A DNA stretch of 32,534 nucleotides from an uncultured Bacteroidales bacterium (GTDB lineage Bacteria > Bacteroidota > Bacteroidia > Bacteroidales > Bacteroidaceae), in the NCBI GenBank assembly GCA_902788275.1, contig CADAJV010000038.1, positions 1 to 32,534 on the forward strand. The letters are read 5' to 3'. A program made the position numbers and the translations under genes. The notes under the pieces were generated by a model that was given only the letters and a program-made list of their open reading frames with translations, was not told where the DNA came from and did not search any database. Below are positions 1 to 32,534 of this stretch, one piece after another. The first letter of the stretch is position 1, and each line of letters starts with the position of its first letter.

Positions 1-149
1 GTTTTTAGTTAGTCGCAAAGTCTCAAAGTCGCAGAGTCGCAAAGCCATTTTAATTTGACAATTGGACAATGAATTAGGAGTTTTTAGTTAGTCGCAAAGT
101 CTCAAAGTCGCAGAGTCGCAAAGCCTTTTTAATTTGACAATTGGACAAT
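1..149. repeat. Two 70-bp direct repeats with 8-bp internal periodicity
   Basis: Positions 1-70 and 80-149 are almost identical; the only difference seen is A at 47 against T at 126. Each copy begins with four degenerate octamers of the form GTCGCAAA and ends in an AT-rich part (TTTGACAATTGGACAAT). No gene is visible. A related single copy in the opposite orientation lies at about 10025-10070. This looks like a multicopy intergenic repeat; its function is unknown. Confidence 0.85.
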
Positions 150-381
150 TTCACGATTAGACAATTTTTTTCTGTCAAGAATTAGAGAATTTTGATTATC
201 CGTTCAATCCGAATAATCCGTGGTTTAAAAAACACAGATCTCACGGATCTAACGGATTTTCGTTTTCGTTTTCGTTACCTTTATACTTATCCGTTCAATC
301 TGAATTATCCGTGGTTAAACAATTATCGTTTTCGTCAGATTCGTCAGATTCGTGTTATTCGTGTTCAAAAAAGTTTTCGTT
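112..381. repeat. Left arm of a long inverted repeat (pairs with 9748-10070)
   Basis: The stretch is built from short words such as ATCCGTTCAATCCGAATAAT, CCGTGGTTAAA, TCACGGAT and TCGTGTTATTCGTGTTC. The same words appear in the same order on the opposite strand at 9748-10070, where an extra insert of about 65 bp is present. The block abuts the stop codon of glnS. Similar ACGAAT/CCGTGG intergenic repeats are scattered in many bacterial genomes. Open frames crossing it are repeat artefacts. Confidence 0.8.
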
Positions 382-400
382 TGAGGGGGCTGCCTCGCTT

Positions 401-2155
401 TTAGCTTTTCAGTCCCACCGTGCGGTTGAATATCAGGTGGTCGGGCGTCGATTCGGGGTCAACATTATAGTAGCCGATGCGCTGGAACTGCAGATAGTCC
501 AGGGGCTTGCGTGTCTTCAGCCATTCCTCGGCGTAGGCCTTGACCACCTCCAGGCTGTGGGGGTTGATAAAGTGGCGCATGTCGTCAATGTCGATGCGGT
601 CCTTGCCCTGCTCCTTGCTGTAGGCGGCCACCTCGTCCCTGGGGTTTTCCACCATCCAGAGGCGGTCGTAGTTTCTCACCTCGGCCTCCACGCAGTGGGC
701 GCAGCTCACCCAGTGGAGCGTCTTGCCCTTTATCTTACGGTCGGCACCCGGCAGTCCGGTACGCGTCTCGGGGTCGTAGGTGGCGTATATCTCCACCACG
801 TTGCCGTCGGCATCCTTCTTGCAGCAGTCCGTCTCGTCGCACTTGATGATATATCCGTTCTTCAGCCTTACCTCCTTGCCCGGGCCGAGGCGGAAGAACT
901 TCTTGGGAGCGTCCTCCATAAAGTCGTCGCGCTCAATCCACAGCTCGCGGCTGAAGGCAATCTCGTGCGTGCCGTCCTCCGGGCGCTCGGGGTTGTTCTG
1001 CGCCGTCATCATCTCCACCTTACCCTCGGGGTAGTTGGTCAGAATCAGCTTCACGGGGTTGAGCACCACGCTCACCCTCGTGGCGCGTCCGTTGAGGTCT
1101 TCGCGCGCCGCGCTCTCCAGCAAGGCCATCTCGTTTAGCGCGTCGAAGGTGGTGTAGCCTATCTTGTCAATAAACTTCACTATGCTCTCAGGCGAGTATC
1201 CCCTGCGGCGGAAACCGCAGATGGTCGGCATGCGTGGGTCGTCCCATCCGCTCACCACGCCCTCCTTCACCAGCATCAGCAGGTTGCGCTTCGAGAGCAG
1301 GATATGCGTCAGGTTCAGCTTGTTGAACTCCGTCTGGCGCGGGCGGTTGTCGTCCAGCGGTTTGTCGTCGCCCCCCGCAATCTTCGCCCAGTCCACAAAC
1401 AGGTCGTACAGCGGTCGGTGGCTCACAAACTCCAGTGTGCATAGCGAGTGCGTCACGCCCTCCCAGTAGTCGCACTGTCCGTGCGTGTAGTCATACATAG
1501 GGTACGCGTTCCATTTGTTGCCTGTGCGCCAGTGGGGCATGTTGAGTACGCGGTACATGATAGGGTCGCGGAAGTGCATGTTGGGGCTTGCCATGTCAAT
1601 CTTGGCTCGCAGCACCATCTTGCCCGGCTCCATCTTGCCCGAGTTCATCTCCTCAAACAGGCGCAGGCTCTCCTCTGCGGGCCTGTCGCGGTAGGGCGAG
1701 TTCTCGCCCGGCTGTGTGGGCGTGCCCTTCTGTCGCGCAATCTCCTCGGCGCTCTGCTCGTCCACGTAGGCCTTGCCCTCCTTAATCAGCTCCACGGCCA
1801 GGTCCCATAGCTGCTGGAAATAGTCGCTGGCGTAGAGCAGCTTGCCCCACTTAAATCCCAGCCACTCGATATCCCTCTTGATGGCCTCCACGTACTCCGT
1901 GTCCTCCTTCTGCGGGTTAGTATCGTCCATGCGCAGGTTGCACACACCGCCGTATCTCTTGGCGATGCCGAAGTCCAGGGCTATAGCCTTGGCGTGACCT
2001 ATGTGTAGGTAGCCGTTAGGCTCGGGCGGGAAGCGCGTCTGTACCCTCTTGCCGTTGCGGCCCTCGGCCAGGTCTTTCTCCACCATCTCCTCAATAAAAT
2101 TCAGAGACCTCTTCTCGCTGTCTTCAGTCTTTATAATATTGTTGTCTTTGCACAT
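401..2155 (-). CDS. glnS: Glutaminyl-tRNA synthetase
   Basis: Charges tRNA-Gln with glutamine in the cytoplasm using ATP (class Ic synthetase). The 584-residue product has the HIGH signature in GYLHIGHAK (HIGH at residues 51-54) and a KMSKS-like loop LLSKRN at about 286-291, followed by the C-terminal beta-barrel anticodon-binding part; E. coli GlnRS is 554 residues. The start at 2155 (MCKDNN) was chosen because a perfect -7 element TAATTTTG lies at 2190-2183. The frame stays open for 83 codons further upstream, but that extension would cross the promoter and is low-complexity. It is flanked by repeats on both sides and appears monocistronic. Presence of GlnRS implies direct Gln-tRNA charging rather than only the amidotransferase route. 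Confidence 0.97.
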   Translation of the reverse strand: MCKDNNIIKTEDSEKRSLNFIEEMVEKDLAEGRNGKRVQTRFPPEPNGYLHIGHAKAIALDFGIAKRYGGVCNLRMDDTNPQKEDTEYVEAIKRDIEWLGFKWGKLLYASDYFQQLWDLAVELIKEGKAYVDEQSAEEIARQKGTPTQPGENSPYRDRPAEESLRLFEEMNSGKMEPGKMVLRAKIDMASPNMHFRDPIMYRVLNMPHWRTGNKWNAYPMYDYTHGQCDYWEGVTHSLCTLEFVSHRPLYDLFVDWAKIAGGDDKPLDDNRPRQTEFNKLNLTHILLSKRNLLMLVKEGVVSGWDDPRMPTICGFRRRGYSPESIVKFIDKIGYTTFDALNEMALLESAAREDLNGRATRVSVVLNPVKLILTNYPEGKVEMMTAQNNPERPEDGTHEIAFSRELWIERDDFMEDAPKKFFRLGPGKEVRLKNGYIIKCDETDCCKKDADGNVVEIYATYDPETRTGLPGADRKIKGKTLHWVSCAHCVEAEVRNYDRLWMVENPRDEVAAYSKEQGKDRIDIDDMRHFINPHSLEVVKAYAEEWLKTRKPLDYLQFQRIGYYNVDPESTPDHLIFNRTVGLKS

Positions 2156-2182
2156 AAAAACGCAGTTTTTCTGATTTTGCCG

Positions 2183-2190
2183 CAAAATTA
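2183..2190 (-). promoter_or_regulatory. -7 promoter element of glnS
   Basis: TAATTTTG on the minus strand matches the Bacteroidetes primary-sigma -7 consensus TAnnTTTG. It predicts a transcript start near 2176 and a leader of about 20 nt. No clear -33 TTTG is seen. Confidence 0.6.
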
Positions 2191-2421
2191 AGAATATTTT
2201 TCCATTCCCCATAGTGACAGAAAGAAATTCTTGGTCGTAATTAGGAGTCGCTTCGCGAGAAATCATGTATTTAGTTGCATAAATAGATATTGCTGTTCGG
2301 TAAAAATCTGCCTGCCTGTTTATTTTAATAAAAACAAAGAAACCCCTTTTCCTTTGTGCAGGCCTTGCCTGCATCTGTTGTAAGTAATAATTCCGCTCTG
2401 CCAAAAATGGCTTTTTGTCAG

Positions 2422-2471
2422 CCCCCTAAAGGGGAGAGAACTCTGGCGCCAGGGGCCTCCCCTTTAGGGGG
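2422..2471. repeat. REP-like palindrome, 15-bp perfect arms
   Basis: Arms 2422-2436 (CCCCCTAAAGGGGAG) and 2457-2471 are perfect reverse complements. The 20-nt loop contains the 10-bp palindrome CTGGCGCCAG (2443-2452). Each arm is itself nearly palindromic. CCCCTAAAGGGG-type palindromes are common intergenic elements in Bacteroidetes genomes. Confidence 0.8.
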
Positions 2472-2510
2472 TGAGGGGGGCTTTAGAGGGGGGGCTCGGA
2501 GAGGTGCGTA

Positions 2511-2620
2511 GCACTATTTCATCGGGGTTTTTATGGTTTTTGTTATAACCGTTGCAGCACGCCAGCTGTCGGGGGCGTATGATAGTAACTTCAGTTGGCA
2601 GCGAGGCAAATGAAATAGTC
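2511..2620. other. Nested inverted repeats, possible structured RNA
   Basis: An outer 9-bp stem (2514-2522 with 2610-2618) encloses an 8-bp stem with one G-U (2561-2568 with 2592-2599). A short GGTT/AACC hairpin lies at about 2535-2550. No promoter or protein frame supports it, so it is a weak candidate. The words AGTTGGCA and GAAATAGTCA at its 3' side recur at 32262-32295. Confidence 0.2.
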
Positions 2621-2833
2621 AAAACACAAGCAACGGATGTAAGAAGTAAGCCCTCCTCTTTATATGAACTGAAAAATTAGACAGCACGCGTCTTTACGAC
2701 GTTGGTAACTATTTTTACCGGACACCAATAAATAATGATAGTTCATGAATAATTTGCGGTAATTCGCGTTTGAAAAACAACTTGATTTTCAGCAAAGTAC
2801 CAAATCTTTTTTCTATCTCTGAGGAGCCGCAAT

Positions 2834-2896
2834 CTAAAAGCCTTGAAACGAAATCTAAGAGCCTCGAAACCAAATCTAAAAGCCTTGAAAATGACA
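2834..2896 (+). repeat. Tandem 21-bp repeats, type A, three units
   Basis: Units start at 2834, 2855 and 2876 and share the core CTAARAGCCTYGAAA. Read in one frame they give the heptad SLETKSK; in another, LKALKRN-like. The array is part of a block of about 100 bp (2834-2931) copied with few changes at 32436-32534. An open frame over it (2770-2979) has only a TTG start, so a protein is not called here. Confidence 0.85.
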
Positions 2897-2920
2897 GCTC
2901 GAGGCTCTTAGATTTTTTTT
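2851..2920 (+). terminator. Terminator-like hairpin made from an inverted 21-mer
   Basis: Positions 2899-2915 are the perfect 17-bp reverse complement of 2851-2867, and the nearer unit 2872-2888 can pair with one mismatch and one G-U. Eight T residues follow (2913-2920). This has the form of an intrinsic terminator for a plus-strand transcript crossing the type A repeats. No gene ends here, so the RNA it would stop is unknown. Confidence 0.5.
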
Positions 2921-2973
2921 CCTCGGAGTTAGTTTCTTTTTCCTCGGAGTTAAAAAAATTTTCGACGGGCTCA

Positions 2974-3117
2974 GTTTAAATTTTCAAGGGGATTAGTTTT
3001 CGTTAAGTCCACATTTGCCGCTTTTATCTCTACGTTAAATTTTCTAAGGTCGACGTTAGATTTTCTAAGGTCGCCGTTAGATTTTCTAAGGTCCACGTTA
3101 AAATTTTTTATCTCGCG
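2974..3117 (-). repeat. 21-bp repeats, type C, seven diverged units
   Basis: On the plus strand three near-identical units (core GTTAGATTTTCTAAGG) occupy 3034-3096. On the minus strand the 21-bp phase continues through 3117-2974 and reads as heptads NVDLRKS, NGDLRKS, NVDLRKF, NVEIKAA, NVDLTKT and NPLENLN before a TGA at 2973-2971. Diverged units keep N at the first position and V-D/E-L/I after it. The frame is closed upstream by TGA and has no ATG, so it looks like a remnant or is not translated. It runs toward the type A repeats. Confidence 0.75.
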
Positions 3118-3177
3118 ATAAAAAAGTCAGCCTTAGCGAGAGAAAATGCCGTTGTGTTGTTGCATTGATTTCGCCAA

Positions 3178-6100
3178 TTAGTCCATGGGTTTTATCATTT
3201 TTTCAATGAGGGCGATTTCTTCTTCAGTGAGGCCGTACTTCGCGTAGAGGTCGGCATCTGTCCAAGGACGGGTGAAGTCTTGGAGAGGAACAAAAGCGAA
3301 GCATTCTCGCGTAATATTGACAGACGTTATAGCCTGTCTTAGTAGATAACGAGCAAATTTTGTGCACAGATATTTTTTGTAGTTCGTGGCTTCGTTCAGT
3401 GTATCGAATACAGCCGTATCAATATATGTTTCTGTATTTATTTCATCTTTATTCAGAATTCTTGGTGTAGTGAGGACTCTATATCCTTCGCCAGACTTAA
3501 CGTTCAATTCTCCATTACTTGGGACAAATCTTCCAACGATAATCTTATATTTGTTTACATGAACATTACCTTTTGTTATTTCAGAGCGGCTTATGTACCC
3601 CCAACCATCGCTGGTAAGTATCTTTATGTCACCCTCTTTTTTTTCAGTTCTTCCTCTGAAATAGGTTCTAAATCCAAATGGATTTATAGAAAGAACAAGA
3701 TTATTTAGATATTCTGTAGACTGCTTCGTCACTTTCTGTAAGATTGGTATTGATGTGTTGGAACGTACAAATACTGGAAATTCGTCAAGATAGCGCTCTG
3801 TGAAATATGAACCTAATGGACTTACATTATAGACTTTACATGGGGCGATGTTCGATTTCTGCCATAATAGATAGCATAATCCACCAGCAATGTCAACTGT
3901 AGGGAACAAGTCTTTGCTAGTTTCGAAATCATATAGATATTTAATTTGTTTGTCAGACAGCATACTTTCTCTGAACTCGTCCAAGCCTCTTCCTCCTGCA
4001 TACCAACGAGCAGGCATAATCATAGAGATATAGTTGGGTTTACATTTCTTGGCAATTTCAACAAAGTGCTGATATACAGGGACTGCTCCTCTATCTGTTC
4101 CTCCATCCATTACCTGATACGGAGGATTTCCAACTATTGCATCTAATTTCATGTTTTCGTCATTATTGATTTTCCAGAATCGTCTGCCGTCGCGGAAAGT
4201 GTTGACTACTACGGCAGGCATTTCTGTTATGTTTTTAATTAAATCGGGATAATACTTTGCATTTACTTTTACATCGCGGAAGCCTGCGAGAGTGCGTCGC
4301 GTGATGCTCTCTGCCATCGGTGTCTTGCAGACTATGAGTATGTTCTCCTCTATTGTGGCGTCCCATAGCATCTGAGCCAGCGCATGGTTGATGTCGCCGT
4401 ACTTCTGCCTGGTAGCCTCCACACGCGACCTATAGATATTATAGGCTACGTATAGCGGATAGAGACCGCTCTTGGAGTTGATTTCAAGGATGTGGCTGTC
4501 TGTGCGGAAAACATCTTTTGTTACCTGCCCTTGGTCAACATAGCGCGGTGTCGAGAGTATTTTCTTAAACTCCTCGTCATAGAAGCACCAACCGCCGAGG
4601 CAGTCGCTCATGTGCATATTGACCACTCGCCACGGGGTGAGCACCGTCTCCTTGTCAGGATTGCGGAATGTGTTGAATATGTCGGCGATGCGCTCAATGC
4701 GTTCCTCGATTGTGAATTTATCGGCAGCACGAGCCATGGCGCGTATGCGTTTGCCAGCCTCTCGGAAGATGTCGGGGTCGTAGTATTTGCTGAACTTGGC
4801 AAATATCTCCTTATCAACGCCCTTGGGCATAAACTCCTCCCATGAGAGGTCGTCCACAAGGTCGGCAAAGTTGTCAAGGGTAATCTCTTCGTCCTCACTG
4901 TTCAGTTTTGCGCCGTATATCATCAGCGGCATACGGATAGAGATACCGCGCAGTATGCTGATGGCCTCGCATCGCTGATTGCCGAGAGCTTTCAGTTCGT
5001 CGAGTCGTGCCTGCTCCTCGGGAGTGCGCTCTTTCTTTTTCTTCTTCTCCAGCTTCTCTTTTTCCCGATACTGCTCATTGGTCAGTCCCTGCTGATTGAC
5101 GTCGATGTTGCCAGTCTTGGCCATTGCCTTGGTCTTGCCGATAATGCCTTTAAGGTCGGCGAACTCGCGCAGCTCCACATCGGTAAGCTTCAGCAGTTCG
5201 TCGTTATAGAGCGTGGCATCCTCAAAGCCGCACTGCACAACTTTCTCTATTTGCGCCCGCTTGAGCTGGCTCATCATGGTGTTGACGTCGTACCCCTTCA
5301 TCTGGCTGCCCTCTATCGAGATGATGGGACAGAAGTTGAGGAAGTCGCCCAGCGTCTTGCGGTCTTCTTCGGTCTGCTTGCCTGCCTTGGCACTGACCTT
5401 GGCAGTCTCAGCCAGCACACGCAGGGTGCGGTCGGGAGCGAAGTCGAAAGCATAGCATTGCTCCTTCATTCTGCCCTTATATTCAAACGGACTCTGCACG
5501 CGGAAGATGGTCTGCATATATTGCGCTGCCGAGGTGCTGTAGGAGCCTGAGAGCATAAACACGGCAGTCCACGGCTTTACAGTGACGCCTGTGGTCAGTC
5601 GCCCACAGCTGAGAGTGATGGTATATGTCTCGCCCGGGTCTTTGCCGATAGCTTTCTCTACCAGACGGAGTGCATCAGCATTCTCTACATCATCATCGCC
5701 ATCGCCGGCAACATTTACTACTTCAAAGCCACCGAAGACAGGATGCCCCTGCAGCTTGGCACTGAGCGCCTTGGCAGCCTTCACTCCCGGCACCACCCAC
5801 AGGGTGTGGCGGAATATACGGCGAAACTCTTCGCAACTGAACGGATAGAGACTGTCCTTGTCATCACGGCAAAGCAGATTGAGGAAGTTGTCTATATCCC
5901 TGTTATATATGAAAGTGCCGTCGTCACGAGTGCGGAAGAACTCGCGGAAGTTGAAAGCCTTTTCATCGTCGGCAAAATCGCTCATCAGCCTGCCGAGGTC
6001 GTAGGTGTAGATGTTGATGGCGGGCAGCGAGGCGTAGGGGTTGGGCTCGTAGGGATTGTCGGTGTACCATGCCTGCTTGGCCTTCTGCTCCATCACATAG

Positions 6101-7101
6101 TCCCAAGTATAAATCTCTTCCTCGGCGTAGTTGTCGAAGAGGTTAAACGGCGTGCCCGACAGCTCGAGTAGTTTGGTCTCGCCTTTCCACAGCTCACCGA
6201 TTACGTTTTGCCCCAACTCGGTTTGGGTACCCTCGTGAGCCTCATCAACAATTACGAGATTCCAGTCAGTGCTGAATATCTCGTTGTTCTTATCAAACTT
6301 TCCGCCCACTTGCTCAGAGCCACGAAGGTCTTGCATTGAAGCGAAATAAACGTAACTCTCTCCGCGCTTGTAGAGCCTCTCCAGAGAATGGAAACTTTCG
6401 CCTTTGTCGCGTGAACCGTAATGATAAGTGGGGGCGTCGTAGAATATCTTGCCAAAATCCTCAAACCATTGTTCATCCACCACAGGGCGATGGGTGAGGA
6501 TGATGGTGCGACGGTAGCCCTCTTCCTTTACCACCTGCAAGGCCGAGAGAGTCTTGCCGAAGCGCATCTTGGCATTCCAGAGCATTTTGTTGCCATGGCG
6601 AAAACGCTTGATGGTCTTTTCGATGGCACTGCTTTGCTCCGGACGGAAGATGATAGGAGTGTGCTCCTCGCTTATCTCATTGGCTTGCAAGCTTGAGCGT
6701 CCCTGCTTGGCTGCAACAATAGCCTTTTTCGCCGTTTCAAGGTCGCAGCAGTACCACTCGTCGGCTCTGCCGCTTACTCCGGGAAACTCTTTCTTCTTTA
6801 TTCCACTGCGGCGCAGAATTTCGTGCACCTGTTTGTCGTTGAATGTGCCAATAGCTCCGCTCCTAATAAACACGGTGCTTTCTGTGTGGAGCAACTGATA
6901 GGCTATGCCGGCAGTGCGAGTCTGCCCATCTATGCGCTTGCGGGCAGCTCGATTCAGCAGCTCGCAATTTGGCGTGATTTCGCTGCCGTTGTCTTCGTCA
7001 AGCGTCGTCTCGCCAATCTTGAGGCAGTTGCGGTGCGCATCATCAGGTATTGCATAAACATATATGAGACGCGCCTTTAGTGATGATTCAAATGTTGCCA
7101 T
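3178..7101 (-). CDS. Restriction-modification fusion: GIY-YIG nuclease, DEAH helicase, Eco57I-like methylase
   Basis: A 1307-residue protein that probably combines DNA cutting, translocation and adenine methylation. Residues about 10-130 resemble the T5orf172-type GIY-YIG fold (LIYVYAIPDD, LKIGE). A superfamily 2 helicase follows: Walker A AKMRFGKT (K183), DEAH at 286-289, motif III LSGTP at about 311-315, and an arginine-finger motif QYMQTIFR at about 527-534. A lysine/glutamate-rich linker lies near 680-720. The methylase part has a divergent SAM motif I (LEINSKSGLYPL, E873) and a catalytic NPPY at 992-995. The C-terminus (about 1010-1260) is the likely target-recognition region and is visibly more AT-rich. 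The gene starts 6 nt after its partner. Domains are seen in sequence; restriction activity is inferred. Confidence 0.88.
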   Translation of the reverse strand: MATFESSLKARLIYVYAIPDDAHRNCLKIGETTLDEDNGSEITPNCELLNRAARKRIDGQTRTAGIAYQLLHTESTVFIRSGAIGTFNDKQVHEILRRSGIKKKEFPGVSGRADEWYCCDLETAKKAIVAAKQGRSSLQANEISEEHTPIIFRPEQSSAIEKTIKRFRHGNKMLWNAKMRFGKTLSALQVVKEEGYRRTIILTHRPVVDEQWFEDFGKIFYDAPTYHYGSRDKGESFHSLERLYKRGESYVYFASMQDLRGSEQVGGKFDKNNEIFSTDWNLVIVDEAHEGTQTELGQNVIGELWKGETKLLELSGTPFNLFDNYAEEEIYTWDYVMEQKAKQAWYTDNPYEPNPYASLPAINIYTYDLGRLMSDFADDEKAFNFREFFRTRDDGTFIYNRDIDNFLNLLCRDDKDSLYPFSCEEFRRIFRHTLWVVPGVKAAKALSAKLQGHPVFGGFEVVNVAGDGDDDVENADALRLVEKAIGKDPGETYTITLSCGRLTTGVTVKPWTAVFMLSGSYSTSAAQYMQTIFRVQSPFEYKGRMKEQCYAFDFAPDRTLRVLAETAKVSAKAGKQTEEDRKTLGDFLNFCPIISIEGSQMKGYDVNTMMSQLKRAQIEKVVQCGFEDATLYNDELLKLTDVELREFADLKGIIGKTKAMAKTGNIDVNQQGLTNEQYREKEKLEKKKKKERTPEEQARLDELKALGNQRCEAISILRGISIRMPLMIYGAKLNSEDEEITLDNFADLVDDLSWEEFMPKGVDKEIFAKFSKYYDPDIFREAGKRIRAMARAADKFTIEERIERIADIFNTFRNPDKETVLTPWRVVNMHMSDCLGGWCFYDEEFKKILSTPRYVDQGQVTKDVFRTDSHILEINSKSGLYPLYVAYNIYRSRVEATRQKYGDINHALAQMLWDATIEENILIVCKTPMAESITRRTLAGFRDVKVNAKYYPDLIKNITEMPAVVVNTFRDGRRFWKINNDENMKLDAIVGNPPYQVMDGGTDRGAVPVYQHFVEIAKKCKPNYISMIMPARWYAGGRGLDEFRESMLSDKQIKYLYDFETSKDLFPTVDIAGGLCYLLWQKSNIAPCKVYNVSPLGSYFTERYLDEFPVFVRSNTSIPILQKVTKQSTEYLNNLVLSINPFGFRTYFRGRTEKKEGDIKILTSDGWGYISRSEITKGNVHVNKYKIIVGRFVPSNGELNVKSGEGYRVLTTPRILNKDEINTETYIDTAVFDTLNEATNYKKYLCTKFARYLLRQAITSVNITRECFAFVPLQDFTRPWTDADLYAKYGLTEEEIALIEKMIKPMD

Positions 7102-7107
7102 ACATTA

Positions 7108-8118
7108 TTATTTAATCAGGTCAACAAACCGGATTTTCTTTTTTTCATTTTTCCAGTCGCGGATGAGGCAGTAGATGCCGTTGTGCTGCTGCCGGTCTTC
7201 CTGCTGACAGCCGGGACAGTGGATGGTGCGTTCTTCTTCGCCGAAAAGAGTCTCCACTTTCTCCGTCACTCCATCTTTGCAACTGCATGGCACTACCATC
7301 TTGAGGCCGTCCATCTGCCATAGATTCCACGAAACGATGTAGGCGATGTAGTTAACCGACTTGACCAATGGCAGCCGCCCAAACTTTGCAAAGAAATAGT
7401 CTATGAATGTGGCCAGTACGTTTTCACGGGCAAGCAGCAGGCTATCGCCTTGCCATTCATAGCCATAGCAATTCTGCACGGCCACCTGGGCCCACTCCAG
7501 CCATTCGCCAGATGTGTCGGTGTTTTCGCTGACAATGCGCAGCTTGCGGTCGAGCAGACCTATTCGTTCTTGAAGAGGGATGGGGCTGCCCGTAGTTGTG
7601 TCGTAGCGACTCACCAAATACGGAGCCTCACCACAGGTAATCTCCAGTCGAGTGGCGCGGACATAGTCTTTCCACGATTTGCCGTCGGGAAAATCTATCT
7701 TGTTAGGGGTGGATTGCCAACTTTTGTTGTCTGCTCCAATTGTGTTGAAAACATCGGGGCGACCAAACCACGCCTCGTCAATGAGATTGTTCTGCGCATT
7801 GCATATCCACGAGGGGGTGAATACCTCAGCCATATCCTTAGAGCGACCAGTCTGGTTGTCCTTCGATTTCATGACGCGCGGTTTGACAACGGCACCGTTG
7901 TCGCCGGTAATTAACCGGGGTAGAATTGGCGAGAAAAAACCATAGCTATCGCCGAGCGATTCATAGTCATGAGTCGCCCAGAAAATATTGTGGCCTGTGG
8001 TATGGTCGCGCAGCAGAGTGTCGAGCACCTCCGGCGAGAAGGCCACCAAGTCATCCTCCCTGATATCAACAGAGAGATTGCCGCCCACAGCGGACGGCAC
8101 AAGAATGTTGTTTGGCAT
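7108..8118 (-). CDS. Small methylase-like subunit of the restriction-modification operon
   Basis: A 336-residue protein of the kind annotated as restriction endonuclease subunit M in Bacteroidetes. It has a motif X-like segment AEVFTPSWICNAQN (about residues 93-106) and a motif I-like segment LEITCGEAPYL (about 156-166) where DNA methylases have L-x-P-x-C-G-x-G. A conserved stretch with WNLWQMDGL follows, then a zinc-ribbon pattern of CSC and CPGC near the C-terminus. No NPPY or DPPY catalytic motif was found; that motif is in the downstream partner. This suggests the two proteins act together, with SAM binding or assembly split between them. It is the first gene of the operon and its ATG lies 5 nt below the rod-like inverted repeat. 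Confidence 0.75.
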   Translation of the reverse strand: MPNNILVPSAVGGNLSVDIREDDLVAFSPEVLDTLLRDHTTGHNIFWATHDYESLGDSYGFFSPILPRLITGDNGAVVKPRVMKSKDNQTGRSKDMAEVFTPSWICNAQNNLIDEAWFGRPDVFNTIGADNKSWQSTPNKIDFPDGKSWKDYVRATRLEITCGEAPYLVSRYDTTTGSPIPLQERIGLLDRKLRIVSENTDTSGEWLEWAQVAVQNCYGYEWQGDSLLLARENVLATFIDYFFAKFGRLPLVKSVNYIAYIVSWNLWQMDGLKMVVPCSCKDGVTEKVETLFGEEERTIHCPGCQQEDRQQHNGIYCLIRDWKNEKKKIRFVDLIK

Positions 8119-8121
8119 TCC

Positions 8122-8280
8122 TTGCGCTTATAGCTTTAGGACAATAAGCACTTATCGGAATTCTTTGGGCTTGACAATCAAGACCTCTATGCACGAAAAA
8201 AGCGTGTCCGCTCCTTATCGAACATAGAGGCCGTGAGAAGCCCACCAAAATGATAAGTGACGTCCACGCTATAAGCGCGA
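8122..8280 (-). ncRNA. Candidate rod-shaped structured RNA (6S-like layout)
   Basis: The segment folds on itself through successive perfect stems: 8124-8134 with 8268-8278 (11 bp), 8139-8142 with 8262-8265, 8149-8156 with 8252-8259 (8 bp), 8166-8172 with 8238-8244 (7 bp), 8184-8191 with 8223-8230 (8 bp), and a small apical CACG/CGTG hairpin. The stems are separated by asymmetric internal loops, as in a long RNA rod. A near-consensus promoter (TTTC, 19 nt, TAATTGTG) would start a minus transcript exactly at its edge. The layout resembles 6S RNA, but the sequence was not recognised. A leader that controls the downstream restriction operon is the main alternative; the strand is not certain. Confidence 0.45.
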
Positions 8281-8285
8281 ACAAT

Positions 8286-8316
8286 CACAATTATCGGATT
8301 TTTGGTACTTTAGAAA
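8286..8316 (-). promoter_or_regulatory. Possible promoter of the rod-like RNA
   Basis: On the minus strand TTTC (8316-8313) is followed after 19 nt by TAATTGTG (8293-8286). Each differs by one base from TTTG and TAnnTTTG. The predicted start, near 8279, coincides with the base of the long stem. Confidence 0.35.
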
Positions 8317-8339
8317 TTTCTCACGTTTCTATGTTCTCC

Positions 8340-8406
8340 TAATAACTGCTCATGTCGTTATTATTTCAATAAAGGGTTTCCGCCTCTTCGCTAAGAGCGC
8401 GGAAAC
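8340..8406. other. Two further hairpins between the restriction operon and the GH5 gene
   Basis: TAATAAC (8340-8346) pairs with GTTATTA (8357-8363). A stronger hairpin pairs GTTTCCGC (8376-8383) with GCGGAAAC (8399-8406) and CTCTT (8384-8388) with AAGAG (8393-8397), leaving one bulged C and a four-base loop. No T-run follows on either strand, so neither is a standard terminator. On the minus strand the second hairpin would begin right at the transcript start predicted from 8414-8421. Confidence 0.5.
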
Positions 8407-8413
8407 TCAAGGG

Positions 8414-8421
8414 CAAAAATA
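8414..8421 (-). promoter_or_regulatory. -7 element toward the restriction operon
   Basis: TATTTTTG on the minus strand is a full match to TAnnTTTG. It would give a structured leader of about 290 nt before the ATG at 8118. No convincing -33 element was seen. Confidence 0.35.
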
Positions 8422-8474
8422 CTAAAATATTTTAGATTCGACGGAAAAAGGACGGAGAATAGTTCCTAATATCG

Positions 8475-8482
8475 TATATTTG
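8475..8482 (+). promoter_or_regulatory. -7 element of the GH5 gene
   Basis: TATATTTG fits TAnnTTTG and places the transcript start near 8488. This favours the ATG at 8504 (leader about 15 nt) over the ATGs at 8492 and 8495. Confidence 0.55.
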
Positions 8483-8503
8483 CAGCAGAAAATGATGACT
8501 GAC

Positions 8504-9691
8504 ATGAAAAGAGTGCTGACGATTTGTATGGCGTGGCTGCTTATGGCGGCAGCGAATGGCGAGGGGCTTTCGCATCTGCGAGTGAAGGGCAACCAGCTGG
8601 TGGACAAGAGGGGGCAGAGGGTGCTGCTCCATGGCGTGATGGACACGCCTAACCCTTACTTCAACAGCTACCGCTGGGGCCACGGCTGCACGGACGAGAA
8701 GGCGGGAGACTGCATTGCTTACTTCGACAGGATTTTCACCGCTATCACCGACAGGGCGCAGGGCGCCTGCTGCAATGTGTTCAGACTGCACCTCGACCCC
8801 TGCTGGACAAACGACCCGCATCTGCAGTCGGACGGCAAGGCGCAGGGCGAGGCGGACATCTCACGATTCAGTGTGGAGAGGCTCCGCAAATATCTCGACG
8901 TGGTCTATTGGCCTATCATACGCAAGGCTCTCGACAGGGGGCTCTACGTGATAGTGCGTCCGCCGGGCGTGTGTCCGCATCATATTGAGGTTGGTGGCGA
9001 ATATCAGAGGTATCTGCTCACGGTGTGGGACGTGGTGTCGCGCCACGACTCCATACGTGCCTACAGTGGTGTGGTTTCGCTGGAGCTAGCCAACGAGCCT
9101 GTGGACGTTATCCTGGCTGGAGGTAAGAGGGACAGCACGGCACTGCGCGACTTTTTTCAGCCGGTGCTGGACAGGGTGCGCAAGAACGGCTTCAAGGGGG
9201 TGGTGTGGATTCCGGGCAGCGGATGGCAGTCGCACTATGAGGACTATGCGCGCTGTCCTATCAAAGGAAAGAATTTCGGCTTCGCCGTGCATGTCTATCC
9301 CGGATGGTACGGCGCCAGCGACGAGCACCCTGACCACGAGGCGTTCATACGCCAGTTTGGCGTGCAAGTGCCGGTGGTGAGGACGCACCCCATTATGGTG
9401 ACGGAGATAGACTGGAGTCCCGAGGTGCCGGGCAAGGGTAAAAAGAATGAATGGGGAAAGTATGTGCCTGCCAACATGGGCTCGTGGGGCACTGCCACGA
9501 CGTCGAAATGGGGGCTCGCCTTCAAGGCAGTCAAGGACTTCTACGGCAACATAGGCATGACTCTCACGAGCACCGACGACTACGTGGACATGCCTGAGTT
9601 TCTGCGTTCAGGCATAGTGCGCCCAGCCTTCGGCGCTGAGCCTGAGGCTTGCGGCAAGGCTTGCTTCGACTGGTACGGGGAAGAGAGATAA
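8504..9691 (+). CDS. Secreted glycoside hydrolase family 5-like enzyme
   Basis: A 395-residue exported enzyme that likely cuts a beta-1,4-linked polysaccharide (cellulase or mannanase type). A signal peptide covers about residues 1-20 (MKRVLTICMAWLLMAAANG). The GH5 barrel signature is present: LELANEP with the acid/base Glu198, and MVTEIDWSP with the nucleophile Glu301. An early LRVKGNQLVDKRGQRVLLHG segment is typical of strand 1 in this clan. The start at 8504 fits both the signal peptide and the -7 element; in-frame ATGs at 8492 and 8495 and a TTG at 8480 are alternatives. It stands alone, divergent from the restriction operon and followed by repeats. No SusC/D pair or other carbohydrate gene is next to it. 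Substrate cannot be read from sequence. Confidence 0.85.
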   Translation: MKRVLTICMAWLLMAAANGEGLSHLRVKGNQLVDKRGQRVLLHGVMDTPNPYFNSYRWGHGCTDEKAGDCIAYFDRIFTAITDRAQGACCNVFRLHLDPCWTNDPHLQSDGKAQGEADISRFSVERLRKYLDVVYWPIIRKALDRGLYVIVRPPGVCPHHIEVGGEYQRYLLTVWDVVSRHDSIRAYSGVVSLELANEPVDVILAGGKRDSTALRDFFQPVLDRVRKNGFKGVVWIPGSGWQSHYEDYARCPIKGKNFGFAVHVYPGWYGASDEHPDHEAFIRQFGVQVPVVRTHPIMVTEIDWSPEVPGKGKKNEWGKYVPANMGSWGTATTSKWGLAFKAVKDFYGNIGMTLTSTDDYVDMPEFLRSGIVRPAFGAEPEACGKACFDWYGEER

Positions 9692-9701
9692 ACGTTATTA
9701 G

Positions 9702-9726
9702 TTGATAATTGATAATTGATAATTGA
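9702..9726. repeat. Heptamer array TTGATAA, three units plus a part
   Basis: TTGATAA repeats at 9702, 9709 and 9716, then TTGAGG. It begins 11 bp after the GH5 stop codon. The same ATTGATAATTGAGG word occurs inside the peptidase gene at 31087-31100. Confidence 0.85.
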
Positions 9727-9747
9727 GGATTAAAAACGAAAACGATA

Positions 9748-10070
9748 ACGAAAACTTTTTTGAACACGAATAACACGAATTAGACGAATCTGACGAAAAC
9801 GATAATTGTTTAACCACGGATTATTCGGATTGAACGGATAAGTATAAAGGGACGAAAATATTTGAGGTTTGAGATTTGAGATTTATTTGCGAGGTCCCGA
9901 TTGAGGATTAAAAACAAACACGAAAATCCGTGAGATCCGTGAGATCTGTGTGTTTTTTTTTAACCACGGATTATTCGGATTGAACGGATGATTATAAATT
10001 CTCTAATTCTTGACAGAAAAAAATTGTGAAATAGTAAATTGTCCAATCATCAAATTAAAATGGCTTTGCG
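9748..10070. repeat. Right arm of the long inverted repeat (pairs with 112-381)
   Basis: The reverse complement follows 112-381 almost word for word: the CAAAGCC/TTTGAC part, AAGAATTAGAGAATT, two ATCCGTTCAATC..CCGTGGTTAAA units, TCACGGAT words, and TCGTGTTATTCGTGTTC. An extra segment around 9860-9925 contains the heptamer-like run TTTGAGGTTTGAGATTTGAG. Together with 9692-9747, this explains the whole gap between the GH5 gene and nrdG; no gene is visible. Confidence 0.8.
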
Positions 10071-10078
10071 AAATAATA

Positions 10079-10107
10079 GGAAGCTCACGCTTTGTGGCGT
10101 GAGCTCC
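10079..10107 (-). terminator. Intrinsic terminator of nrdG
   Basis: AGCTCACGC (10082-10090) pairs perfectly with GCGTGAGCT (10097-10105) over a six-base loop. On the minus strand the stem is followed by TATTATTT. It lies 4 bp beyond the nrdG stop codon. Confidence 0.75.
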
Positions 10108-10110
10108 TTG

Positions 10111-10575
10111 TTATTTCTTCCAGAATCGGCTGGTGATGTCTTCAAAGGTGCCGTCGGGCTGCTTCTTGTAGAGCCGCTGGTTGGTGGTGGGTTGCTTCAG
10201 TGGGCCGAGGTGGCGTATGAAGGGGCCTACCTTGATATAGTCGAAGTCGGCCTTGTTGACGATGGATGGTATGCGCAATCGGCCGCTATACCATGCTACG
10301 CGGTACTTGGGGTGGGCCTGATGGATATATACTGCGAGTTCGTTGACGGCCTGGGGCTCTGCGTCACCGCCCATGAAGGCTATGCAGGTGATGTCGGTGC
10401 CGTACTGCTTGACAAAGCTGTCGATGGCGGCAGTGTCAAGCGGCGTGCCGCTGTCCTCCCACAGGTATTGGCTGTGGCATCCCGGACAGCGGCACGGGCA
10501 GTTGGAGATGTTGACGGCCAGGGTTACCTCGTCGGGTATCTCCTGAAAAACGATCCCTGAGTTTACAAACTTCAT
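10111..10575 (-). CDS. nrdG: Anaerobic ribonucleotide reductase activating protein (radical SAM)
   Basis: The 154-residue enzyme uses S-adenosylmethionine and a 4Fe-4S cluster to create the glycyl radical on NrdD, switching on oxygen-free deoxynucleotide synthesis. The radical-SAM motif CxxxCxxC is C26, C30 and C33, with an extra C28 between them. MGGDAEP matches the SAM-contacting GGDP-like region. Length fits the family (E. coli NrdG is 154). The gene lies downstream of nrdD on the same strand, but a four-helix-bundle gene and a heptamer array now separate them; the array starts 2 nt before its ATG. A terminator follows. How the array affects its expression is not known. Confidence 0.95.
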   Translation of the reverse strand: MKFVNSGIVFQEIPDEVTLAVNISNCPCRCPGCHSQYLWEDSGTPLDTAAIDSFVKQYGTDITCIAFMGGDAEPQAVNELAVYIHQAHPKYRVAWYSGRLRIPSIVNKADFDYIKVGPFIRHLGPLKQPTTNQRLYKKQPDGTFEDITSRFWKK

Positions 10576-10577
10576 CA

Positions 10578-10700
10578 GAGTTAGGAGTTAGGAGTTAGGA
10601 GTTAGGAGTTAGGAGTTAGGAGTTAGGAGTTAGGAGTTAGGAGTTAGGAGTTAGGAGTTAGGAGTTAGGAGTTAGGTAGGAGTTAGGAGTTAGGAGTTAG
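10578..10700. repeat. Heptamer array GAGTTAG, 17 units
   Basis: Fourteen perfect GAGTTAG units run from 10578 to 10675. They are followed by a GTAG fragment (10676-10679) and three more units to 10700. The array fills the gap between nrdG and the four-helix-bundle gene and supplies that gene's last codons and stop. Such a perfect array should vary in copy number by slippage. Confidence 0.97.
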
Positions 10701-11057
10701 GGATTGCTTTGATGTTTTTGTTATGGACATAAATATTTTTTTCAATTCTTCGCAATCTGAGAAGATGGAGTTGAATTGCTCTTGTGATAGATGTCCGGCT
10801 CTGTGTAGCACTTCAAGCCAATACATGGTTTCTGCTGTTTCTTTGAGAGAAATGTAAATCTTGGACAAGAAATCTTTCTTGCTTATGCCGTATTGTGCTT
10901 CAGCCAAGTTTGCTCCTATGCTTGTGCCACTTCTAAGGATTTGTTTGGAGATAATGTGTTCCTTTTTCTCCTCATTAAGAAAAGAATATAGCTTGGTAAT
11001 CTTAATAGAGAAGTCAAGTGATTTGTTGTAAATGAATGCTTTGAAATCTTCTATCAT
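10683..11057 (-). CDS. Four-helix-bundle protein (23S intervening-sequence / Avd-like family)
   Basis: A 124-residue protein of the TIGR02436-type family. The signature runs from DFKAFIYNKSLDFSIKITK through ILRSGTSIGANLAEA and KKDFLSKIYISLKETAETMYWLEVL. Relatives are encoded in intervening sequences of 23S rRNA in some spirochaetes and resemble the Avd accessory proteins of diversity-generating retroelements. No reverse transcriptase or variable repeat is present here. The molecular function of the stand-alone family is unknown. The last residues (SLTPNS) and stop come from the neighbouring GAGTTAG array. The gene interrupts nrdD-nrdG and is more AT-rich than either, which suggests insertion. 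Confidence 0.9.
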   Translation of the reverse strand: MIEDFKAFIYNKSLDFSIKITKLYSFLNEEKKEHIISKQILRSGTSIGANLAEAQYGISKKDFLSKIYISLKETAETMYWLEVLHRAGHLSQEQFNSIFSDCEELKKIFMSITKTSKQSLTPNS

Positions 11058-11080
11058 GGTTTTAGCTTCTGTCCTTAAAT

Positions 11081-11114
11081 TAACTCCTCACTCCTCACTC
11101 CTCACTCCTCACTC
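11081..11114. repeat. Heptamer array TCACTCC, inverted relative to 10578-10700
   Basis: One TAACTCC unit (11081-11087) and three TCACTCC units are followed by a partial unit. On the minus strand this reads GGAGTGA..GGAGTTA, a one-base variant of the GGAGTTA heptamer found on the plus strand at 10578-10700. It begins at the stop codon of nrdD (TAG, 11116-11114) and ends 23 bp upstream of the four-helix-bundle start. Confidence 0.9.
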
Positions 11115-13210
11115 TAATTGGCTTTGGCGTAGTAGCGGCGTGCGGCCTCTTCCTGACGGGGCTGCGAGAAATTGCTGACACGCTTGAGGTAGCCGATGAT
11201 GCGGGTCATGTAGTCCACATTCTTGCTGTGGCACTTGGGGCACTCCTTGAGGTAGCGCTTGTCGATATGGCCGCAGTCGTTGCAGACGGTGTTGGGGATG
11301 TTGAAGGTGAAATAGTTGCAGCCTTCCTTGGCGGCTACCTTGAGCAGCTGTGCGTACTGCTGCTTGCTGAGGTGCTCCTCGAGGTTCATGTGGAGGGCAG
11401 AGCCGCCGGTGAGGTGCTCAATGTAGGGGGCGCCGTGGAGCTTGAACTTGTCGATGATGGAGAGGCTGTCGTCTTCCACTACGTAGAAATAGCTGTTGTA
11501 GCAGTCGCGGGGCACGAAGTAGCCGTCCTCACGGTCCCACTTGGCATGCTTGACACCTACGTTCTCGGCGGGTATCATCTCGCAGTTGAACATCACGTCC
11601 TTGGTGCGGTACTGCTTGTTGTACTTCTCGATGAGGCCGAGGATGCCCTGAACGAATTTTTTATACTCTTCGTTGGGGGTGATGCGCAGACCCATGAACT
11701 CGGCTGCCTCTACGAGACCGTTGATGCCGATGGTGAGGTACTGGCGGGCGATGTTGATGTAGCCGGCATCAAAGAGGGGCAGCATGCCTGCCTTCTGCAG
11801 CTCCTTGAGGTTTTCGTTGTAGGCGAGCTGCACCTTATGGCAGAGGTCGATGATGCCGCCGAGGTACTCGAGGTAGTCGAGCTTATGGTTGACGGCATAC
11901 TGGATGCAGCGGTTGAGGTTGATGGTGAGCACTGACTTGGAGCCTGTGCTGACGCCGCCGGCACCGAGGGTGTAGCTGAAGCCATTGTCGGTAATCTCGT
12001 TGCGCAGACGGCAGCAGCTGGACAGCGAGTCGGCATTGTCGCTCATGTAGGTAAAGAATGAGTGGCCCTCGGAGTACATCTCGGCAGTGAAGTCGCCCCA
12101 TTCCTGGTCGAGGCAGTTGCCCTCCTTGTCGGTGAGCAGGGCCATGGTCTCAACGGGGAAGGTGAGCATGGTCTTGGTGCGCTCCTTGTTGAACCACTTC
12201 ATAAAGCGTTTCTGCAGCCAGCTGAGGCCTGCCCAGTCGGGCTTGGAGCCGTCGGGGAAATAGAAGTCGCCGAAGATAGACTCGAAGTAGTAGCGGTCAT
12301 AGTATGCCACGTTCCAGAAGACGGCCTGGTAGTTGCGCGCGCCGGTGGGCTGGTTGAGGGTGTAGACAATCTGCTCGAAGTAGTCGGTGATGACCTTGTC
12401 GAGGGTGCGATGCTTGAGGCTCAGGTCTGCCTGCTGGTCAACACGGGTGTAGTAGTCAAGGCCGTACTCCTTGCCCAGGAAGTAGTTCATATACATCAGG
12501 AACTCGGGGGTGGCGCAGGCACCGCTGAGCATGGAGCTGACCATGAACACCATGTTGACGAAACCTCCGCAGAAGGACTTGAGGTTGGTTGGTGCGGTAG
12601 AGTTGCCACCGATGGACTTGGTGCCGTCGATGAGCCAGGGGTACATGGTGATGCTGGCGCAATAGTTGGCCAGGGATGTCTCATCGTTCTTATATATAAA
12701 GTGGTGGGTGAGTTTGTCGATATACTCATCGGCCAACTGCTTGCCATACATTTTCTTGATGCGGTCGGTGAGGAGGCGGCGGTTGAGGCGGATGAAGTTT
12801 GACTTGGGCAGTTCGCCGATGAGGGTGGCTATGTTCTTGTGTTCCACATTGGCGTTGGCATCGTACTTGGAGCCTGTGGCGGCATTGACGGAATCGCAAT
12901 ACTCGGAGAGGAACTGCAGCTTCTGGAGTGTCTCGCGGTCCTCGGAGTGCTGCTGGCGATAGAGGATGAAAGATTTGGCCACTCGGTAGTATCCCTCGCG
13001 CATCAGGGCTTCCTCTACCTGATTCTGGATGTCCTCAACCTTGATGTCGTTGCGGATGTCGAGATGGTTGATGATCTTGGAGATGGTGCCGAGGTCGGCA
13101 GGCTCCTCTACGCTGTCGAAGGCTTTGATGATGGCGTTCATAATCTTGTCCAGGGAGAAACTGTCCTTGGAGCCATCGCGCTTAGTGATAGTGAAGTTTT
13201 TTATTTCCAT
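11114..13210 (-). CDS. nrdD: Anaerobic ribonucleoside-triphosphate reductase
   Basis: Class III reductase that turns ribonucleoside triphosphates into deoxy forms using a glycyl radical made by NrdG. The 698 residues begin with an ATP-cone (about 1-90: ITKRDGSKDSFSLDKI) that senses ATP/dATP, followed by the ten-stranded barrel. Near the C-terminus a zinc site (CNDC and CPKC) is followed by RIIGYL with the radical Gly673. E. coli NrdD is 712 residues. The upstream region holds a good -33/-7 promoter and about 140 nt of hairpin-rich leader. The stop codon runs directly into a heptamer array, so the nrdDG unit appears to have been split by an insertion. Confidence 0.97.
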   Translation of the reverse strand: MEIKNFTITKRDGSKDSFSLDKIMNAIIKAFDSVEEPADLGTISKIINHLDIRNDIKVEDIQNQVEEALMREGYYRVAKSFILYRQQHSEDRETLQKLQFLSEYCDSVNAATGSKYDANANVEHKNIATLIGELPKSNFIRLNRRLLTDRIKKMYGKQLADEYIDKLTHHFIYKNDETSLANYCASITMYPWLIDGTKSIGGNSTAPTNLKSFCGGFVNMVFMVSSMLSGACATPEFLMYMNYFLGKEYGLDYYTRVDQQADLSLKHRTLDKVITDYFEQIVYTLNQPTGARNYQAVFWNVAYYDRYYFESIFGDFYFPDGSKPDWAGLSWLQKRFMKWFNKERTKTMLTFPVETMALLTDKEGNCLDQEWGDFTAEMYSEGHSFFTYMSDNADSLSSCCRLRNEITDNGFSYTLGAGGVSTGSKSVLTINLNRCIQYAVNHKLDYLEYLGGIIDLCHKVQLAYNENLKELQKAGMLPLFDAGYINIARQYLTIGINGLVEAAEFMGLRITPNEEYKKFVQGILGLIEKYNKQYRTKDVMFNCEMIPAENVGVKHAKWDREDGYFVPRDCYNSYFYVVEDDSLSIIDKFKLHGAPYIEHLTGGSALHMNLEEHLSKQQYAQLLKVAAKEGCNYFTFNIPNTVCNDCGHIDKRYLKECPKCHSKNVDYMTRIIGYLKRVSNFSQPRQEEAARRYYAKAN

Positions 13211-13284
13211 TTGTATTTGTTATTTATTTGATTTTGTTTCGTATGGTGGAAAAAGGGAATGTGTGGTTGTTTCTTCTTGCTGGA

Positions 13285-13349
13285 AGTTTTCCTGTTTTGG
13301 GAAACTTTTTTCCGCGGTTGCTGAAAAAAGTTTTCCGTTTTGGAAAACT
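13285..13349 (-). promoter_or_regulatory. Hairpin-rich leader of nrdD
   Basis: Three overlapping inverted repeats lie between the promoter and the start codon: AGTTTTCC at 13285-13292 with GGGAAACT at 13299-13306; an 11-bp stem 13302-13312 with 13323-13333; and AGTTTTCC at 13329-13336 with GGAAAACT at 13342-13349 (perfect, 5-nt loop). The middle stem shares bases with both outer ones, so alternative folds are possible. The rest of 13211-13360 shows no gene. It may be an attenuator-like leader or operator sites for a dimeric regulator. Confidence 0.55.
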
Positions 13350-13360
13350 AAAACTGGTTA

Positions 13361-13390
13361 CAAAGGTAATGAATTTTCTAAATACGCCAA
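13361..13390 (-). promoter_or_regulatory. Promoter of nrdD
   Basis: On the minus strand TTG (13390-13388) is followed after 19 nt by TACCTTTG (13368-13361), a full match to the -7 consensus. The predicted start is near 13354, giving a leader of about 144 nt. Confidence 0.6.
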
Positions 13391-13580
13391 CATTTTTTCT
13401 GCGACTTTTTTTAAAACTTTTTTTAATGTACAATCCATACCCTTTCGCCTGAGTCCGATAGTTATTGCTTTTCGGCATGTTGATGATGGGCGATATTTAG
13501 TTTCATGTGAGTTGCGATGGGGATGATACTTTGATGATTTGCAAAATGTTTGTTATGTTTGTGATTTCTTTGAATGTTTT

Positions 13581-13614
13581 TTTGACAGTTTTCAGAAAAT
13601 ATGTTGTAACTTTG
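13581..13614 (+). promoter_or_regulatory. Promoter of the aldo/keto reductase gene
   Basis: TTTG at 13581-13584 and TAACTTTG at 13607-13614 are 22 nt apart. The predicted start near 13621 leaves a leader of about 17 nt before the ATG at 13638. Confidence 0.55.
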
Positions 13615-13637
13615 CGGATACGAAAAGCGAGAACGAT

Positions 13638-14786
13638 ATGATATACCGCAGGTTGGGACGCACTGGGTTGCAGGTGAGCGTGATTGCGCTGGGCTGTGAG
13701 GGCTTCATAGGAAAGAATGAGGCTGAGGTGCTGAAGGATATGGATTTTGCGATTAGCGAAGGTGTGAACTTTGTAGATATGTACACGTCGAACCCTGATG
13801 TGCGCCGCAATATTGGCACTGCGCTGAGGGGAAGGCGTGAGCAGTTTGTGATACAGGGTCACCTGTGCACTACATGGGAGAACGATCAGTACCTACGCAC
13901 GCGCGATATAAATAAGGTGGTGCCGGCATTTGATGAACTGATGGAGCAGATGAAGACAGACTATATGGACATTGGCATGATTCACTATGTGGATGCGATG
14001 GATGACTATGAGGCTGTTATGCAAGGGCCCGTGATGGAGTTTGTCAAACAACTGAAGGTTGAGGGCCGTATTCATTATATTGGAATGAGTTCGCATAACC
14101 CCAAGGTAGCCATTCGTGCTGCGGAGAGCGGACTGATTGATGTGCTGATGTTTAGTGTAAATCCTGCCTATGACCTGCAACCAGCTAACGAAGATGTAAA
14201 TGTCTTCTGGGATGAGAATGCATGGAAACAGACTCTGAATAACATTGACCCTGATCGTGAGCATCTATACTCGCTGTGTGAACAGTTGGGAGTGGGCCTG
14301 GACGTGATGAAACCCTACGGTGGCGGCGACCTGCTGAGCGAGGAGCGTTCACCATTTGGCAAAGCCCTAAGCCCTGTGCAGTGTATTGACTATGCACTGA
14401 GCCGGCCGGGAGTGCAGAGCGTGATGGTTGGCGTGCATTGTCAGGACGAGCTGAAGCAGGCATTGGCCTGGCTTACAGCTACTGACGAGGAACGCGATTA
14501 TACTGAGGCCATGCGTGGAGTGACGCGTTATTCATGGAAAGGTCATTGTATGTATTGTGGTCACTGTGCTCCGTGCAGTGTTGGAATAGACATTGCCAGC
14601 GTAAATAAATTTTATAACCTTTGTGAAGCTCAGGGCACAATACCAGAGACAGTGCGCGATCACTATGGGCTGCTTAAGCATCATGCCAGTGAGTGCATAC
14701 AATGTGGACTATGTGAGGAGCGTTGCCCGTTTGGAGTGAACATCATTGAGAGTATGGGCTGCGCCGCTGAGAAATTTGGCTATTAA
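13638..14786 (+). CDS. Aldo/keto reductase with C-terminal 4Fe-4S sites
   Basis: A 382-residue oxidoreductase. The N-terminal part (about 1-280) is an aldo/keto-reductase barrel: RRLGRTGLQVSVIALGC at the start, IHYVDAMDD and GRIHYIGMSSHNP in the middle. The last 85 residues carry two cysteine clusters, CMYCGHCAPC and CIQCGLCEERCP, of ferredoxin type. Electrons may therefore pass between iron-sulfur clusters and a nicotinamide or other cofactor. The usual catalytic tetrad Tyr is replaced by a DMYTSNPD segment, so the chemistry may differ from classical members. The start at 13638 fits the promoter; an upstream in-frame ATG at 13539 would begin before it. The next gene follows closely. Substrate is unknown. 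Confidence 0.88.
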   Translation: MIYRRLGRTGLQVSVIALGCEGFIGKNEAEVLKDMDFAISEGVNFVDMYTSNPDVRRNIGTALRGRREQFVIQGHLCTTWENDQYLRTRDINKVVPAFDELMEQMKTDYMDIGMIHYVDAMDDYEAVMQGPVMEFVKQLKVEGRIHYIGMSSHNPKVAIRAAESGLIDVLMFSVNPAYDLQPANEDVNVFWDENAWKQTLNNIDPDREHLYSLCEQLGVGLDVMKPYGGGDLLSEERSPFGKALSPVQCIDYALSRPGVQSVMVGVHCQDELKQALAWLTATDEERDYTEAMRGVTRYSWKGHCMYCGHCAPCSVGIDIASVNKFYNLCEAQGTIPETVRDHYGLLKHHASECIQCGLCEERCPFGVNIIESMGCAAEKFGY

Positions 14787-14806
14787 CAATGAATTTTTTT
14801 ATAATT

Positions 14807-15316
14807 ATGGAGAAGAGAGTTAGACTATATGCGTATGATTACAACGAGGTTAGGACATACCTGTGGGCCGCGCTGTTCGTGGTCTGCAATATGGCGTTGC
14901 CTCAGGTGGCTCACCTTGTTCCGCAGGGCGGTATCATCTTTGCGCCATTGTCATTGGTTATTCTTGTGGGCGCCTGCAAGTTGGGATGGAAGACAGCTCT
15001 GTTGGCTGCCGTGGTTTCCCCACTGGTAAACAATATTATATTTGGTATGCCTGCATGGGATGTGCTACCCATCATGGCTGTGAAACTGGCTGTATTGGCC
15101 ATAGCTGCCGGGCTGGCTGTTCAACGCATGCAAGATGTTACGCTGTGGCTACTCTGTAGCGTTGTGCTGATAAGCGAAATGCTGGGTGGACTGGCCGAGT
15201 TGGCGTTTACCGGTGGACTGGCTGCCACGATTGCCGACTTCACCATCGGTTGGCCGGGACTGTTGTTACAGGTTGTCGGCGGTTATCTTATCGTTAACCG
15301 CATCTGGAAGTGGTAA
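14807..15316 (+). CDS. ECF transporter S-component-like membrane protein
   Basis: About 169 residues forming five or six hydrophobic helices (WAALFVVCNMALPQVAHLV, IIFAPLSLVILVGACKLGW, LLAAVVSPLVNNIIFGMP, MAVKLAVLAIAAGLAV, LWLLCSVVLISEMLGG, LLLQVVGGYLIV). The pattern, including a conserved P-L-x-N-N segment, matches vitamin-binding S components of energy-coupling factor transporters. These work with a separate EcfT and ATPases, which are not in this window. The gene follows the aldo/keto reductase on the same strand and may be co-transcribed. The ATG at 14807 has an AT-rich leader; the ATG at 14789, 2 nt after the previous stop, is an alternative. The ligand cannot be told. Confidence 0.7.
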   Translation: MEKRVRLYAYDYNEVRTYLWAALFVVCNMALPQVAHLVPQGGIIFAPLSLVILVGACKLGWKTALLAAVVSPLVNNIIFGMPAWDVLPIMAVKLAVLAIAAGLAVQRMQDVTLWLLCSVVLISEMLGGLAELAFTGGLAATIADFTIGWPGLLLQVVGGYLIVNRIWKW

Positions 15317-15358
15317 AAAAAGGGAAATTGTTACCCGTACTAATTTTAAGGCTTTCCC
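15315..15358 (-). terminator. Possible terminator of the seven-gene operon
   Basis: On the minus strand GGGAAA (15358-15353) pairs with TTTCCC (15327-15322), followed by seven T (15321-15315). The loop of 25 nt is long, so the call is weak. The ECF gene ends convergently at 15316. Confidence 0.35.
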
Positions 15359-15365
15359 CTGGCTG

Positions 15366-15968
15366 TTACTCAATTTCGTCAGGGGAGACGAGGCCGTGTT
15401 GCACGGCGTAGATAGTCAGTTTGGAAAGCGACTGAGAGTTGAGCTTCTGCATGATGTGCTTGCGGTGAGTGATGGCTGTGTTGATGCTGATATGCAAGCG
15501 GTCGGCAATCTCCTTGTTAATCATTCCCTTGGCCAGCAGGGTAAGCACCTCTTTTTCGCGAACAGTGAGTAGGTTGGCTTGCTGTGCTGCAACATGGCGG
15601 ATGGCTTGTGGATAATTGGTGTAGTCATGGTGACCTGCCTGTTGTGCTTTCAGCAACTGGTTGAGGATTGTCTCACGTGGCTGGAGCATATTGATAGTGC
15701 GGAAGTTTGAAAGTGGTGCAAGTGTTGGGTGAGAAGAGAAGTTCTCGGTGTCTTGCAGAATGATTGTTTTGCGTAGGTGTTGGTTGAAGAAGTTGGGATT
15801 TTCTTTGTAGGCTGCTGGTGTGATGAAGTAATGAGCATAGTCTCCCTGCATTTCGGCAGTTGAATTGAGGGTGGCATATTGGGCAAAAGGCATGACCTCC
15901 TCAAGCATTTGCTTTAGGCCTTCAATCATGAGTGAATTTTTGCCGATGATGGCTATGCGTGGAGACAT
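15366..15968 (-). CDS. LuxR-type regulator with a degenerate receiver domain
   Basis: A 200-residue DNA-binding regulator. The C-terminal helix-turn-helix (about 134-195) has the LuxR/FixJ pattern LLTVREKEVLTLLAKGMINKEIA..HISINTAITHRKHIMQKL. The N-terminal 120 residues have the length and strand order of a receiver domain (RIAIIGKNSLMIEGLKQML). However, the acidic pair after strand 1 is replaced by Gly-Lys-Asn and no phospho-acceptor Asp is visible. Activity is thus probably not set by phosphorylation. It starts 1 nt after the stop of the metallo-hydrolase gene, as the last gene of the operon. Its targets are unknown; no histidine kinase is nearby. Confidence 0.85.
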   Translation of the reverse strand: MSPRIAIIGKNSLMIEGLKQMLEEVMPFAQYATLNSTAEMQGDYAHYFITPAAYKENPNFFNQHLRKTIILQDTENFSSHPTLAPLSNFRTINMLQPRETILNQLLKAQQAGHHDYTNYPQAIRHVAAQQANLLTVREKEVLTLLAKGMINKEIADRLHISINTAITHRKHIMQKLNSQSLSKLTIYAVQHGLVSPDEIE

Positions 15969-15969
15969 T

Positions 15970-16614
15970 TTATTTAAGGTATGGATTATAGCGTCTTTCC
16001 TGTTCTATTGTGGTGCTGCCACCATGGCCAGGATATACCACGGTGTTGTCGGGCAGGGTCATCACCTTGTTTTGCAGACTGCTGATGAGGTCTAAGGCGT
16101 TGCCGCCAGGGAAGTCGGTGCGTCCAATGGATTGCTCAAAGAGGTTGTCGCCAGAGAAGAGAACGGCTTCTTCGCGACAGTAGAAACAGATGCCGCCCGG
16201 AGTATGGCCTGGGGTCTCAATGACTCTGAGCTTGTGCGTACCGAAACTGATGATGTCGTCTTCGTTTAGGGTAGGGGCAAGGGGAGCTGTTTCTACTTTG
16301 AGGCGGCGTCCAAGTATGCTTTGCACCTGTAGGGAGAGATTAGTGTAGAGTTCGGCGTCACCAGTACTGATTTCGGGTTTCAGTCCATAGACTTGGTAGA
16401 TGTGGGCATTGCCCATGGTGTGGTCAAAATGGGCGTGGGTGTTGAGCGAATGGGTAAGGGTGAGATCATTGCGGCTGATATAGTCGTCAATGGCTTCGTG
16501 CTCTCCACGTATACAGGCTCCGTCGTCAATGATGATGGCTTGTTTGGTTTCATCGCTGACCACATAGCAGTTTTCCTCTACCATATTTACAACAAAGCAT
16601 TTGATATTGAGCAT
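15970..16614 (-). CDS. MBL-fold metallo-hydrolase (glyoxalase II-like)
   Basis: A 214-residue cytoplasmic hydrolase of the metallo-beta-lactamase fold. Metal ligands are clear: H60, H62, D64 and H65 in THAHFDH, a later His in TPGHTPGG, Asp in FSGDNLF, and the C-terminal YPGHG. It is closest in form to hydroxyacylglutathione hydrolase-like proteins, which split thioesters. Bacteroidetes generally lack glutathione, so the true substrate is open. The gene lies 3 nt after rsmG and 1 nt before the LuxR regulator, so translation may be coupled. Confidence 0.88.
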   Translation of the reverse strand: MLNIKCFVVNMVEENCYVVSDETKQAIIIDDGACIRGEHEAIDDYISRNDLTLTHSLNTHAHFDHTMGNAHIYQVYGLKPEISTGDAELYTNLSLQVQSILGRRLKVETAPLAPTLNEDDIISFGTHKLRVIETPGHTPGGICFYCREEAVLFSGDNLFEQSIGRTDFPGGNALDLISSLQNKVMTLPDNTVVYPGHGGSTTIEQERRYNPYLK

Positions 16615-16617
16615 AGC

Positions 16618-17241
16618 TTAAATAGGGATATAGAGTATTTTCTTTGTCTCGAAGTAGGGCTCACTGAAGAAGTCACTTATGTTTGTTAGTTCATACCATC
16701 GGTTGAGTGTTGCTAACTCTTGGCTAAGGTCGCCACCTTTAAGGCAGATGATTCCGTTGGGAATGGCGTTACTATGTTTGCGACTGATATTTTTTTGTAC
16801 AAGGTGCAGAAGTTCCGGGGCGTTCATTACAGCGCGACTAATTACGAAGTCGTAGTGGCCTCGCTCTTCCTTGGCGTTTCTATGTGTGCATTTCACATTG
16901 TTAAGACCAATAGCCTTGGCAACTTCGGTGGCTACATGTATCTTTTTGCCTATACTGTCGATGAGGTGGAACTGGCACTGGGGGAAGAGGATAGCAAGCG
17001 GGATGCCCGGAAATCCGCCGCCAGTGCCAATGTCAAGGATAGTGGTGTCAGGACGGAAACTGATATATTTCCCAATGCTCAGTGAGTGGAGCACGTGGTG
17101 CTCGAAGAGGTTGTCAATGTCTTTGCGCGAGATGACATTGATTTTGTCGTTCCACTCGCGGTAGAGCTCATCGAGCCTGGTCATTTGCGCCACCTGCTCC
17201 GCACTGAGCGTAGGGAAATATGTTGTTATCTTAGTAAGCAA
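16618..17241 (-). CDS. rsmG: 16S rRNA (guanine-527-N7) methyltransferase
   Basis: RsmG (GidB) methylates N7 of G527 in 16S rRNA using S-adenosylmethionine; loss of this mark gives low-level streptomycin resistance in several bacteria. The 207 residues show the family segments [20 protein letters not shown] (35-54), the SAM loop [10 protein letters not shown] (70-79) and FVISRAV. Size matches E. coli RsmG (207). Its start overlaps the end of glyA by 11 bp, and the hydrolase gene follows after 3 nt, so it is embedded in the operon. Confidence 0.95.
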
Positions 17242-18511
17242 AGAGGGGATAGTCTTTCATGGTGGCGTTAACTTCGCCGCGCACCTTGGCGATTACATTT
17301 TCATCTTCGGGGGCATTGAGCACTTCTTCTATCCATGCTGCTATCTGCACCATAAGCCCTTCCTTTGCACCACGTGTTGTGATGGCGGGAGTGCCGAGAC
17401 GGATGCCGGAGGTCTGGAAGGCGCTGCGGCTGTCGAAGGGTACCATGTTCTTGTTAACAGTTATGTCGGCTGCAACGAGAGCGTTCTCAGCTACTTTGCC
17501 TGTGAGTTCGGGATACTTGGGACGTAGGTCGATAAGCATAGAGTGGTTGTCAGTGCCGCCACTTACCACACCAAAACCGCGCTTTACGAGTTCATCAGCC
17601 AGAACAGCAGCATTTTTCTTAACCTGCTTGGCATACTCTTTGAACTCCGGCTGCATAATCTCGCCGAAGGCCACAGCTTTGGCTGCGATGACGTGCTCTA
17701 ATGGTCCTCCCTGGATGCCAGGGAATACGGCACTGTTAAGCAGTTGGCTCATCATCTTAATCTGGCCCTTGGGAGTGGTGAGTCCCCAGGGATTCTCGAA
17801 ATCCTTGCCCATAAGGATAAGGCCACCGCGTGGACCGCGGAGAGTCTTATGTGTGGTGGATGTTACGATGTGTGCGTACTTGACGGGGTTGTCAAGCAGA
17901 CCGGCGGCAATAAGACCGGCAGGGTGAGCCATGTCAACCATAAAGATGGCACCTACCTTGTCGGCTATGGCACGCATACGGGCGTAGTCCCACTCACGGC
18001 TGTAGGCAGAGCCACCGCCTACTATGAGCTTAGGCTTGTGCTGGAGGGCCAGTTGTTCCATCTCGTCATAGTCCACGCGGCCGGTTTCACGATTGAGGTT
18101 ATAGCCAACGGGGTTGTAGAGAATGCCGGATGTGTTGACCTTGGAACCATGACTGAGGTGGCCACCATGGTCAAGGTTAAGACCCATGAATGTATCGCCG
18201 GGCTTGAGTACAGCAAGGAACACGGCTGCATTGGCCTGTGCGCCGGAGTGTGGCTGTACGTTGGCATACTCTGCGCCAAAAATCTTCTTGGCACGTTCAA
18301 TGGCGATGGTTTCGCTTTGGTCCACGTTGATACAGCCGCCGTAGTAGCGTTTACCGGGGTAGCCCTCAGCGTACTTGTTGGTCAGGACGGAGCCCATGGC
18401 CTCCATTACCTGATCGCTTACAAAATTCTCTGAGGCGATAAGCTCAATGCCTTTAAGCTGGCGTTGACGCTCGGCCTCAATGATGTTAAAAATTTCGGTG
18501 TCTCTTTTCAT
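17231..18511 (-). CDS. glyA: Serine hydroxymethyltransferase
   Basis: Pyridoxal-phosphate enzyme that converts serine and tetrahydrofolate to glycine and 5,10-methylene-tetrahydrofolate, the main source of one-carbon units for purines, thymidylate and methionine. The 426 residues show the family start [14 protein letters not shown], the substrate-side [13 protein letters not shown] and the cofactor lysine K222 in [15 protein letters not shown]. Length is as expected (E. coli 417). It follows pyrI after 27 nt and overlaps rsmG by 11 bp. Grouping with pyrBI links pyrimidine and folate metabolism. Confidence 0.97.
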
Positions 18512-18538
18512 TGTTATATGATTTATATGTATGTTTGT

Positions 18539-18991
18539 CTATTTGAGTTTGGCATCCTTTATTTGCTGTTCCTTCTCGCAATAGTGGCACTTAATTACAC
18601 CATTGTGCTTGTCAATGACGTTGAACACCGTGTGCATCGGTTCATTGTTGGTAATGCACTTGGGGTTGGCGCAGCGGATGATGTCTTGTAGTTCTTCAGG
18701 CATACGCACTTGTTTCTTCTCTACCACCTCATAGTCACGGATGATGCAGAGGGTTACGTCGGGGGCTATGACTGAGAGCTTGTTAAGTTCATCATCGGAG
18801 AAGAATTTGTTGGCTACCTTGATGATGGTTTTGTGCCCCATCTTCTTGCTTTCCAGATTGATGCCAATCATTACTGTGGAACTTACATTGTTGAGTTTGA
18901 GCAATGTTACGACATCATTAGTGCGCTCGCAGGGGATATGGTCTATCACGGTGCCGTTCTCCAGTGCCGACACCAGCAGTTGCTTGTTCAT
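18539..18991 (-). CDS. pyrI: Aspartate carbamoyltransferase regulatory subunit
   Basis: The 150-residue regulatory chain binds CTP/ATP and tunes the catalytic PyrB trimers in the 2(C3):3(R2) holoenzyme. The N-terminal allosteric domain ([14 protein letters not shown]) is followed by a zinc domain with C107, C112, C135 and C138. The ATG directly follows the pyrB stop codon with no gap, so translation is probably coupled, giving matched subunit amounts. Confidence 0.97.
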
Positions 18992-19939
18992 TTATATGAT
19001 AGTTTTGTCATTGGTTATATCATCGAGTGTCAGTCCCAGCACATCGCTGATGAGTGCTTCACGGGCGTAAAGGCCGTTTTGTGCCTGCTGGAAGTAGTAT
19101 GCGTGGGGATTATCATCAACGTCAGCGGTAATTTCATTGATGCGGGGTAGGGGATGGAGTATCTTCATGTTGGGACGTGCCTTGCTGAGCATGTCGGAGC
19201 TGAGGATATAGGTATCCTTTACGCGTTCATACTCCATGAGGTCGGTGAAGCGCTCCTTTTGTACGCGGGTCATGTAGAGGATATCGGCTCCACTGATGGT
19301 ATCTTCATTGAAGTCAGTGCCCTCGGTGAAACGTATGCCGTTCTGGCGGCAGTATATTTTATATTCTTCGGGCATTTTCAGTTCCTTGGGGGCAATGAAG
19401 TGGAAAGTGGGGTTGAAGTGGCGCATGGCCATTAGCAGCGAGTGGACAGTGCGCCCATACTTGAGGTCACCTACCAGATGGATGTTAAGATTGTCGAGCA
19501 TGCCCTGAGTCTTATAGATAGAGTACATATCGAGCATGGTTTGTGAGGGGTGCTGGTTGCTACCGTCGCCAGCATTGATAATGGGCACATTGGTCACCTC
19601 GCTTGCATAGCGGGCGGCACCTTCCAGATAATGGCGCATCACTATTACGTCGGCATAGTTACTAACCATTTTGATGGTGTCTTTGAGACTCTCACCCTTG
19701 GTGCCGCTGGTAATCTTTGGGTCGGCAAAACCAATGACTCGTGCACCGAGTCGGTTGGCTGCGGTCTCAAAGCTGAGTCGAGTGCGGGTGGAGGGCTCGA
19801 AAAAAAGAGTGGCCACCACCTTGCCCTCCAGTATGCGGCGGTTGGGGTGTTGCTCAAATTGGGCTGCCATTTTGAGGAGGTATTCAATTTTCTCTCTCGT
19901 TAGGTGCGCCAGGGTTATCACGCTTCTGTTTTCTGACAT
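18992..19939 (-). CDS. pyrB: Aspartate carbamoyltransferase catalytic subunit
   Basis: Catalyses carbamoyl phosphate plus aspartate to N-carbamoylaspartate, the first committed step of pyrimidine synthesis. The 315 residues contain the carbamoyl-phosphate loop FFEPSTRTR (STRTR at 50-54), the HPSQT motif in [14 protein letters not shown], and HPLPRINE near the C-terminus. Length matches the E. coli chain (311). It follows the DUF3078 gene after 25 nt and is joined to pyrI. No pyrBI attenuator was seen in the short gap upstream. Confidence 0.97.
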
Positions 19940-19964
19940 TTTTATTTAGATATTTTAGGCGGTA

Positions 19965-21320
19965 TTAATGAATATCAAATGACCAGTCCAATCCCATTGA
20001 CAGGTATTCCTTGAATTGTATCTTGGCATGGCTCTTGTCGCTGTGGTAGGCGTCGTCAAAGCGTGGGTAAAGATATAATGTGCTTGACAGGAACTTGTTG
20101 ATCTTGAAACTAAAGGTGTTTTCCCATTCTGCCACTACGCTTTTGTAGTTGGTGAAACAGAACAGGCGTGATGTCCATGTAAGCTCCTTGCATATTTTCC
20201 AGTCAATGTTACAGGTGATGTTGGAACCAATCTTTTCATAGCTGTGATGGCGTCCAGGTACACCATAGCGGCCAGTGAGGTTGTGACGCCCTACATATAT
20301 GAAGTCGTAGGACAAGGGCGCCAGGACTATGGTAAGGTTGTATTTTTGTTTGTTTTGCTTGTAGTCCATACCGACTGAGAGCAGGCTCTCAAATGGCGAC
20401 ATGAAGTCGGAGTAGATATAGTCGCTGTTGTTGGCATATTTACGATAGAACTGTGTCCAGCTTTGAAGTGATACTGTATAGTACCAATGTCCGCTGGCCC
20501 TGATGCCTAGTTTATTGGTCATGCGCAGAAGGTCGGTGTTGGTCTTGAAGCTATGATAGGTGTCGTCTTTGTTGGTTTGGAAACCAAGGTTCATCTCCAG
20601 TTTGTTGTCCCACTGCACTTTTTGCTTGTTATTGTAATTGGCCCAGAATGTGGAGTTGTATATCATAGAGTTGCTGCTTGTTCCGCCTTTATACCAGTTG
20701 TCGCTGATATAGTTCTGCATCAACTGAAGTTTCAGTTTGCCGCCAAAAGTCCAGAAGTTAGGCTTGCGACTAATGGCCACGATAGGTTCAACCACGCCTT
20801 CTACCTCCTGTGTCTTTACCTTGTCAGAAACTGTGGCCTTATAGTCGAGTTTTTTATTGATATCGGTACGTACTCTGCCCTCTTTTTCCAGGTCAGCTTC
20901 GGTAAGGTGCACCATGTGGGGGTGCTGCGTGTAGAGTTTGAGGAAGAAATCGTTGATGCTGTTGTTTAGCTTGAGGTCTTGGCATAGGGTGGGCTCTTGC
21001 TCGCCACTTAAGACAGAAGGTCGGATGTCCATGGCCTGCTTGAGTGAACTGCGATAGAGCATCGGGCTGACAAAGAGTCGATAGTAATATGGGTTGACCA
21101 ACAGGTCCTTATTGTTGCTGATGTCTGCGGAAGTGGCCAGTGAGTCAAATTTTGCCCCGAGTGCAGTTAGTGAGTCAGAATACTGCTGCGCAATCCGACT
21201 AAAGGTATCTTGCTGTCGCACTGTAGGGACGGCAGCGTTTTTTCTGCGCTGTGCCGAAACAGTTATGGTCAGCAGAAATACTAAGAAAGAAATAATGAGA
21301 TATTTTGGCAGTTGGCCCAT
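19965..21320 (-). CDS. DUF3078 outer-membrane-type protein
   Basis: A 451-residue protein of a Bacteroidetes family of unknown function. A signal peptide is clear (about 1-23, ISFLVFLLTITVSAQ). The second half has the DUF3078 signature NYISDNWYKGGTSSNSMIYN, followed by alternating aromatic strands (WANYNNKQKVQWDNKLEMNL, WYYTVSLQSWTQFYRKY, YKQNKQKYNLTIVLAPLSYD) that suggest an outer-membrane beta-barrel. It is the first gene of the run that continues into pyrB. A -7 element lies upstream at 21376-21383. The pairing with pyrimidine genes may reflect only shared transcription. Confidence 0.85.
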   Translation of the reverse strand: MGQLPKYLIISFLVFLLTITVSAQRRKNAAVPTVRQQDTFSRIAQQYSDSLTALGAKFDSLATSADISNNKDLLVNPYYYRLFVSPMLYRSSLKQAMDIRPSVLSGEQEPTLCQDLKLNNSINDFFLKLYTQHPHMVHLTEADLEKEGRVRTDINKKLDYKATVSDKVKTQEVEGVVEPIVAISRKPNFWTFGGKLKLQLMQNYISDNWYKGGTSSNSMIYNSTFWANYNNKQKVQWDNKLEMNLGFQTNKDDTYHSFKTNTDLLRMTNKLGIRASGHWYYTVSLQSWTQFYRKYANNSDYIYSDFMSPFESLLSVGMDYKQNKQKYNLTIVLAPLSYDFIYVGRHNLTGRYGVPGRHHSYEKIGSNITCNIDWKICKELTWTSRLFCFTNYKSVVAEWENTFSFKINKFLSSTLYLYPRFDDAYHSDKSHAKIQFKEYLSMGLDWSFDIH

Positions 21321-21375
21321 AGTCTTTATGTCTTTGTGCGCATCGCGCCTGCGTACGCGTCTATGTATATCTGTG

Positions 21376-21383
21376 CAAAGTTA
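21376..21383 (-). promoter_or_regulatory. -7 element of the DUF3078-pyrBI-glyA-rsmG operon
   Basis: TAACTTTG on the minus strand is a full TAnnTTTG match. A start near 21369 gives a leader of about 48 nt. The rest of 21400-21540 shows no gene or strong structure. Confidence 0.55.
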
Positions 21384-21541
21384 CGTAATCTTTGCAACAT
21401 ACTCACTAAAAATGTTCGTTTTATTTTATCAACAGACGTGTATTCACCATAAAGTAAGGCAAGCCTTCCGTTTATATGGCTTAACTGAAATGTTGCTTCT
21501 TACCTATATATTATCAGGATTTAAGAGTTTTTCCTTAGAAT

Positions 21542-21573
21542 AAAAAGTCGGGCCGCACAGTGTGCAGCCCGAC
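21542..21573 (-). terminator. Intrinsic terminator of the DUF3472 gene
   Basis: GTCGGGC (21547-21553) pairs with GCCCGAC (21567-21573), with an inner GCAC/GTGC stem. On the minus strand five T follow. It lies 25 bp beyond the stop codon at 21598. Confidence 0.9.
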
Positions 21574-21597
21574 AAATCAGCTATTGACGTTTCGCTA

Positions 21598-24500
21598 TTA
21601 TTTCTTTATAACCTTGCCGTTGTGGATATAGAGCCCCGTGAAAGGTCGCTCTATCTTCCTTCCTTGCAGGTCATATGTTGATTTATCATTAATCATAGGG
21701 TGCTGGGCATTATCTTCTATTCTTTGCTTACTGTTCTCAATTCCAGTAGGCTCATCACTGAAGTCAAAGATGATGTTGCCAGTTGGTGCATCGTCGCCCA
21801 GTTCCAGATAGACGCTGTTAGCGGGCACGTTGCCGATGAGTGCCTTGCTAAAGCAACCTCCTTCGTTGGTGCTTAATGTATATATGGTACCCTTGAGGCC
21901 CGATGCAGCGAAATAGGTGCCGTGGAGCATATTGTCCTCAATACTTTTTCCGCTTGGAGCCGCTATTTCAAGGTCGAGTTGCTGATTGGCCTCTCCACAT
22001 ATAAGAGCAGGGGTACCGGCTGGCAGGCGGTCATAGACGCGGAGGAAGCAAGCGGTGTTGCCGTCAAGGTGATCAACGACATATACTTTCAAATCTTCGG
22101 GCACAATGATGTCGAAAGCATAATTCACGCCCCTCATTCCTGCGCTGTTGAGCGTAAGCTTGATGTTGTCAATCAGCTGCATCTGGAACTGCGCGTTGCT
22201 GTTGCCATAGTATGCCGTAGTGTTGGCGTAGAGTGAAGACAGGGCCATTCCTCCATACTGTGTGGAGGAGATAGAGAATACGCCGGGATTGTCTTCGCTT
22301 ACATAGTAACGACCGGCTTGCTTGGTCTTGCTGCGAGCCTGTGTTATCTCGTTGCCGGCATTCCTGCCCAGACGTCCAAGGCTAACATCCTGACTGGTGG
22401 GGCTGAGGGCTTCACCATAGGCTGCAAAGGACCATATTTGAGTCACATCGTTGTCTGTCTGGGCCTTAAACTCGGTGGAAGGACTGTTATTGGCCGTAAG
22501 TATGGGAGTGTTACTCTTATTGCTGGACATAGACTTTACACGATATACATACTTAGTTGGGTCGAAGGGGATACGCTGGCAGCTGTCAACGGCTTTATAG
22601 AGTAGGGCGCGGTTGTCGATGCTGATGTTGCCGTTGTTATAGAGTGCTGTTAGGCGGTCGCGCTCTTGGCCGGCAGGCACGGAGCCTACCAGTCCCTCGC
22701 TAACATTGAGTATGTCGCGCAATTTGGCTACATAGCTGTCAAACTTGGCGTAATCTACGCATTTGCCGATTACGTACTTGGCCTCTGCGTCAGAGGGAAT
22801 GAGATAGTAGTTGTCATAAAGGTCAAAGTAGCTGCCCTGATTGCCGACGCTGACTGTTTTTACGGGGTGCTGAGCATCGGTGGGGTCGAGGGTAATGTAT
22901 TTCTTTTTGCTGCTGATGAGCACAGCATTGTCGCGAATCATGTAGCTGACGTCAACCTCGCTCGGCGTGTCGCTGAGGAAGTTTTCTGCCTCAGAGTCAA
23001 AGTATTTGCGCAGTCCGGGATTATATAGGTAGTATTTCTTGTAGCCTTCAGCCTGTATAATCATCCAGTTGTTACGCAGCTGGGTTACATCAACATTCTT
23101 CTTATATTCGTCGAGGCTACCGCTTATCGTTGCTTGGCCAACTGTCAGATGCCCGTCGGTAGTGGCAGCCAGTTTGCCGTAGCCATTGTGACTGCTGAGC
23201 TGATAGCGGTGTAACGAGTTGATATAATATTTGCCGGAGACATGACCGTATTTCAACGGTGTGCTGGTCTGGTTGATTTTGTTGATGACGTTAGCTATCT
23301 CGTCGATGTCACCATTGCCGTCATTATAGGCCTTGCGCAATTCCACCAGATCTTCGGCGGGGTATGAGTCAAAGCAGTTGGCGTTGTCGAGCAGTTGCTT
23401 GGCGTAATCATAAATCTTACTCGGGCTGACATTGGTTGACAGCGTCAGCTCATTGATGTTCATCATGGCACCGAAACCTTCAGTAAATTCAATCTTGAAG
23501 TATTGGGAGTTGACGCGCGATGTCAATACTGCAGTGCTCTCCGCTGCTCTTTCAAACTCCACTGTGTCGCTGGCGAGGGTCCAATTGCTGCCGTCTTCAG
23601 AGGTATAAATCACCGCTTTGGCCGGCCAGTAAAGGTAGGACTTCTTGTCTGTATATACGCTTATCTCGCTAATAGAAGCGCGCGAGGGTGCCTTCAGGGC
23701 AATCCAGTGAGGATACATCAAGCCGCCATTACGCCATTTGTTGCGCCAGAATGTCTTGCGGTCGCCGTCGATGGCCTGCTTGGCAAAGCCGTTGGCTCCG
23801 TCATTCTCTTCCTGATCGGAGAAGCCTATCAGTTCCCACTTTGTCAAGTCGTAGGTCTCGCCAGTGGACTTTAGTCGTAAGTCAGCCTGTCGTGCGGCAT
23901 CCTTCTTGATGGCCTGATTGATTCGTGCAATCTTTGAGTCAATGTCAATGGTGTCAACACATGATTGGTCGAGCGGCGCGCCCACAAACTGTGCCGAGTC
24001 GTTGACCGTGGAGGTAAAGGCACCGTGCTCCATATAGAAGGCGTTGGTGAAAGCCTCTGTGGCGCCGTGACCATAGTCGTGACGTGCTGTGCGCGCCGAG
24101 CCGCCGTCATTGTTGGTAAACGAGTAACCTGACACGCTATACCATTTGCCGCTGGCTGCCGAGCGCATATATCCCTTGCGCCAATAGCCGCGCGTGTAGA
24201 TTTCGCCACACTCACCATAGTTCTCAAGGAAGGAGTAGAACGATGAGAAGAGGTAGGGTCTGCCGGCTACGCGGTGGGTAGCCAGGTAAGTCCAGTCAGG
24301 GTCATCCTCCATCTTATACCATGCCGTAACGATAGAGTTCTCAAAGACAAATGTAGAGTCGTTGCCATTCTGGTCTTTCTCCGTTACTGTGGTCTGCTCG
24401 GGGCGTGTGTTAAACAGAAACTGCACCCACTTGTCAGGCTCCCACCATTTGCCCTCGGTGTACATTGCCTGAATGCCCGTCTTCTCTCCGCCGAAGCGAT

Positions 24501-25311
24501 TGATGCTGATGTTAGGGTCGCTGTCCATATTGCCTGAACGCAGATACTCCGGCAGGTTGGGGTTAGTGTCAACATCGCCTTTGTCCCACATAGAGAAGAT
24601 GACCTTATAGTTCTTGTCGCCGTTGAATGGTCCGTCATATTGAATGCCCATGTATCCTCCCATCAGACCCATCGTTTCCAGGTAGGTAGCTACTCTCAGA
24701 TACTGCGAGGGGTACCTCACCTCCTGGTACGACCAGTCGAAGCATTCGCCTGTGGGGCCCAGAGGGTCATTAGGGTAGCGTGCCCACAGGTGAGTGGAGG
24801 CAGCCATAAAGCGAAGCGATGTCACGATTTCATTGGGTGACTCGCGCTTAAACTCCAACTTGATGATTGCGTTAATGCTCGACGGTTTGCTGCTTGTAAA
24901 TTCGAATCGATACCATTTGTCGGCAGGAAACTTCACATCTTTGATCAGTTGCAATTCAGCATTAGAGGAACCTCCAGAGGTCGTCATCTCGTTTTCCACA
25001 ATCATCTTGTTGTCGTCTGGGTCAGTCACTCTTAGGCGTAGGGGTGCTGATGTCTTGGTGCTGACGAACGCACTCATGCAGATATATCCCTCTGGCACAT
25101 GCAGGTAGTAGCACACCTGAGCATCGTTGCGCGAAGGCCAATAGAAGGAGCCTGTGCCTTCCCTTACTCCGGTGTCGTAGTGCTTGCCGCCAACCTCCAC
25201 GAAGCAGCGCTGGCCATAGATGACGTCAGTGGTCGATTGGTAAGTCTGAGCAACGGCAGTCTCGCCAATCATTAAGGCTGCCACGATAGAAAAAGTCTTT
25301 CTCAGTTTCAT
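21598..25311 (-). CDS. Large secreted protein: DUF5077, DUF3472, F5/8C domain
   Basis: A 1237-residue exported protein, probably acting on or binding glycans at the cell surface. A signal peptide covers about 1-22 (MKLRKTFSIVAALMIGETAVAQ). An N-terminal DUF5077-like beta domain (SFYWPSRNDAQVCYYLHVP) is followed by DUF3472 (FMAASTHLWARYPNDPLGP, FDWSYQEVRYP). Residues about 493-645 form an F5/8 type C (discoidin, CBM32-like) fold (AIDGDRKTFWRNKWRNGG, HWIALKAPSRASISEISVY). Repetitive beta-rich regions fill the rest. The last 30 residues (STYDLQGRKIE..GLYIHNGKVIKK) resemble Bacteroidetes C-terminal surface-targeting tails. A terminator follows. Catalysis has not been shown for DUF3472 from sequence alone, so the enzyme role is open. 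Confidence 0.85.
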   Translation of the reverse strand: MKLRKTFSIVAALMIGETAVAQTYQSTTDVIYGQRCFVEVGGKHYDTGVREGTGSFYWPSRNDAQVCYYLHVPEGYICMSAFVSTKTSAPLRLRVTDPDDNKMIVENEMTTSGGSSNAELQLIKDVKFPADKWYRFEFTSSKPSSINAIIKLEFKRESPNEIVTSLRFMAASTHLWARYPNDPLGPTGECFDWSYQEVRYPSQYLRVATYLETMGLMGGYMGIQYDGPFNGDKNYKVIFSMWDKGDVDTNPNLPEYLRSGNMDSDPNISINRFGGEKTGIQAMYTEGKWWEPDKWVQFLFNTRPEQTTVTEKDQNGNDSTFVFENSIVTAWYKMEDDPDWTYLATHRVAGRPYLFSSFYSFLENYGECGEIYTRGYWRKGYMRSAASGKWYSVSGYSFTNNDGGSARTARHDYGHGATEAFTNAFYMEHGAFTSTVNDSAQFVGAPLDQSCVDTIDIDSKIARINQAIKKDAARQADLRLKSTGETYDLTKWELIGFSDQEENDGANGFAKQAIDGDRKTFWRNKWRNGGLMYPHWIALKAPSRASISEISVYTDKKSYLYWPAKAVIYTSEDGSNWTLASDTVEFERAAESTAVLTSRVNSQYFKIEFTEGFGAMMNINELTLSTNVSPSKIYDYAKQLLDNANCFDSYPAEDLVELRKAYNDGNGDIDEIANVINKINQTSTPLKYGHVSGKYYINSLHRYQLSSHNGYGKLAATTDGHLTVGQATISGSLDEYKKNVDVTQLRNNWMIIQAEGYKKYYLYNPGLRKYFDSEAENFLSDTPSEVDVSYMIRDNAVLISSKKKYITLDPTDAQHPVKTVSVGNQGSYFDLYDNYYLIPSDAEAKYVIGKCVDYAKFDSYVAKLRDILNVSEGLVGSVPAGQERDRLTALYNNGNISIDNRALLYKAVDSCQRIPFDPTKYVYRVKSMSSNKSNTPILTANNSPSTEFKAQTDNDVTQIWSFAAYGEALSPTSQDVSLGRLGRNAGNEITQARSKTKQAGRYYVSEDNPGVFSISSTQYGGMALSSLYANTTAYYGNSNAQFQMQLIDNIKLTLNSAGMRGVNYAFDIIVPEDLKVYVVDHLDGNTACFLRVYDRLPAGTPALICGEANQQLDLEIAAPSGKSIEDNMLHGTYFAASGLKGTIYTLSTNEGGCFSKALIGNVPANSVYLELGDDAPTGNIIFDFSDEPTGIENSKQRIEDNAQHPMINDKSTYDLQGRKIERPFTGLYIHNGKVIKK

Positions 25312-25349
25312 TTTATATTGATTTTTGTTTTTATTACTCTGATAGTCTA

Positions 25350-26135
25350 TTACTTGATTCGCTTTTCTATTCTTGCAAACAGCTCGTTGGCATAGTCAAC
25401 TGTCTTCTTCCTAAACTTGCCGCTGCCCTTGCGCAGAGCCATTTTGTCCTTAGTGAGGGCATATTTGTCAGTAATCCATTCCTCAGCCTTATAGCCGAAG
25501 CCAAATTCCTCATAGCTGTAGGCAATGAGCCACAGGCGCAGCTTGGCAGTGCCGCCCTCCATGTAGGCAAAATACTGATAGCGTATCAGGGCGGAGTCTG
25601 TCTCCCACTTTGTTTTCCTGAAGAATATAGGCTCGCATATAGTGGCAATCAACGTGTCAGGCCCCTCTTGCAAGATGCGTGAAATCTCGTGGGCGCTCTG
25701 TGGGCTGTCAATAATTTCCTTTGCAACATCCTTGATAATGTCAAAGGTGGCAGCACCGCCCTCAAAAGAGTGCTCAAAGCACACTATGCCCTCGGTGGTT
25801 GTGGGTACTGCTCCGCTCAGGTAGGGGACATCCATGTTTTCAGCAATGTCGGCGGCTTTCTCCTTGGTCGTGATGCTGCCGTCCTTTGCCTTGACGTAGT
25901 AAGTTTTCTCCTTTGCTATCTTCTCCTTTTTTCCTTTTTCTTTTTTAGCGTTATCTTTCCTTGCCTTTCGGGCGGCTTTGCGTGCAGCTGCTTTCTGTGC
26001 GGTTTTGGAGTTGCGGTAGTTTTCGCGCAGATAAGAGTTGTCTGTATTCATTTGTGCCTGAGTCACAGTGGTGCACATCAAAGCAACAAGAATGATGATT
26101 ATAAGTCTCATGACGTTAGTGGTTTGCTCAGTCAT
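25350..26135 (-). CDS. Exported DUF4468-like protein
   Basis: Up to 261 residues. A hydrophobic export signal begins at the second Met (MRLIIIILVALMCTTVTQAQ, ATG at 26111), which is the more natural signal-peptide start; the ATG at 26135 has an AT-rich leader and gives eight extra residues. A strongly basic Lys/Ala stretch (about 45-75) is followed by a globular domain with ATICEPIFFRKTKWETDSALIRYQYFA cut across two strands, resembling DUF4468 proteins of Bacteroidetes. The assignment is tentative. A full -7 element lies at 26163-26170, and the large DUF3472 gene follows after 38 bp, so the two may be co-transcribed. Confidence 0.7.
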   Translation of the reverse strand: MTEQTTNVMRLIIIILVALMCTTVTQAQMNTDNSYLRENYRNSKTAQKAAARKAARKARKDNAKKEKGKKEKIAKEKTYYVKAKDGSITTKEKAADIAENMDVPYLSGAVPTTTEGIVCFEHSFEGGAATFDIIKDVAKEIIDSPQSAHEISRILQEGPDTLIATICEPIFFRKTKWETDSALIRYQYFAYMEGGTAKLRLWLIAYSYEEFGFGYKAEEWITDKYALTKDKMALRKGSGKFRKKTVDYANELFARIEKRIK

Positions 26136-26162
26136 ATTTATTATATCAAAAAGTAACTGCTA

Positions 26163-26170
26163 CAAAGGTA
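26163..26170 (-). promoter_or_regulatory. -7 element upstream of the DUF4468-like gene
   Basis: TACCTTTG on the minus strand fits TAnnTTTG. A start near 26156 gives a leader of 21 nt to the ATG at 26135 or 45 nt to the ATG at 26111. Confidence 0.55.
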
Positions 26171-26222
26171 GCAATTACTTTCCGATAAAACATACAATCG
26201 ATGTGGAAAATCGTATTTATTC

Positions 26223-26765
26223 CTATTCCTGCTTAAGGATTTGCATGCCTTTCAGCAGTGCTTCCTCATTCATGGGAATCAGATTGTGGTGCCTTTCGGG
26301 CAGAGTCTTGTACAGAGCCTTCTTGATATGCTCCACTGACACAATGGGGTTGGCTTTGATAAGTCCTCCCAGAATAATCATATTGAAAGTTTTTATGTTC
26401 TTCATCTCGGCGGCAGCCTCCATGGCGTCCATGCTATAGATGGTGACATCATCGCGTTTTGGCGGTTCTATTATACTGCTGTTGTCGTAGATCAGAATAC
26501 CGCCAGGCTTTATGGCTGGCAAGAATTTCTCTATCGATGGTTGGTTGAGTAGCACGGCTATCGAGTAGTGGCTAACGATAGGTGATGGCACTTTGCGGTC
26601 GCTGACTATCACAGTGCAGTTGGCTGTGCCGCCCCTTTGTTCGGGACCATAGGCAGGCAGCCACGAAACCTCCTTGCCTTCCATCATGGCGGCATAGGCC
26701 AGCAGCTTGCCCATCGACAGCACGCCTTGGCCGCCAAATCCAGACATTATTATTTCTTCTTTCAT
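26223..26765 (-). CDS. 2-oxoacid:ferredoxin oxidoreductase, gamma subunit
   Basis: The 180-residue gamma chain of a multi-subunit, coenzyme A-dependent 2-oxoacid oxidoreductase. The family start IIMSGFGGQGVLSMGKLLA (about 5-23) and the segment WLPAYGPEQRGGTANCTV are typical. It works with the TPP subunit, whose gene ends 4 nt upstream, and with the alpha and ferredoxin subunits further up. It is the last gene of the operon. The complex passes electrons from 2-oxoacid oxidation to ferredoxin, yielding acyl-CoA, and may run in reverse for carboxylation. Confidence 0.92.
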   Translation of the reverse strand: MKEEIIMSGFGGQGVLSMGKLLAYAAMMEGKEVSWLPAYGPEQRGGTANCTVIVSDRKVPSPIVSHYSIAVLLNQPSIEKFLPAIKPGGILIYDNSSIIEPPKRDDVTIYSMDAMEAAAEMKNIKTFNMIILGGLIKANPIVSVEHIKKALYKTLPERHHNLIPMNEEALLKGMQILKQE

Positions 26766-26769
26766 CTTC

Positions 26770-27552
26770 TTATTCCTTACTCCTTATTTCCTGTGTGTCC
26801 TTAAGGTCTCCCAGGCGATAGTATTTGAACATGTTTTCTTCCATCCACTTGTTGGCCTTAACGGGGCTTGTCTTCCATCCGGCAGAACAGGTGGACACTA
26901 TTTCTACCATGTTGGAGCCGATGCCATTTATGCTATTCTCAAACGCTTTGCGTATGGCGCGCTTGGCCTTGCGTATGGCGGCTACGGTGTGCACGCTCTG
27001 TCTGGTTACGTAGGCCGTTCCTTCCAGGTTTACGGCCAGGTCAGTCATATTGAGGGGGTAGCCGTGCAGGTTGACATCGCGTCCGTATGGACAGGTGGCA
27101 GTCTTCATGCCAACAAGGGTGGTGGGGGCCATCTGACCTCCAGTCATGCCGTAGATGGCATTGTTGATAAATATCACCGTTATCTTTTCGCCACGGTTGA
27201 GGGCGTGTATAGTCTCACAGGCTCCTATGCAGGCCAGATCGCCGTCACCCTGGTAGGTAAACACCAGTCGGTCGGGCCACAGGCGCTTGAGTGCCGTGGC
27301 AACGGCAGGAGCACGGCCATGGGCAGCCTCCTGCCAGTCAATGTCAAGATAGCGATAGGCAAACACGGCGCAACCTACGGGACACACGCCGACAGTTTTC
27401 TCTTCCATCTGCATCTCTTCTATCACTTCAGCGATAATCTTATGTACCATGCCATGGGAGCATCCGGGGCAGTAGTGCATCGGCGCATCGTTCATCAGTG
27501 TCGGCTTGGCGCAGACAAGGTTTTCGGGCCTTATTATTTCCTCTTTGGTCAT
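26770..27552 (-). CDS. 2-oxoacid:ferredoxin oxidoreductase, TPP-binding beta subunit
   Basis: A 260-residue subunit that carries thiamine diphosphate. CPGCSHG (C28, C31) near the start and the TPP motif beginning GDGDLACIG with a following FINNAIYGMTGGQMAPTT are clear. The pattern matches KorB/VorA-type chains. It is placed between a 66-residue membrane protein gene (27-nt gap) and the gamma gene (4-nt gap). Together with the alpha and ferredoxin chains it forms the complete four-part enzyme. Substrate (2-oxoglutarate or branched-chain 2-oxoacids) cannot be settled by eye. Confidence 0.92.
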   Translation of the reverse strand: MTKEEIIRPENLVCAKPTLMNDAPMHYCPGCSHGMVHKIIAEVIEEMQMEEKTVGVCPVGCAVFAYRYLDIDWQEAAHGRAPAVATALKRLWPDRLVFTYQGDGDLACIGACETIHALNRGEKITVIFINNAIYGMTGGQMAPTTLVGMKTATCPYGRDVNLHGYPLNMTDLAVNLEGTAYVTRQSVHTVAAIRKAKRAIRKAFENSINGIGSNMVEIVSTCSAGWKTSPVKANKWMEENMFKYYRLGDLKDTQEIRSKE

Positions 27553-27579
27553 ATTATTATCTAATGTGTTCTCTACTCT

Positions 27580-27780
27580 TTAATCTCTGTTTCTATAGGT
27601 AATACGTATCATCACCTCAGCCAGTTTAACCATTACAGCCACACTGCCAATGGTGAAGATTGCGAATTGTCTGTTTTGCCCTTTGTAGAAAAAGAATACC
27701 AGCACCGTAGCCACAGCCAGCAGCATAAAGATTATGTTGAGCACATTGCGCAGTCTGAGGTGTCGTGGCCTTTGTTTCAT
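27580..27780 (-). CDS. Small two-helix membrane protein inside the oxidoreductase operon
   Basis: A 66-residue protein with a basic N-terminus (MKQRPRHLRLRNVLN) and two hydrophobic helices (IIFMLLAVATVLVFFFY and FAIFTIGSVAVMVKLAEVMI). The family was not recognised. It lies between the alpha and beta subunit genes with gaps of 25 and 27 nt and the same direction, so it is very likely translated with them. It might anchor the otherwise soluble complex at the membrane, but nothing in the sequence proves that. Confidence 0.7.
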   Translation of the reverse strand: MKQRPRHLRLRNVLNIIFMLLAVATVLVFFFYKGQNRQFAIFTIGSVAVMVKLAEVMIRITYRNRD

Positions 27781-27805
27781 GGGGCTTATGAATTATCAGA
27801 TTAGT

Positions 27806-28894
27806 TTAATCCTTAATGGTTTTCTGCTTCATAGCCTCCACTATCTCAACGGGGTCGGGCACTATGCCGCCCATTCGTCCGAAGTGCTCACACGGCACCT
27901 GACAGTTGACAGCCAACTTAACATCGCTAATCATTTGGCCGGCATTCATTTCGCATACCAGTATGCTTTTGGCATTTTTGGCAGCCTTGCACAGTTCCTT
28001 CTCAGGGAAAGGCCAAAGCGTTATAGGACGGAAGAGTCCAACTTTATAGCCTTCGTTTCTGAGGATATGCATGGCTTCTTCGGCAATGCGCGACATGCTG
28101 CCGAAGCCTACCAGCAGGTAGTCGGCATCCTCGCAGTTGATAGCCTCTGCCCGTGTTTCACACTCTTTGACTTTGGCGTATTTGGCTTGCAGGTCTTCGT
28201 TGCGTTTGTCCATAAGCAGCGGATCTGACTCAAGCGAGCTGTGGAAATTGGGCTTGCGCTTCTTTAAGTTGATACCGTTGGTTGCCCAGGGACATTCCTG
28301 ATATATCTCTTCTTCTGTGCGGCGCGGCTTCTGTTCGGGCAGTTTGACACGTTCCATCATCTGGCCTATCACACCGTCGGAAAGAATCATGGTCGGCATC
28401 CTGTACTTAAAGGCCAGCTTGAAGGCCTCGTCAACAAAGTCAGCCATCTCCTGTACTGAGTTGGGAGCCAGCACAATCACATTGTAGTCGCCGTTGCCGC
28501 CGCCTACAGTGGCCTGGTAATAGTCGCACTGGCCAGGCTGAATGGTGCCTAGACCGGGACCACCTCTCTGCACATTGACGATAAGGGCGGGAATCTCGCA
28601 GGCAGCCATGTAACTGAAGCCTTCCTGCATCAGGGCCACACCGGGACTGGACGAGGAAGTCATGACCCTCTTGCCGCTGCCGCCGCCGCCGTAGAGCATA
28701 TTAATAGCAGCCACTTCGCTTTCGGCTTGCAGCACCACCATGCCGGTTGTCTCCCATGGTTTAAGTAGCGAAAGTGTCTCAAGCACCTCCGACTGCGGGG
28801 TGATGGGGTAACCGAAATAACCGTCGCAGCCGCATCGTATGGCGGCATGGGCGATGGCCTCGTTACCCTTCATTAGTACATATTCGTCGTTCAT
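27806..28894 (-). CDS. vorB: 2-oxoacid:ferredoxin oxidoreductase, alpha subunit
   Basis: A 362-residue pyrimidine-binding alpha chain, usually named VorB (3-methyl-2-oxobutanoate type) in Bacteroidales annotation. It starts with EYVLMKGNEAIAHAAIRCG and contains GYPITPQSEVLETL, SSPGVALMQEGFSY and a C-terminal domain (ILVCEMNAGQMISDV). It pairs with the TPP chain to make the active site. The gene lies upstream of the small membrane protein. The ferredoxin subunit gene precedes it after a gap of 129 nt that holds no visible gene or promoter match. The 2-oxoacid used is inferred from naming practice only. Confidence 0.92.
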   Translation of the reverse strand: MNDEYVLMKGNEAIAHAAIRCGCDGYFGYPITPQSEVLETLSLLKPWETTGMVVLQAESEVAAINMLYGGGGSGKRVMTSSSSPGVALMQEGFSYMAACEIPALIVNVQRGGPGLGTIQPGQCDYYQATVGGGNGDYNVIVLAPNSVQEMADFVDEAFKLAFKYRMPTMILSDGVIGQMMERVKLPEQKPRRTEEEIYQECPWATNGINLKKRKPNFHSSLESDPLLMDKRNEDLQAKYAKVKECETRAEAINCEDADYLLVGFGSMSRIAEEAMHILRNEGYKVGLFRPITLWPFPEKELCKAAKNAKSILVCEMNAGQMISDVKLAVNCQVPCEHFGRMGGIVPDPVEIVEAMKQKTIKD

Positions 28895-29023
28895 TTATTT
28901 GATTTGGTTTCATAAATACACGTTTGCCGCTTTGCTCTCAGGATAACCAAGGTTCTTCCTTTTGGCTTAGTTGAAACGTTTATTGTATGTTTTTTCCTAT
29001 GTCGGTCAGAATCTCCTTGCTCA

Positions 29024-29251
29024 TTACTCCTTTACCCTATAGACGCTAATGCAGCCATCGGGGCACACTATAGCACACGAGGTGCATCCGGTGCAACTCT
29101 CCCAGTTTTTTTGTTCCACATAGGGGTAGCCTTTGTGGTTAACTCTTTTGTCAGCCAGACTCAGCAGGTTGAGTGGGCAGGCCTCTATGCATAGGCTGCA
29201 GCCTTTGCATCGCTCGGTATCTACTGTGACGGCTCCTCTTATTTTGCTCAT
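29024..29251 (-). CDS. Ferredoxin-like 2x(4Fe-4S) subunit
   Basis: A 75-residue iron-sulfur protein with two complete cluster motifs, CKGCSLCIEACP and CTGCTSCAIVCP. It is the delta subunit of the 2-oxoacid oxidoreductase complex encoded downstream and moves electrons from the active site to soluble ferredoxin. A small TPR gene precedes it after 48 nt. Confidence 0.93.
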   Translation of the reverse strand: MSKIRGAVTVDTERCKGCSLCIEACPLNLLSLADKRVNHKGYPYVEQKNWESCTGCTSCAIVCPDGCISVYRVKE

Positions 29252-29299
29252 ATCTATATAATATTGTTTCGGTTGGAACTCCAGATTGCCCAGGGTCGC

Positions 29300-29521
29300 T
29301 TATTGCCCGTAAATGTCCTTGTTGTAGAAATTGAGAATACGATAGACCATATCTAGTTTCTCTCGCGCTGGACTCTCGCTATTGCACTCGCAGGCCTCCA
29401 GATAGTGCTGGATAGCTGCTTTCCAGTCTCCACGCCGGTAGCATTCGTTACCTAGGTCGTAGTGCAGTTTCTCTTCTGCGTGGCAGCTCTCGTTGGCAGT
29501 AGTGTTTACGGGTACTTGCAT
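29300..29521 (-). CDS. Small TPR-like protein at the head of the oxidoreductase operon
   Basis: A 73-residue protein with one to two tetratricopeptide helices (YDLGNECYRRGDWKAAIQHY, LEACECNSESPAREKLDMVY). Such repeats bind other proteins, so a role in assembling the oxidoreductase is possible. It is first in the operon and has a -7 element 23 bp upstream. The first ten residues are low-complexity, but no other in-frame ATG is available. Confidence 0.8.
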   Translation of the reverse strand: MQVPVNTTANESCHAEEKLHYDLGNECYRRGDWKAAIQHYLEACECNSESPAREKLDMVYRILNFYNKDIYGQ

Positions 29522-29543
29522 TGCGCATTTGTTTTTTCTCTCG

Positions 29544-29551
29544 CAAAATTA
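29544..29551 (-). promoter_or_regulatory. -7 element of the oxidoreductase operon
   Basis: TAATTTTG on the minus strand is a full TAnnTTTG match, giving a leader of about 16 nt. A second match, TAGTTTTG, lies further up at 29698-29691. The rest of 29552-29778 shows no gene. Confidence 0.5.
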
Positions 29552-29778
29552 AGGCAAAACTTTGCACACCTATGTTTGATAGTGCAGTTTATCCTTATTT
29601 TAACGCTCTTTTTGCATTTGTTAACACTGCACTGCGTCTATAAATACAAATAAATCAGTAGTTAAGGCTGAAAAGACAAAAAGTTTCCGCCAAAACTAAC
29701 ATGAAAAAAGTAATTGCGCAGCAAGAGAAAATAATTGCACCATTCCCCCTTCTTCTGTGCACAAAAAATATGAGTGTG

Positions 29779-30690
29779 CTATTTTAGGATAGCACGCAAT
29801 TTATTCTCAACATCATCAATAGTGCCATCCTTTACCATAATGCGCTTGTCGTTGTCAAGCAGGTATAGGCTCGGCATCCTTTCAAACCAGTAGAGCTGCT
29901 TTTCTGCCAGATCGTAGTCGGCAGGATTGATACGCAAGACGCTAAGCCTCTTGTCTTTCAAGACATCGCTCTGCTCCATACGCTTTTGGGTCTCCTTGCA
30001 CTGGTCGCAGTCAGGGTCGTAGAAGTAGAGAAGCAGCAAGTTGGCGCTGGTTTCATGTAGGGTGGCAGTCTTGTCGTCGGAAGTTGTGTAGGTAAAATTA
30101 TTGGCAATTTCTCCAGGCAGGTTTAGGCGTAAGGTGCGGCTTTTGTCAAGCAGCCTTATGCGTTGCGTAGATGAGATGACAGAATCAGGCATGGCGGCCA
30201 CGGCTTCTGTCAAGGTTGCGTATGTGCGGTCGTTGCGCATTGGCGAATAGGGATTGCCAAGGTAGTGTTCGGCCAGATCCTTGAATATTTTTTGCATGAT
30301 TATTGAGTGTGAGGTAATCATCACTTTTCCTGCAAAAAGGCTGGCAGCCATGGCTGATTGAGCACTGTCGGCACTGTTCATCAGATTAATAAAGTCAACA
30401 AATCCCTGTTCTCCAATTTTCAGATTGTTAGCACTTTCATTCTTGAAGTTAAAGTTGTTCCAGAAGTTGTTAAGCATCCATGACAAGCGGTCGTGGTTTA
30501 CCGTAATGCTGTCGGGAATATGCGGATATGGAAACTCTGCCTGCGCCTTTGCGAAGGGGCCAAGCAGCATAGCCATTAGGGCAATTGTCAGCGTCTTGCG
30601 AAAGTTTCGATTAGGCCGAAAAGACCAGCAAATCTTGCTTTGATTATTCTGAGGTAAGGAAACGTCTGTTGATGACATACAACAAACCAT
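29779..30690 (-). CDS. Exported DUF5106 protein with thioredoxin-like C-terminus
   Basis: A 303-residue protein. After a basic N-terminus a hydrophobic segment (LTIALMAMLLGPFAKAQA) ending near residue 51 acts as export signal; the ATG at 30678 (residue 5) is an alternative start. The N-terminal half matches DUF5106 of Bacteroidetes (FWNNFNF..ANNLKIGEQGFVDFINLM). From about 215 on, a thioredoxin fold is seen (LLLLYFYDPDCDQCKE), with CDQC in place of the usual CGPC. A redox role in the periplasm is likely but not proven. It follows the C11 peptidase gene after 45 nt in the same direction. Confidence 0.85.
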   Translation of the reverse strand: MVCCMSSTDVSLPQNNQSKICWSFRPNRNFRKTLTIALMAMLLGPFAKAQAEFPYPHIPDSITVNHDRLSWMLNNFWNNFNFKNESANNLKIGEQGFVDFINLMNSADSAQSAMAASLFAGKVMITSHSIIMQKIFKDLAEHYLGNPYSPMRNDRTYATLTEAVAAMPDSVISSTQRIRLLDKSRTLRLNLPGEIANNFTYTTSDDKTATLHETSANLLLLYFYDPDCDQCKETQKRMEQSDVLKDKRLSVLRINPADYDLAEKQLYWFERMPSLYLLDNDKRIMVKDGTIDDVENKLRAILK

Positions 30691-30735
30691 TTTATTTAGT
30701 TGACGAATTAGTGAAGTTGACGAGTTGACAAGTAA

Positions 30736-31977
30736 CTACTCGGTTAAAGCTTTCGCCCAGTCGGTTAAGAGCCAGGCTTCGTTGAGGTCGCCGTAGGGAC
30801 AGATGCTGGCATTGTCGGTGTATTTCTGTTGCGGCACAAACATAGACACACCGCTGTAGTCGGACGAGAGCGTAACGAAGCTGCTGCCCTGAGCTCCCTC
30901 TATATAGAAGGTCGGCGTGCCGCCCTTATAGACAACGCAGTTGTTCAGCTGCTTGCGCCACAGGGCAGCATCTTCCTCGGGCAGTATGGCTTCCATTGCC
31001 TCGGCAGCATCATAGCAGTCTGGGCGGTAGAAGGTGCGGGAGGAATAGGTGCTATAGTTTTGAACATCGTCCAATGGCCATTGGCCATTGATAATTGAGG
31101 GGTCGATGTCGTTTTTCTGCATCAGCTTGCGGGTCAAGGCTGCCAGGCTGTCCAGTCCGGCAGTTTTCACGGCCGACACCACCATGCCCATTGAGTAGGA
31201 TGATGACACTTTTTTTGCCACGTCGTCATAATAAGTGCGCGCAATGTCGGCAGGGTCATCAGCAAAGAGGCCGTCGGTAAGTTGGTTGGTGTAATATGCC
31301 CCGTCGGCGGTGGTGCTGATGGGTGACGCAATGATATAGTCCGTCATGTTACGCAGCGCATAGTCCACCTCAAGGCTCTGCATCAGGCATGCATCGAAAA
31401 ACAGATAGCGGAACTTCATGCCGCTATTGCGCACCACCGTTGCCAGGTCCTCTATGGATATCGATGTACCCCTGTCGGTGTCATAGGCGTCATTGCCGTC
31501 ATCTACGCCGAAAGACTTAGTCCACTTGCGGCTTGCTGTGCTCAGATAGTCGGTGTTGAGTGGCGGCAGCCATCCGTCGGCGTGCGACCACAGGGTGAGG
31601 CCGTAGTTCTTGGCAGGGTAGTTGTCTTTGGTCCACTTGAGTATACGGGCCATTGTTGTTGGGTCCGACGAATCGAGGTTTTGCTCGAAGCTAAAGGTAG
31701 GGGTGAGGTCGGAGTGCGTGCGGTCAAATACATATATCTCGCTGCCCTCGTCGCGGTCCAAATAGGCCACCACTGTCTCGCCTCTGTTGAGCGAGGGGGC
31801 TCCGGCGGCAATCTCGCGCATGTCGCGCATCACATAGCGGCTCAAGCTGTTCTGGGCAGAGAAATATATGATGGCCGTCTTCTGTTCCACCACATCCTCG
31901 GGCGATATGCCGCTGTCGGAGCAACCCGTCAGCATGACTACGCCCAGTAGTTCAAGCAGAAATATTGTTCTTTTCAT
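30736..31977 (-). CDS. Clostripain-family (C11) cysteine peptidase lipoprotein
   Basis: A 413-residue surface or periplasmic peptidase. The lipoprotein signal (MKRTIFLLELLGVVMLTGC) puts the lipidated Cys at 19, which is why the ATG at 31977 is chosen over the one 16 codons upstream. The C11 catalytic pair is visible: H132 in LWSHADGW and C197 in LFFDACLMQS. Clostripain-like enzymes cut after Arg or Lys. The frame passes through a heptamer array at 31073-31100 (encoding IINGQWP) without a break. A full -7 element lies upstream. The DUF5106 gene follows. Confidence 0.88.
   Translation of the reverse strand: MKRTIFLLELLGVVMLTGCSDSGISPEDVVEQKTAIIYFSAQNSLSRYVMRDMREIAAGAPSLNRGETVVAYLDRDEGSEIYVFDRTHSDLTPTFSFEQNLDSSDPTTMARILKWTKDNYPAKNYGLTLWSHADGWLPPLNTDYLSTASRKWTKSFGVDDGNDAYDTDRGTSISIEDLATVVRNSGMKFRYLFFDACLMQSLEVDYALRNMTDYIIASPISTTADGAYYTNQLTDGLFADDPADIARTYYDDVAKKVSSSYSMGMVVSAVKTAGLDSLAALTRKLMQKNDIDPSIINGQWPLDDVQNYSTYSSRTFYRPDCYDAAEAMEAILPEEDAALWRKQLNNCVVYKGGTPTFYIEGAQGSSFVTLSSDYSGVSMFVPQQKYTDNASICPYGDLNEAWLLTDWAKALTE
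31073..31100. repeat. Heptamer array inside the C11 peptidase gene
   Basis: AATGGCC, ATTGGCC, ATTGATA and ATTGAGG follow each other without gaps. The last two units match the intergenic array after the GH5 gene (9716-9728). The reading frame of the peptidase stays open across it. Confidence 0.7.
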
Positions 31978-32012
31978 CAAGGGCAAAGATTTTATTACTG
32001 GTAATTCTGCGG

Positions 32013-32020
32013 CAAAGGTA
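32013..32020 (-). promoter_or_regulatory. -7 element of the C11 peptidase gene
   Basis: TACCTTTG on the minus strand is a full TAnnTTTG match. The start near 32006 gives a leader of about 29 nt to the ATG at 31977 and excludes the longer start at 32025. Confidence 0.6.
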
Positions 32021-32142
32021 GTCATTTTTATATTACGATGTGGCTAAATCACTAAAATTAACGCTAAGCCCCATGCTCTTAATATCTCCTGATGTTCATT
32101 TGTTACGAGGAATCGAATACTTACTGAGAGGAGCCTGAGTCT

Positions 32143-32205
32143 AAACGTGTGGAAAATGAATTAAAACGCGTGGAAAATGAATTAAAACGCGTGGAAAATG
32201 AATTA
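32143..32205 (+). repeat. Tandem 21-bp repeats, type B, three units
   Basis: Units start at 32143, 32164 and 32185 with the core AAACGCGTGGAAAATGAA. In one frame they read RVENELK heptads preceded by EEPES and followed by YREKNYFSTGLVF, before a TAG. That frame begins after a TGA and has no ATG. The flanks EEP and FSTG also occur around the type A repeats at 2834, although the repeats differ. Confidence 0.85.
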
Positions 32206-32261
32206 TATCGCGAGAAGAATTATTTTTCAACGGGATTAGTTTTTTTGGCAACAATATAGCA

Positions 32262-32313
32262 GTTGGCACAGATTACAATCTCTGCGAAATAGTCATGCTC
32301 TCTCTGTGCCAAC
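32262..32313. other. Hairpin with 11-bp perfect stem
   Basis: GTTGGCACAGA (32262-32272) pairs perfectly with 32303-32313 around a 30-nt loop. No T-run follows. The words AGTTGGCA and GAAATAGTCA inside it also occur at 2593-2620, ahead of the other type A array. Confidence 0.5.
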
Positions 32314-32410
32314 ATCTGTGTCATTGCCTAAAAAAATAAAATGTTTTTTGCATACATTCCTGCAGTGCTTCGGTTAAGGAGTTGAAAAACAGACGATTTA
32401 ATATGCAAGG

Positions 32411-32418
32411 TAATTTTG
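32411..32418 (+). promoter_or_regulatory. -7 element ahead of the type A repeats
   Basis: TAATTTTG is a full TAnnTTTG match on the plus strand. A start near 32425 would give an RNA of about 95 nt ending at the hairpin at 32474-32522. No -33 element was found. Confidence 0.35.
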
Positions 32419-32435
32419 TCCTGTGGAAATCAAAA

Positions 32436-32498
32436 CTAAGAGCCTTGAAACGAAATCTAAGAGCCTTGAAACGAAATCTAAGAGCCTTGAAAATGACA
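32436..32498 (+). repeat. Tandem 21-bp repeats, type A, second copy
   Basis: Three units start at 32436, 32457 and 32478 with the core CTAAGAGCCTTGAAA. The block through the window end at 32534 matches 2834-2931 closely and in the same orientation. A 36-codon frame with an ATG (32403-32513) reads LRALKRN heptads and stops inside the hairpin, but the matching frame at 2834 has no start codon. Confidence 0.9.
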
Positions 32499-32522
32499 GC
32501 TCGAGGCTCTTAGATTTTTTTT
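32474..32522 (+). terminator. Terminator-like hairpin, second copy
   Basis: Positions 32474-32490 pair with 32501-32517 over 17 bp with a single G-U and a ten-base loop. Eight T follow (32515-32522). It is the same device as at 2851-2920. Confidence 0.6.
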
Positions 32523-32534
32523 CCACGGAGTTAG

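Follow-up and report, generated by a model that had tools for sequence, protein, structure and literature searches.

The window analyzed here, a stretch of 32,534 nt that makes up contig 38 of a 93-contig, 2.48-Mb genome (G000, 86.8% complete), carries the upstream operon gene nrdD (13210..11114, minus strand, TIGR02827) and the downstream operon gene nrdG (10575..10111, minus strand, TIGR02826), with a third, small gene between them set within arrays of heptamers. In the direction of the operon, the nrdD stop codon (11114-11116, minus strand) is followed directly by a 5′ arm (11081..11113, minus strand, limits set by eye), an array of GGAGTGA-type heptamers whose last unit is GGAGTTA, and then by a spacer (11058..11080, minus strand) and a 124-aa open reading frame (ORF; 11057..10683, minus strand) with profile matches to the four-helix-bundle, S23p-type family (PF05635, E 1.7e-26; TIGR02436, E 2e-29). 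The 3′ arm (10578..10701, plus strand), an 18-unit GGAGTTA array inverted relative to the 5′ arm, ends 2 nt from the nrdG ATG. TRF resolved these arrays as 18.1 copies of GAGTTAG on the plus strand (10578-10701; 95% matches, 5% indels) and 4.6 copies of ACTCCTC (11083-11114), i.e., GGAGTGA on the minus strand. A first-pass annotation had claimed that the nrdD stop runs straight into a minus-strand GGAGTGA array and that a plus-strand GGAGTTA array ends 2 nt before the nrdG start, and both statements agree with the sequence as read; the order of parts that it gave also holds, but the long array does not simply follow the gene, since its range includes the final 19 nt of the ORF (10683-10701). 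PF05635 was the sole Pfam domain found in this ORF, with no nuclease domain among the matches, its nearest solved structure by sequence is 2RLD, and an Rfam search of the window returned no family at its threshold. A three-unit heptamer pattern had 129 matches in the genome, compared with 13 for the reversed control. Gene names used below, other than nrdD, nrdG, and the cas genes, are presumptive, having been recognized from sequence rather than taken from annotation.

Structurally, the arms are predicted to pair. Folded as RNA, the nrdD-nrdG gap forms a single fold with a minimum free energy of −115.4 kcal/mol (z = −4.0; 0 of 100 shuffles as stable), in which a predicted stem of six pairs and one mismatch every seven bases extends from the UAG of nrdD, paired at its foot, to the bases before the nrdG start. 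The arms of the copy at the same junction in a second genome of the genus (G002) are also predicted to close the fold, with other letters (z −3.1). Arm matching was further quantified with an inverted flank score, a local alignment of the upstream flank to the reverse complement of the downstream flank (threshold 15), for which 262 other genes from 400 kb of G000 served as the null set: the nrd copy scores 25.5, whereas 15 or more was reached by 3 of the 262 ordinary genes. Flank score and predicted fold thus both find terminal inverted repeats that would form a stem around the ORF, and they bear out the opposite orientation of the arrays that had been proposed earlier. As part of the overall reading developed below, we consider it likely that the gene and its two arrays constitute one element of ~0.54 kb.

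This element is one of seven full PF05635 genes in G000, all of which, when their flanks were read, proved to be enclosed by inverted arrays of 7-8-nt units that are mostly not the same in different copies, for example GGAGTAA at groES|groEL, AAGTTAAG at etfA|acd (acd being an acyl-CoA dehydrogenase gene), and AGTCGCAA at a wza|wzc-like junction. Six of the seven score at least 15, and the remaining copy 14.5; six (those at groES|groEL, etfA|acd, and iorA|iorB among them) lie between codirectional genes, and for the seventh (L002), the upstream neighbor is divergent and the downstream one codirectional. The possibility that arrays occur at the nrd copy only, as obtained with a strict GGAGT[TG]A regular expression, was rejected once reading of the flanks showed arrays with other units round every copy. 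Across wider sets, arms at or above threshold were found for 19 of 26 copies in the genus, 23 of 29 in the order (best matches, different genomes), 15 of 20 further order copies picked down the match list, 44 of 77 scored loci in named genomes from many phyla (54 of 77 at 13 or more), and five of the six copies examined on cyanobacterial plasmids, out of 27 plasmid records matched. In total, 106 of 158 scored copies have arms and 52 lack them at this threshold, a count that includes same-site copies of related genomes and sets that may overlap; the expectation of the first-pass annotation that homologues would be flanked by inverted arrays is therefore supported. The named set covers Bacteroidota, Ignavibacteriota, Acidobacteriota, Planctomycetota, Chloroflexota, Nitrospirota, Cyanobacteriota, and candidate phyla, and is biased to the type of the query because it comprises the best 80 matches, three of which (L294, L308, L310) were unscored. 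The 26 genus copies leave out L087, L088, and L099 (over the cut-off, but fragments or weak; L088 is the second piece of L082), L089, L093, and further matches under the cut-off, and two G002 matches without a locus, one in C12 and a decayed one in C46 (seen as L159), and one locus of the order set, L182, was scored on its second ORF because the first lies at a contig edge. Among 20 low-scoring named loci compared with Rfam, no rRNA was found, and an rRNA location was thus rejected as the cause of array-less copies. One family member searched against 50,697 phage records gave no match.

The match between arms is a property of the individual copy. Direct-orientation flank scores of 15 or more occurred in 17 of the 158 copies, and swapped pairs reached 15 in 1.5% (order), 3.0% (named loci), and 1.6% (further order copies) of cases, while among the six plasmid copies, which share units, swapped pairs score up to 23.5. 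RNA duplex energies parallel the scores, with medians of −45.1 kcal/mol for own flanks versus −29.4 kcal/mol for swapped flanks (n = 124 and 1240); no weight was put on an RNA-bridging test, which discriminates poorly, swapped flanks bridging at least 20 bp in 46-61% of draws. For the 95 of 123 loci that score at least 13, a period of 7 fits the arms best in 53 and a period of 8 in 27, and G exceeds C in the arms, read in the sense of the 5′ arm, in 82. Since own arms match and units vary between copies, it is the pairing that is kept, as judged from these alignments, rather than the letters.

Arrays of this kind also stand alone. Heptamers of the nrd type occur at a minimum of 14 other places in G000, some of them between other genes, and the left-arm motif of the etfA|acd element, which reaches into the first codons of its ORF, occurs 30 times in G000 (with that element counted), once in G016, and not at all in the other 17 genus genomes. 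For six of the seven G000 elements, flank sequence recurs elsewhere in 467 kb of G000, with no recurrence in 133 kb from nine genus genomes free of four-helix-bundle (4HB) genes, although 13 of the G000 stretches in this comparison had been picked for the GGAGTKA array, and arm sequence of the nrd copy recurs partly in stretches so picked. Similarly, 7/8-nt arrays number 2 in 138 kb of 4HB-free sequence versus 14 in 130 kb of other sequence in the genus (G000 left out), and 6 in 271 kb of 4HB-free versus 35 in 295 kb of 4HB-rich sequence in the order, where arrays of other periods number 11 and 18, respectively; 4HB copy numbers were taken as PF05635 matches per genome in the genus and order searches, and N stretches (L222, L228, L229, L244) were counted as zero bases. 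Array density follows the PF05635 gene, a correlation without direction, and solo arrays in such genomes are probably remains or satellites of elements. It could be argued instead that the arrays are ordinary intergenic repeats made by slippage, with the small gene lying between two of them by chance, for which both the solo arrays of G000 and single-orientation arrays in several empty junctions could be cited. However, the inverted match between the arms of a copy is far stronger than in swapped pairs or ordinary genes, few copies match in direct orientation, the inverted-arm rule holds across phyla, and array density is low in the sampled genomes without the gene, so that slippage and chance are a very improbable account.

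The junctions themselves are variably occupied. An nrdG match was found in 16 of the 19 genus genomes (G000 included), the match in L056 being weak and not the same gene, and a true nrdD|nrdG junction is present in 14 genomes besides G000. Thirteen of these 14 are without the four-helix-bundle gene, with 12-152 nt after the aligned end of nrdD. The outcome that would have spoken against a mobile unit, the same gene and arrays at this junction in all relatives, did not occur, gene and arrays being absent from 13 of 14 relatives' junctions, the nearest included. That nearest relative by nrdG (G016, 92% identical) has an empty 25-nt junction with degenerate heptamers, and in the one filled relative, G002, inverted heptamers likewise enclose a copy whose protein is 77% identical; the nrd element has therefore disappeared from some lineages or else arrived at this site repeatedly. 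Ten further junctions were each read in as many as six genomes, L122 being left uncounted because it repeats L085, and of 41 relative junctions, 39 were without the ORF, one was filled, and one held a decayed copy. At etfA|acd, for example, stop and start are 1 nt apart in five of five relatives versus a 543-nt gap in G000, and at mutA|mutB 3 nt apart in three relatives versus 508 nt in G016, and at wza|wzc of G016 the remaining sequence reads as the 3′ end of the element, i.e., a deletion remnant. Inspection by eye of the filled and empty pairs in this set revealed no target-site duplication. Outside the set are the filled serC|serA allele of G008 and the second serC|serA allele of G016, whose bin holds this junction on two contigs (L091, L126) with flanks identical over 67 and 99 nt; these two alleles differ by 368 nt, one with an element (with an altered ORF end) and the other without, joined at AGAGAA|TTCTCT. 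Both contigs belong to a single metagenome bin that is probably a mixture of strains, and the arms of this element score only 7-11, so we take the pair as a sign of a segregating insertion and not as proof of hairpin-guided excision. Presence and absence, together with two deletion remnants, show that the elements are gained and lost quickly.

Evolutionarily, copies at the same site in different species are often more alike than their surroundings. In eight same-site pairs, ORF identity was compared with flank identity, and the ORFs were more alike in six, at 94.4-100%: groES|groEL of G000/G016 (99.5 vs 85.9%), serC|serA of G002/G008 (100 vs 88.7%) and of G002/G016 (99.3 vs 87.1%), wza|wzc (94.4 vs 78.5%), iorA|iorB (100 vs 81.1%), and sdhA|sdhB of G007/G008 (99.7 vs 79.3%, the flank value being lowered by an unaligned stretch, with sliding windows at 91-96%). 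The groES|groEL pair of G000/G004 (79.9 vs 76.3%) is not among these six, and at nrdD|nrdG (G000/G002) the ORF is less alike than the flanks (74.7 vs 85.2%), so an old insertion with losses, or two insertions, would fit as well, and the nrd copy of G000 shows no sign of recent transfer in its sequence. When identity was followed in sliding windows along five pairs, it was highest at the element (97% at wza|wzc and 100% at the other four) and dropped within 150-300 bp, sequence a few hundred bases from the near-identical copies being about 80-95% identical. By comparison, 15 of 712 control windows from 24 other locus pairs, which covered no G000-G002 pair, reached 98.5%, all 15 in two G007-G008 pairs; the sdhA|sdhB case is therefore weak, as these two genomes have other near-identical tracts in common. 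Part of the centering at the element is expected from the selection of sites shared by the two species, and all genomes compared are metagenome bins; for these reasons we speak of apparent site-loyal transfer between species and not of proven homing.

The same junctions are also filled in more distant genomes: etfA|acd in five further loci (two named Bacteroidales families and one unassigned), sdhA|sdhB in Lacinutrix and in two genomes of the order, a junction on the mutA side in two order genomes, and one on the groEL side in a genome of the Kiritimatiellota. Proteins of the genus that stand at the same junction are 77-100% identical and those at different junctions at most 66%, with 74% for a capsule pair that has only the downstream gene in common. 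On a tree of 125 proteins, with few columns and rough support, six junction groups need 7 changes versus a mean of 13.4 for shuffled labels (0 of 200 as low); nrdD|nrdG and wza|wzc form single clades, and the other four groups need two changes each. A single origin clade per junction thus fails for four of the six groups, and sites were therefore also entered independently. These patterns bear on a stricter alternative, namely a homing-type element whose protein, or whose hairpin, triggers the gene conversion of empty alleles at one chosen junction. The protein identities within the genus, the peaks of 99-100% at groES|groEL, serC|serA, and iorA|iorB, the same junctions in distant taxa, and the clustering by junction on the tree are all in its favor, but the ORF has no nuclease domain, ordinary recombination with selection or fast loss would give a similar pattern once shared sites are chosen, and the independent entries speak against it. 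Strict homing is thus a tentative possibility, which we rate somewhat short of even.

The ORF looks constrained, to judge from substitution rates, in the two older pairs, with dN 0.14 and dS 2.41 between the nrdD|nrdG copies of G000 and G002, and dN 0.10 and dS 1.23 for groES|groEL of G000/G004; the wza|wzc ORF is less constrained (dN 0.042, dS 0.113), and the remaining same-site pairs are too alike or frameshifted for dN/dS. Such constraint would also suit a resident regulatory gene, whose hairpin sets the polarity or coupling of nrdD and nrdG and whose protein regulates the operon, as would the span of the predicted hairpin from stop to start and the codirectionality of copies with both neighbors (92 of 120 judgeable copies vs 108 of 193 ordinary genes). 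A resident regulator is nonetheless unlikely, in that the gene is absent in most relatives, shows decay and remnants, occurs in unrelated operons, and has near-identical copies in diverged hosts.

Among known systems, the closest in plan are the intervening sequences (IVSs) of 23S rRNA. The report on Coxiella (PMC4990558) describes an IVS of 428 nt with a 28-bp stem, an S23p ORF, and tandem heptamers (GACAGAT) before the start codon, with RNase III cutting at the first repeat; the S23p protein is there considered probably not made in vivo, its ORF decaying, which counts against a need for the protein in that case, and the function and origin of rRNA IVSs are described as still unclear more than 25 years after their discovery. 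The statement in the first-pass annotation that this protein family is found in rRNA IVSs is in line with that ORF. Like the rRNA IVSs of Coxiella, Leptospira, and others, the elements described here have a PF05635-type sense ORF inside terminal inverted repeats, are sporadic, and measure about 0.4-0.5 kb, and the nrd element shares with the Coxiella IVS, as far as that source describes it, tandem heptamers 5′ of the ORF. Unlike rRNA IVSs, they lie between protein-coding genes and not in a 23S helix, have arrays on both sides, and reach up to 20 PF05635 matches in one genome of the order. Because it lies outside rRNA, at nrdD|nrdG, the nrd element is not an rRNA IVS by membership; it has the same plan at another location.

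Heptamer arrays without such a gene have been described as well. According to PMC4679880, direct-repeat arrays of TAACTGA occur in Beggiatoaceae, Cyanobacteria, and Bacteroidetes with no evident mechanism of spread; like those arrays, the ones described here have 7-nt units and are intergenic, some inside operons and just before start codons, and unlike them, on that account, they form inverted pairs round a gene. A word search of the text of that paper found neither "S23" nor "four helix", and a literature search, in which subscription journals and preprints were thinly covered, recognized no link between S23p/four-helix genes outside rRNA and inverted heptamer arrays.

Comparison with classical mobile elements is less close. 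In REPIN-RAYT and MITE systems, a gene is flanked by inverted repeats and accompanied by dispersed relatives. The etfA|acd left-arm motif, with 29 further copies in G000, provides such dispersed copies of a flanking repeat, as in REPIN-RAYT; unlike REPIN-RAYT and MITEs, the repeat unit usually differs between copies, and unlike insertion sequences or MITEs, the terminal repeats differ between most copies and no target-site duplication was visible by eye. Homing introns and inteins occur at the same site in diverged hosts and leave host genes intact; PF05635 elements likewise leave host genes intact and occur at the same sites, with a pattern suggestive of invasion in six of eight comparisons (one of them weak, the nrd pair not among them), and differ in that the nrd-copy ORF has no endonuclease domain and no splicing is known. 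An engine acting in trans was sought in G000 (86.8% complete), which had 0 matches to the Y1 (HUH) transposase PF01797 and 0 to the reverse transcriptase PF00078, and was rejected there, G002 having one match to each. The family does resemble, and is homologous to, the Avd protein of diversity-generating retroelements (DGRs) according to PMC10053308, as had been noted earlier, even though G000 lacks a PF00078 match. An element moved in trans by a reverse transcriptase, as Avd acts with the DGR enzyme, could draw on this resemblance and on the PF00078 match of G002, which has many copies; with PF00078 in 5 of 19 genus genomes, and none in G000, G016, and G008, which have several copies each (bins 80-87% complete), such a retroelement is quite unlikely.

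Taken together, we consider that the nrd element is probably an IVS-type element whose place is not within 23S rRNA but between the genes of an mRNA operon. Mechanistically, it would be transcribed with the host operon, upon which the purine-rich 5′ array and the pyrimidine-rich 3′ array are predicted to pair into one long hairpin, with the S23p-type ORF looped out and the stop codon of nrdD placed beside the start codon of nrdG. As the analogy with rRNA IVSs suggests, the stem is probably cleaved by RNase III, and because of this cut the insertion would cost the operon little. The signs of constraint on the ORF in both older pairs make it probable that the four-helix-bundle protein has an activity, the simplest being to bind the repeat hairpin (in RNA or DNA form) and to promote spread, and the sequence pattern at several sites indicates that elements pass from one species to another into the same junction. 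The earlier proposal of a small mobile or spreading unit with its own arrays is supported to this extent, with three amendments: the arms are matched within each copy and are not a fixed terminal sequence, the heptamers also occur alone elsewhere in the genome, and the unit's anatomy, a hairpin with an S23p ORF, corresponds to an intervening sequence and not to a classical transposon. Copies of the same plan, found between operon genes in many phyla and coming and going among close relatives, look like an overlooked mobile element. More broadly, PF05635 genes may represent phylum-crossing small selfish elements, "mRNA intervening sequences" that home to conserved operon junctions, hide in a hairpin cut from the message, and are the source of much otherwise unexplained 7-8-nt array DNA in bacterial genomes, with the rRNA IVS as a special case, a proposal on which we are evenly divided. 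With this anatomy present in many protein operons, some junctions being filled and others empty, the function and origin of IVSs become directly testable, and, if the proposal is true, the heptamer arrays of Bacteroidota and Cyanobacteria gain a source, a gene family that mostly carries the annotation "four helix bundle protein" gains a role, and operon junctions should be read with the warning that they carry selfish genes folding themselves out of the way.

Several further observations accompany these results. Four-helix-bundle genes also occur in CRISPR operons (L352-L354), at cas6|cas4 on plasmids of Pseudanabaena and Anabaena and at cmr2|cmr3 on a Picosynechococcus plasmid. Strong flank repeats in direct rather than inverted orientation (scores 64-143) were seen at L084, L087, L263, L309, and L353, and are perhaps tandem copies or longer duplications. 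The highest score of the 262 control genes, 58, belongs to a nitrilase-like gene of G000 (L109:17578-18760) that lies inside a long inverted composite of intergenic repeats and is without a four-helix-bundle gene of its own. Elsewhere in the window, positions 3178-8118 hold a restriction-modification-like pair, comprising a ResIII/Eco57I protein of 1307 aa and a 336-aa neighbor without a Pfam match, several arrays of 21-nt period lie near both ends (2831-3107 and 32143-32492), one of them within a short ORF, and positions 1-149 hold a 79-nt tandem repeat that contains AGTCGCAA octamers and matches the arms of the G000 wza|wzc element.
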